Positions 1 to 64,000 of a DNA stretch of 64,000 nt are shown piece by piece. Below the pieces are notes generated by a model. That model was not told the origin of the DNA. It saw only the letters and a list, made by a program, of their open reading frames with translations, and searched no databases. The stretch is from Hericium rajendrae (taxonomy: Eukaryota > Basidiomycota > Agaricomycetes > Russulales > Hericiaceae): contig CM065886.1 in the NCBI GenBank assembly GCA_033439255.1, positions 1,054,001 through 1,118,000 of the forward strand. Direction: 5' to 3'. The translations under genes were made by a program, and so were the position numbers. Each line of letters begins with the position of its first letter. Positions within the stretch are counted from its first letter, which is position 1.

Positions 1-787
1 AGGGCGATGCGCCCGTCCTCGAGGGCGAATACTTATATCTTCCGGCTTCGCTGCACGAACCAATCACGACGTGCTAAGACGCGGTCACGTGCAATTCGCG
101 CCAATAAACGGTCTATGCGTTGCATGCTTTCTGGGGCGACATTGACGTGGAAAATTGCTCGGATTCTCTCTGCCATGTCCAATTCTCCTTTGTTCCTCCT
201 TTGTCCAGCGGCAACACGAGTCACTGACTCATTGATTGGGCTTGCCACCGGCGCTTTCAACTCTTGCCACACTGACGCCCTCAAGCCACACTTGCTGCTT
301 TGTTCTTTGTGCATAGCCTTCCCCAATAGAGGCATCTTTGCCATACTTTGCTTTGATCCCCTTTGTCCCTGGCTATGGCACCGCAGGCCGTTCGCCCAGC
401 ATTCCCTACCCTAATCTGGCGCGCGACTGTGTGGCAAGGATGGTCCTTGTTGGCCAGTGCCCCACACTCGTGCCTGCTGCCGGGGCCAAACAGTTTCTAA
501 ATCAAGTAACGCCCGGGGGCATTTGCCATCTCGCGAATGAGGGCGTCCTGTGTTCGTCCCTTGGTCGCTCCATTAATGGATGTGGCTCCGAGACATATGT
601 CCCGAGTGGCATCGCGAATGGGCGGGACAATGAGTGGGCAATTGCTATTAAATAGGCCTCTTCGACAGGACGAGTTGCATTGACAATTTTCCCTCACTGA
701 TTCCACGTCGCCAGGACATTCGTCGTGCTTTTGCGTCTCATTCTACGTCTCCGAAGTCCCTTTACCACACCTACCTGATCTACTACC
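1..787. other. No gene recognised; promoter side of the C2H2 gene
   Basis: No open frame here has a recognisable domain or intron-exon pattern. A short minus-strand frame (33-344) ends in a basic, Arg-rich segment but has no relative I recognise. The last 130 bp before position 788 are the likely promoter and 5' leader of the C2H2 gene. Confidence 0.4.
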
Positions 788-2264
788 ATGGCACCTACCC
801 GGACTGAGGAAATGAAGGTAAGGCCCTCTGAATTTACAAAGCTGCCTTGTTTCTCATTTGGCTGTGCATCTGGCTCAAGCAGCCGCGCGTCCCATGCCCT
901 CAGTGCGACAAGACGTTCAGTCGCAAATACGACATGACGCGACATGTAAAGGGCATCCACGACAAGATTCGGTGCGCTACTTTTCATTTTCAATGCTTGC
1001 GGAAGACTGATGTCATGCTAGATATTACTGCACAGAACCTGGATGTCCATTCGACGCAGCCCAGAAGTCCGCACTTGTAACACACATGACCAAGCAGTAC
1101 GTCTCTCGTTTGCTTTGACTGTAACATTGCTTGACCTGTGGGATGGCATGCAGCAACGGCAAGAGACCGAATGTCTGCCCAGAGTGCTTGGCAACGTACA
1201 AGGATCCATCGAGTCTTAGCCGCCACAAGCAGCAGCAACACGGCCATATTCCACACCACACAGCGGCCTGGCATGCGAGGCAAAGCAGGAAGAACGCGCG
1301 AGCGTCGCCGTACAATGTTTCTGCGCCGGGGGCACGGGGCACCGCGAGGGCGAAGAGGACCGCCGCGGCCTCTGAAGCCTCGTCGTCCTCTGATTCTTCT
1401 GGCTACGTCTCCTTGCCATCGTCTTCCTCTTTTGTGGGCTCTGTATTCTCAGTGCCAACCCCTCTACCGGTCAGCTCGGATCTCGATACCTCGGATTTCG
1501 CCTCGTTCCCGATTCCGCCTCTTGCATATGACTCATCGCCGTCCTCCTCTTCTACGGATTCTGCCTTCTCCCTGCCAACTCCTTCGTCGGTCAGTCCGGG
1601 TTTCAATACCTCGGACTTCTCGTCTTTCCTGGCTTCACCTGTCGCTCTCACCGGCTTGCCTGACCTGAACTCGAAGGATGCCTCTGCATTCGACTTCTCT
1701 AGTTCCATCTCTGGCGATGCTCCGCATGATCTGGCGATGCCACCATCCTACCTTGTCCATGACGCCAAGGACGGATACGAGGCAGCGCCAGCCGACGGCG
1801 ACTGGGCGGCATTCGTCCAGCAGCAGATGTCCGCTGACTACTACGGACATCAGTCTCCAGCACTGTCGATGCAAGACTGCACTGGCTACCCCAACGACAC
1901 GAACTCGCAGATGTCCTACGACACTGGTGCTTTCGATCCGACCTGGAACCTCGCAGACGGCTTTGCCTCCTGGGGCCAGCAACCCCAATACTCCTCGCCT
2001 CAGTCGTTCTATCAAGATACTGCTCTGTTCCAGCCGACACCTGACGTCGTCGGCGACGCTTTGCCCGAGCCGACGGCCTATGCAGAGCAGCTTGACGCTG
2101 TCCCTACTCAAGAGCAGTACACCCCGCCTCAAGTCGAGCAGCCCGAGCCCGCGAACACGTTCCCTGAGCTGGATCCACTCGCAGACGTCAGTCACGAGCA
2201 GATGGCCCTCTGGCTCAAGCTCATGACGCAGCGCCAGCAGTCAGCTTGGCTTGGCTTCCCCTGA
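788..2264 (+). CDS. Three-finger C2H2 zinc-finger protein, probable transcription factor
   Basis: Four exons (788-817, 883-971, 1022-1096, 1154-2264) give a 434-residue protein; all joins keep frame and use GT-AG. Three C2H2 fingers lie at the N-terminus: C15/C18/H31/H36, C43/C48/H61/H65 and C73/C76/H89/H94, each split from the next by an intron. A short basic stretch (HHTAAWHARQSRKNARAS) follows. The remaining 300 residues are Ser/Pro/Asp/Gln/Tyr-rich and low in structure, as expected of an activation domain. In the Ser-rich part two similar blocks (around 1420-1510 and 1530-1630, sharing the pattern SxFSxPTPxxVS) look like an internal duplication. DNA-binding is inferred from the fingers. 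The same exon layout recurs in the diverged minus-strand copy at 6275-6816. A start at 788 gives MAPTRTEEMK, matching the short first exon of that copy. Confidence 0.85.
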
Positions 2265-2797
2265 TTTGTGAATCTGCTACTTACCACCGGTGCCGATGCG
2301 CGACACGGTCTCCTGCTATCTTTATGCCTACTTATTTCTTTTTTTTTCTCCTTTCCTATTCTCTATCTAGTATGCTCTCCATTCTCGCCTCTGATTTCCC
2401 ATTGGACAGTACCGGTAGCTAGTTTACCGTATACCCTATATGCTTGTGTACTTCGCGCAAGCATCTGCCAATGAAAGACATATCTTTACACAGTCTATGT
2501 CGGATGTCAGTGGATGTCAGTGCAAACCTCGGATGACAGTACCATCGACCGCTGCGAGTCGTAGACTAACTTCTGCACGTCCAGTTCCGCCCAGATGTAT
2601 CGATGAGCTCGCGCTCCGCTTCAACGAAGCCAAGGATCACGAAACGCGGCCGTTCGAACAACGTGACTGCCCGCCGGGTGTAACAGCAACCCTAAATGGA
2701 ATCCTACGTTTCGCATGCATGCTGCAGAAATAGAGACCAAAAAGAAATGCACACTTTGTGGACAGAGCAGGATCAAAATAGTCTTTGGGAGCCTGAG
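2265..2797. other. Intergenic
   Basis: 3' flank of the C2H2 gene with a pyrimidine-rich stretch (about 2335-2400). No coding or RNA feature was recognised before the tRNA. Confidence 0.5.
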
Positions 2798-2896
2798 TTC
2801 GGATACGGGGAGTCGAACCCCGAGCTACCGCGTACAAGATATACCGTTTACGGGATGCATGAGAGGCGGTAATGTTAGCCGTTACACCATATCCGA
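2798..2896 (-). tRNA. tRNA-Glu (CTC) with intron
   Basis: Read on the minus strand, the 7-bp acceptor stem TCGGATA pairs perfectly with TATCCGA. The D arm is GGTGTAACGGC-like, the anticodon stem ACCGC/GCGGT holds loop CTCTCA(C), and the T arm is GGGGTTCGACTCCCC. Anticodon CTC reads GAG (Glu). A 27-nt intron sits one base after the anticodon (after position 37), the standard nuclear tRNA intron site. The intron holds its own small inverted repeat (CCGT...ACGG). The mature length is 72 nt, matching the intronless copy at 5742-5813. Confidence 0.93.
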
Positions 2897-3349
2897 TCAT
2901 ATCCTCGCGAGGAACTTTTCAAAAAATATCTGAATAAAGTTACCTTCAGTCTTGCAGCGTACGCTGCGAGAACGTGAGCCCAATTTGTGGGAGATGGAAG
3001 AGCAGATGCGCATACATCGTGCACGTCTAATCTCCGTGCAACACAGCTCGCGCAGGACGACTTATATCCACGACACGGACGCGCAGCGCAGCCTCGTGGA
3101 GTACAGAGTACACACACGTCAATGAAAGCACCAAACGAAATTAAAACGCAGCGACCAAGTCTACTAGAAACTTCCGTCCTACAGACACCCACCAACACAC
3201 CACCCACAAACTCCAAACAAAAATATATGCCAGATGCCTATGCGATTGTCCATGCGAAGTAAAAATTGTAGCCACAGCCAGAGTGGACACGAAAACATGC
3301 CATGCAACGAGACAAGCGAAAGCGAAGACGCGAACGAAACGAGGTGGGC
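2897..3349. other. Intergenic
   Basis: Lies between the tRNA 5' side and the 3' end of the GPI protein gene, both on the minus strand. A/C-rich tract at 3170-3225. No gene recognised. Confidence 0.5.
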
Positions 3350-5249
3350 CTAGAGCAGCAGCGCCAACGCGCCGAGCAGCACCGCGCCGACGAGCCCGCG
3401 CGCGACGCCCACCGACACCGCACCATTGTCCATCCCCGTGTTCTGCGGCGTCGGGCTCGCATCCGCCGCGCTCCCCGTCGCCTTCGCGCTCGCACTCCCC
3501 GCCGCCATGCTCGTCGCCCCCGGCGCACTGCTCGTCGCGGGCGCAACAGCCGCGAGCGCCGCAACGGGGCTCCAGCTCGCCGCCGCGTTCGCAGCCGTGT
3601 CGTTCTGGTTGTACGGCACCCAGCTGACCGCGCCCTCGCTATCGAGCTGCACGAGCGACGTCAGGCCCGCGAAGTACGTCGCGCGCGGGTCTTTCGAGGA
3701 GGGCCCGGGCATCGCCTGCGTCGTGTTGCTCTCGACGTTGATGACGTACGTCGCGGAGGCGTCGGACGGGATGAACGCGAACTCTTGTTGCACGCCTGAG
3801 GACTGGAAGAAGGAGGTCGCGGTGCCGGGGGAGGCGGGGAAGGAGTTTGAGCCGGCGCTGCCGGAGATGAGCGGGTAGGCCTGGGGCGTGGGCTGGAAGA
3901 ATGAGACTGGCGGGAAGTCAGCATTGCGGCATGGGAGCAATTGAATGGAGCATCAGAGGCAATGTAGATGTAAGGCCAATATGTTTGGAGTGGAGCACAT
4001 GGTCGCGGCGCGGGAGCTGTGATGTGATTGCGCTAGAGAATGGGGGACTTACAGTGGATGACGAAGATGTCGGCTTGGCCGGCGGGCGTGCCGGACACGT
4101 CGAGGAAGTGGATGTGGTTTTGGGCGAGGGCCATTACGGGTTGGTAGCCGTCGGGGTATGGTGCCTTCTCGATGTCGGTCCACGCGAGCGGGGAGGTGCC
4201 GGCCGCCTTGAGGAGCGACATGTCGAGCGAGAACAGCTCGCCGTGCGACAGCGCATCTGCATCGCGTTACGTGACGCATCAATTAGCGACTCAGAGAAGG
4301 CGATGGGCGCGGGTACGCACAGAAGACATTGGTGTCGTGGTCGAGGATGGCGTCGAAGGACGCGGGGTCGAAGGAGCCTGCGGTCACGGCTTGCGTGGAC
4401 CAGGACTTGGCAGACGCGTCGTAGATGTGGACGCTGGACGCGCTGGACTTGTCGCCGTTCATGACGTAGATGGCGTTCGTGAACTGCATGCAATAAAGGC
4501 GGTCAAATTCGCATCACCCGAATTACGGGAAAGCCGAGAAATTAAAAACGGGGTGGTTGCTACCCGGAGTAACAATATCACTGCCATGGGCAGAATCGGC
4601 AGCACAGTAGCCTCATTCATGCGTAGCATGATCGATATCATCGCCATCGCCGCCAAGCCTCGCGACAGCGCCTCACCGCCGAGTTGCGTGCGCTCGCGCA
4701 TGTCAGCACGCGCGACCTCTCCCGACGCTACTAACAGCGCGTTGGGCTCGCCAGTGTGTGGCATCCGACTTGGCACTGGACACTGAAAGCTAAACGCGCA
4801 TGAACGTGCGTTTGTTCGAGGCTCTCGGCATGCTCATATCGTATCGCGACGAAACACGGCTGGAGTGGGCGATTGTCGTTTTCTGAAGCGCAAGGAGAAT
4901 ACACGAACCTGCGAGAGATAGCAAGTAGTGTTGGTGCCATCAAACGGACTGAAGTGATGTCAGTATAGAACGGTATTAGTGTATGAGTGGTACACACGGT
5001 CGACCGCTGGTCGTGATGTCCGAGGCGCTGCCTGCGAGCATGGTCATCATGCGTCAGAAGTCCGCCATGCCTCAGCCGTACTATGCACGCACCATTCCCC
5101 CAAGCATCCTGGGTGCCCGCATTCCAGTCCTTGCCGTTCAATCCAAAGGCAAGGAGGTTCCAGTTGATGTCGAACGCGACACAGGGCGACGCACGCACGG
5201 CGGCGGGCGCAAGGTAAAGAGCGGCGATGGTGAGCAGTGAGGCGAGCAT
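3350..5249 (-). CDS. Secreted GPI-anchored surface protein, function unknown
   Basis: Six exons on the minus strand (5249-5093, 5031-4998, 4948-4909, 4483-4321, 4256-4053, 3906-3350) join in frame to 384 residues. The N-terminus is a clear signal peptide (MLASLLTIAALYLAPAAVRA, then SPCVAFD). The middle has motifs such as FTNAIYVMN, YDASAKSWSTQ, SFDAILDHDTNVFYALS and QPVMALAQNHIHFLD, resembling kelch/beta-propeller-like surface proteins of basidiomycetes, though no full blade repeat is obvious. The C-terminal 100 residues are Ala/Ser/Thr/Pro-rich and end in a hydrophobic tail (GAVLLGALALLL), as for a GPI attachment signal. So it is predicted to sit at the plasma membrane or cell wall. Intron 3 (about 425 bp) is unusually long for this window. 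No catalytic residues were recognised. Confidence 0.82.
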
Positions 5250-5741
5250 GTCGCACAGTGGTATGGGAATGAGGGATGCGGAAAAGAGCGTGGGTACTGA
5301 CGGTCGCAAGGCTGTCAGATGATGAAGTGGAGCGGTGGGAAGGAGATGAGGAAATGGGGGAAGAGAAGGCAGAGAGCTAAAAGAGACCAGGTCCTGCTGG
5401 CTCTTCACAAATATTTTGGCGGGAGAAGCGAGATCGACCGGGCGAAGCGAGGCAGGAACGAATCGGGGGTCAGGCAGCGTTCGCATGCGCGTCACTATCG
5501 GCGCTCATCCCCGTCGGGAAGGTCCTGTGGTTCGATATGGTAGTCCGCCTTGTGGCGTCCGCGTCCATATTCCCAAGGCAAGCTGGATGTCGAGGAACCT
5601 CTTCTACGGGAGCTGTTATGAACAACAATTGAGACACGAAAAAGCAGTTGGCCAATGGCTCGATGAGAACGTCCGACGAGAGCGTGTTCTCCGGATTCTG
5701 CTCAGTTATAATGACATTGCCGACGGTACTTCAAAGTTCAG
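5250..5741. other. Intergenic, promoter of GPI protein gene
   Basis: Upstream region of the minus-strand GPI protein gene. It has a purine-rich stretch (5310-5385, pyrimidine-rich on the gene's own strand, as is common near fungal starts). No gene recognised. Confidence 0.45.
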
Positions 5742-5813
5742 TTGGATATGGTGTAACGGCTAACATTACCGCCTCTCACGCGGTAGCTCGGGGTTCGACT
5801 CCCCGTATCCGAA
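5742..5813 (+). tRNA. tRNA-Glu (CTC), intronless
   Basis: A 72-nt cloverleaf with the same body as the copy at 2798-2896 but no intron; anticodon CTC. The acceptor stem begins TTGGATA against TATCCGA, so pair 2:71 is a U-G wobble where the intron-bearing copy has C-G. It lies in opposite orientation to the other copy, about 2.8 kb away, with the GPI gene between them. Confidence 0.92.
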
Positions 5814-6274
5814 TCACAGCATTCTTAAGATATTTTTAATCCGCCTCTGTTCGCAAGCCATGCACGGTCTATTTCTGGGCTTACATGCCAACACAGAATG
5901 CCACAGGATTCCGTACGTCAGGCTTGCCACTCCCATCTGTCTACGAGCCCAGGCTAGCCCTGGACCGGATGTGTGGAAGCGAGTCTACGAGTAGCCATGG
6001 GTGGCATTGTCATTCGACTCTTGCGCTGAAAGGCAACACGGATCTGTGCAGGAAATTCTTTTCTACTGGCAGACGCTTGCACGGAGTACACCAGACATAT
6101 TGTATTGAAAACGGAGGAAGGCAAAAAATAATGAAAACCGTAACGACAGTGTCCAAGCACAAGAACGTCCGCAGCACAAACTGTCTCCTCACTTCATGTT
6201 GTGCTGTGCACGGCCTCGGCGGCAGCGAATCATGGGAAGTCGAGCCTCGCCGACTGCTTTGTGCCGGCGATCTC
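5814..6274. other. Intergenic
   Basis: 3' side of the diverged C2H2 copy. No coding feature recognised. Confidence 0.4.
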
Positions 6275-6816
6275 CTAAGTCGACGCCTGCCCGTATCCGC
6301 GTGCTTTTCTCCCGCTCTGCATCATCGCCCACCACGCCGCGTTATGCTGCGGAACGTATCCGTGCTCCGCCTTCCGGTGCCGTGACAGAGCCGGCAGGTT
6401 CTCAAAGGATTGCACGCAAGTTGGGCAGCCGTGTGGTGTCTCGGCGCTACATCCAATTCCATGAATTAAAACGACGTCGTAGTCATGGGAAGCGAGGAAG
6501 ACGTACTGCCTGAATCTGTGGATCTCAAGCGCGTGCATCTGCAATGACGCGAAGGAGCACCCGCGCTCGGGGCAGCGGTGTCTGGCGCGCTGTCAGGACG
6601 GAACACAATTCAAAGTTAAGGTGACGGACTGGGAGACATTGACGGTGCAGTTCCGTGCGTGGCGCGCCATGTCGGGCTTGCGGTTGAAGTGCGCGCTATA
6701 GTGCGGCCACGCGATAATCTGCGGGCTCGTCTGCTTGGGAAAGTGAAAGGTAGATGAGGAAAAAAGGCGGAGATAGAGATCAGATGCCGTACCTTCGCTC
6801 TGCGGATAGCAGGCAT
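6275..6816 (-). pseudogene. Short diverged C2H2 zinc-finger paralogue, finger 1 lost
   Basis: Proposed exons on the minus strand: 6816-6793 (MPAIRRAK), from 6730 (TSPQIIAWPHYSAHF..., ending near 6638), a middle exon (RARHRCPERGCSFAS...), and the last exon ending at 6275. They match the exon layout of the gene at 788-2264. Finger 2 (CPERGC...HALEIH) and finger 3 (CPTC...SRHRKAEH) keep their ligands. In finger 1 both cysteines are replaced (W and Y at the C positions of AWPHYSAHF) and the last histidine is a cysteine (RHARNC). The frame stops right after the conserved basic segment (NAAWWAMMQSGRKARGY), so the roughly 300-residue activation region is missing. It is either a decaying copy or a short DNA-binding-only derivative. 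The donor after finger 1 is the least certain splice site. Confidence 0.7.
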
Positions 6817-7239
6817 GGCGACAGACAGGATATGTCACGTGTGCGAGTAGCGGTGCTTGGGTACTGAGACTGGGACGAGTGCGGTTGAGAGATCAATAAA
6901 GGGAAAGAAAGTTGACAATGCAGATTTGTCTCCATCGACGTGGGCGGCTTTATAGAAATCTCCCGCGCATTATTCTACGCTGAGGCAAGGCCCATGTTGG
7001 CTTGCCATTAACTGGGCGAGCGAGGAAGGGACGCGGCGCCTGGTATTTGCAAAGTGATAGATGCTCCGATAGATTACTGAATTCGAACTTGGGTTCTAGC
7101 AAGGATGTGAGGCTGGAGCACCAACGAAGACCGCCGATGTTGGGCCAATTGGAGTCAGTTTTGGCCGAGCAAACGGTGCGTGGACCTGCAGGGCCGTATT
7201 CAGGGCCAAGATATGAGAAGAACACACGACGAAAAAAGG
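6817..7239. other. Intergenic
   Basis: Between the C2H2 paralogue start and the first kinase-array upstream block. Nothing recognised. Confidence 0.4.
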
Positions 7240-8575
7240 ATGCCTCTATCAGACATGCATATCGGAGATGAAAAGGCCAGCGAGCGTGGATTGAGGGCGC
7301 GTGTGATGCACTCGGACTGGCTTGAGCGTTAGTTCTTTGAGATCAAGACCAGTAAAGAATATAGAGGACCAACCATGTCGTTGGACAAAAAAGCGCTCGA
7401 AAGACAGAAAGGGAGTAGATCTTTGTGCTACAGAAAGCATGCAATGCACGGACTATCGACTGCTGAGGGTTGTAGAGTGAATTGGATGTGACCGCATCAT
7501 ATCACGTCCGAGCGGCGGTCTCAAGCCTTCGATAGCAAGTATAGACAGACAGCGGCGGTACAGATACGCACCGGAGGAGGGAGGAAGCTATGATAATCTG
7601 CGGTCATGCTATCAGTTCCAAATCGGATGGTCAGACTCAGTGAGCGCACCCGCGTTGGATGTCCCAAAACCTATGCATTTAATGTCGCGACTTTATTTGT
7701 CCCGAAGGACTCCTTTGACCAGTACGACTAGGTCAACTGTGAAGTTCCCTCCGGCCTGTGCGGCGGATGAGAGCCAAATGTCCGATAGTCCATGCATCGT
7801 CTGTTGGTTAGGGCCCATACAGTGGGCGAACAATGTAGTACAGGGTCAACCAGATCGTACAATGTCAGAGTTACTCACAATAAGTCTACGGCTTAGAAAG
7901 CTACTTATGTAGTCCGACTTGGATGGGCTACCGATCTGCGGATCCATCGAACCGGTGTCAACATTCTGTGCCCCGTTCCAATCTCACTGTTAGGTTTCAT
8001 GAGACGATCGCGCAACGCAGATGGGTGACGTTCGCTCAGAATAAGGATGAGAAGATGTCATAAAGGTTGTTGGATGTCGAGTGCACATTGCATGATGATT
8101 CGATGATTGTCAACTTCTTCAACTTGACATCGGTCGGTTGATCGCGTAGGTTTGAAGTTGTTCCCACGCGCCTCATGCCTCCTCCCGCCGCGAGCATCTC
8201 ATTGCATAGTACCGTGGCTCACATACGCACCAGCGTACATGTCATGTAGACCGTCAACTCGCGTTTGATTCGACTTTCAGTTCTTGAAGAACGTCTGGAC
8301 GAGTCAGGCTTCTGCAGGACCTTCGTGAGTTGTTGGTCATTAAGCCGGTTTTACTGAATCATATCAATCTAGGTGCTTTTATTGACGTATTCGTTTGTGA
8401 TGACCGAGACTGCAGCCATGCAGGTTTCTGAGGCGACGTGTCTGTGCCACGACCGTGCCACGACCTCTACTTAACAAGAGAGAGGACAGGAGTATAAGAA
8501 CGCGACAAAGCACGGTGCAAGACCCACACGAAATCGAAATCCAGCATCAATCCCGTTCTGCTACCCGCTACGACG
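7240..8575 (+). repeat. Kinase-array upstream block, copy A
   Basis: A diverged direct repeat of 10,560-11,770 and 14,590-15,692. Shared landmarks in order: a stretch with GACTGGCTTGAGC then GAGATCAA and GTAAAGAAT (7316-7360); CATATCACGTCCGAGCGGCG (about 7499); a stretch near 7690-7830 that on the minus strand reads as a broken peptide (IWLSSAAQAGG, VLVKGVLRDK); a TTCCCACGC...CATGCCTCC segment (about 8160); then the TTGACGTA promoter block. It may hold remains of a minus-strand gene once paired with each kinase-like gene, but no intact frame is left. Confidence 0.6.
8382..8389 (+). promoter_or_regulatory. TTGACGTA promoter element, kinase-like gene A
   Basis: Sits in a conserved block (AGGTGC-TTTTATTGACGTA-TTCG-TGTGATGACCGA) repeated upstream of all four kinase-like genes. 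Here it is about 190 bp before the ATG, further than in B-D (about 65-80 bp). The core resembles a bZIP/CRE half-site; that role is inferred. Confidence 0.5.
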
Positions 8576-9469
8576 ATGTCCGACCTCCATTCCCTGCAAC
8601 GCTCCGTCCGCGAAATCCTGACCGAATGGCTGGACACACGCCCCCCGATTCCAAACACCTTCGAGGGCGTCGGGAATTATGAAGACTATATATTTAGCAA
8701 TGACCGGAACCAGGTTCGCCTACGGGAAGATACAGGTAGGGCAGCTATTGTACCCATATTTCCGCCGGGCCCGGGTATACCGCCATTGGAATTCGATCCC
8801 AAGAAGCTCAAGTGGGGACGCCGTCTCGACGACCAGTCTAGTTGTAATGCCGTCTTCGAGGTGATATGGGATGGGCAGCCTTTGATCATGAAAGTGGTAT
8901 GTCACCGATCTGTCTGGCTGTCTCTCAGATAGTTACCCCTCTCCTCTCAGAATCGTCAGACTGAGAGTGATCAGAACTCCCGGCGAGACCGCCACAGGGC
9001 CGAGCTCGACGCTTACGACCGTCTTCTCCGGAGTGGGCTGTGCGGTGCGGGCGTGGTACCGCAGCCATACGGCTACTTCCACATCTGGGGACAACAGCAT
9101 GTGGGATGGCTATCTCACGTGAACTCCTTCCCGTATGGTGGCAAGCGTTGGCTGCACGACTTTACCAACCCTGCAGAGTACCCACGTGCTATTCTCTTCG
9201 AACGCATCCCGAACGTGACTCGGCTGCCCAGGGATCAGTTTACGCACCAGAACATATTTGACCTGTTCGATACCGTTGAGAGGATTCATCGGGAAGGGAT
9301 TGCACACAGGGATCTGGAGGCGCGGAATGTGCTGTGGGACGGCAACCATTTCGTGATTGTTGATTTCGACAATGCGCGACTTTTCCCGGAGGGCAAGCCC
9401 GTCGGCAAGTCCACGAATGGCAAAGATCTGGCGGATATGTGGCAGAACTTTATCTTCAACATATGGTAG
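8576..9469 (+). CDS. Small protein-kinase-like protein, array copy A
   Basis: Two exons (8576-8896, 8951-9469; 54-bp intron GTATGT...CTCTCAG), 279 residues. Kinase-like landmarks: a beta3-type lysine in VFEVIWDGQPLIMKV (the intron falls right after it), a hinge-like AILFERIPNV, a catalytic loop HRDLEARNVLWDG, and a metal-binding DFD in VIVDFDNA. Only about 35 residues follow the DFx motif, so the activation segment and most of the C-lobe of a normal kinase are absent; the protein ends WQNFIFNIW. In the HRDxKxxN motif the Lys is Glu here. It shares GYFHIWGQQH, TNPAEYPRAIL and DLFDT-type blocks with copies B-D. It is probably a cytosolic kinase-fold protein; activity is uncertain and no substrate can be named. 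Confidence 0.78.
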
Positions 9470-10559
9470 TTGTCGGTCTTTGGTGCAACGGGACTGAAGT
9501 ATGAGGCAGACGAGGTGTACGAGGCTTCTATGCTGACTATGCTAGCTGCTACTTGACTTTTGGTTCTTGTGAATTGTAAGCATTGAACGCGCATATGAGC
9601 TATAGATCCGGACGGCCATAGGGAAGGATGCCGCTGTACGATACAGGCGCTGCCTGGCCGTCGAGAATGACTCGCTCGTGCTTCGCAAAGCCCCGCGCTC
9701 GTGCAGCTCGTGGCCTCAGCTCTAGCTGTGCTCTCCCTTGATATAGCTGTCTGACCCATGTGCGATGACCGTGCTGGCAGGCCTGCCAGTTGTGCAGCCA
9801 ACGTGTCTTGATTCTCCGTCACCGACCTGAACCCAGAACGGCTGGAGATATTTCACGGGCTTCCTAACCACCGTCTCGCAGAGCGCCTAGGAAGCTAAAG
9901 CGTCAAGACTAGATCAAAGCGCGTTGCACTGCCAAAATACAATTCGCCCTTGAACAGCTGGCGGCATTTGACCTTGCGCTCAAGACTGCTCAAGTGGAGA
10001 AGGAACGAGGGGCAGAACGGACTTTTTAGACTCGGGGAAGATCGGCAGCGTCATTGTCGTAGAACATGTGAGAGTTTACATGCACATCCACGGAGCAGTC
10101 AGCATAGCCTTACGTCGACGGCATCGCGGTTTGAGACCCACGATAGTTGCCACACTCTTGCTGGACGCGTGCCACCCAGTCGCAATTGGTCGACCCCATC
10201 ACGTATCCATACATGGGGTCCGGGATCAGGGAGGGAGGATACTGCAGCAACACGAGAGCTTGCAAGCACTGCTGAAGAGCTGGACCACCGGAACGGCCAG
10301 GCAACCTTCTGCAGGTTAGAAAAGCTATTAAGGGTGATAGGCGAAGACGAGAATGAGAATGAGAATTAGAAGCCTGCTGTCTCAAACCTCAAGGCTGAAG
10401 CTCAACGGCGGAGGGGTGAACAAGGAGAAGTTGGAGGACACAGAACAGGATGAGCACAACGAGGAACTGTAGCCAGAAGAAGTGGAGGACAACGCGACGT
10501 CGGAGGTCATAACGGCCGTAGCCAGGGACAAGAAATGGGAACAAAGCATGATGAAAGAG
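9470..10559. other. Spacer after kinase-like gene A
   Basis: 3' flank of copy A plus unique sequence. Frames at 9950-10370 are short, biased and lack any domain. Nothing recognised. Confidence 0.4.
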
Positions 10560-11770
10560 GATTCCACGTTCAGGGATGTAGATCGGAGAAGAAAGACCAG
10601 CGAGCGCGCATCGAGGGCGTCGGAATGCTAAGACTGGCTTGAGCACGAGATCTCTGAGATCAACGCCAGTAAAGAATGTTGTGCATAGTCAGTGCCGTTG
10701 AACAAGGGAAATTGGAAAGCAAGTAAGTGACCGAGTCCTTGTGCCCAAGAAAGCATGTAACACATGGACTATCATTTGTACGAGGCTTGGAGCGTGGATT
10801 ACATGTCACAGCATCATATCACGTCCGAGCGGCGATTCCATGCAAATTGCGTGGTCTTGCTCTTGGAAGCAGACACCATCTTTGGCACCGATAGACAATC
10901 GCAGCGAAGATATGCACCGAAGCAGAGAGGACGGCGTGATGTCCTGGCATCATGCTATCAGCTTAAAGATCGATCGGTGAGAGTACCTGTATTGAATATC
11001 CCAGACATCTGTGCATGGTCATTTCTCCGCGTTCGTAAGGACTCCTTCTGACAGAGTGGTTGGGCCAGCTGTAAGGTCGCTTCCCGCTATGCGGCGGATG
11101 AAACCCCCGATAGTCGCTGGATGGTTCGTCGTCTGTTGGTCAGGACGTTACAACGCAGTACAAGAGAATAAAAGTCGTACCATATCATGCCTATTCCCAA
11201 AACCAAGTCGACGACTTGAAGAACTAGCCCGGCTTGAACGTCTGCAGGTCCATCAAAGTGTAAGTATCAGGGCCTTGTTCGAGTTATCTTGGTATGTTTC
11301 ATGCGCCGATCTCGCAATGTAAGCGGGTCACGCTCGTTCAAGCGAAGATGGTACAAATTTCATGCAAGTCGGATTCAGACACCGAGGGATGTCTGCATGC
11401 CATTGTCAACTTCAAGACGTCGAAAATTTGATCACATAGTACTAGATGTCCAGTTCCCACAGGTTCCCACGCACAATCATGCCTCCATGACTGACTCCTT
11501 CTTCCGGCGCACTGTCACTACGAGCATGGCATTGTAAGTACTACGTCTCATAGCTCGCATATAATGGAGATCATCAGTCCGAGGGTTGCTGGAGAACGCG
11601 TGGACGCTGGTTCTGTAAGACCTTCGTGAGTTGTGATTTTCTACTAATAGGTCAGATCACTCAATCGGATGACCTCCAGGTGCCTTTACAATTGACGTAC
11701 TCGGGTGTGATGACCGACTCAGCAGCCAGGCAGATCTCTGAGGCCATGAGGTGACGTGTCTTTACCCGCC
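10560..11770 (+). repeat. Kinase-array upstream block, copy B
   Basis: Second copy of the block seen at 7240-8575 (same landmarks: GATCGGAGAAGAAAGACCAGC near 10,580, CATATCACGTCCGAGCGGCG near 10,814, TTCCCACGCACAATCATGCC near 11,465). The minus strand near 11,030-11,110 again gives a broken related peptide. It supports duplication of a whole unit (block plus gene), not of the gene alone. Confidence 0.6.
11692..11699 (+). promoter_or_regulatory. TTGACGTA promoter element, kinase-like gene B
   Basis: Same block as for copy A (GTGCC-TTTACAATTGACGTACTCGGGTGTGATGACCGA, given here in short), about 75 bp before the ATG at 11,771. Confidence 0.5.
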
Positions 11771-12664
11771 ATGTCGAACCTGTATTGTCTGCGCCGACCC
11801 GTCCACGATATCCTGGACGAATGGTTGGAGAAGCGTGACCCGGTTAACCCTTTTAAAACCCGCTTTGATAGGCAAGATTATTTGTTTTCTACAGACAACA
11901 TAAACTTTGATCGCGAGAACGCAAGGACTGTTGGATCGTCTGTTGCAACGTTCTCGACAAACGCGAACACTATACCGGCCTTGGTGTTTGATCCAAAGAA
12001 GCTCACGATTCTACACCGCCTCGGCAATGCCGGTTCAACGGATAATATCGTCCTCCAAGTGGAGTGGGACGGTGCTATCTTTGTCCTCAAAGTGGTATGT
12101 CTTATTTCTCTTTGGTCGCCTCTCGATATTTATGTGGCATTTTAGAACCAACAGTCTGTTGACGATCTGGTGGACGGCAGCGATCGGCACTTGACGGAGC
12201 TAAACGCCTACAATCACCTCCTCCAGCACGGGCTCTGCGACGAAGGAAGCGGCGTCGCGCCGCACCCCTACGGCCACCTCCACATCTGGGGCCGCCAGCA
12301 CCCAGGCTGGGCGTCGCACATGGATAGATGGCCGTACGACTCGTGGCTGCAGCAGATCGACAACCCCGCGGAGTACCCGCGAGCCATTCTTATGGAGTAC
12401 ATCCCAAACGTGAGCCGACTGCCCTCAAAACAGTTCACCACCCAAAATCTCCGCGACTTATTGGATGCCCTTGCGACGGTTCACGCTGCGGGAGTTGTAC
12501 ACTCGGATATGGGTCCCCAGAATGTGCTGTGGAACGGTTTGCGTTTCGTCATCCTTGACTTCGAGAAAGCGACGCTTTCCGCTGGGGGTACGGCCATCGA
12601 CTGGGGTTGGGCTACCCGAGACCTGCAGGACTTGTGGGGAACTTTGATGCACCGCAGATGGTAG
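11771..12664 (+). CDS. Small protein-kinase-like protein, array copy B
   Basis: Two exons (11,771-12,094 and 12,146-12,664), 280 residues, intron at the same place as in copy A (after the lysine motif VLKV). The start is MSNLYCLRRPVHDIL; an in-frame GTG a few codons upstream is not needed. The catalytic loop reads HSDMGPQNVLWNG, so the HRD arginine is Ser and the catalytic-loop Lys is Gly, while the Asp and Asn remain. The metal motif is DFE (VILDFEKA). It keeps the family blocks GHLHIWGRQH, DNPAEYPRAILMEYIPNV and QFTTQN. Weak or no phosphotransfer is likely on these residues, but the metal ligands persist, so an atypical activity cannot be ruled out. Confidence 0.78.
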
Positions 12665-12906
12665 TTGCTGGCGATCATTGGAGTTGGCGCGGAGCATTGA
12701 GCATGAGATGTTTGAGCAGTACGGGGCTTGGAGTTGGAATTCGAAGCTGTCAAGGGGACAGTTAGTTGAGATGCCTATTTGACAAGTCGCTTTTTTCTGG
12801 AGAACGCGTGCACACTTCGGATGCCTGCAGGACCTCTGACGTGCGAGTGCATGCTGTTTGATTCGGTCACCAAAGCATTTTATTTTAGGTACGTAGGTGC
12901 TTATTA

Positions 12907-12914
12907 TTGACGTA
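12907..12914 (+). promoter_or_regulatory. TTGACGTA promoter element, kinase-like gene C
   Basis: Block AGGTGCTTATTATTGACGTA followed by CTCGCGTGTGACCGAG, about 60 bp before the ATG at 12,975. Copy C carries only this short upstream block, not the full 1.2-kb one. Confidence 0.5.
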
Positions 12915-12974
12915 CTCGCGTGTGACCGAGCACACAGACACGCAGGCTTTTGGGCCGACATGCCTTGAACCATC

Positions 12975-13879
12975 ATGTCTGACCTCTACCACCTGACGTG
13001 CGCTCCCCGCTCCATTTTGTCCGACTGGATGCGTGCGCGTGCGGACCCCGCCCATCCCAACACGATCATCTTCCCGTATGGCCCCTTCTCCTTGTCAGAC
13101 TATGTGTTTTCAGACACAGACGTCTATCTTGAACCAGAGGAGGACGAAGTTCAAGCACCCTTGGTACGAGAGTACGATGCGTGCGAGGATATGCCAGCCT
13201 TGGACTTTCGTCCAGATAGGCTCGTGATAATACGACGCATTAACCCGACATGCGGCAACAAGCCCATCAACTCTGCCGTCTTTGAGGTGAAGTGGGATGG
13301 GAAGACATACGTTCTTAAAGTGGTATGACATAGTTCGTGACGTCGCTTCTCAATGCTTATCTTGGATGTCTCTAGAATTGCCATTCCGCCAAAGATCAGG
13401 AGTATGGCAGAGACCGCCACTTGACGGAGCGCAATGTGTACAACGGTCTTCTTCGGAGGGGGCTGTGCGAGGAGGGCATGGTGCCATATCCACATGGTTA
13501 CTTTCACATTTGGGGACACCAGCACAAGGCCTGGCCACAGTACCCAGCTCATTGGCCATATGACTCGTGGCTCAAGGAGTTCACCAACCCTGCAGAGTAC
13601 CCTCGCGCCATTCTCATGGACCTTATCCCGGATGCCAAACCCCTGCCGAAGAATCAGTTCACGCCCAACCACGTATTTGATCTTTTCGACACCATCATGA
13701 AATTTCACGCGGCAGGGTTTGTACATCAGGACATAAATTCCCGGCATTTTCTCTGGACTGGCTCGCGTTTTGTTATAATCGACTTTGATCGGGCAGAGTT
13801 GATTGACGAGGGCGAGCAGATTTACAAGTCGATGACAACGCATGAGCTGCAGCTATTGTGGCAAACTTTCCTTGACTGA
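12975..13879 (+). CDS. Kinase-like protein, array copy C, catalytic Asn missing
   Basis: Two exons (12,975-13,322 and 13,376-13,879), 283 residues, only about 310 bp after copy B, so this copy arose with a short spacer. It shares MSDLYHLT at the N-terminus, VFEVKWDGKTYVLKV, GYFHIWGHQH and TNPAEYPRAILMDLIPD. The catalytic loop is HQDINSRHFLWTG: Arg to Gln, Lys to Ser, and the metal-binding Asn replaced by His. DFD is kept (VIIDFDRA). The N-lobe carries an acidic insertion (EPEEDEVQ). It is the most pseudokinase-like member, yet the frame is fully open and the splice sites intact, so it is not obviously dead as a gene. Confidence 0.77.
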
Positions 13880-14589
13880 TCATAGGTACATGATGGCCGG
13901 GTGCTAAGGTCGAGGCTGCACATGGGGCTTATAGAAGGAGGTTCGGATATTGACGCTGTAACCACCATAACACCTGAACAATCTAGCAGAGGATACCGCG
14001 GCATGTCTCCCGTCTGCTTTGACTGCCTCCTGACGTGTCTACATGATGCAGGCGCTAGCTGTCCGTACGTCCGTGTTCATCGATGCATCCTCCCGCGTCG
14101 TGCTTCGCGGGCCTGACCGCGCTTGTGCAGCTCGTGGATTCTAGCTTAGAATCACTTCACGCGGGAGCAATATCATGATCTGTCGTCCGTAGGACAGCGA
14201 GTGGGGTTGAACTGTGTGAAGGACATACTTGATTACTCTTTTCGAGTGATCGTCTGCGATATACATCTGCAATTGCAAGGTCGAGTCACGAGCTAAGGAC
14301 ATAGACGACATCCCCGCAAATAGGGTCCTCGATGTCCTCGGAAGAAGCAGCAGTTCTAGTGTCGTGTCTTCGGTGTACTAGCCGACATGGTTCAGGACCT
14401 CATGTACGGATACAACGTGGAGTGGCCTACATCCAACAAAAGTATGACGACTGCTGTGGGTCTCAAATCGCTCCAACATCGACACAAGACTAAGAAGGGA
14501 GGGCATATGGGCACAGCGGGATTGTGCGGAGTACTGCTAAAGACAGGACCGGGGAAGTGAAGAGGAGAGGTTTCCACCCACGGCCCAGA
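13880..14589. other. Spacer after kinase-like gene C
   Basis: 3' flank and unique sequence without recognised coding potential. Confidence 0.4.
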
Positions 14590-15692
14590 AAGCTGGCGTG
14601 GAAAGACTTGGTGGGCGCTCAGACTCGATTTCCAGATCTTTGAGATCAATGATAGCGAAAGACAGAACATATAAACCATGCCGTTAAAAAAAAGATCCAG
14701 ACAGAGTAGAAATGATCGAATCTGCAGTCGGTATCGTGGTAGAAAGCACGGGTAGCGTAACCATCTTGCGTGTGAGACATTCATTCGTGGCACGAAAGCG
14801 CAAGCGATGATAGCCTGGCGTCACAACGTCGGTTCACTGAAGTCGAATAGTTCAATGCTAAGTGAGCGCACCTTGTTTTATGTCCCGAATATCCGGGGAA
14901 CGTTTCACAGTCTCTTTGTTCCCAAGAATCCCTTCGAAGGAGGTGATGGACCATGTGAGCCCTGGGGAGTCCCCCGCCCGCGTTGCGAATGAGACCCAGA
15001 TCTTCAGCCGCTGGATCGTTTCTGCATCATATGATTAGCGCTTTTACAATGGGTGAGGCACCGATTTATATAGTGCTACTCGTGCAGGATTTGGAAATCC
15101 AGCGCGCTGACCTGTTGTTGACCTGCGATCTGGAACACCGAATTGTAAGTTTGTAATTCCGTAACAAGCTATTTACCTTTGTCCAGTCAGTCTGCGTAGG
15201 CTTTCAACTCTGTTGGTATGCCTCATGATTCATTCCCGAGATATACGTAGACCATCTAGCACGAGGTCAACATGCGATTCAGATTTCATGGAATGTCGAG
15301 CGTGTGTACAGTATAGAGCTGGAATCCAGAAAGTCGATTGATCGCGTCGCGGCGTTGGTGTCGTGTTCCCACGCATTATCGATGACCTCCACATCCTCGG
15401 ACCTCCCTCGTCTTAGCCGAACTTTTCCTTGAGTATTCAACGCATTTCCCGGTCAGTGTGTATCTTATACATGTAGTTATCTACATATATCCACTGTTGG
15501 ACCGCATTTCTACCAAGATCTCTCGGTATCAAAAGGACACACAGATGGACTTCTGTGAGTGCCAGCTACGCGTTGTTTGGTCTGGTCATAGAGCATTTGA
15601 TTGAGTCAGTAGGTGCGTTTATTGACGTACTCGCATGTGATGACTGAGCCCACAACCCCACAGGCTTTTGAGCCGCCGTGTTCTGAACCACC
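14590..15692 (+). repeat. Kinase-array upstream block, copy D
   Basis: Third copy of the upstream block, the most diverged at its left end (TTTGAGATCAATGATAGCGAAAGA near 14,640). The minus strand at about 14,880-15,000 gives the best preserved piece of the lost partner peptide (IWVSFATRAGDSPG, SFEGILGNKETVKR, SPDIRDIKQG, then a GT donor). I do not recognise the family. Confidence 0.55.
15622..15629 (+). promoter_or_regulatory. TTGACGTA promoter element, kinase-like gene D
   Basis: Block AGGTGCGTTTATTGACGTA then CTCGCATGTGATGACTGAG, about 65 bp before the ATG at 15,693; matches the other three copies. Confidence 0.5.
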
Positions 15693-16585
15693 ATGTCCGA
15701 TCTCTATCTCCTGCTACGCCCTGTCCGCGATATCCTGGACCAGTGGCTGGAAACACGCGATCCAGTCCACCCCTTCACCGACCACACGTTTGACAAGGCA
15801 GATTATGTGTTCTCCAACAAGGAGAACTATGATTTCAAGAAAGTGAATGAAATGGGGCCGGTCGTAAAGTTCTCAGCGCGGGTGGAAGCCGTGCCAGGCT
15901 TGGAATTCCATCCGACGAAGCTCACAATTGTGCGTCGCCTCAGCAACTCCGAGGCGGAGGACAACATCGTCTTCGAAGTGAAGTGGGAAGGCGCTACCCG
16001 TGTCCTTAAAGTGGTATGCCGTCCTTCTACTTAGCCGCCTCGCGACGTTTATCTTAGCCGTGTTACTAGAATCGACAAACCGTCGACGATGAACTGGATG
16101 GTGAAGACCGGCACCTGACCGAGCTCAATACGTACAATCATTACCTTCAGAGTGGACTGTACACTACGGGATTGGGTGTCGTGCCGCACCCGTACGGCTA
16201 TGTCCACATCTGGGGCCGCCAGCATGCGGGCTGGGCGGCGCACAGGGAGCACTGGCCGCACGACTCGTGGCTGAAGCAATTCACCAATCCTGCAGAGTAT
16301 CCGCGTGGCATTCTACTGGAGCATATTCCGGACGTGAGACTGCCTGTGAAGCAGTTCACAGTCCAGAACATATACGACTTGTTGGACACCCTTGCGAAGG
16401 TTCACGCTGCAGGCGTTGTGCATAGAGATTTGAAGGCCCGAAACATGCTGTGGGACGGCGCACGGTTTGTCATCATCGACTTCGAGAGGGCGGTGCTTTT
16501 CGAAGAGGACGAGCTCATCGAGAAGGCTGGGACCACGCCGGACCTGCACGATTTGTGGAGAAGCTTGGTGCTCCACAAATGGTAG
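15693..16585 (+). CDS. Small protein-kinase-like protein, array copy D, canonical catalytic loop
   Basis: Two exons (15,693-16,013 and 16,070-16,585), 278 residues. It has the intact classical loop HRDLKARNMLWDG (HRDxKxxN), the lysine motif VFEVKWEGATRVLKV and DFE (VIIDFERA). Family blocks are GYVHIWGRQH, TNPAEYPRGILLEHIPDV and QFTVQNIYDLLDTLAKVHAAG. As in the other copies only about 30 residues follow the metal motif, so the substrate-binding lobe is minimal. It is the copy most likely to be catalytically competent and is perhaps closest to the ancestral form. Confidence 0.8.
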
Positions 16586-16884
16586 ACGGTGGTGGTCGGC
16601 GTGGTCGGCGCGGAACATGAGGCATATAGGTAGTAGGTAGAATCGAGGTCGAAGCTGTAATCGGCGGTGACTGCTTGAGATACTTATTGTTCTTCCTTCC
16701 GCTGCCCATACCCTCTCCGTCATGCATGAATCTGGCTTGCGCTTCAGGGTTTTCGTGCGCGATTCCACTCGTATCATCGGCTACTGACCTATCGCATCTA
16801 TTCCTAGGCACTGTTCTTGTCACTCGTGGCTTCGCATCCATGTGTCGCCACACGCAGCTAGCCTGCATCGACAACTTGACCGCT

Positions 16885-17010
16885 GACCATCATGTCCGGC
16901 CTCCACCGACTGAAGAAAGATATGCAATCCAATTTACCCTTCGCATGCTTCCCGTGCCGCCCACTCCCTACATCCAATTTTGTGGGTTTCGCCGGTGACG
17001 GCGTCTACTT
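16885..17010 (+). pseudogene. Possible start-only remnant of a fifth kinase-like copy
   Basis: The context ACCATCATGTCCGGCCTCCA closely matches the starts of copies A-D (MSGLHRL versus MSDLYxL), and the preceding 40 bp faintly resemble the promoter-proximal block. Similarity fades after about 10 codons and no kinase motif follows. The array appears to end here, close to the left edge of the CpG-free island. Confidence 0.35.
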
Positions 17011-17218
17011 CATCAGTGTCGTGCATCACGCCAGCCATCGTATTTGCCTTCCTGCTACATGCGGCCGCGCGCAAGCTTCACATGCTGGACTTTCATCTAA
17101 CTTTCATCCGACAGGGCCTATGATGGGCAGGCAACTCAACATGAGCTTCGACGGGCATCTTGACTCGTTAAATAATGGTCTGTACGTATTACACATAGTG
17201 GAGGGGTCGTCCGAAGTG

Positions 17219-19092
17219 CATAAATTAAATGTCCATGTCAAATATCTGATGTGTAAATTAGTATCTGTAGTATTCTGGCAACAAAATCAACAGCATACCA
17301 TAAACTGCTATCAGGCTTGTGAGCTTTGACAGAGTTGGCCATCTCAATGTCAACTCCATCTAAGGCCCTTACACTATAAGACTCAGAATTCACTGAAAAC
17401 CTCTCTCTGCCTGTGACATGACTGTCAGAAGATTCAAACTGGATGATGTAACCTGTTGTAAGGATATTGGAGGACTCCACACTGGGATCACCAATGTTTT
17501 GCAGGTGATTTCTTGAATTTAGCATTGCCAAGCAGCTGTTGACATACACTAACAATAGAAATTTAATATGTGAGCATTTTAGCAAATGAAGAAGAACTTA
17601 CAATGGACAGTGAAAAATTCTATAGCCATAGCCCAAATATGAGCTGGAAAACAGATGAGCTGATGTTTAGAATGATTAGTAAGATCAGCTAGTTGGCAAC
17701 TTGAAAAAAATCATACTACTATAATTTGGACAAGAGAAAAGATTCTAAAAATTAACACATAAGTTTGAGATATAATGATCAGAAGTTCAAGTCTGAAACT
17801 CACGTTGATAAGAAAAATCTATTTACTGCATAAATCATCAAAGTCTGAAACAATTTGCTTGATCTGTTTAGAGATATTTGATATGTAACATTACATTCAA
17901 AAAAGTATAAAACTCACCCAGCATATTGTAACTGAGCACCATGCAACAAAAGACATAATGAAAGCACAGTCACAATATCTGCAGCAACTCTTGTAGCAAG
18001 TATTGGCACTACTGAATTGAACTAATAGAAATATCAATCACTATATAAAAGAGAATATATAGTAAGATCATACTGCAATATTGCCAATGTTTGAAATCTT
18101 CCATTCTCCAAATCTAAAGATTCTGCTTAGTCAATTCTTCAAGAGTTTATTATACTGGCTTACTCTCGAACACTTGTTACTGAGAATAAAGTTAGTAATA
18201 GTACATCAATAAAGGATTATAGTTATGTACCAATTCCAAATGCTAGATTATCTCTTTTGTAAGCTTATTATAAATGACATAAACTATAAATTCTTACCAA
18301 TATGCATCAGGATCAAAAGCACCTATATGCTAATATATCAGACATAGTCTTAATATAGAAGATACAACATACAAGTGCAATTGTGACAAACTTTCCCCAT
18401 TTATTTTTTGCCACTAGTAGAATATTCAAACTATTATATAAGCTAGAATTCAGATTTACTTACAATGATAAATCATCCTAGTGTAGAATCTAGAAGGTGA
18501 TCATATTTTAATAGTATATAAAGGTCAAAATCTCTCAAAAGTAAACAATTAGACTTACAGTTGTACTAGAGAACAGGTGACAACCTGTCAATAAGTATTA
18601 GCAATAATCTAGATTCCTAGATCATAAGAGCTGTGAGACTTACTCCAACACCAGAGACTATCTGTACAAGTAGAGATTTTAGTAATAAAGAAAATGGAGG
18701 CAATGCAATTGTATACAAAAAGTGACCTAGTGAGTCAAGAAGGAGTAAGTGCTATCATAGCAAAATGGCAAGATATACATACCAGTCTCCTCCTATCAAC
18801 AACAAGGGATCATGATAGGTAAGGATCTAGAGAGAAATCAGAGTGTAAATGGAGAATTCAGTCAAATTACAGAATTACATACTGTATAATAGTACACTGT
18901 GTGGCAGCCTGTTTATTTAAGGAGTCAAGAAAAGCATTGGTTGAAGAAAGAGAATATGCTTACAGAAGACTGCTTGCACCATTGACATCCAGCTAATTTG
19001 CACATTGTCAGGATATACTGAAAACATAAATAACAATACCAACAATAGTGCAACAACCTAATATATGATTCAGATGATATTGCAAAAGTTAC
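17219..19092. other. Sharply bounded AT-rich, CpG-free island
   Basis: I scanned every line: in about 1,874 bp only two CpG dinucleotides occur (near 17,802 and 18,167), while the flanks carry many within tens of bases (GGGTCGTCCG ends at about 17,215; CTCGACTG...ACCGCTTACCG begins at 19,093). The tract is rich in A and T. It covers nearly all of DUF6534 copy D1 except its first exons. Where aligned by eye with paralogues, CpG sites appear as TG, CA or other changes (for example AGCGTTGC in copy D2 is AGCATTGC here). Confidence 0.85.
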
Positions 19093-19430
19093 TCGACTGT
19101 GAGCTACCGCTTACCGTTATCTTTATCAAGCGGTGATCTTTCGGGTAATTTATGTAGTACAGGTACATCTATACCGCGCGATCAACCTAACGCCGATGCG
19201 TGCATCTCGGAAAGATGAGTTACTTACCTGCAGAACCGACACTCCGTAGAGAACAAGCATCACCATACAGCATATCAGCATGGCGCCTAGCAATCAACAC
19301 GTCAGACATGGACATGACCCTGGTGATCCGCTGTCCCGGTGAACGCACCTTCATTTTGACGGAACAAGCTGTCTGATATCGGCGAAGGCCTGTCAAGCGG
19401 GAGTGACGTGGGTTCCGGAGCGGATGGCAT
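17238..19430 (-). CDS. DUF6534-type seven-helix membrane protein, copy D1 (AT-rich, status unclear)
   Basis: Exon 1 starts at 19,430 (MPSAPEPTSLPLDRPSPISDSLFRQNE). The family exons follow on the minus strand: TM1 with YGVSVLQ (about 19,235), YLYYINYPKDHRLIKI (about 19,150), ISWMSMVQAVF (about 18,990), ILTYHDPLLLIGGDW (about 18,800), VVPILATRVAADIVTVLSLCLLLHG (about 17,950, in pieces), MIYAVNRFFLST (about 17,840) and VYVNSCLAMLNSRNHL (about 17,540). The last exon is open to 17,238. The VNSxLAxLNSR motif is the hallmark of DUF6534 proteins, fungal plasma-membrane proteins of unknown role. From the third exon on the copy is AT-rich and almost free of CpG, yet the recognisable motifs stay readable. 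It may be methylated, mutated and silent, or still functional; intron borders in the middle are uncertain. Confidence 0.6.
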
Positions 19431-20303
19431 GCGGCAAGAGCGCGATGTGCGGAGGGAGGGATTGTGGAGTCTACAGCGTACGCGGCGTCCGAGGTTCCTA
19501 TATGAGCAACAGCTCCATTGCTCCCATTTGCTACGAGAAGAGAAGGGTTGCGACCAGCATAGCAGCTGCCGTGTCCTTGCAAGCCTCGATCAGGCGTGTT
19601 CGCCATGGGAAGAGCGGCAGGAGCACGTCGCGGTCTCCTGATGATCATTGACCTGTCAACTTATGTTAGCCTTCTGTTCTTCCTGGCCCACCTTACGAGA
19701 CGACGGGACGACGATGCGGCCATCAGAAATAGCACGAGTCTCTCACATGTCGCGGATCACCATTGTTATACACCTGCGAAATCTCTGTGGGCGCGGAATC
19801 GGCTTGTCGCCGATGCTGTATGGTGGCTGTTGTCCGTGTGGGGAATGGAAGTCGTTCTATTCCTGTTCTCATCAGCATGGATGGTGTCGAAGCCGGCGTT
19901 CGCTCTTAGGCGCCTTCACCTGTAACAGGCAACACAACATCCACGGCTTAAAACCTGCAAATGAGAAGCAGTACTGCCGTTATTTAATCAGGTTGGAAAC
20001 GCACGTTGGCGGTCATGGTTTGACACCTGAGTAAGAAATGAATGATGGGCATACATACCAACGATAAGTGGCGATTAAGAGAAAGCCGGCGACTTAGTGA
20101 GCGTCCATTCGGCGGGGATACCGGAAGGTTCCTCCAGCAAGTATGACGGCAGCTGCCTCAGCTGTAGCAAAGCGGAAGCGAGACGAAAGACATGCATTCC
20201 TGCAATAAATAGCAAAGTGAAAGAAGCGAATGAACACAGCAGAACAGCACGACCGCGAACGTCAAGAAAATGAGCAAAGTGTCCACGCAGACCGCGCACA
20301 CGG
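19431..20303. other. Upstream region of D1, no gene recognised
   Basis: Normal base composition. Frames here are short and domain-free. It ends at the 3' end of BIR1 (minus strand). Confidence 0.4.
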
Positions 20304-22931
20304 TCAGAGCGCCTCAATCCGCCTACGCACCTCCTCCGCGCGCTCCCTGAACAGCCGGATCTTGGTCTCGCCCTCCTTCCGCAGCCGCTCGTACTGCACG
20401 TCGATCTCGTGCCGGATCCACTGCTCGACGGTCATCATGCGCTCCTCCTCGCTCAGCGCCTGCATCGGCATCGCGATGTCGCCGCCGGTGCCGTTCATAT
20501 GCGGCGAGGAGTGCGCAGAGTCGAAGGAGGGGAGCGGAGGGAGGGAGGAGGAAGCGGGCGGCGGCGAGGGCGCGGCGCGCGGGGGCGTGGAGGGTGCCAT
20601 TGGCATACGTGCTGGCGAGGGCGAGGGCGAACGGGAGGGCGAAGGCGAGATTTGGATCTCTTTGCTCCGTGGGCGGAGTGGGGAGCGCGGTGGGCGGACG
20701 GGCGAAGGTAGTCGGGCTGGGGCAGCCCCGAAACGAATCTCTGGCTTTGCACGCGGTTCCATGTCCTCCATCTTGACTTCTCTTGCTTCCGAAGAAAAGG
20801 ATCGCTGTGATGAAAGGGCTGACTTGGGCTTGGAAGGCGCGGGCTCGTCGATGTCCATACGATCCTCTGCGGATGTTGTCCGCGATTTGGCAGGGGCGTT
20901 GGTTGGTACTTTCTTCGATGATTTCGAACGGGTGGATCCAGTTGTACTACCTTCAGATGGGGTGATGGTCCCGTTGCGTGCCTTCGAGACAGGTTTCGTC
21001 ACCCGCGCAGGTTTGACGGAGGGCAGTTCCTCGTCAAGGTCCATTTGATCCTCAAGCGGGTCAGGAGATTCCTTTGCTGCTTTTGCAGCGGCCTTGGGTC
21101 GCGCTTTGCTCTGCGGCTTCGCACTTGCTGAGCGTTTGGATGAGCTGGTGCTGTCCTCAGATGGTGAGGGCCGCAGGTCTGGTACGGCGGTTAGAACCTC
21201 CACTTCAACGTCAGCAATTTCGACTGCGTTTGGAGCAGGGTGCGCCTTGCTTTTCCCTTTTGACTTGACCACAGGCAATACCTCGTCCTCTTCGTCCTCA
21301 GACCCAGATACAATCTCGACGACAGCCTGTGTCTTCTGTGCTTTCGGTTTGCGTCCCTTCTTCGGTTTATCCTCGCCTGCCTCCGTCTCAATACTCGTGT
21401 CCTCCTGCTCCGAAAATGCTGCTTTACTCTTCGCCTTCGCTTTACCCTTGACGGTGGTCGCCCGTCGCGTCGTCTTCGGTTTCTCTTCTCCCTCAATAGC
21501 CTTCTTCGATCGCCCGCGCTTCACAGCGTCCTCTTCCTCGTCTGTCTCTGGCACCACCGTCTTCGGCCGCCCTCGCTTCGCCTTGGGCTTCGTCACTTCA
21601 TCCTCCGTCTCCTGATCCGTCTCCTTCGCCTTGCCCTTCCCTTTCGCACGCGTGGACTTCGCTAGCCCCTCATCCTTCTTCTTCGCGCCTTTCTTCACCA
21701 CGAGATCCTCGCTGTCTTCTTCCTCTTCCTCGATCACCTGGATCCGCTCTTTCTCCTTCTCCTGAGCTTTGGCTTTGCCCTTTCCCCGGACGCTCCTCTT
21801 CAACTCACTGCCGCTCGCCTCGTCCTCTACTTCGACCGACTCCGAGACTGTCCGGCCACGCGTCGAGCGCCGCAGAGTCTCTTGTTCCTTGCCCTTATTC
21901 TTCGCCACTGTGGCAGATGGGGTGCGACCGCGCTTCGGCGCGGGTGGCGGCGCGGGCTCCGCGTCTGATATCGATTCTTCGTCGTCGTCGACCGGCTTGC
22001 GCGAGGCAGAACGCGCGGGTGGGCGGCTCGATGCGCGCGACGCAAGCGGGCGACTCGATGCGCGTGACGTGGGTGCGCGGGGTTTAGCGGTGTTAGCTTT
22101 AGGGAGGGGCGCGGGTTCTGGTGCAGGGCTCGAAGTGGAGGCATCGAGGAATGGGCAAGATACAGATGTAGATTCGCGTTTGCGATGCTCCTCGCTGCAT
22201 GACGATAAATATTAGTGGGTGAGAAAATGGGAAGACAGAAAGACGAACAGTGGATCGTCTTCGGGGTCCCAGCCGCTGAGGGAGACATTGCAATAGAGAC
22301 AAGTCGCGGTATCATCGCCGGAGGATTGCGGCGTGTAGACGAAACCTGCCTTCGCCATCTGCATTGCGAGTACATGTCGGCCGTTGTATAATATGAGTAG
22401 TTATCAGGTAGCTCACCTTCACAGAGCTGGCTCCGTGACCTTTAGTTGCATCGTGGGGCCACCGATCGTTGGTCTTAAACGTTGCCAGTCGCGCCTTCTC
22501 CATCGCCTTGCTCGCCGGCGCTCTCGTGCCATCCTTGAAGACCCAGCTTTACGCGTCGGATATATCAGTGACTTCATTTACACAAAAAGTAAGATAAAAA
22601 ACACGCACTTCCCCTTGCGGTCCACATCTTGCGTTAGCCCGCATCGCACGGCCGCCCACGCACAGCGCTCGGCGCACTTCTCCCAATGGATCAAGAACGG
22701 GTCATCCTCGTCCTCCCAGCCACTCAGCTCCTTCGCGCACATAAAGCACGCCACGCTATCGCGATCTTCCGTGCTTGGACAGAAGTAAAAGCCCGCCTCC
22801 GCAAGCGCGTCGGGCGTCGCGATGAAGCCCTCGGTCGGGTGCGGCCATTTCACGACCGTGGTGCGTTTTCCGGCCTGTTTGACGCGCTGAGACTTTGAGA
22901 AAGTCTGTAGTCTGGCTTGTAACGATTCCAT
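20304..22931 (-). CDS. BIR1: BIR1/survivin homologue (chromosomal passenger complex)
   Basis: Four exons (22,931-22,609, 22,546-22,417, 22,358-22,249, 22,194-20,304) join in frame to 817 residues. Two BIR zinc folds lie at the N-terminus. The first has C62-x2-C65-x16-H82-x7-C90 (CFMCAKELSGWEDEDDP). The second has CLYCNVSLSGWDPEDDP followed by EEH and, nine residues on, a Cys. The rest is a long unstructured tail of alternating Lys/Arg-Gly-Lys and Glu/Asp runs, with AT-hook-like KRGRPK and many Ser-Pro sites typical of CDK-regulated tails. The last 70 residues (EERMMTVEQWIRHEIDVQYERL onward, quoted in part) are predicted helix or coiled coil. Family knowledge: Bir1/survivin joins INCENP, borealin and Aurora B at inner centromeres. 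It is divergently transcribed from WAPL. Confidence 0.9.
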
Positions 22932-23155
22932 TGGTGAAGCTGTTGGCGACGATGGCGACGACGACGGGCAGAATGTTGACGAGACAAGTTCGAGCAGAGG
23001 AATAGAGGTGGATGTGACGTGACCGACGCGTCGGTAGAACCTGTCACGCACTGGCCTCAATGATTTTGGCGTCACGCGCCGGGGTCAATGCTAAGCTTTG
23101 ATCAACGTTTCAACCTGCACACAACGTTCAGCACCTGTCCGCATCCTGCGTGAGC
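22932..23155. promoter_or_regulatory. Shared bidirectional promoter of BIR1 and WAPL
   Basis: Only 224 bp separate the two ATGs. It contains an MluI-type palindrome (23,023-23,034) and a second CACGCG-type site near 23,072 (GTCACGCGCCGG). This arrangement suggests co-regulated G1/S transcription; that is inferred from known MBF sites in other fungi. Confidence 0.6.
23023..23034. promoter_or_regulatory. MCB-type palindrome CCGACGCGTCGG
   Basis: A perfect 12-bp palindrome with the ACGCGT core recognised by MBF (Mbp1/Swi6) in yeasts, centred between two chromosome-segregation genes. Confidence 0.55.
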
Positions 23156-26100
23156 ATGAGCTCCCGGATCACCACTTATGGCCGCAGAGCCAAACGACAA
23201 CGACGCTCTCAGGACGCCGATACCGACAATGACAACGACGCGACTAATGGCGCAGCGGAGGTCGCGGCTACCCCGCAGACTCCAAAGACGCGGAAGAAAC
23301 AGAGAGTCCAGGTCGAGGTGGTGCTGCCCGTATCGCCACGGACGCCAAAGAATGTAGTCACGCCACCTCCCAGAAGGGTTGAGGAGCGAAGACTGGACGG
23401 AAGCGCTGCACTGAAGCGGAGGCGGGATGAACCAAACGCGGAGCGGGGTCATGCAGTCTCCGAACTGGCGTCGAAGAGAGCCAAATCGCGCTCCAACTCT
23501 ATTGTTGGTCGAGGTTCGTTCAATTTGAGCATGAGCAGATCTCACCCTCATGTTCTTTCTAGGTACTCCCGCTCGCGCAGGTCGCAGTAACGGCGAAGGT
23601 CTGTGCTTCATTCTAAGCACCGGCGTTGTCATGGAACTCAATGTTTCCTCCAGATTCTTTGTCTACTTTTGCTTCCACGTCCAAGAGAGTGAAGGGCACA
23701 TCAACTCGCCGCGAGCTGGTAGCTGACTCCACTGTACAGTCGCGGTCGGCAACGCCGGCTAGAGGTATGTTTCTCGAATCTAAGTGGCACAAGCTAGCCT
23801 CTCAATTGTCTATACTGCAGCTCCCAAAAGTTCCACGAGGCCATCTATAGCAAACGGCTCAAGGAGAGCTAGCTATGCTTCGGATGAAGACGTTTTACCA
23901 GTGCATACCCCGGCTGCCCATCGTGCGAAAGCCGGGTTCTCTACGAAAGGTGCAATCTCGAAGGAATTGGGACTCTTCGGCCGCATTGCCAAAGGTATGT
24001 ATGTTGGTATGATGCTGGCTATTTTCGATCTTTATATTTCATATAAGAACATACCAAGACTCCGCCGCCCCGTTCTTCTCAGACCGTGCCTCAGACCTCC
24101 GCCTCCCCCAAGCCTTTCAAGACGTATCTCTCCCGTACACCATCCAAGGATGCATCTCCACCAGATCTATTATTCGGTTCATCTCCTCTCACGCCCTATA
24201 AATCGCCTCTCGAAACGCGAACAGGTGCTCATATATCTAGAGCCAGCACCCCAAGGACACCACCTAAAGACCTTTCAGATCTATTCAACTTCAATTCCGC
24301 GCCGAGTCTGAAGGGCAAAGCTAAGGAAACAGATATCTCTAATACACCTCTAGGCAACCGAAGGCCTAAGATACCCATAGCCAAGCGTATGCTAGCCAGA
24401 ACCAGAACTGAGCCTACTCTCGACGACCTGGCCGCCGACAGTTCTACCTCAATCATTTCCATATCGGACACGCAGTCAATATCGCAGCAGCTAACTGCTG
24501 TGCGGACGCAGTCCATCATCGATATCTCCCAGTCGCAGTCGCAGTCCTCCAGCCTCTCCAGCATACAGCCCGGCCCTTCCGCACCCGCCGCGCCATCGAC
24601 CAACATCCGGACCTACGCCGGCCGCTCGCGCTCCTTCCTCGTTGAGCTCCCTGCAGGCGGCGCGGCCGACGACGACCTCGGGCTCGAGGTGCGTGAATCG
24701 TACACCGACCTGCGCGTGCGCTGGGGCGTCGACAACTCGGAAGACGACCCACGGCCCGTGTCTCCGGATGTGGAGTCCTCGCCTGAACGCACAGGGACGG
24801 GCAAGGGGAAAGGGAAAGCGAAGGCCAATGGGGGCGCGGCGGTGAAGGCGAGGCTGCCGCCGGGGATGATGAACGATCTGAAGAGCATCACGGAGCTGAG
24901 GAGTAAGGGCGAGAGTCGGCGCTTTACGGATGAGGTGGGATATCTATTTGAAGGGATGGAGAAGGATGCGGGTGTCGGCGTGCGGAGAGGCAGGTAAGCT
25001 GCCTCATTTCCGAGTGATGAGTACGCCTGTTCACGCTATTCCTGCACAGCGCGCTCGAGATCGTTACCAAGTTGTGCGATCCCGACTTCTCACGGCGCGC
25101 CAAAGCGACCGACTTCCTCAGCCGTGCATGGGACGTCCTCCGCAGCGCGGGCGCGGGAGACGGCGACAAGGTGCTCGACTCGATCCTCGCGCTGTTTGCT
25201 GCCCTTGTCGCGCAGGCACCGCGCGAGCTTCAAGAATTTGCATTGAAGCCGGACTTCGTCCCTATCCTATGTGGAATACTTTCTTTCGCCCAACGAGGAA
25301 AGGATCCACTAGCTTTGGTCATCGACAGCAAAGGCGACGCAGAGCTGAAGAAGGCCGGGATTGGGAAGCCTGAGAAGCTGATGGTACGTATGCGGTAGTA
25401 CCTTTGTCTCGTTATGTTATTTGCGTCTGATGCTTGTACCACAGTTGATAACTCTACGGACTGTCATTCTCAAGAAATCCGGCCTATGTTCATCCGAAAC
25501 ATGTCCGCCCGTTCGGCAGTTAATATCCCGGACATTGTCTGCGTTGCCCTCATCAAGTCTCCAGCCCACTTACTTCCCTGCGATCCATCTCAGCCTTCTC
25601 CCAGAGCTCGCCATTCTTCCATCCCGACTCTCAGCATACACAGCTGGCCTACGTCTGCTACCCGATTCTTCTTCTCAGAACAGCGAAATGCCTGCATTTG
25701 AGCATGTCGAGAATTGCTTGAGCATTCTGGACTCGTTTCTCCTCGGGCGATGGGCAGAGACCGAGGAGCCCAATCAACTCGGCGATGATGTGATCAATGG
25801 CTTGCGCCAGGAAGATCTTGCAGACGGTCTCGTTACCTTATGCGTTGTATGCAGCATCATGCTGGTCCGTGAAGAGTTCGAGGAGCAGCGCGATACAGGT
25901 CAGTCCATCTGTCAATATAATCCTAAACTTACGAATGGCATGATTGCAGCGAACAAATGCATGGAGTCGGCGCTGCGTGTGCTGATCAATCTATCACACG
26001 ACAACGCGACTTGGTGCAAGCTCCTGCTTCGAGAGGAATTGACCATGCCCGTCGTTGTTTCTCTCATCGCTCGCTCCCAGACTTTACGGACTAGGCGGAA

Positions 26101-26810
26101 CCATAAAGATGAAGATACCCCCACTCTAAATGACGATGATGACCATGAAGGCGACGCTCAGGCCTTCGACCGGCTCTGTCTGGCTCTCGGCCTCCTCACG
26201 AACTTGGTTCAAGCTGACAAAGGTTCTGCCAAAGACCTCGTCCGCGCGACTGGTGCGTACCAGCTAGCCTACATTTTCGATTGTATGCTAAGTTTCTGTC
26301 GATTCATTCGCAGAGATCGACCCGTCTTGCAAAGCCGAGCGCACCTGCGCGCGTGCATGCCACTGCGCAGGACGTGTCAATGCACTCGAGTGTCTCGTCC
26401 GCGTATATGTCAACCACCGCGCGCCCGAGGATACAGACGTGGACGATCCAGGCGCACACATCGTAACCGGGCATCTCGCTGTGCTCTTCGGCCTGCTTAT
26501 GCGTGGGTCCGCGGAGAACGAGAGTATCGTGCTCGACGCGTTGCCTGGTGTAACGCGGCGGGCGAAGCTTGATGGGCTGCTGGGCAGCGTCCATGAGTTT
26601 GCGGGGCTTTATAGAGAGTTTATGATGAGAGTGGCGCAGGGAGAGGGGAAGGATGATGAAGAGGGGGATGGGGACGATGATGGAGACGACGACGGAGGGA
26701 TGAGGAACCTTGGACGGGGCGGCAGTGTGGAGAGGGCTGTGAAGGATGGTGCGAGTGAGGGTGTGACGCGGGATGTCATCGAGTTGCTGCAGAAGCTGAG
26801 AGATGGATAG
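23156..26810 (+). CDS. WAPL: WAPL/Rad61 cohesin-release factor homologue
   Basis: About nine exons; exon 1 is 23,156-23,513, exon 2 is 23,563-23,598, and the last ends at 26,810. The N-terminal half is disordered and basic (MSSRITTYGRRAKRQRR...), with Ser/Thr-Pro sites and short exons. The C-terminal half is the helical WAPL domain: SITELRSKGESRRFTDEVGY, SALEIVTKLCDPDFSRRAKA, ALRVLINLSHDNATWCKLL, CLALGLLTNLVQ and the terminal HEFAGLYREFMMRV. These are typical WAPL motifs. Known role of the family: WAPL binds Pds5 and opens the cohesin ring at the Smc3-Scc1 gate. An acidic run (DDEEGDGDDDGDDDGG) precedes the last helix. Checked joins: R-G-S at the 24,990 intron, T-A-N-K-C at about 25,950, T-E-I-D-P at about 26,310. 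It shares a promoter with BIR1. Confidence 0.87.
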
Positions 26811-26892
26811 GTTATTAACCCGGTATAATGTGCATCTCATAGTCATCTATCTACGTACTATCTACTTGGCTAAAGGGCAGTAATTTCGATCT

Positions 26893-27125
26893 CGTAAAAC
26901 TCGCGTTCTGCAGGGGATCTTTGAGAAAAGCAAAATTGGCACCGTACCGTAGCACTTTCACCAGGCTTCTCCTTGTCGATAGACGCATCCATCTGGACTC
27001 TCACCGCATCCGATACTCTCGTGGTGTTCACATCGATGTTCGTCGAAGATTTTTCCCTGCCGGCAACGATGGTGAGGTTGTCCGAACTGAAAGTATACCT
27101 GAATCGATATGGTTCACAGAGTCAA
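26893..27125 (-). pseudogene. DUF6534 C-terminal fragment (D0)
   Basis: On the minus strand this stretch reads REKSSTNIDVNTTRVSDAV then RVQMDASIDKEKPGESATV, clearly the C-terminal tail of the neighbouring DUF6534 copies (compare RSQSSTNVDPNTTTTSDLA and VEGEKPGDNTL in copy D2). Nothing else of the gene is present. It abuts an SDR fragment at about 27,125, so the join is a deletion or recombination scar between two repeat modules. Confidence 0.7.
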
Positions 27126-27129
27126 AGAT

Positions 27130-27610
27130 GATCGACATGTCGGAATGAAGCAAAGGATCAAGGTGCTATGGCGAGGTTCGCGAAGGAGACTAGGAGAGAC
27201 GTCGGCGACTTGGACTGCTGGCCGCTCAACGTCGAATCGATAAGCTCGATGCGATGCTTTGCTCAGCTGTAAAAGAGAGCGGCTTGCCTCTCCACATCTT
27301 GACAAAGAATATAATAGCCTACTAGGGAAGATAATCAACGAGGACCGGTTGGACATGATGTGAGTCCTAACTGTCTTCTTTTGTTCATCCATTCATGTTG
27401 ATGGATATCGGTGCAGCCTGCAGGTCAGTCTCGTCGCTCCTGCGCTTCTCTCAATGCTGCTGTATCCCGAGCAGGCGCAAACAGAAAGAAAGCGCACCCT
27501 GCTCGCTTTCTCTGGGACATGAGCCAGGGATCTGCCTTCGCGTCCGTCGATGAGTCGCTGGACCTGCGTTCTTGAGGTTTTGAAGAAGAAGCTTTACGAA
27601 AAGGATGAAA
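27130..27610 (+). pseudogene. Broken short-chain dehydrogenase copy, SDR-1
   Basis: Nucleotide similarity to the whole SDR gene at 44,633-45,783. It starts inside the coding part (AAGGATCAAGGTGCTATGGC is like AGTCAAGGGTCGAGATGCGA), passes GAGACTAGGAGAGACGTCGGCG and the intron region with CCTGCAGGTCAG, and ends near the ...TGAAGAAGAAGCTTTACGAA equivalent. The 5' third including the nucleotide-binding motif is gone, and frames are broken by a stop (TAA in CAGCTGTAAAAGAG) and several shifts. The 3' catalytic half is also missing. Confidence 0.75.
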
Positions 27611-27699
27611 GTCGTCTGCAGTACTTCTCAACAAGACTAGTAATACACAATGCTGCATGACGCGGATCCGAAAAGGTAAACCGACTCTGCCTATATACT

Positions 27700-29924
27700 T
27701 CACACAACTGACGTCTAAATAGCCACGACGTCAACATGAACCGGGAATGTCGTAGTAGAAAAAATACCAAAGTGTTATCTCCCGGCTTCTCCCCTTCGAC
27801 AGACCCGTTTGTCACAATCCTCGCCAAATCTGACGTCGTCGTAGTGTTCGGATCGACGTTCGTCGAAGATTGGCTCCTGGCTGTGGTGAAAGCTTGGGGA
27901 TGTTCGAACTGGATGGCATGGTCTGCGCTCAGGAAGTCAGAGGGCTCCAAGCCGGTTCGGTCTCTGCTGCCAATGCTACGCAGGTAGTTGCGCGAATTTA
28001 GCGTTGCTAAGCAACTGTTGACATACACTGGAAAGAGAAATAAGAGTGGCAAAATTTGTTACGGCTGACGAAGACTCACGATGGGCGCTGATGAAATCCA
28101 CGAGCATAGGCCAAATCGCCGCACTATTATGGGCCGAGGAAGCGACCTGATTATCCACTCTCAGCCAGGGAAGAAGCATTTCAAATGTGAGGAAGTGTAC
28201 CGTGATCATTTGAACAAGGACAATCGACCTGAGCGATTTCAGGAGCGAAATCCAGTACACAAGAACTAAATACGCACGTGGTCAGAAGAAACCTATTAAC
28301 GGAGAAAACGATCAAGGTTTGCATGAGTCTCCCTGTCCTGATTTAAACGTCAGATTGCAACACTAAACTAAAAATATGGTAGAGCTCACCTAGAGCCGTG
28401 TGGTCGCGTGCTATGCAACAAAGTGCAAAGAGAGGTTGCAGTCACCAAATCTGAAGCAAGCCTTGTGGCACACATGGGCACCATCGAACCAACCTTGCGG
28501 ACAAGTCAGGTTCAACGAGAACGAGAGATCTGACGAAATCCTACAGCGATGCTGGAGAGTTTCATGATGTCCCAACCACGGAATCTGTCATTTGCACTTG
28601 GTGAGGAATTGAATGATTTAAGAATCAAAGACTGACCCGCCGATGACCATCACTGCAGTGATGTACTTAGTAAACGGTCGTTCACGTAGTCTGCTATTGA
28701 GTCACGTACCAATTAAAAAAGCTAATTTATAGTTTCTTGTGTCAGATTATAATTACTGTCGGTGAGCAACACACTCTTACCAACTTGCAGCAAGGTCAAC
28801 AAGATCTATATCGCGGATGAATTAGTTTTGCCCCGAGTACAAAAGAAAACCATAACGTACAAGTACGATTGCCAAGAACCACCGCCACACGCCGTTTGTC
28901 ACTGCGCTCGGACATCAGAACTGCAGCATCCGGCAGAGAACAGGAACACCGACAATGGTGGATCACCCGGTTGTATAAGCTGTAGATGGCAGCATCAGAC
29001 AAGCTCAAGACCAAGCGTCGAATGAACAGTGATACTCACAGCTGTACTAGAACACATATGATAACCTGCCGATGGATGTTATACATCATTCGGATTAGTT
29101 AAGCTGACGCTGGACGTACCCCGAATACAGGGGCGATCTAAGAGGACAGAGGCTCAGAGGCTTCAGTAAAGGGTAGGATGGGAGCAGAAAAAGGATGGGA
29201 CAGAGAAAGTACGTGCATAGAGTGACCTTAACAAGAGAACAGTCATCCCATGATAGATAATATGGCGTCACGGCGAGATGTGCGTACCAGTCTCCTTGTA
29301 TTAACAACAAAGCATCGTGGTAGGTAAGGATCTGAGGACAGATCAAATCATGATCACGTGGTTTCTATTGATGTCTAGGCTTGCGGTGAGACGCACCATA
29401 TAGCGATATACTCCGTGGCATGCTGTCCATTCATGCGGTTAATAAGGAATTTGCAGCGAGGGGGATCGTGCTTACTGAAGATTGCGTGTATTGTGGACAT
29501 GCAGCTGTTTCACATGCCGTCAGGACGGACATAAAATCACAAGCAGCGGGTACCAACAAAAGCACCACGACCTGACTTAGTGGTCAACAAAACTTCAAAC
29601 CAAAACACCTTATCACGACTTACGAGCATTTTTATTGTCCGGCGGTCGTTCCGATAATTCAGGTAGTACAGGTACGTCTGGTCCTGGATTAACTTCATAC
29701 TGCATGCTGCTAAGGGGACGACCTGCCTGCAAGATTGACAACCCATAGATGACAAGCATGAGCATGCAGATTATTAACATGCTGCCTAAAAATCAGCGCG
29801 TTATGAGTACGACCGGAGGGTCGAGTCTAATGATGAGCGCACCGAAGGCTTCACGGAAAGTTCTGTCTGTGAACGGCGTAGGCCTGTCAAGAGGGAAGGA
29901 TGGAGACTCCTGATCTGAAGACAT
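27700..29924 (-). pseudogene. DUF6534-type membrane protein, copy D2, probably broken
   Basis: Starts at 29,924 (MSSDQESPSFPLDRPTPFTD). Family exons in order: YGLSILQ (about 29,745), TYLYYLNYRNDRRTIKML (about 29,660), SCMSTIHAIF (about 29,490), ILTYHDALLLIQGDW (about 29,310), MVPMCATRLASDLVTATSLC (about 28,450), LIVFSVNRFLLTT (about 28,300), IWPMLVDFISAH (about 28,110) and VYVNSCLATLNSRNYL (about 28,010). The end is likely spliced to TSVV-stop at 27,700. In the SCMSTIHAIF exon an in-frame TGA lies three codons upstream of SCM, where copies D1, D3 and D4 read through, so this copy is likely damaged unless the exon starts after it. The intron after YGLSILQ begins GC (CAG-GCAGGT), not GT. It is tail-to-tail with SDR-1. 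Confidence 0.62.
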
Positions 29925-32391
29925 GTTTGTTAGTGAGGGGATACTAACCTCAACGTGGGATCCTTATATGAGCGGAACAAGCAGTGCCCTATTGACCCAG
30001 CTAGCCGCAGGGAGAGTAAACCGTATAGTGTACTGTGTCGCCATATCAGCAGCTTGCGAAGCAGCCACCTGCCGCAAATTTCATAGCCCTCGATTGGTCG
30101 ATTGACTGAACTATTCTCGCAATGGTACTTGCTCTATGGCCGCTTGATGATCCGTCGGCTTGTACGATGAGCTTTGGCGTATCGGCTCGCAGGATGGCAG
30201 CGCCGGGATCTGCTGGGCTGATCGTGATCATCGGAGGTTGCCTTCCTTCCCCGACACATAGCGAACTGCTCCGGCGCAGCATGGCATCGATCAACGAAAC
30301 GCGTATACAGGTGCACGAGGCACCTCCACTTCAGATCAACTAACCGTATATCTTAGAAGTATGTCCTTCTCGAAAATAATCATACGTTGTCGTTGCTCTG
30401 CAGAATTGAAGACACTGAGACAATGCGTTAAGTCGTATTAAAAATAAATGCTGTCGTGTCTAGTCGGTGGCCATTGCCATGACTGCTTTCAGAAAATGTC
30501 ACTCACGGGAAACATGCGATGGCGAGTGTAAACGACTTCACCGGGAGCCTGATACCGCTAAGTCGTGACACTAAACGTTGAGGTCCGGCGGCATTCACTG
30601 CAGCTGGCGCGATCTCTGAAACGAGTTTCAAACCGAGGCGGTGTATGGATTGCTCTTCTGGTCAGCGAGCTGATGACGCACCTGCCTTGGAATCGATGAT
30701 GTGACATCAGTAAATGCGACTATCATGAGCAACTTTGCGACGATACCTCAATATCTACAGATGATACCCACGACATCCAGCCACCCAATCCGCTCGACAG
30801 CGGTGTCGTCTATCACCTTCATCTTCTTCTTAATTACACCTGCAGCATGGTCATTGCGTCGGTGCCTTTCGCTTCGTGACGAAACGATAAGATCTTGCAG
30901 ATCGTTGTTCGTGTGGCAGATTCTTTCGTCTGCGAGGCACCTGAGAGCGAATATTACGGCGGTTATGCGAACGATGAATACCATGTGGTACACAGGTTGA
31001 TTCAGCTATCACAGCCGAGCCTGGTAATGATATGGGACGTTGGTCAGCGGGTACGTTCACGAATTGAGAAGCCGGTAGGACCTAGGATTCTTCAATAAAA
31101 TGTGTCGTCGCGACAGATCCTGTCTGTACGGGAGGGTTCCGACTAGTCAAAGCGAGATACGTGTTAAAAACACACTGATCCTTCCCGCTGTTGTTCCGTC
31201 GAATCAACGATTCAACATCTTACAGCCGCCGCATGCCGCAACGTAGATATAGCAACAAACTATCATCTGAAGACTCCATCAGAACGGGCCTTTGATATCC
31301 AGCAAAATCGAAAATACATACTCTTCCATTTCACCAACGTTAAGCCGGATGCTGAACACGGAGTGCCGAACCCTTTCAATCTGGAGGATGTTGAGATACT
31401 GATACGGACCTTGAGATACAACTTCGAGAGCATTAGCAATGTTCTCAGATATGGTCGACTGTTCTTCTTTTCGGTATTATAGAGATCAAAACATGTTGCT
31501 CCGGGAACTCCAGAGCTGAGTAGGGCAGAGTCTGCGTTCAAGGGGCTTTGATCCTAGTAAGCGCCGTTGGTCGACGCTCGGACAAGGCGCTTATGGCAGG
31601 CGCTTATGCACCTGGCTCTCTCCTCAACGTTTAGTGACTGTTAGTATATCGTCTCTACAGTACTTGTTCTACATCATGGCAAGAAATGTGCAGCGGTTCC
31701 TTGACCAATGACCCATCGTCGCCGGTCGGTATAAGAACCTCTGTCCAATTCGAAAGAACCCAGCTACGTTGAGTCATCCTTTCACTCTGAGAATGGGCCA
31801 TGGTGCATGACGTGGGTAGAGCACGCAAATGTAGTCGAGAGCCATGGTAAGTTTTCCGTCTATCGAGAACACTGCTGTAAAACTGTAGCGATATCAGTGG
31901 GAGCAGGCGACTCACTCCCACCGCGCGTATTTCGGTCGGTTTTGGACCTTAGATTCTACCGGAGAAGCTCTTGGAGATTGCAAGCGGGCCATCGATGCCG
32001 CGTTCAAGGACTTCCAGGTCAGATACTGTTTCTATATGAGATCTGCTGCACTTTGGCCGACCTCTTCTATGCAGATGCGTACGAGTCTCTGACCCATTCA
32101 CGTCCATTCGTTCACCCCAGCTTAGTGTCATTCCTGCGCGGCTAGAGACATAGAACATTGTCGGACACTTCTGACTCTCTGCAGATTAAGAACTTCGACA
32201 CTGAGGCCTCTACTGGTCATCAAGTCGTCATTGCGCCAGATGATCAGAATGGACGAAGCAGAGGAAGTAGGTCGAGCGAGGTAATGTTTCAATATCGTTC
32301 TCCAATACTGTGCGACTCGACCTTTTCTATCAAGCGTGATCTTTAATTTAATGAGTTGATGTACCTTTCCCTCGACGCCCCCGGTCTCATG
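29925..32391. repeat. Intergenic block of the SDR-DUF6534 module, copy 1
   Basis: A diverged direct repeat of 42,461-44,580. Matching landmarks: CACGGGAAACATGCGATGG (30,505 and 42,906), CGCTTCGTGA near 30,870 and 43,160, GCGAGGCACCTGAGAGCGA (30,932 and 43,245), and GTACGTTCACG near 31,050 and 43,370. On the minus strand both copies give hydrophobic patches (HMVFIVRITAVIFALRCLAD here), hinting at remains of another membrane protein gene, but no intact gene model is possible. Confidence 0.5.
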
Positions 32392-32399
32392 TATAAAAG
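32392..32399 (+). promoter_or_regulatory. TATA box of broken SDR-2
   Basis: TATAAAAG, matching the TATA box at 44,581 of the intact copy within a longer similar promoter (GAGTTGAYGTRCCTT...TATAAAAGCAGA). Confidence 0.5.
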
Positions 32400-32439
32400 C
32401 AGAGATGTGCTACAACATTCGTGAGAATGAGCTTGCAAC

Positions 32440-33010
32440 GTGGGTCTTCTAACTTGGGCTGACTATAAGGAGGCCAACGAGCCTCAACGAGCGACTCTTG
32501 CCTCCGCTCGAAGACTGATATCTCATGTCGGACGATGATCGTGACCAGCGAGAACACAGGTTCATTCCTACGATCAAATTTCCTTATGTCAAGCTGACTT
32601 ACTTTAGCAGGCCTTGGCTACGAGATTGCGAAGTACATGGCAAAGTGCGCCGCCTCGAAGATTATTGCAGCGTGTCAAAAAAATGAAGCGAAGGGTCAAT
32701 ATGCTATCGTGAGGCTTGTGATGGAGACTGAGAAAGACGTCGGCGGCTTGAACTGCTGGCTGCTCGATGTCGCATCGATGAGCTCAATGCGATGCTTTAC
32801 TCAGTGGTACAAAGAGAGTGGCATGCCGATCCACATCTTCATTCACAATGTGTATCCCGTACTTGCGCGAACAAGCGCTCCAGACAAAGCGCACCCTGCT
32901 TGCTTTCCCTGGGTCATGAGAGGTCGATCCGCCTTCGTGTCCTTCGACGAGTCACTGGATGCCCATTAGATTGAAACTTTGAACAAGAAATTCTACGAAA
33001 ATGATGAGTT
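32440..33010 (+). pseudogene. Broken short-chain dehydrogenase copy, SDR-2
   Basis: Aligns with the intact SDR at 44,633. The start codon region reads ACGTGGGTCT where the intact gene has ATATGGGTCT, so the ATG is lost. After the first intron the reading continues as GLGYEIAKYMAKCAASKII, then VASMSSMRCFTQWYKES and HIFIHN. It then jumps directly to YPVLARTSAPDKAHPA, missing about 45 codons plus the second intron. The frame stops at DAH, before the Tyr-x3-Lys active site, and only scraps of the 3' part follow. It is a clear non-processed pseudogene in the middle module. Confidence 0.8.
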
Positions 33011-33121
33011 CGCCGAAAGTCTCTCTCCGCGAAACTAGTAGTACACCGTGCTGCATGATGCGCCAACGCAGCAGAATTCGATCCGAAGAACGACGAAAAC
33101 CGATTCCGCCCACATTATCGT

Positions 33122-34534
33122 TTACACAGTTGATGTCTAAATGGCCACGACGTCAACATGAGCTGTGGGATGTTGTAATAGAAAAATAGACACCATACCA
33201 CAGCGTTGTCTCCTGGCTTCTCCTCCTCGATACACCCGTCTATCGTGATCCTCACCACATCTGATGCCCCCATAGCATTCAGATCGATGTTCACCGAGGA
33301 CCGGCCCCTGGTTGTGGTGAGAGTTTGGGGGTGTTCGAACTGGATGCCCTGAATTCTGCTCAGGAAGTCGGAGGGCTCCAGGCCAGTCCGGGTTGTGCTG
33401 CCAATGCCACGCAGATAATTGCGTGAATTGAGCATCGCCAAACAGCTGTTGACATACACTGAGAAGAGAAATCGGAGTGAGGATGCTCTATTGCTGAGAT
33501 TTAAAGACCCACAATGCATGCTGATGAAGTCTATGAGCGTGGTCGTAATGTTGCTAGGCGAACAGATGAGCTGCCCATCGCAGAGTTGCTCCGTCAGCGA
33601 ACACTGAGCTGGCACTTTGAATTTGCAAGCGTGATGCGTACCAGTATCATATTCACAAAGACAATTACCCTGCACAATCTCAGCAGCAGCATCTAGCATG
33701 GGAATGAAGATACGTGCGTAGTCAGAAGGAACCTGTTGATAGAGAAGATGACCAAGTTGTGCATCAATCTTCGATTTGATCTATTCGACGGGAATTAGAG
33801 GATATACGGTCAGATGCCAGATGCTGCAGAACTCACGAGCAGGAGACTTGCGGCTGTGCATCATGCAGCAAGATGCACAGAGATAATGCGACCACCAAGT
33901 CTAAAGCAACCCTTGTAGCCATCCCTGGTGCCAATGTCAAATTCTAGTAGACAAGTTATTTCCAATAATCAGGAGACGACTAATAGGATCCTATGGAGAT
34001 GTTGCCGATTTTCGTGATATCCCATTCATGGAATCTGCCATGTGGGCTAAGCAGTGGGGAACGAGACAAGTCCAATGTCGAAGAAAACTGACTCTTCGAC
34101 GACCGACACTACAATAACAAACTCAGTGAAAGAACACTCGATGAAAAGTCTATCCACATACAAATTCCAAATGCTAGATTGTCGGTGGCGACACTTTATG
34201 TCAGAATACATCAAATCTGGCGACCATGCTCTTACCAACTTGCAACACGGTCAACAGCAGCTACATTGTCGAGGAATAAGTAATCATTTGAATGGACAAA
34301 ATATGACATACAAGGACAGTCGTCAAGAACCATCGCCACTTGTTTTTCGTCACTATGTGAGTAAGAAGATATCGGGGTTAAAACATCTGGCCGAAAGGCA
34401 GAGCTTGCACTGACAGTGATAAATCATCCGCATGTAGAATCTGAAAATTTTCATAAAGAAATCAGTCGGGTTCAATGGGTAAGAAAGAGCAAGGGCACGG
34501 ATACTTGCAGCTGGACAAGAAGACAGATCACGAC
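33122..34534 (-). pseudogene. DUF6534-type membrane protein D3, 3' part, split by a retroelement
   Basis: C-terminal half of copy D3: MAPGMATRVALDLVVALSLC (about 33,910), LVIFSINRFLLTT (about 33,750), LIDFISMHCG (about 33,520), VYVNSCLAMLNSRNYL (about 33,430) and a tail ending after a last intron at 33,122 (TSTV-stop). The left flank of the inserted Ty3 element is at 34,534. The 5' part of the gene resumes at 41,632. The gene therefore spanned about 2.2 kb before insertion, like its neighbours. Confidence 0.72.
34530..34534 (+). repeat. Target-site duplication ACGAC, left
   Basis: Five bases directly before the 5' LTR, repeated at 41,632-41,636 directly after the 3' LTR. Confidence 0.85.
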
Positions 34535-34957
34535 TGTCACGGATCGCTCCATTTCTCTCCGCCTTCTTCTCTGCCATCAAGGCATCGCGTCAGTCATGTG
34601 CTCCAGCAGCCCCATCACATGTTCACTTCCTCACATGACCTGGGGCTATCCTTCACCCATGCCCTTGTTCCCCTTTGGGACATCCTATTGTTCTCCCTCC
34701 CATTGTTCTCCTTTTGGCCACCATTGTTCTCACTCTATTGTTCGACCCGTTATGGTGTTCATTGTTCTTTTCCCATTGTCGTCCCAGTACTTATAGGCTC
34801 CCTGTCGCTCGCCTATTTCCCTAGATTGTCCATTTCGTCTGTACCGTACTGTACCTCCAATACAGGTCACTGCGCTGCTAGTCGCTCTCTGCTCTCTCGC
34901 TCCCATCATCGCTGGTGACTTGGGTGGTTCTCTGCTGTCTACGACCGAGTCTTGACA
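34535..34957 (+). repeat. 5' LTR
   Basis: 423 bp beginning TGTCACGG and ending TCTTGACA. A TATA-like ACTTATAGG lies at about 34,789, with a probable transcript start about 32 bp further on near 34,823. Confidence 0.9.
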
Positions 34958-34959
34958 CC

Positions 34960-34969
34960 TGGACAATCT
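34960..34969 (+). other. Primer-binding site of the self-priming type
   Basis: TGGACAATCT, two bases after the 5' LTR, is the exact reverse complement of AGATTGTCCA at 34,823-34,832 inside the LTR, just where the transcript should begin. This is the arrangement known for Tf1/sushi-type chromoviruses, which prime from their own RNA 5' end and not from a tRNA. Confidence 0.65.
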
Positions 34970-37900
34970 CTCATACACCCGCCTCACCTCCCTACTATCG
35001 CCCATCATACCTTTCTTCTTTGAACCCTTCACCGCCGACATCTTCACCGAATCCCGACATCCATTCCATCAACCTCATCTCCCCTTTCCCATCGCCAACA
35101 CCATCGAGGGCAGTGCACTCATCCCCCTCCTCCGCTACTGTGCTGTGAAGCGTTGGGAAGCCGAAGGAGTTTGGTTTCGATTGAGGTCGTGGAAACCACG
35201 TGCAGGTGCTATCTCCATTGCCTTATACGTTCGAATTCGAGTTTCCTTTGACGTCGACTTGCAAGAATTCACGTTCGGTGCTTCGGATATCGCTTACCAC
35301 TGTCGCCAACCCAACCGAGGATCCCCTGCAAGTATCCTACCATCGACCTCATTCCCCTTTTGCACACTAGGTCTTTTCACCCCCGAACCCTCGCCTGAGC
35401 CTGTGTGGGCCAGAGAACGCCTCGGCCACCGATTCCTCAGAAACCCGTACTCGGACCCCCTGTACCCTCGTGCTCTTGGTCGTCGCCCAGTCGCGGCTGA
35501 CTTCTTCTAGACCTCACCATTGATCCCACCGACCCCGTTTCCAGACCACAGAACCATACCCACTCGGCGTCTTTGCCTCGCTCGACGAATACTTCATCTA
35601 CACCCTTTCTGGCATCGTTCGAATAGACTTCGTCACTCCGGACGAGGACGACGACGATCCCGCACAGTGGTACTTCGCTGATCGTGACGACCAGGCAGAC
35701 CTCGAGCTTAACGACTTCGACGTCGCAGCTACAGAACACCGCCGCCAACACCCCGCTACCCCGCCACTTCCCACTGTCGCCCTTCCTAGTGCAGATTCTC
35801 CCCCTGCTCGCACCACCCCACTTGTTGTTCCCCCAGGTATTACCTTCAACCCGGTAACCAACAACTACTACGCATACCGCTCCGACACCAATCGGCTTGT
35901 AGTCAGTTGGAGACCTAGCCTCGTAGAAGAAAGTGACCTGTGGTTTTGGCAGGCCAGTACCCTCTTCTTAACCACTGCAGAACTCGCACTCTCTCAAGCA
36001 GTTATAGAGAATCTCGCTCAGCAACAAGCTACCCGCCTCGATACCCTTCGGGCCCCACTACCACCACCTGTTTCGACGCCTACCCCAGTACCAGTCCCCT
36101 CACCTGCTCCACCCGTTGCCGCTGTTGCATCGACATCCACCGTCAACGTCAAACCAACCATTGCCACAGCTCCCCCTGTTCCGCCGCCCGACGACATGTC
36201 CAACCCCGAGATCGGCGTCAAACCTGCTCCCTTTGAGGGAGATCGTTCCAAGTCCAAGGAATTCCAGCTGCGTATTCGCTTATTCCTTCGTGCCAACTCC
36301 GTCAGGTATAAAGAGGATACCGCCCAGATCTCCCTCTTCCTCGACCTCTGCCAGGGCCCTATTGCCGGCCAGTGGGCCACCCAGCGTGTCGAGGAGATCC
36401 TTGAGGATGACGATCTTGTGGCTGCAGCCACATCTCCAGCCCATGTCCCTCGCTATGCCAACCTCGCTGCCCTTCGAACTCGCTTCAATTTGGACTTCTC
36501 CCCCTTGACGACTCCAAGGACGCTCCCATGCCATCCAGACCCTCCAGATGGGCACGCGCCCGGTAGTCGACTACATCACCGAGTTCGAGTCCTTCGCTCC
36601 TCGCACCGGCTACAACGATGTGGCCCTGATCGATTGGTTCCTGCATGGCCTCAACAGCGCCTTGCGAGATGATTGCCAGCGCAGCTACCCCACGCCCACC
36701 ACCCTGGTTGAGTGGAAAGCAAGGGCCCGGGACAGGAATGCTGCCTACCTCATGCGCACCCGGTTCCAGAGTCCCCGCCCTACAACTGGGCGCACCCCGG
36801 TGAGCACTCGCTCCCCTCAGTCCACATCTACTGGCCGATCCCGCACAGTTGCTGCTACAGGTGCCCCACTGCCCAAACTCTCGGAGCCTGACCGTGAGCG
36901 TCTCAGGCGTGAGGGTGGTTGCTTCCGCTGCCGCCAGAAGGGCCATGGCTTCCGCGACTGCCCCCTCAATGCCGACTCCAACCCCCGTGCCCCAATCCCT
37001 CGTGTCCGAGCGCTAGAAACCGGCTCTGCCCCGGGAGTAGCTCCAGAAGATGCAGCCGCTGCCCTCGCTGTCCCCGCCATCAACAGGTCCATCGCCGACT
37101 TATCGTCGCAGTTGAAGGACTTGAGTGAGGAAGAAAGGGAAGAGGCAAAAGCTGCATTAAAGGATATGGTTGAGGGTTTTTAAAGCGCCCCCCGGTCACG
37201 TCGTCCGTGGGTGGCAAGAAACATTTCTTTGATCCGTCGAATCGCTTCTCTGTACTATCCGACCCCTGTGAGCAATCGTATCCATCGTCTTTGCGCATGT
37301 CCGCTATCACGCCCAACCGTCAGACACCGTCCATTACGCTCCAGGCCAAGATTATCACTACCCCGATCAAGAAACAAATCGACGCTGAGGCACTTCTCGA
37401 TAGTGGTGCAGAAGGCATCATTATGCACCCCGAGTTTGCCAAGAAACACCAGTTCCCCCTCAAGAAACTCCCTAAACCCTTTCCCGTTCGCAATGTGGAC
37501 AACTCCGAAAACATCATGGGCTGGGTCCGCTATTCAGTCAACCAGAACATCCGCATTTACGCCAAGGACTCGACGTCCTTCCATGAGGAGACAGCTGAGT
37601 TCTATCTCGTTGATATTGGTGACTACGACATTATCCTTGGGACCGATTGGTTACAGGAACACAACCCTGAAATTGATTGGGTCTCTCGTCGTGTCGACAT
37701 GACTCGCTGCCCTCCCTCTTGCACTCTGAATAAACCCCCAGTCAAGAACCTGTCCACTCGCACTGAACGCCGCCACTCAGCCCCTCGTCCACCAGTCCTC
37801 AGCACTGCTGCAGTACTGCTCCCCCCACCTTGCCCCCTCCATTGCTCCCACTGCCCCCACCATTTGTTGCTGCTCCCCTTCCCAAATACGTGATCCCCGC

Positions 37901-40900
37901 TCGCCGAGTCCAAGGTGTCCGCCTTCGCCGCATCCACCTGTCCAAAGTCCCTGCACGTCTATTCACTGAGGACGATGACCCCCGACCTAATGTCGATGAC
38001 GACTGGGTTGAAGAGGGCCTTCGTCTAGCTGGTGTTCTCCCTGACTGGGACACACCACCCCCACCAGACGACGACCCCGACTATCAACACACCATCCGTA
38101 TCCGTCGCTCTTTCACCAATGCTCAGAAACTGGCGGAGCGCGTGGCCACTCGTGTTGCAGAGAAGTCCTTTGCTGAGATGGTTCCCCCTCAGTATCAGGA
38201 TTTCCAACCCGTCTTCGACGAGGAATCCTCCCATCGCCTCCCCGAACGTCGCCCTTGGGATCACGCCATTGACCTGAAAGATGGTTTTGAACCCCGTTCA
38301 TGCAAGGTCTATCCCATGGCTCCTACCGAGCAGGAAGACCTTGATTCATTCCTTGATGACCAGGTCAAGAAAGGCTACATCCGTCCTTCCAAATCCCCTA
38401 TGGCGAGTCCCTTCTTCTTTATCAAGAAAAAAGATGGAAAACTACGCCCCGTCCAGGACTATCGCACCCTCAACAAAGGCACCATCAAGAATGAATATCC
38501 CCTGCCCCTCATCTCTGAACTCGTTGACAAGCTCAAGGGTGCCAAAGTCTTCTCCAAGATGGACGTTCGTTGGGGTTACAACAACGTTCGCATCAAGGAG
38601 GGCGACGAATGGAAAGCCGCCTTCAAAACCAACCGCGGTCTCTTTGAACCCCTGGTGATGTTTTTTGGTCTTACCAACTCCCCTGCCACGTTCCAAGGAA
38701 TGATGAATGAACTTTTCAAGGATCTCATCGACACGGGCAAAGTCGTCATCTACATGGACGATATCCTCATTTTCACCGAAACCCTCGAAGAACATCGCGA
38801 CCTTGTGCGCAAGGTCCTCCAACGCCTCCAGGACAATGACCTCTTCCTCAAACCAGAGAAGTGCTCGTTCGAGCAGCACTCAGTTGAGTTCCTCGGTCTC
38901 ATCGTCTCCCATAACACGCTCGCCATGGACCCCGTCAAGGTTGCAGGCATCGCTGAATGGCCTGCCCCTCGTAACGTCAAGGACGTCCAGTCCTTTGTTG
39001 GCTTTGGCAACTTCTATCGACGCTTTATCCAGGACTTCTCCAAAGTTGCTCGTCCCATGTTTGACCTTACCAAGAAAGACCATCCTTGGGCCTGGTCTGC
39101 TGAATGTCAACATGCCTTTGAGGCTCTTAAAGCTGCGTTCACCTCGTCCCCAGTCCTTATCATGCCTGACCCGTCCAAACCCTACCTGGTTGAGGTCGAT
39201 GCCTCAGACTATGCCACAGGAGGTATCCTATCCCAGCGCGGGGAGGCCGAGCAATGGCACCCTGTTGCTTACATCTCCAAGGCCTTCACCGCCCCCGAAC
39301 GCAACTATGACATCTATGACAAGGAACTCCTGGCCATCATCCGCGCCCTCGAAGCCTGGCGCCACTACCTGGAAGGTTCTCCCCATACTGTGGAGATCTG
39401 GACCGACCATAAGAACCTGGAATACTTCAAGTCTGCCCAAAAGCTGAGTCGTCGTCAGGCTCGCTGGGCTCTCTTCCTCACTCGTTTCGACTTCACCCTG
39501 ATCCACAAACCCGGTATTCATCACCGGCCAGATGCCATGTCGAGACGACCTGACCATAGAGAGGGGGTGGACGACGACAACTCCGATCGTGTCCTCCTCG
39601 ACCCCAAGTACTTCCAGATCCGTGCTACACGTCCAGCTGCTGTCAAGTCCATTGGCAATGCTGATCTTCGCCAACGCATTCGCAATGCCAAGACCAAGGA
39701 CATTGAGGTTGTTCAAGCCCTTGATGTGATCCTGAACAATGGTCCTCGTTCCCTCGTCAAGAACCTCCAAGAATGGAACTACGAGGATGGCCTCATCCTC
39801 TTTCGTGGCAAAGTCTACATCCCTGCTGACAAGGACCTTCGTCGGGACATCGTCAAGCTGCATCATGACACCCCCATGGCTGGTCACCCAGGACGCTACA
39901 AGACCTATGAGCTCCTCAGTCGCAACTACTGGTGGCCCGGTATGTCTGTCTTCGTTCGTGATTATGTTGATGGCTGTGCTACCTGCCAGGCCACCAAGGT
40001 TCAAAATCACCGCCCTCATGTTGAAACAATTCCCAATGCCATCCCTACCCGTCCCTTCCAAGACATTACCTCGGACTTCATCGTCAAACTCCCCGAATGC
40101 CAAGGCTATGACTCCATCAATGTGGTCGTCGACCGTTTTACAAAGCATGTCTCCTTCACTCCTTGTAAAGAGACCATTACCAGTGATGGCACAGTCGACA
40201 TCCTTTTTGACAGGATTTATCGGAACTACGGCCTCTGGGAACGCCTCATCTCTGATCGTGGCCCACAGTATGCAGGCAAAGTCATGCGTGGTGTCTTCGA
40301 CAAACTTGGTATCAAGTCCTCCCTCAGCACCGCCTATCATCCACAGACCGACGGCGAGTCAGAACGCGTCAATCAAGAACTCGAGCAGTTCCTTCGTACC
40401 TTCTGCAACTACCGTCAGGATGATTGGGTCCAATGGCTCCCTTATGCTGAGTTCTCGCACAACCACCGTATCCACAGCGCCACTAACCGAGCTCCATTTG
40501 AAATGCTCCTCGGCTATATTCCCACTGCCATCCCCACTGTCAACCCCACATCGTCTACACCTGCCGTCGAGGATCGTTTCCATCACCTCGAACAACTTCG
40601 CACTGAGGTCCAGGCCAGCCTTCAAACAGCTGCTGATCTCATGAAGCGCAACAACCAGGACCATATGCACAACACCATCCACTTCCAGGTTGGTGACAAG
40701 GTCTGGCTCGATGGCAAGAACATCAAAACCACGCGACCCAAAGCTAAGCTTGCTGATCGACGCCTGGGACCTTTCGAAATCACTGACGTCCTGGGCCCAG
40801 TCTCTTATCGACTGAAGCTACCGCCCACCTGGCGTATCCACCCGGTGTTCCACACATCCCTGTTGTCCCCTTACAAGGAAACCGACGCTCATGGTCCCAA

Positions 40901-41195
40901 CTTCCCTGCACCACCACCTGACCTTGTGGAGGGCGAGGAAGAGTACGAAGTTGAGTCTGTCCTCGATGCTCGTCTCACCCGGAACAAACGCGGCATTGAA
41001 TATCTCGTCAAATGGGCAGGCTACCCTGATTCGGAAAATCAGTGGCTTTCACGTACCTCCCTTTCCAATGCCCATGGTGCAATCACCGACTTCTACACCC
41101 GCCATCCGCATGCACTCAAGGCTCCCAATCTTCGTGGACTCATCTACCTCGACCCCGTCCATGCTCATCACGCACTCCAGGCGAAAGTGCATCTT

Positions 41196-41205
41196 AGAGA
41201 GGGGG
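41196..41205 (+). other. Polypurine tract
   Basis: AGAGAGGGGG lies a few bases before the 3' LTR, at the usual place for plus-strand priming in LTR elements. Confidence 0.6.
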
Positions 41206-41208
41206 TGA

Positions 41209-41631
41209 TGTCACGGATCGCTCCATTTCTCTCCGCCTTCTTCTCTGCCATCAAGGCATCGCGTCAGTCATGTGCTCCAGCAGCCCCATCACATGTTCAC
41301 TTCCTCACATGACCTGGGGCTATCCTTCACCCATGCCCTTGTTCCCCTTTGGGACATCCTATTGTTCTCCCTCCCATTGTTCTCCTTTTGGCCACCATTG
41401 TTCTCACTCTATTGTTCGACCCGTTATGGTGTTCATTGTTCTTTTCCCATTGTCGTCCCAGTACTTATAGGCTCCCTGTCGCTCGCCTATTTCCCTAGAT
41501 TGTCCATTTCGTCTGTACCGTACTGTACCTCCAATACAGGTCACTGCGCTGCTAGTCGCTCTCTGCTCTCTCGCTCCCATCATCGCTGGTGACTTGGGTG
41601 GTTCTCTGCTGTCTACGACCGAGTCTTGACA
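41209..41631 (+). repeat. 3' LTR
   Basis: 423 bp, same start, end and length as the 5' LTR; no difference was seen on side-by-side reading. Confidence 0.9.
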
Positions 41632-41636
41632 ACGAC
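41632..41636 (+). repeat. Target-site duplication ACGAC, right
   Basis: Repeat of 34,530-34,534. The host sequence then continues CTGCCAAACATC, matching the ACCTGCCGATGG of copy D2 at the same intragenic position. Confidence 0.85.
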
Positions 41637-42460
41637 CTGCCAAACATCATTGATGACATAGACTTTTTACATCCAGCTAGACCTACCCCAGTAGCAGTAG
41701 CCATCTACATGAACAGAGGCTTGAATAAAGGGCAGAATGAGAGAAATAGAAGGTACGTGCATAAAGAGACCTATTCAGAGCGATAGTTATCAAGTGATTC
41801 ACTATGGCAGAAAATCGGCGAAGTATGCATACCATTGGCCACCGATCAACAGCAAAGGATTGCCATAAGAAAGTATCTGAGAGTATAATAATTTATGAAA
41901 ATGCAATATCATCGAAATTAGATGCCACCAGACCCACCAAATAGTGATATGTACTGAGACATACTGTTCATTTAGAGTCAATATGTATTGTGATCGAAGT
42001 TCAAGAACATGCTTACAGAAGATTGTCTGCACCGTTGACGTGCAGCTATTGTGCATATCTTTACCATAGACAGACGAGCATGAGTAATGATACTCACAAT
42101 ACCACCATGACCTGATTTAGCATTAAGCAAAATGTCGTATGAATCTGCTATTCACTGCCTACCAGAATTTTTATTGTCCGGCGATCCTTCGGGTAATTCA
42201 GGTAGTACAGGTATGTCTTTGCGCCGGGGTTGGCCTCACGGTACATGGTCCATAGGTGACCTGACCTCTTACCTGTAAGACTGACAGTCCGTAGAGAACA
42301 AGTATGACCATGCAGAATATTAGTGCGCCACCTAAGGCAGATCACTTCTATGAGCACAGTGATGAGTTCCTATTTTAATGAACGCACCGAACAATTTGCG
42401 GAAAAGGCTGTCTGGAAACGGCGTAGGTCTGTCGAGAGGGAGTGACGGAGGGGAAGACAT
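41637..42460 (-). pseudogene. DUF6534-type membrane protein D3, 5' part
   Basis: N-terminal half of copy D3. The start is at 42,460 (MSSPPSLPLDRPTPFPDSLF), followed by a TM1 exon with CMVILVLYGLSVLQ (about 42,300; a normal GT donor follows), TYLYYLNYPKDRRTIKIL (about 42,190), SCTSTVQTIF (about 42,040) and LSYGNPLLLIGGQW (about 41,860). The insertion junction lies downstream of the LLLIGGQW exon. Before the insertion this copy showed no obvious stop in these exons, so the element may be what inactivated it. Confidence 0.72.
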
Positions 42461-44580
42461 GTTTGTTGGTGAGGAGGTCACGATATGCAATCTTTATCCT
42501 ATGGCCACTCGATAGTCTGTCAACTTATACGATGAGTTTCCGCACGTCGGCTCCTAGGATGTACGCCGGAAGCTGCTGGGGTGTTTACGGTCATCATAGG
42601 TGGCCCGAGTTCTCTAAAAAGAGTAGATTGCTGCCGGTGCAGCACGGCACAGATCAATGGAGTTAGGACTATTCCTGCTCATCATCGTACCGCAGAAGAC
42701 AAATCCGGGAGATGTCTCTCACATGGCTTGTATACAGGCGTACAAGGCAGCTCCACCTCAGACCGGCTGACTAGATATTTCCGTACAAGACCTTCGAGAA
42801 GGAAGATGTATCATTGTTAGTCTGCCAAGCTGAAGACACAGAAATAGCGTGAAGTCGAGACCAGTCAGTGGCCATTGCAATGACTGCTTTTAGAGGACGT
42901 CACATACGGGAAACATGCGATGGTGAGTGTGAATAACTTCATCGGGAGCCTGACACAGCTAAGCCATGACAATGAACCATTGAGATTTGGCGGTAAGCAC
43001 CATAAGTATGCGCGATCTTCTCGCAGCGGAACCCGAGGCGTTGTAGGGAAATCCCCTCCGGCCAATACCTGCTTTGGAAGGGAAGACGTGACATCAGTCA
43101 CTGAGACCATGATGAGCAGCTCTACCAAAGATACATCCGATACCTACAGATGTGCCTTTCGCTTCGTGATACCATCTTGCAGGGTGTCTCTGTGGTCACC
43201 GGTCAGGCAGATCGCTGAACGTCACACAGATTCTGTCATCTGCGAGGCGCCTGAGGGCGATTGCTGCACCTATACCTCGAATGATACCAGCGATGAGTAC
43301 TATGCAGTATGAGGTTGATTTGATTTAGTTGCGACGGCAGAGCCCATGATGATACGGGAGGGTGAAGGTGTACGTTCACGGATTTGAGAAGCGGAGAGTA
43401 CTTAGGGTTCTCCGATGAAACATGCCGTCGCGACAGATCCCGTTGGCATGGGAGAGCTCCGAGAATAAGGATGATAGTAGCTAGCCAAAGCGAGATATGT
43501 GTTAAAAACGGACTGATGCATTCCGCTGTTGCTCCGCCGAATCAACACCGTACAGAGCCGCCACGCTCCGCAACATAGGGATAACAAGAAATTATCTAAA
43601 GGCTTCGTCAGAATATCCACACAAACATTTAGCGAAATCGAAACGCACATACCACTCCATTTGACTAAGGGTTGAGCTAGATGCTGCCATGCGAGCGCTG
43701 CACCATCAAAGCTTGAAATATTGATACTGACCTCGAGATATAACTTCGAGATCAATGGCCATGTGCGGCCGGCGGCATTATTCTCGGGTACGGACGACGA
43801 CTCTTGTTTGTGATACTATAGAGATCAAAGCATGTTGGACTTCGAAAGCTGCAGAGTAGAGTCCACATTGGAGCCTTGGTAGTAACCAAGTAAGTAAGCG
43901 CTGGTCAATGTTTACACAAGACGCTTACGACAGGCGCTTGTCCAGTTGGCTCTCTTCTCAGCATCTACATGTCGTCTCCTGGTCTACAAGTCCTTGTTCC
44001 ATTCCATGATGGTCATTCTTCGGTGAAGTTGCTTGCAATGAACCTGCAACCTTCCCCTGGTCAAGAACCCATCGTCGTCGGTCGGAATATGGATCTCTTA
44101 GCTTCGAAACTACGCAGCTACGTTGAGTCATTCATTCCTTCTGAGAATAGACCATGATACATGACAAGGAGAGAGGACGCGAATGTCAAGTCGGGTGCCA
44201 ATGTGAGCTCTCATGTGTTGAAGGTGCTGATGTGAAACCGTCGCGATAACAGTGGGAGCAAGGCGCTTCACTCCCACTGAGCCCATTGACCCATTCACGT
44301 CCATTTCTTCCATCCCAATATAGTGTAACTCCTGCGCAGCTAGCGATATAGCATATTTTTGAGCACTTCTGACTCACTGTAGATAAATGTATTTGACACT
44401 CCAGCCGTCATGAAGTCGTCATCGCGCCAGACGACCAGAATGGACGAAGAGCAGGAAATGGATCGAGCACGGTAACGTCTCAATATCTTCTCTCCAATAC
44501 TTCGCGACTGGCACTCCTACTAAATGTGGTTCACAGTTCGGTGAGTTGACGTGCCTTCCTTTGGCGCCGCTGGTCTCGCG
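42461..44580. repeat. Intergenic block of the SDR-DUF6534 module, copy 2
   Basis: Repeat partner of 29,925-32,391. It contains an open 62-codon frame at 43,969-44,157 (MSSPGLQVLVPFHDGHSSVK...), whose counterpart near 31,640-31,800 is broken. The minus strand near 43,300-43,200 reads VLIAGIIRGIGAAIALRRLAD, again a hydrophobic patch. No complete gene recognised. Confidence 0.5.
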
Positions 44581-44588
44581 TATAAAAG
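44581..44588 (+). promoter_or_regulatory. TATA box of SDR-3
   Basis: TATAAAAG, 45 bp before the ATG. A TTGACGT site at 44,546-44,552 lies upstream, the same core as in the kinase-array promoters. Confidence 0.6.
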
Positions 44589-44632
44589 CAGAAATGTAGC
44601 TGGACTATCTGTCATTACCATCAGTCTGCGAT

Positions 44633-45783
44633 ATGGGTCTCACTTGGGAAGAATTCAAAGAGGCCAACGAGCGACCCTTACCTCAGCTGGAAGACCACGA
44701 CGTCTCTGGTCGGACGGTGATCGTGACCGGGGCAAATACAGGTTCGTTCATATGGTTTTATCTCCCTGTGCCGAGTTGACTGGTCTTGACAGGCATCGGC
44801 TACGAAATTGCGAAGTACATGGCGAAGTTCGGCGCATCGAAGGTAATTGCGGCGTGTCGCAACGAAGTCAAGGGTCGAGATGCGATTGCCAGGCTTGCGA
44901 AGGAGACCGGGAGAGACAGCGGCGCTTTCGAGTGTTGGGCCCTCGATTTCGCGTCGATGAACTCAGTGCGGCGCTTCGCTCAGCGGTACAACGAGAGTGG
45001 CTTTCCACTTCACATCTTCATCCACAACGCGGGAATGAACGGAATAGGGAAGGTCATCAGCGAGGACGGGTTTGATTTGATGTAAGTCCCAGTGATCCCA
45101 TTTCATCCGTCCGCGTTGCTGAGTGTCAATGAAGCCTGCAGGTCAACTACATCGCGCCGGCACTTCTGTCCATGCTACTGTATCCCGTTCTCGCGCGAAC
45201 GGGCGCTCTGAACAAAGCGCACCCTGCCCGCTTCCTCTGGGTCATGACCGAGGGCTCTGGCCTCGTGCCCTTCGACGAGTCACTCGACGCCCACCCGATC
45301 GAAGCCTTGAATGAGAAGCCTTACGAACAGGACGCCACCCGCGAGCCGGACGACAGCCGCATGCAATACTTCGCGGCGAAGCTCGTCTGCCTTCTGGCCT
45401 GCCACGAGTACGCGCGGCGCATCCCGTCGTCCGCCAACATTGCAGTCGCAGCAGCGGCGCCTGGGCTGGTAGCGACGGAGATTGGACAGAAGGACGTTAA
45501 TGGGAACAACTTGGAGCCGGTGGACTTCGAAACACTCGTATCCGTGCGGCCGAGGACGCCCGAGGAGGGAGCGAGAACGATCGTCCTTGCGGCGACGTAC
45601 CCCGTCGAAGCGGTGTGGAAGGTGGGGATGCGCCGTGTTGCGTTTTTCACCAGCATGCAGGAGATGGACACGGAGTATATCGTGCAGAAGTCAGGAGATC
45701 CGGAGCTGAGGAGGAAGGTTTGGGAGGATACTGTTCGTCTTCTGAAGTTGACCGATGATGAAGTGCATAGCTGTCTTCTTTAA
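44633..45783 (+). CDS. Short-chain dehydrogenase/reductase, intact module copy (SDR-3)
   Basis: Three exons (44,633-44,741, 44,793-45,081, 45,135-45,783), 348 residues. It has the Rossmann motif TGANTGIG (split by intron 1), the NAG motif in IHNAGMN, and the conserved QVNYIAPALL after intron 2. I chose acceptor GAAG-CCTGCAGG because it restores LQVNY, typical of the family. The active-site pair is Tyr-x3-Lys in MQYFAAKLV, and AAPGLVATEIG comes after the active site. It resembles the fungal oxidoreductases of the retinol dehydrogenase/WWOX-like SDR group; the substrate cannot be told. The cofactor is probably NADP(H) or NAD(H). The gene is tail-to-tail with DUF6534 copy D4 and is the only whole SDR among the three modules. 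Confidence 0.88.
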
Positions 45784-46246
45784 GCACGTATACTGTCTAG
45801 CATATCTTGATACCCAAGCCGAATGGTCTTATACGTGTACCTAGCTTTCTGCGCAGGCCTTGCGCCACTTCTGAATCGCTTTCGCGAGGAAGTTGGGTGC
45901 GTTGCCGATCACAAGCTGTTCAGTGCAGGGTGTGATGTAGGTCTGGTCATACCTTGTGGTAAGAGGCACCCACAGAAATGGCAAATACAATGGTGGAGTT
46001 CGCCCAGGAAGAACTGATGTGTACACGCCTAGCTCGGGAGCTCCGATGAAGATAGATTTATATCTTGATGGAGATGCAAGCAGGATAGTACGGAGTTACA
46101 AGTGCTTGACCTAATCGCTTTAATACGATAGATGAGCGAAAACGAGCCCAACGGGATTATATCCTCAGCCTCGCAGCTTGAGATACTTCGTCATATAGTC
46201 CATTGGCATAAAAGCTACACCGCCAACGTCTAACCCGACGTCGACG

Positions 46247-48409
46247 TCAGTCTGCGATCTGCGAATAGCAAGATGGGCATCATACCGCGAGATTGTCATT
46301 AGGCTTTCGACCATTGATAGACCCGTCCGTCTCCGTCCTCATTCCATCCGATATTCGTGTAGCATTCAGCCCGATGTTCATCAATGATCTGCCTGTCGTG
46401 CGACTGCCAGGATGTGCGAACTCTATGCCGGCACGGCCGGTAGCCAGGAAGTCGGAGGGCCCCATACCAGTCGGACTACCGTTGCCGATGCCTCGCACGT
46501 AGTTGCGTGAATTAAGCATTGCCAAGCAGCTGTTGACATACACTGAGAAGATAATCAGAATCGAAACTATTCTACGGCTGAGAATGCTCACGATGAGCGC
46601 TCACGTAGTCTATGAGCACGGGCCAAATGCTACGGCGCGAACAGATGAGCTGGTGAGCGAGCCGCTCAGTCAGGCAGCCTTAAGATAACAGCTTGGTAGA
46701 AAGCCCACTGCTGTCATTTGAACGATGACGACGAGCCTGGAACGTCAGACTCAGAAGTGATACCTGGCAGACAATCAGAACGCTTACGTCGTCAAAAAAA
46801 ATCTGTTGATAGAGTAGATGATCAAGGTGTGTACCATTTTGCTTGATCTGTGCGAAAGAATCAGAGGACGCAGGGTCGGATTCAACGACTGCGAGACGCA
46901 CCCAACATTAGATTGCGGCCGCATACTATGTAATAGGACGCAAAGAGATAATGCAGTCACTGAATCTGATGCGACCCTGGCAGCGCACAAAGGCACCATC
47001 GTATAGATCTTGTAGAGTTCAGTTTAAACCAGCAGAGCATTGATGAGACCCTACGGTAATGTTCGCGAGTTTGAAAACATCCCATTCGTGGACTCTACCA
47101 TGACGTTGAGCGTAGAATGAGATTCGAAGACGTCAAAAATCTGACCCTTTAACGACCATCTCTGCAGTAATATAATTAGTGAAAGTCAACGAGGCACCCT
47201 ATTGTCTCGCATACCAATTCCGAAAGCTAGATTGTGGTTTGTTTTATTTTTGTTCTGGGTTATGACGACCAAAGTTGAACATGCTCTTACCAACTTGAAG
47301 CAAAAGTAGAACAACCTAAGTCGTTGATGAATTAGTTTTGAGCGGAGCGCGCAAAATGCGACATACAAGAAGAATTGTCAGAAACCACCGCCACTTGCCC
47401 TTCGTCACTGCTCGAGCGTCAAGGATGCTGTATTCAAGAAAATTGTAGATGCACCGACAGAGGTAGATCATCCGTGTGTAGAACCTAAATGATTTAGCGA
47501 TTGAGTCACCTTCTGAACGGCAAAGCAACGCTCATAAGACTTACATCTGGACTAGAAAACAGACAGAGACCTGTCATGAGCATTGATGAGTATGAAGCGT
47601 CGTTTCGCTGATGATAAGCCCACCCCAACACTGGGGGCCACCTGTACAAGCACAAACTTGAGTGAAGGAACGAATAGGAACAGCGAATAGTACGTGCAAA
47701 CAGCGACCTAGTCAAGACAGCAGACATTGAATGAAAGCTAGCATGGCAGGACTATACAATATACATACCAATCTCCTCCTATCAACAACAGAGGGTCGTG
47801 GTAAGTGAGGATCTATGCAAGTAAAAATGTAATAAGGCGGTCTTCATCTCGAGGTCCTGGCTTGTAGCGAGCATACCATATAATAATACACACTGTAGCA
47901 TGCTGTCCGTGCAGACAGCAGTCAACGCAAGCTCTAACTGGAGCGAACAAGCCTGCTCACCAAGAATTGCATGCAGCGTTGACATGAAACTGGTTGTCGC
48001 CGCATCAGAGTGGACAGAAAATAACGAGCGGCCGTACTAACAATAGCACCGTAACCTACTTTATGGTTAATCAAACTATTGCAAAGAGCCCCTTCGGTCT
48101 CCACATACCAGCATTTTCATCGCCCGGCGATCATCCGGGTAATTTAAGTAGTATAAGTATACCTTCGAAGCTCTGCAGGTCAACATTGGCGCACAGTCTA
48201 ATCATGATCACTTGCCTGCAAGACAGACACGCCGTAGGAGGCAGCCATGAACATGCAGCTTATTAACCCTCCGCCTAATAATCAACAACTTGAATACAGC
48301 ATCGAATATTCATTTAGGAAAGCGCACCATAGGTTTGGCGGAAGAGCTTGTCTGGAACCGGTGTAGGTCTGTCGAGCGGGAAAGGCAGAGAGTCCTGAGC
48401 TGAAGACAT
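46247..48409 (-). CDS. DUF6534-type seven-helix membrane protein, copy D4
   Basis: Start at 48,409 (MSSAQDSLPFPLDRPTPVPD). Family exons in order: GGGLISCMFMAASYGVSVLQ (about 48,230; followed by a GC donor, CAG-GCAAGT), YLYYLNYPDDRRAMKML (about 48,130), SFMSTLHAIL (about 47,970), ILTYHDPLLLIGGDW (about 47,790), MVPLCAARVASDSVTALSLC (about 46,970), LIIYSINRFFLT (about 46,820), IWPVLIDYVSAH (about 46,600) and VYVNSCLAMLNSRNYV (about 46,530). The tail ends in NLA-IAD-stop at 46,247 if a last short intron is used, or unspliced at 46,280. It is an integral membrane protein, probably of the plasma membrane; the role of DUF6534 is unknown. No clear lesion was seen, so this is the best candidate for a working copy within the modules. 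Confidence 0.68.
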
Positions 48410-49658
48410 ATTTCCCGATGAGTAAACAGAGTTGAGGAAGGTATCCACAATTCAGAGCAGGTTCTGCGTCCGAGGCCTTTATATGAGCGGAATAGACAAC
48501 GCGCCGTCGCCCGAGCTGGCCACGAGGAAAAAATGTTCGAGGCAGTGGAGAAAATGAAACGGAAAGAAAAAGGAAGGAAATACATTCCGCAGCGGTCGGG
48601 CGCATCGACCTTACGTACAAGAAACAGCGATAGAACAAGCAGTCTTACAGGCAATTCATGCCTCCGCTGCCTTGCTTGATCGTATGAAGGCGGCATATTT
48701 GTCGCAGAGGATAACGCTCTCGACGTTCGGACGTCCCTTGAAGTTCTCTCCTGAAACTACCAGACAGCTCATCAAATCAAGCGAAAGCGCACAAAGCCAC
48801 GACCTACCGGTTTGAATGGGGCCAAATTTCCCATCGCCGGCATTAATGGCCGTGTGTGACCAGAGAATAAGCCCGCGGTCAGCAAAAATTCCAATGGAAC
48901 GCAGGTATAGCAGTGGTATAGCACTGGTTGCTCGATAGTGGCGTCCACGAATCCACATTGACAGGCACAAAGACCCATCCTTGACGTCATCCGAATAACG
49001 GACATTAGATTCGCGTGTTGCCTGCTGGACTGGAAAATGATGCTGTGCGTGAAGCAGTCCAAGAATCGTAAGCTGAATTGTCTGGCATCAAGTACAGCAG
49101 TACTTACATCATGGACGCGAGGAAGTGTCATTATTAGGCGCCGATGACATCGAGATTCGTAGCACTTAACTTACAACCAAGATGTTGCTAAATTGACCCT
49201 GAGGCACGGATAGATGAGTGAGCATCGTATGCTCTATCTCTAGGAGACTGAGACGACGTATCTTCCCCATGATGCATGACGCGCGAAGAGACGACATCCA
49301 GGTCGAATTCAGTACTGAAGCACTGGGAATAGCAAAGACGTAAGTCTGCACTGCGTCAGAGCTATGAATGCTCCACAAACTGCAATACCAAACAAGCAGG
49401 TGTTGAGAACCTTTCACCGGAGATAACGGAACACGTGAGGCCGAAGCCGAGCCTAACTACTTGGACGCAATGAGCATTGCTATAATCCCTGCAGGATACA
49501 AAGATGTGAAGATGGCCCGATAATAAGTCATATACATCGTGATCGTTCAACGGATGCTGCGAATAGATGATTGCATTAGAATACAGCAGACCAGCGCTTA
49601 TAGACTTCCGTTGGTCTCTGCGTAGGTCGTGTGTTGTGTCGTAAGGGTGAAATAATGC
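48410..49658. other. Unassigned region, possible membrane-protein remnant on the minus strand
   Basis: No clean gene model. Minus-strand pieces include VLYHCYTCVPLEFLLTAGLF (about 48,900) and LMSCLVVSGENFKGRPNVES (about 48,770), which have the look of a small fungal membrane protein, with possible exons between 48,656 and 49,550. No sequence in common with the intergenic blocks at 30 or 43 kb could be seen. Confidence 0.3.
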
Positions 49659-52620
49659 CTACGTGAGCACGCGGATGCCGCCGTAGTCGCCTAATGACCA
49701 GGGATGGCCTCGGCCAAGGTGGACGACGCACATCCGTGTGCGGGGAATGTCGAGTATCCGTGATGTCGCTTCCACGAGCTGGGAGGAAGCAATTAGATGT
49801 GTCCGCTTCTCAAGTAGTCTCTGGGATGTGAAAACTTACCGTGGGCCCAAACGTCCCTTGGACAAAGGCAAGGCTATCAGATACAATTAGGTTTGAAAAC
49901 GAAGTGAAAGAATTTCATGGGCTTACTCGACGGTGATTGTCGGGAACGCCTCGTCGAGCAATCTCGTGTTGGGATGCAGCTCGCTCGGGATATGCTTTAT
50001 GTTCGGATATGCATGGACGAATACGACGTTGCGTGCGTCGGGCGCATTTCTCGCGACTGACAGCAAAGCCTCAAGCATGATGTGGATCTAGTGAGGGCCG
50101 CCTTAGTATCAAAATGGTGGAGAAAAGGTAAGACTTGCATCATCCGTCTTCATCCACACGCACACCTGGGCGCTGCGACTCCGTTTATACCACCGCATGA
50201 GCAAGCGGCCCAGGGCCGGGCACCGCTTATGGGCAAATGTGCTGGCGCCGAACAGGCGCAAGGAGAGGCGCAGGATTTTGGGTTGCACATTGAGGATGAG
50301 TAAAACCAGAAGAATGATGGCGAAGGACGCAGCAAATAGCGCCAATGAAGTTGGGCTAGTCCAGCATACATGAGACTTCCCGCTGGAGATAGTGTAAAGG
50401 AATACGCACGTCAGCGCAACATTCCCGGCCCATGTCGTGATCACAACAACGATGGCGCCGAGGAGAGTGAGTATGCCAACGCGAGGCTCGCGTGGTAGGC
50501 GTGGTCGGTTCAGTTTAAGCAGTAAATTGGATACCGCAAACTGGATTGATTGTTTACATATGGCAGAGCCCAAGAGAGAGGAATTGTGCGCACCAAGAAT
50601 AAGACGAAAAGAAATGCGATGGAGAACGTCAATGAGACGTTATTCAGACTCATTCCCGACGCAACAAACAGCAGAAGTGACAGCGCCAAAGATGCCAGGG
50701 TCGCGTTGTAGGCACTCCCTGTCAAGGGTAACTTAGCCAGGAAGAATTGAGGCAGCACATGGTCTCTAGACGGCCAGTACGTTGTCAGTTGGTGAACAGG
50801 CCAAAAGGGAGATGGTGACATGCTGTGCCAATTTATCAATGAGGCTGCCCGCAGACACCACACCAGTCAAGACACCGCCTAGCAGCACGCTAATGGCATC
50901 CACCACGATCCAATAACGCAACCACCTCCCTGCGGCGTATTCCGCGAGAACAGATAGAACGTTGGCGCCACCGAGGATCGTTTCTTGGGGTATGATGGCG
51001 AAAACCAGGAGACATAGCATTCCATTGAGGAAAGCAGCGATGCAGATGAGATTACGCAGAACCGCAGAATTAGTTGCTGGACGCATGTTTACGATATAGG
51101 ATGGTGTGCATTCAAATCCTGTTTACCACATATTGATTGAGAAGGATGATAGAGAGCAGAAAGCGGAAACATACCAGTTACGCCAAGGAAAGCGACGCAA
51201 ATTCCATAAAAAAGCACCCGAACTGTCTCTAATGCCCCCGAGGGACGAAGATCCCAATTGTCCCGTAGGATGAGAGAATGAGGATCGCTATGTGCCCAAT
51301 GGGCAATCCCTGCTACGATAAGCACCGACATTGATAGTAACTTCGCATCTGTCAGTAACATTGAATGAGTGCGGATCGGAGGACGTACGTGGAATAGAAA
51401 CACTGTTGCACTCATTACTGCACTCTCTCGCAAACCGGCGAGAGCAAGCAGTGCAAAGGCGCATAGAACCAAGATGGTGATGATGCCAGTCGAGATAGGG
51501 AGATGGTTTATTTCACCCGCCAAGTACGTGCTGGCCGTCGCCGCAGATACAGTTGACGTCGCGACGGAATCTAAAAGTGTAGCAGCAGCTCCAATGATGG
51601 ATGCGGTTTTCCCTGCGAACTGTAGCAAATAGATATAATTCCTGCGTAAGGAGGGTTTGATGAGGACCATGGGCATCCAAAAGAATGATCAAAGCATCAC
51701 TCACGCGCCATTCAAACGGACTGCAGCTGCTAGTTCCAGCATAATAGGGCGAAAAAACAGGAGCAGTAGACAGGCCACCACTAAACAAAGTGGCGAGTAT
51801 ATTGCTAGATGATCAGACGATTGATCAATTGGAATGTATACATGTTGAGAGTAACGAGAATAGACTTTACCTGCTGTCGCTGCAATAACCGGAAAGGTAT
51901 AGAAGACGCTTCCAACTACGCCATTTCCGGCGACAGAAGAAGCCTTGATCGTTCCAAGTAATGTCTGAGGCGTCTTCAAGCGCTCTTCTGCAGCCTCCAT
52001 GTCGGCTTTTGTGATCTCGACATAGCGCATGGAGCCCCATCCCTTCAGTTCATATGAGACTCAGTAATAGCCAGGAGGGCTATCTTTCGGACCACGTACC
52101 GCAAACTCCCAATCGTTACCCAAATGCGGAGATTTGGGATGGGCATGTCCTATCTTTAGCCCATCGGGGTCATTCCCACATCGCTGGCGCCGAACAATCT
52201 TCAGAAGGACATGAAGGTAAGTATGATACCTGAACGGAAGATATAGCGCCTCATCGTGACGTACAGTTTGGAACTCGCTCTGTGCAAACGAGGGCGGTGT
52301 GAGGGACTGGATGTCGTCTAGCTCAAATTCTCAGAAATGGAGCCGTGCGAAAGAAAATGATGCAAAATACCTGGTTGCCCAAAAGCATCCCCGACAGCCT
52401 CCGAAATCGTGCGCAGATGAGGAGCTTCGCCGATGTCACTCGCTTTCTCAACATTGTTCCTTGGTGGAAAGAGAGCTTGCGCCACGTTGTCATTCTCAGC
52501 CTTCTCGATGTCCTCGTTCATGCTGAGCTGGCGCGTTCCGCTGGGCACTGGACGTCTGGTAAGTGGGTCGCTTGGATGCATGACGACGACAGGACCTACT
52601 TTCCACTTGCTTATATGCAC
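49659..52620 (-). CDS. APC-superfamily (amino-acid permease-like) transporter with soluble C-terminal tail
   Basis: A multi-exon minus-strand gene of about ten exons. The N-terminus is hydrophilic (MHPSDPLTRRPVPSGTRQLS), with the start at 52,620 or at the in-frame Met at about 52,581. Then come DIQSLTPPSFAQSEFQTVRH and the membrane core: TLLGTIKASSVAGNGVVGSV, IMLELAAAVRLNGA, NYIYLLQFAGKTASIIGAAA, STGIITILVLCAFALLALAG, VRVLFYGICVAFLGVTG and later helices near 50,990, 50,680 and 50,420. The pattern matches amino-acid permeases of the APC superfamily. After the last helix a soluble tail follows: HIMLEALLSVARNAPDARNV, VVFVHAYPNIKHIPSELHPN, and finally RMCVVHLGRGHPWSLGDYGG to the stop at 49,659. 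The substrate is unknown. Exon borders were checked only in part. Confidence 0.72.
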
Positions 52621-53242
52621 TTACTAGGCCGTCGTCGCCCGTACTTTTCCTTGATATTTGTGACCAGGAAGCTGGTACAGCGAGTTCAACGTGCTCCTAC
52701 ATACACATCAGGTGAGCCATATGTCGACACTGGAAATTTTTAGGAGATTCTACCCACCCATTGTCAATCCGATGAGCGATATGAATGATGAAAGGACCGA
52801 GCGAGACAAAGGAGACACGGTCGTTCCTCGAACAGTGAAACTCGAATGAAAGAACTTTCCGAGGATCGCACGGCGCGAACCTGAAACAATCAGACGCGAC
52901 CATATCACGTGAGCGAGTATTCTGCTTCTTGTGTTCTCCTTTGTTCTTTTCAAGTGAAATCATTGCAAATGACTCGAGAATCGATCGACTACGGTATGAT
53001 CAACCAAAGCAAGAAAGATATCTACATGTACAACTTTGTGGTGGGACTGAAGTGGGCACTAGGTACGAACTTTACCAACATCTCAAGCGCGTAGCGCTGT
53101 GATTCTCCGCCGACCCTCATCCCCTGCCCGAACCATCGGACAAGTCTCAGGGTGACATGTGCATAGCGCCGGATGTATACTTATAGGTATTCGGAATCCA
53201 CGAACGCGAAGAATGTTCTTCTCCCAGCTGCAAACGGTAGCG
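52621..53242. other. Intergenic
   Basis: Between the permease start and the 3' end of the decapping enzyme gene. Nothing recognised. Confidence 0.45.
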
Positions 53243-54548
53243 TCAAGTTCCAGCGCTGTTGTCTTCTCCAGTAAGTTCAGCCTGAGCTGCTTTGAGCGGC
53301 GCGAATAGTCCGTGTTGGTCTCCCAGTCCGTATGACAGCGTCATGCGCTGTAGAATGGAAGGAACACCGGGAGGATCAAGCTCCAGCTGAAATAGTGCGT
53401 CAGACAATGAATCGACACGATGGGAAGTGTGCGCTCACAAGAGAAATAATGTCGTCTAACAGATGAGCCTGGCCTACCGACATGCCTGGGAGACCGACGT
53501 AGTTCGTGTTGACAATGTGCACGTGGAAATGGTCTGCAAGAGGAACCGATGTTTGACATAGGACAGCAGAAAACATGAAGGAATACATACAGTAGCTTGG
53601 CTGATAATGCAGATAGCACCGAATCTCTGTGGACTCCAATCCATAGCGTACTTCGACGATCTGACGTGCTCGCTGCCTGATTTCCTTCAGCATCCCTATA
53701 TGCTCCCTTTTCAGGTCTCTCAAGGTTCGGATTCCCTTGAATAGCGTGATGGCCAACAGATATAATGTGGACGTGGTGGTTTGGTCCCATTTCATGTCTG
53801 GAAGGATGAGAAAGCCAAACGGCGCGTCTGAGGAGGACCTGAAAAGGATCGAGTCCACTTCGGAGCGGCCGTCGAGGATATCTTCAACCCTGGAGATAAC
53901 CATAGAGTGGAAAGCGAGTGTGCAGTAGGGATAGAAAGGTACCATTGCGTGCGAGAAGGTGGGAATGCATCAATGTATGGCTTGACGATTCGCGCATACA
54001 TCTCCGGTGTTTCGTGCACAAGGTGGATTTTCTGGGTCGAGTACTTATATCCACCTTCAGATTGTATCCCCGGCGAATAATTTGAGCGAGCATAACTGAC
54101 CTTGCGTATGTGCACTTCCGTCGCAGGGCAGACGACGCTGATCTTGATGTCTGCGCCCTCTTCCGACTTTTTGAGCCAAGCCAAACCCCATGAATACTAA
54201 GGCATCTTGTCAGATATGGATCAGAAAAGTGCTCGAGGAGAACATCAGAGTCGTACCGCATCGGTGGTTCCGAGGAACTTCACGCTGTCGAGGATATCGG
54301 GTGAAAATGATGGTAGGCCGGCCTTCTCGACTCGGACGATCGCAGGACGATCTTCTCCACTTGCAAGTCTGATAGACCCAAGAATCGCTGCATTATGAGT
54401 CAAAGGGTCTATGTACGGCCCAAGATGAAGTTAGAACGTGGTCTAATCCCCAAGATCAGCACGCTGAGCTGTAGATGAACGAACCTTCGCTCAGCACTCG
54501 CTCGACCTGGAATTCTTTCAAATCAAACGGAGGTTCGCTGCTGCCCAT
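53243..54548 (-). CDS. DCS1: Scavenger mRNA-decapping enzyme (m7GpppX diphosphatase, DcpS/Dcs1)
   Basis: About six exons on the minus strand. It begins MGSSEPPFDLKEFQVERVLS at 54,548 and ends APLKAAQAELTGEDNSAGT at 53,243. Family motifs: TEVHIRKVS in the N-terminal swap domain; YKYSTQKIHLVHETPEMY; a central VDSILFRSSSDAPFGFLILP then DMKWDQTTTSTLYLLAI (the DcpS DxKWD signature); RCYLHYQPSY; and the histidine-triad DHFHVHIVNTNY (HxHxH) near 53,530. The enzyme hydrolyses the residual m7GpppN cap after 3'-5' mRNA decay; cytosol and nucleus in known cases. It is head-to-head with tRNase Z, 380 bp apart. The C-terminal exon (LGDQHGLFAPLK) also fits the family. Confidence 0.9.
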
Positions 54549-54928
54549 GACGACTCAAAGTGAAGCTCTAGAAGCTATTTGTCCAGCAACACGGTAATGC
54601 AGTTGTACCTGCTGCCCGGGAGGCAATCAAGAGACTTCGCCGTCGTCGTCGCGGTATTGACGAAGCTTTTGGAGATAAGATTAGATCTTCGCCGAAGGCA
54701 ATTTCTGGCTCGCGTGCGGCGTCTTGGACAGCGTCAAGCCTTCATTCCACGTCGTCAATCGCGTCATAAAGCCATAGTCTCAACATCTTTCACCACAACA
54801 TAATTGCTGTGGCCGGCTTGCGCGCGCTATGTCATCATAGTCGCTGTATATACCACACAAGGGTCGGACTCCCGGCAGCAAGATTCTTCTCTACACCACC
54901 ACCGGTCCCCGTCGGTAGATCGAAGGAA
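54549..54928. promoter_or_regulatory. Divergent intergenic region between DCS1 and tRNase Z
   Basis: 380 bp between the two proposed starts. The last 120 bp are open in the tRNase Z frame but begin with GTG and not ATG. They encode VGLPAARFFSTPPP, which resembles a mitochondrial presequence, so the true start of tRNase Z could lie upstream through an unseen exon. Confidence 0.45.
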
Positions 54929-57900
54929 ATGAACTGGTCAACGACTGTGCTCACGACTGTCTCGTCGGATACTGAGCCGACAGTCATCGTGACTTTCGAG
55001 TCCGCGAGATACGTTTTCAATGTGGGCGAGAACTCGACACGCGCGTGGTTGCAGAGCAGGCGAGGGTGGAGGAAGGTCAAGAGTATCTTCTTGACCCAGG
55101 TCTCCACGCAAAGAGCCAGTGGAACTCCCGGTGAGCAATCTTCGGTGGGGTACTACGTCGGTGTCGCGCGCTCGTACCCTTCCGGTGTTGGACGGTCAAG
55201 GAGTAGACGCTGACTTGCTTTCGTAGGCATGCTCATGTCCGTGGCCGACTCTACTGCTCGGACCGTAGACGTAGTGGGACCACAGGGGGTTCTTCATTAC
55301 CTTGCATCCATGCGCCTCTATGTCTTCAGGTTCGCTTTGCGTTCATTTATGCATAGCTAAAGCTAACTCCGTCGCGCGCACAGGAACTCTCTCGCGATAA
55401 ATCCAATAGAGGTCCCTTCCATACCACCTCCAGAAAATGCGGATCCGGAGCCCACCTTCAAAGACGAGAACATTACCGTATATTCGATACCTATTGAAGC
55501 CACTCTGGACTCAGAGGATGCCATGGATATCGACTCGGCATCGGCGCTGAAGCGCAAACGCTCGGCATCCCCGATTGCTGAGCAGGCCTACAAACGTCCT
55601 ACTCTGGATGGTCAAGAGTCAGAACCACCTGTCGCTGCTACGCCTTCTGAGGCATCAGCACCCGTTGACCTGCTAGAAGAGTTGAAGCGCAGACACTCCT
55701 CGTCCCCGGCACCGATACCCCTTCTCGAACGGCTCCGAGATCCCACCTTCTCGCCATCGACGCTCATCGGCGCGGAAGCGCAGGAATGGCGTCGACGGAC
55801 AATAGAACACATGTTCACGTGGATCGCGCCTCCGCCCTCCGAACCACGCGCCCGAAACAAAGGCAAGAAAAAGGCAGACACGACTGCCGATGCGGACCCG
55901 CCGGCGCCACCACCCGAGAGCAGCGCGGCCTCTACCCTCCCACAGAAACCGCACTGGGTCGAGGACGGCGCTGCGCCCACCGAGACGCCCTTCCGCCGCG
56001 CGAAAAACTCGTACAACCCTGCGGGCTCCTTTAAGCAGCTCCCGCACTATGCTGCGCCGGCGGGCCATCGACCTACGCTCGCGTATGTCGTCGTCGGCCC
56101 GCGTGTGCGCGGCAAGTTCGACGTGAAGCGCGCCGAGGAGTTGGGGCTGAAAGGGCGCATGCGGGGGCAGGTCACGAAGGGGGAGACGGTACGGTATATG
56201 GTCGATGATGGGAAAGGCGGGCTGGTTGAGCGGGTCGTACGGCCGGAGGATTGTCTCGGTGAAAGCGAGAGTCCAGGGGTGCGTTTTCCGTTCTTAAAGG
56301 CTATTTGGCTGCTGGTGGCTGATGCTGGGTGGAAGGTCGTGTTGATTTTGGACGTGCCTACCCCAGGGAACATTTTATCGCTGGCTAAGTCGTTTGAGAG
56401 TGGATTCTATGCGACTTTTCGCTCGAAGAAGGAGGAAGACCACAAGAAGCACAGAGTGCATGTTATTTATCATCTGCTCGGCGATGGCGTCCTTGAGGAT
56501 AAGCGATACCAGTCGTTTATGAACGGCTTCGCAGACAGTACACATGTGAGTGTTTTAATTTCAATTCTCGAGATATTCGCGTCTAACAAGAGAAATTCAG
56601 CATCTCATCGCCGCGCGCGATTACATCCCCGACAAAATCACCTTCACCAGTGCCGCCTTCAGCCAGCTGCGTCTGAACCGCCTCGATCCCGCCATCTTCC
56701 CCCTTCCTCACTTCAACACAACCCCGAAAAAGTCCCTCTCATGTACGTTCTTCCCTCTAACAACTCTTCCCATGTCCGACTGACGCACCACAGCTCTTCC
56801 CGGACTTCCTCTCAACACGGCAGAACTCCGCCCCAATACGTTCGTCAACATGCGGCCGAGCAAGCCTCCCGTCATCGAACGCGAGATCGAGGACCGGGAC
56901 CAGTTCCACCCCGCCGTCACCGTGTCATCCGTCGCTTCGCTTCCTGCGGACACGCAGACAGCATTTGGGAAGGCCAAGGGCACTATCGAGCAGCTCGAGA
57001 CCGCGGGGCGCGAGGCGCAGCCTGGAGATGATGTGACGGTGGTGCCGCTGGGAACAAGCAGCGCCGTCACGACGCGGTATCGGAATGGTGAGGACGGTCC
57101 CTGCATTTCTTTGTCTACCCTTGTTTACCTTGGCTTTCAGTGTCAAGCCAGCTCGTGCAGATCCCAGGCCGCGGAAATATCCTGCTGGATGCGGGCGAGG
57201 GGACGTGGGGCCAGCTCGCGCGGTTCTTTGGGACGGACCAGGAGCAGCCGGGGAATGTCTGGCAGACCCTGCGCGAGCTGAAATGTGTCTTCATCAGCCA
57301 TGCGCATGCGGACCACCATGCGGGTCTTGCGAAGATTCTCGCCATGCGGCAGCAGGTACGACGTTGCCCTCGCTAGGATATACTGCATAGATGCTGATAC
57401 GCGCACTAGCTCGACCCACCGCCGGCGGAGCCGCTCTACCTCGTCACTGTCCCTTCGGTCCACCTATACCTCAGAGAATACACACAGCTCGAGGACCTCG
57501 GTCTGTCAGATTCGCTGTCGACCCCGAATGGTGTTATCTCGATTGGTTCCGACCTGGTCAGCATGAGTCCATGGCAGGGCCGCAATAACAATGCCGTGCT
57601 CAATCCATGGGAGGATCTCGCTGCGTACGTGCCATAACTTCATTTCGCAAAGGGTTGCCAGACTGACCACGGAGTACAGCTCGACCGCTGCGCGCGACAT
57701 GATGTGCGATGCACTGGGTCTGCAAGGGTTGAGCACTGTATTCATGCGCCATCGGACACGGGCTTACGGCGCCGTGTTCACGCACCGCGATGGCTGGCGG
57801 CTAGTGTACGTCTCCCGCTGCCATTGATTCTACGCCGCGCTGATGCCTCGCACAGGTATTCCGGGGACACGATGCCCACGCACAAGCTGGCGCAGGCGGG

Positions 57901-58335
57901 CGAGTGCGCGACGCTGCTGATCCACGAGGCGACGATGGGCGACGACCAGGAGGAGATGGCGAAGCTCAAGGCGCACAGCACGGTCGGGCAGGCGATCGAC
58001 ATCGGCAGGCAGTACGTCCCCTCTCCTCTTCCTGTACAATGTATTCACGCCCCGGCAGGATGCACGCGCAGAACGTCCTGCTCACGCACTTCTCGACGCG
58101 GTACCCGCACATCCCGTCGCAGTTTCTCGAGCCGGAGAAAGCCCGGGTAGCGGGAGGCGCGGAGCCGGTGGTCGCGATGGCGCTGGACCACGCGCGGATC
58201 CGGGTCGGCGACATGTGGAAGATGCAGCTGTACATGCCCGCGATTGTGCAGGCCTTCAAGGATTCTCGCGAGGAAGGCGACGAGGACGAGGAACAGCGGG
58301 TGTTGCTTGCGAACACGCAGCAGCCTGACATCTAA
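54929..58335 (+). CDS. TRZ1: Long-form tRNase Z (ELAC2/Trz1), tRNA 3'-end endonuclease
   Basis: About nine exons. The N-terminal half is the inactive beta-lactamase-like half of long tRNase [50 protein letters not shown]. It is followed by a Ser/Pro/Glu-rich insert (about 55,520-55,980). The C-terminal half is catalytic: [38 protein letters not shown], the zinc motif HAHADHHAG (HxHxDH) near 57,300, [28 protein letters not shown], and [12 protein letters not shown] near 58,080. It cleaves 3' trailers from pre-tRNAs in nucleus and mitochondria. Checked joins: PGM at 55,226, RNSL at 55,381 and GVVLIL at about 56,336. The first ATG in frame is 54,929, but upstream sequence may encode a mitochondrial presequence. 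Confidence 0.9.
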
Positions 58336-59406
58336 AAGCCTACCACAGTATCTGTCCATTGCGCTGTGGTTGGTATGCTTGGGCAGAGGCCTCTAATTTC
58401 TGAAATGGCAGACTAAAATGGCAGACTAATATCTGAAATGACAGACCAGGTATCATACTCAACCCATTATAATAGTGCAGTACGAGCATCCAGATAACCA
58501 CACGAATCTCGGTGGGTCCTCGAGAAGGATTAAGTGCGTACGGGTGCCTGTTTTATCTGCAGCCTTGCCTCCAAAGAACCTGAGCGGACACCTGACTCAA
58601 TTTCGTGCCTCGAAGCCATGCAAGACGGACGTGTCAATTCAACCTGCACCCCCGTATCTCCGTTTCTTCCGTGAGGCGGGTATGGAAGACTTTATTCTCC
58701 GATAGTCCCAGGTTCCTCCTTTCCTTCTTCTGGATCCGCCGAGTTTCTGGCGGCGACGTGGCGACATCGTGAAGGCGGCAATGCTCCGGTTATCTGCAGA
58801 AGAAGCTGCACCCTGATGCTGCTCAGATGAGAGGCCAGGCTGTCAAAGATTCCCAAGAGGGGAGCATCAGGCGTCGTGCTGACCCATAATTTCATGCGGT
58901 CGCCCGCATCTGTGATCCTGTGCGCCAAGTTGATAGCCATCGGCGGGCCGCAGTTGCTACCAGCCCGTCATGATCCAACCGCTTCTGGCGCCAGACGACT
59001 GTGGGGCCGCCGATATCGCGCTCACGGGCAAGTTCAGATGCAGGAGAAATATTTCATACACCATCGATAGTTATTGTGCATGATGACCGCAGCCCGCCGC
59101 CGCCGTCGTAGGCCCGCCCGCCCCGCGCCCGCCTCCCGACGCGCCCCGGCGGCGATGATGGCAGGGATGATGGATGACCTGCCTAATTGGGCGAAACGAT
59201 TGAATTTCGGCGGTTGCTCGTGACATCGCCTCGGTGCGTCCCTGCGATGACATCACGATTCTATGAAGTGTGTCCCGAATTTATGCGGCGAGTTATCTAT
59301 ATAGAGAGCCCGCCGCTCTTCCTCGGTCTTCGTCCGTCTTCTGTCTTCCCCCCATCTACGTCGTCACCTCCAACTTTGACCTTTTACCGTCCGTCCATCA
59401 GCCAGT
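58336..59406. other. Intergenic
   Basis: Holds the short repeat at 58,397-58,445, a G/C-rich stretch at 59,085-59,155 and the promoter of the dehydrogenase (pyrimidine-rich 59,315-59,375). No gene recognised. Confidence 0.5.
58397..58445 (+). repeat. Short imperfect tandem repeat
   Basis: The unit TTCTGAAATGGCAGACTAA recurs with small changes (AATGGCAGACTAA, then TATCTGAAATGACAGAC). About three partial copies just past the tRNase Z stop codon, possibly in its 3' UTR. Confidence 0.55.
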
Positions 59407-61062
59407 ATGCCGCAGGGTACTATGAAGGCGTTGTGGTACAACAAGGTATGAGTTCGTAGACGCGTTGACTGCGTCTTTGTTGGAGACTGAACGATTGCGG
59501 CGTTGTTTGGCATAGCCGCAGGATTTCCTTATCAAGGACGTTCCCATTCCCCAGCCCAAAGACAACGAGGTTTTGCTGAAAGGTGCGTACAATGAGGCTT
59601 GTGGTTTACGCGCGCCGTGTGACGCACTCGCTCACGGGATTTGCTTCATTGGATGCTCATACTGCTTCAACCGAATCCAGTTACCTACTGCGGTGAGTCG
59701 TCCTTGCGTTGTCTACCAGTGATCCATGGGAACTCAATTTATCCATTTGTCTTTTTTGTACTGGCTATATAGGGGTCTGTGGAACCGATGGCCACATTCA
59801 CGACGGAGAGTTTATCTCAACCTTCCCTGTGAGTCCTTCTTTCCGATTTGTGACGCGGCGTATGCATCATGTCGTGCATGACCCGTTCGAAGGCGCGCGT
59901 GTGGTCATGCGGTCGTGTGAGCCTTTTCTTGGCCGTACATTGACTATATGCGCTCCTGTCACCATGTATAGCTTATCCCCGGCCATGAAGCCGTTGGCTC
60001 AGTCGTGGAGATGGGCAAGGACGTGGTTGATTTTTCTATCGGTGACCGCTGTGTCGCAGATGTCGGCATCACTGTGCGTTCTTTGATTTCCCAAATCTTT
60101 GCTAGCTACTCACATGTATAGCTCGGAATATGCAGTGCGAGAACTGCTTCTACTGCCGACGCGGTGAGCAACTCATGTGCGAGAACTTCAAGGCTCGTGG
60201 CGTGAGCTCCGATGGTGGCTTCGCCGAGTACATCGTCTAGTACGTCTATCTTGTCGTAGGATTTTGCGTCATGCCTGACCATTCACGTCAAGCCCGCAAA
60301 ATAAGCTGTACAAAATCTACAATCTGAGTGACGAGGATGCGACTCTTTTGGAGCCCGCAGCATGCGCGATCCACGGCCTCGACAAACTGCGCCCCGAAGT
60401 CGGCATCGACGTCCTGATGCTCGGCGCGGGACCCACCGGCCTCATCCTCGCGCAACTGCTCAAGCAGAACGGCGCGAAAAAGGTGACGCTCGCCGCGAAC
60501 AAGGGCATCAAGATGGACATCGCGAAGCAGCTCGACGCGGCGGACGAGTACATTGAGCTCGACCGCACGAACCCGGGCCCGCAGTGGGAGCAGCTGAAGA
60601 AGGACAACCCGTATGGCTTCGACGTCGTCGTTGAGGCGACGGGCGTGGAGAAGCTGGCGAACGAGTCGATCAACTACGTGCGCCGCGGCGGCACGCTTAT
60701 GATCTATGGTGTGTATGAGAACAAGGCGCAAGTGCATTGGCCGCCGTCTAAGATCTTTGGAGATGAGATCAGGGTGAGCTGTGCTTGTGATATGAGGTTG
60801 AATGTATGCTGATGGGGGCGCATCAGATCATTGGCTCATTCTCTCAGACTTACTGCTTCCCCCGCGCAGTCGCCTACCTCGACAGCGGAAAGGTCAGAGT
60901 CAAGGGCATGGTACGTTAATTCTTGCGCTGCGAATCCTGCGCTGCCATTGACGTTCCCCGCTTGTCCGACAGGTTACCGATATCTTCAAGCTCGCCGACT
61001 ACCAGAAAGCTCTGGACAAGATGAACAGCCGCGGCGCGCTGAAGATTGCCATCAAGCCCTGA
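59407..61062 (+). CDS. Zinc-dependent medium-chain dehydrogenase (alcohol/polyol dehydrogenase)
   Basis: About nine exons. It begins [51 protein letters not shown] (catalytic Cys and the GHE partner in [15 protein letters not shown]) and GDRCVAD. A structural-zinc segment follows with four cysteines ([19 protein letters not shown]), then [28 protein letters not shown], the Rossmann motif [17 protein letters not shown] and [19 protein letters not shown]. It ends [16 protein letters not shown] at 61,062. Family: MDR, closest by eye to D-arabitol/sorbitol/butanediol-type dehydrogenases of fungi; the substrate is not certain. Most exons are very short (12-100 bp) at the 5' end. The join before the four-Cys segment (about 60,075-60,121) is the least certain. 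Confidence 0.86.
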
Positions 61063-62305
61063 GACTTGGTGCACCAACATATCGTAACCCAAGCATGTCA
61101 GACCCCAGCGATGTAATCACGCTCTGTGTCAGTAGTATCTAAGTCCGTCGACGTGTGCAAGCCGGGGCGCGCAGCGAAGACGTCTGTAAGCTGTAGAATG
61201 TTTATTGTCAATTAACATTGTGTTGTATACCTTGCAGACAATGAGCGTGTGGTGTATTGGTTTGTATCTTTTCTGTTTTCCCTCCGAACAGACAGGGTAC
61301 ATCGAAGGATGGCTTAAAACGTCCCGGGGGCGCGTTGCGGCAGGGATGGCAAGCCTCAAGTCTTGAGTCTAAGGTCGAAGACTACACTGTCAGAATATTC
61401 GGACGACTCAGTCTGACTTCTTTTCGACTTGAGACTTTCTGGAGTACCGGTGTCCTCGTTTCTCTGAGATGCGGAGCTAAATTAACTGCACAGCCAGCCA
61501 ACTTACGCGAAAGGACTGAGCGCAGACCTCAAAAGACTTTGGGATGTGCCAGTAGTGCAGGAAAGACTCCCAGAGGTGTGACGCAAGGTGGGCTGAGATT
61601 GATCTTATCTTATCGGGAAAATCTAGATCTCAGATCTCAGATCTAGACGCACAGCGGAGACAAACAGGCGCCCAACAGTTCTTGCTCACCGTCATAACGC
61701 TGGCACCCGGTATCATCACCGTGATCATATCCTGTTCTCTCCTGGTTCTCATGGAATGCTGCACTTTGCACCCTGAAACGATCTGTCTGCACTGCAACGT
61801 CGACTGGGTCAGAGGACGGGTCACAGCCCACATCATGGTCGGCCCCACTTGTACCAGATGATGTTTTGGGGACTTTTTTTTTCCCTGTAAAGCTGTGTGC
61901 TATCCTTATTCTTGAGCCAGGTGTCTTGTCGGACCGTGCATACTTGCGATGGCAACGGACTTGTGCCAGTGACCCCTGCACTACCGCGCGGGCGGTGCGA
62001 TGGATCGCCCGCCGTGCTCGGGCGGCCGCAAAAAGCCCCAACCGCCTCTAGAAGGGGTACCACTTATGCCTGAAAGGACGGACTGGCGAGCGGCCCGTTC
62101 TGGTGACTCCTCCGCAATCTGAGTCTGACAAAATACTCCGTGTTGCTCAGCTGTGCGTAGCTCTGGATGGGCGTCTTGTGACGTGCGACCAAACCGCCCG
62201 TCGCCACCATCTGGCAGGAGGGACTGATAAATTGTGGGCTCTGTTCTTTGGTCACCGTCCGTCACCTTCAAGCGATCCTACAGTTGGCACTCGCTCTTTT
62301 GATGC
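61063..62305. other. Intergenic
   Basis: Contains the palindrome at 61,622-61,647. Frames are short and domain-free. The last 100-200 bp should hold the promoter of DUF6534 copy D5. Confidence 0.45.
61622..61647. repeat. Inverted repeat TCTAGATCT / AGATCTAGA
   Basis: Two 9-bp arms that are exact reverse complements around an 8-bp spacer (CAGATCTC) that itself holds AGATCT. Could form a small cruciform or be a dyad binding site. Confidence 0.6.
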
Positions 62306-64000
62306 ATGCCGTCTGCCGGACTCCCGACTTTTCCGCTGGATAGGCCGACGCCTGTCCCGGATTCGGTGTTTCGGGAAACATTCGGTGAGCTGCTCTTGCC
62401 CGAATACGTGCCAGACACATGCTGATTTTTTGGTGGTGAGGCGGGGCACTGATCGCCACCATGATCGCGCTCTGTCTGTATGGTATCTCAATCCTGCAGG
62501 CCAGTGCGTCTTCCTCGAATTCAGGCACGAGGAGACTGACGTTACAGAAGGTATGCATGTATTACCTTCGTTATCCGGATGACCGCATGAAGATCAAAGT
62601 TCTGGTAAGATCCGTGCTGAATCTCCTATACGTCGGAAGGCTGACGATCGGTGAGCAGGTCGCTGCGACGTTGTCAGTGTTTCTGTCGCTGATGTTGTCT
62701 GGCCGAGCCGATGACATGTTGCGTAGCTGTATATCCACGGTCCAGGCAGCATTTAGTATGTATGTGTTTGTCTGTTTCGGTATCTGTTACTTACGGCTTT
62801 CGTCCGACAGTGTGTCAGGCTCTATATATGTGGACCTTACGTATTGTTCGAGTCATGAGCCAGTCGGATGTCGCTTAAAATTATCTCTCAATAGATCATT
62901 TCTTATCACGACCCGATGCTATTAGTTGGTCCGACATGGTAAGTCCTTCTTCAATCCCACTCTCTACGCATTATCTGACCATCGATTTTCAGGACGCTCT
63001 ATGTAACCAGCCATGATAGGTATCTTCTCCCTTTGCTAACTCGTCCCTTATCATATAGGTTACCACTGCAGCTTCAGTACGTTTCCATCAGTGCCTACCT
63101 TCTTGTGCTCTTCTGAGATATCTCTTCAAGGTCGTTACCTGTTTTGTGATTCAGTTGTCGGTGCTAGTCATATCGTCGTATAGTTTACTTCCGAACTGAA
63201 CTAATGCTCTACAGATTCTACACGAGGACAATTTATCATCGTAGGTGTGCGATGGTGTGTATAGCTTAGTGGATCTGAACTTTCCATTATTGTAGTGACG
63301 AATGAAAGACGCACATGGAGATGGATATTAACTATTATCCTCGTATGTCGGGAGTTCTTCTAAAATGCTAACTGATGATTCGCACATTGACCTCGTTTGC
63401 AAGATTGTGTTGAACATGACGCAGCTTGGTGCGAGTGACTATTTTATCAGACATGATCAATAACGAAACGACCTTGCAGCCGTTGGAATCGGTATGTCAG
63501 CGATGCGATCCTTCTTATTGGGTGGTTTTTCACTCCCGGACTCACCGCCGTAGTGACCGTAACCAAAGAGTCAGGTTCATTCTCCAAAGCTGCATCGATA
63601 TGCTAATCTTGCTGTCAGGTTTCAAATGCGCTCTCTTTTCGAGCTCAGGAACATTTCTGTAGGTTATCGACCTTCTTCACGGCGCTCTCATGCTTGATGT
63701 GCCTTTCAGACCAACTCAGTGTTGCCACTGATCGTTGCACGAGTAGCATCCGACCTCGTCACTACAGTTTCATTGATGATTCTGTTACACGGAGCCCGCC
63801 CTCCCTTCGGCACGTGCGTGTCTGCGATTCTATTTAAATCCGTACTGTATCTGATCTCCATGACAGCTCTAGCAAACTTGTGCATACCCTCATCGTCTAC
63901 GCCATCAATAGATTCTTGCTCACAACGTGCGTGCGCCCTTATCAGACGGAACAACTACAATTGACTGCATGCCCTCGCAGTGCGGTTGTCAGTGTGGCAG
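62306..64000 (+). CDS. DUF6534-type membrane protein, copy D5 (cut by window end)
   Basis: First exons: 62,306-62,384 (MPSAGLPTFPLDRPTPVPD...), 62,441-62,499 (GALIATMIALCLYGISILQ), 62,551-62,604 (VCMYYLRYPDDRMKIKVL) and 62,659 onward (VAATLSVFLSLMLSGRADDM, then SCISTVQAAF). Further family motifs come at about 63,725-63,790 (LPLIVARVASDLVTTVSLMI) and about 63,880-63,925 (a LIVYAINRFLLTT-like exon). The expected VYVNSxLAxLNSR end lies beyond the window. It is the only copy on the plus strand. Its intron after YGISILQ must also start with GC (CAG-GCCAGT) to keep frame. Confidence 0.65.

Follow-up and report, generated by a model that had tools for sequence, protein, structure and literature searches.

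A DUF6534-type gene with a CpG-poor body

The window analyzed here (64,000 nucleotides from Hericium rajendrae, or G000:C9:1054001-1118000 in our coordinates for the assembly) contains several copies of a multi-copy gene family. One of these copies, D1, has a gene body that is almost free of CpG. The D1 gene model is on the minus strand (17238..19286) and has 20 exons and 19 introns. We read it by hand from an alignment with the paralogues in the window and in clusters on contigs C8, C9, and C14, along with spliced alignments; the upstream exon with the start codon was not identified. D1 adjoins a protein-kinase-like gene with normal CpG (15693-16585 on the plus strand; Pkinase E 1.1e-7). The window also includes an open Ty3/gypsy-type Pol reading frame of 1,181 amino acids (37767-41309 on the plus strand) with reverse transcriptase, RNase H, integrase, and a chromodomain, which was not called as a CpG-poor tract.

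The first two exons of the model (exon 1, 19228..19286; exon 2, 19115..19168) lie outside the CpG-poor tract and have normal CpG. Exon 3 (19044..19057, corrected by hand from 19040-19057; its donor is GTTGGT) is the first exon within the tract. It is followed, on the same strand, by exons 4 (18964..18992), 5 (18883..18908), 6 (18783..18826), 7 (18717..18726), 8 (18644..18661), 9 (18559..18584), 10 (18464..18489), 11 (18373..18413), 12 (18298..18322), 13 (18231..18242), 14 (18164..18179), 15 (18074..18113), 16 (17918..18021), 17 (17804..17863), 18 (17717..17744), and 19 (17602..17659). Exon 20 (17238..17548) ends with the stop codon TGA at 17238-17240. In this model, exons range from 10 to 311 bases and introns from 50 to 69 bases, the reading frame is open across all 20 exons to the TGA, and all 19 introns have GT and AG at their ends.

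The main support for the exon model is that the paralogues have the same splice signals at the same in-tract positions: across 12 paralogues, the acceptor is AG in 215 of 216 alignment cells and the donor is GT in 195 of 204, and the other donors are GC at exon 7. Conserved GC-AG introns are a feature of the family, as the donor is GC at exon 1 in 11 of the 12 paralogues and at exon 7 in 9 of the 12; D1 has GT at both. A spliced alignment with a paralogue's protein gave the same 19 introns, which is not an independent test because the query protein was cut with the same boundaries. We also ran an independent spliced alignment with a protein from Mycena (29% identical), which was the single, distant match in a protein search for orthologues of D1. 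With this query, 18 introns were placed, of which 10 coincide with those of the model; the others differ from it in the middle of the gene, where similarity is weak, and at the 3' end. Neither query met a stop codon within D1.

The open reading frame of D1's last exon matches DUF6534 (PF20152) weakly (18.2 bits, below the Pfam cut-off of 28.2). A paralogue that is 60% identical to D1 (A39, in L039, which overlaps L015) scores 31.3, which is above the cut-off, and by homology to it D1 is a predicted member of the DUF6534 family of membrane proteins. In PMC12842992, DUF6534 proteins are proposed to be a new class of GPCRs and are described as enriched in Agaricomycotina. We rejected the idea that D1 is a foreign insert or a piece of mitochondrial DNA, as it aligns over its full length, splice site by splice site, with 12 paralogues.

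Extent and edges of the tract

The CpG-depleted, AT-rich tract (17213..19093, assigned to neither strand) covers 1,881 bp, contains 2 CpG, and has a GC content of 0.33, versus 0.52 for the whole window. Its own composition predicts 51 CpG (the probability of 2 or fewer is 9e-20), and the rate in the rest of the window predicts 135. Among 2,000 random sequences with the tract's composition, the lowest count was 29. The ratio of observed to expected CpG (CpG o/e) is 0.04 in the tract and 1.02 in the window, and the corresponding ratio for TG+CA is 1.34 versus 1.12. These two ratios were a check put forward along with the original prediction, which had described a stretch at 17219-19092 with two CpG, strong AT enrichment, and sharp borders; apart from a slightly different exact span, that description holds. 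The tract was called by a two-state segmenter, which called no tracts in 1.24 Mb of control sequence from an order-1 Markov model.

The CpG positions across the region are ...17208, 17212, 17803, 18167, 19094, 19108..., so the window's three longest CpG-free gaps (927, 591, and 364 bp) are all inside the tract; the next longest gap in the window is 155 bp. In 60-bp bins, the number of CpG at the left edge goes 6, 5, 2, 3, and then 0, and at the right edge it goes from 0 to 5, 7, 2, and 3. GC content changes stepwise along with CpG at both edges (from 0.47 to 0.28 on the left and from 0.30 to 0.43 to 0.52 on the right), and on the right the GC step is slightly less sharp than the CpG step.

In the direction of transcription, the first 21 bases of intron 2 still lie outside the tract, and at its other end it continues for 25 bp after the stop codon. 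Thus, as originally proposed, it corresponds to the body of one family member whose first exons are normal. This footprint, read from the letters alone, fits the gene model with its 5' exons spared. One of the two surviving CpGs (17803..17804) is in the splice donor of exon 17 (C|GTGAGT). The other (18167..18168) is the sole exonic CpG left in the tract: it is in a CGA arginine codon of exon 14, where a change from C to T would give a stop codon.

Base changes in D1

To describe the loss, we counted a dinucleotide as a family-consensus CpG if half or more of the other copies have CpG there. None of 33 such exonic sites is kept in D1: 14 are now TG, 8 are CA, and 11 are something else. Loss of CpG with a gain of TG and CA, as seen here, is what the decay of 5-methylcytosine leaves behind, and the originally proposed CpG-directed loss is borne out by the 22 sites that are now TG or CA. 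Each of the 12 paralogues keeps 12-21 of 25-31 consensus CpGs. Within the tract, D1 has 1 CpG in 888 exon bases and none in 932 intron bases; the homologous exons and introns of the 12 paralogues have 34-67 exonic and 31-51 intronic CpG. Just 1 of D1's 8 arginine codons is CGN, versus 5-11 of 11-15 in the paralogues.

The substitution counts leave out D3 and A32 (which are partial or divergent) and the poorly aligned end of exon 20 (column 2345 of the alignment onward). At CpG sites, 18 of 44 underwent transitions, versus 42 of 185 other C and G sites (P 0.02), and any change was seen at 26 of 44 versus 61 of 185 (P 0.002). The excess of transitions at CpG is modest because some ancestral CpGs escape the consensus rule and because changes of other kinds also remove CpGs. 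Outside of CpG, the 42 of 185 sites with C-to-T or G-to-A transitions compare with changes in the reverse direction at 21 of the 327 sites with A or T (P 2e-7). The same bias is visible at synonymous third positions (C to T at 20/37 and G to A at 10/38 versus A to G at 1/20 and T to C at 2/26). The original prediction had set CpG-directed loss against changes spread evenly over all dinucleotides. The changes are indeed uneven, but a real GC-to-AT bias exists outside CpG as well.

Classical RIP prefers CpA. Sorted by the following base, the rates in D1 are 14/85 for CA, 11/43 for CC, 17/57 for CT, and 18/44 for CG, so CpA is the least affected, and six paralogues have changes at 6-16 of 85-89 CpA sites. 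There is no preference for CpA in the tract. Judging from these counts, the pattern in D1 is a total loss of CpG superposed on a weaker general drift towards AT, and not RIP of the CpA type.

Splice sites, reading frame, and substitution rates of D1

All of the splice signals in the tract are kept, with AG at 18 of 18 acceptors and GT at 17 of 17 donors. By rough estimate, with rates taken from the consensus and not from the branch, the chance that none of these 35 splice G's would change at D1's own non-CpG rate is 6e-4, and it falls to 4.5e-5 if we add seven conserved Gln or Trp codons, none of which is now a stop (one Gln and one Trp codon became sense codons). The mean dS from D1 to its paralogues is 1.92, versus 1.01-1.33 for 11 paralogues, whose means include comparisons with D1 (1 of the 11 dS values for D1 was saturated and was dropped). 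The mean dN, calculated in the same way, is slightly raised at 0.35, versus 0.27-0.33. We left A31 out of these estimates and out of the protein tree, since a gap within an exon shifts its frame.

In the tree of 12 family proteins, D1 is placed inside the clade of this genome's own paralogues, with modest support (80/90). It has the longest branch (0.56; the next longest is 0.45), so some relaxation of constraint on D1 is possible. D1 had been predicted to be a targeted repeat that was mutated to completion. With an open frame, AG and GT at every intron, a dN that is slightly raised, and CpA hardly changed, it does not resemble a dead copy, as far as can be judged from the gene model and the alignments.

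Paralogues and copies of the tract

The original prediction named four other copies in the window (D2-D5) but gave no coordinates for them, and we assumed that these are the copies near 27.8, 33.2, 42.2, and 46.3 kb. D2 (27774..29792) and D5 (46292..48281) are both on the minus strand and are CpG-normal (the exons that are homologous to the tract have CpG o/e of 1.00 and 1.07, respectively), which agrees with the prediction that they escaped. D3 (33120-34800) and D4 (41310-42340) fit it less well: they are partial copies in which CpG is mildly low, with CpG o/e of about 0.55-0.92 in 500-bp windows, far less depleted than D1. Silencing of all copies was rejected, since D2 and D5 are CpG-normal.

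Besides the window, we scanned loci amounting to about 0.3 Mb, some of which overlap. Among 24 family loci (L002-L025, some overlapping each other, L031-L040, or the window), none had a CpG-poor tract. We rejected a CpG-poor tract as a family-wide trait for this reason, though a distant DUF6534-type gene (L049) does have one. Among the close paralogues examined, CpG stripping is seen in D1 only. Ten other family or flank loci (L031-L040) gave one case, a 269-bp CpG-free stretch that is cut by the end of the locus (L036). Two of these loci, L035 and L036 (at about 1.94 and 1.80 Mb on C8), encode near-identical family proteins, and neither gene body has a CpG-poor tract; the similarity of their sequences suggests that the pair is probably a recent duplication.

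To find copies of the tract, we searched the 46.8-Mb assembly, which has 19 contigs. Besides itself, the tract matches 21 stretches, all in family loci, at 66-88% identity over 50-284 bases. No near-identical second copy of it was found in the assembly. A similar search recovered copies of another CpG-poor element (L048, described below) at 98-100% and at 76-80% identity, and a close copy of D1 would be expected to turn up as well if the assembly had one. Repeat-based targeting of D1, as first proposed, is therefore left with no near-identical partner in this genome. The left flank (16586-17330) occurs once in the genome. Seven places besides its own match the right flank (19094-20300; five of the seven were fetched), always within query bases 17-315, which is the stretch with exons 1 and 2. 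With such flanks, we rejected a neighboring transposon that spreads methylation onto D1.

CpG-poor tracts elsewhere in the genome

Among ten arbitrary 10-kb loci (L041-L050), four have CpG-poor tracts (L041, L046, L048, and L049). The tract of L041 is in a locus with a match to DUF6570, which we take to go with Helitrons. The tract of L046 is found at full length in one place in the genome, and a 63-bp end of it is also found elsewhere. L048 contains a CpG-poor multi-copy element (L048:7900-9700; G000:C3:1507900-1509700) that occurs, counting itself, in five places with 98-100% identity over 1.8 kb, with further copies at 76-80% identity. From these identities, it seems to be a CpG-stripped sequence that multiplied recently.

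L049 (L049:1026-2088; G000:C4:501026-502088) is the distant DUF6534-type gene; its match to the Pfam model is weak (E 0.075). As in D1, the first exons are CpG-normal and the body is CpG-poor. The reading is continuous in a spliced alignment to P0001, but the starts of two of the tract's introns (GTTATC and GTCTTA) are unusual, so the gene's intactness is only partly shown.

One of five DNA-methylase loci (L026-L030) also has a CpG-poor tract. In this DNMT1-RFD gene (L027), the catalytic exons are CpG-poor over 1,427 bp with sharp edges (L027:1143-2569; G000:C12:757357-758783), and the BAH exons are normal. Of the 19 CpGs that remain in the tract, 18 are exonic (one is at the very edge), at least nine are in CGN arginine codons, and three of those encode part of the QGRRRV motif. 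Identity to a protein from Artomyces is 61% in the tract and 49% outside it. The frame breaks near 840-900 and 1855 (in the gene's sense), and so we do not claim that L027 is intact; the breaks may be assembly errors or recent damage. The tract's edges are inside exons, whereas those of D1 are near the gene's 5' part and the stop codon. The tracts of L049 and L027 each have a single place in this assembly. The genome has two DNMT1-RFD loci, L027 on C12 being the one with frame breaks, and a CpG methyltransferase is thus predicted by sequence.

The BAH part of a methyltransferase from this genome shares 92% identity with a protein from Hericium alpestre, with 18% of the query covered. Among named proteins, the best match to a sulfite reductase gene is from Dentipellis sp. 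(78%), and both results point to Hericium or a close relative (Russulales) as the probable source. The deposited H. alpestre protein (P0123, 693 amino acids) stops at about the end of the BAH exon, ahead of the exons with low CpG in L027; gene prediction may have stumbled over this same AT-rich stretch.

Explanations for the tract

The CpG loss and its borders are plain in the sequence of D1 and absent from the close paralogues examined. To explain them, we propose that D1 is an intact gene under selection that has for a long time been CpG-methylated over a block with sharp borders, reaching from intron 2 to shortly after the stop codon. Our belief in this explanation is evenly balanced by doubt. 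CpG methylation over the body of D1, in cells that pass their DNA to offspring, would be long-lasting and have sharp limits; as methylated C decays to T, dispensable CpGs would mostly become TG or CA; and selection would remove the changes that break splicing or the reading frame. The total loss of CpG, the kept frame and splice sites, and a high dS beside a slightly raised dN together speak for a methylated block in a selected gene. The similar partial-gene tracts in L049 and L027, the failure to find a close second copy of the tract or its flanks, and the two DNMT1-RFD loci also favor it. On the other side are D1's long branch, the reported scarcity of gene-body methylation in fungi, the frame breaks in L027, and an exon model that was read from paralogues, has no start-codon exon, and agrees with the independent alignment at 10 of its 18 introns. 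The simplest form of the explanation is weakened by the drift from C and G to T and A outside CpG (42/185), which CpG methylation alone does not explain. We infer the agent (5-methylcytosine) and the stability of the block from the footprint that they would have left, and D1 is presumed to be expressed.

The main rival is a repeat-directed process, MIP- or RIP-like, that methylated or mutated CpGs in a partial duplicate of the D1 body (for instance one carried by a transposon), whose ends would set the edges of the tract and whose partner would have been lost later. It would account for edges that ignore the exon structure, and CpG-poor tracts do occur in a true repeat (L048) and in the DUF6570-matching locus. 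CpG is also the usual target in basidiomycetes, as described in PMC4352252 and PMC4457147. Yet no second copy of the D1, L049, or L027 tracts was found by searches that did find copies of L048 at 76-80% identity, and a rapid process triggered by repeats should have left stops or broken splice sites, which the D1 model lacks. On balance we consider this rival doubtful, if a serious contender. The earlier idea of a copy killed by RIP has the complete loss of CpG and the GC-to-AT bias to recommend it. It is barely credible for a gene model without damage to splice sites or nonsense codons, with dN slightly raised beside a high dS, with no preference for CpA, and with no duplicate found, let alone one of at least roughly 400 bp with over 80% identity (the figures used for Ganoderma in PMC4457147).

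Alternatively, the sharp edges, one within an intron and one shortly after the stop, with shifts in both GC and CpG, could be the ends of a segment that was acquired from a CpG-poor homologue, in the same or another species, through gene conversion or introgression, with no local methylation on D1. This is improbable, as none of the 24 family loci examined (L002-L025) is a CpG-poor donor and D1 falls, with modest support, inside the clade of its own genome's paralogues; furthermore, such a transfer merely moves the question to the donor. Lower still in our estimation is a general mutational bias towards AT, or weak GC-biased conversion, acting on an unmethylated region. The excess of GC-to-AT changes outside CpG (42/185 versus 21/327 in reverse) speaks for it, but the 2 CpG seen fall far below the 51 that composition predicts and the minimum of 29 among the random sequences. 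As the sole cause of the tract it is excluded, and it may act alongside a process that targets CpG.

Comparison with known systems

Mutation of transposons at CpG is known in Basidiomycota, for example in Microbotryum (PMC4352252) and Ganoderma sinense (PMC4457147). D1 resembles these RIP- or MIP-like systems in the CpG target, the change from CpG to TpG or CpA, and the presence of a DNMT1-type enzyme. Those systems strike repeats, whereas in D1 the target is a gene body for which no close copy turned up and which has no stops or splice damage. With RIP in Ascomycota, D1 shares the C:G to T:A change and a bounded tract. It differs in that CpA is not preferred, no duplicate was found, there are no stops, and the gene is under constraint.

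Gene-body methylation in animals, plants, and a few fungi is like the D1 footprint in that the 5' exons are spared and the body of a readable gene is covered. In contrast, few of the genes examined here show a tract, the edges are not always at the ends of genes (as in L027), and D1 offers a footprint in the sequence. In PMC13297926 and PMC7862722, gene-body methylation is described as largely lost or lacking in most fungi, and the latter names Uncinocarpus reesii and Metarhizium robertsii as fungi that show it. CpG-stripped intact genes in mushrooms did not appear among the top-matching titles in our literature search, which left most subscription journals outside.

A further proposal is that D1 belongs to a set of functional genes whose bodies carry stable, sharp CpG-methylated blocks of 1-2 kb, among them the catalytic exons of a maintenance methyltransferase (DNMT1-RFD) gene. 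Methylation and function would then coexist over evolutionary time. This proposal is speculative and, in our judgement, unlikely. If it is true, then gene-body methylation persists in Agaricomycetes on a subset of genes, perhaps acting back on the methyltransferase itself. As PMC13297926 presents it, fungal CpG methylation is mainly a mark of transposons, and gene-body methylation was perhaps lost due to its mutational cost. D1 looks like a case in which that cost was fully paid on a gene that selection still keeps. If intact genes without copies prove to be methylated in spores, then CpG-poor blocks in genes would allow past methylation to be read from the sequence of a mushroom alone.
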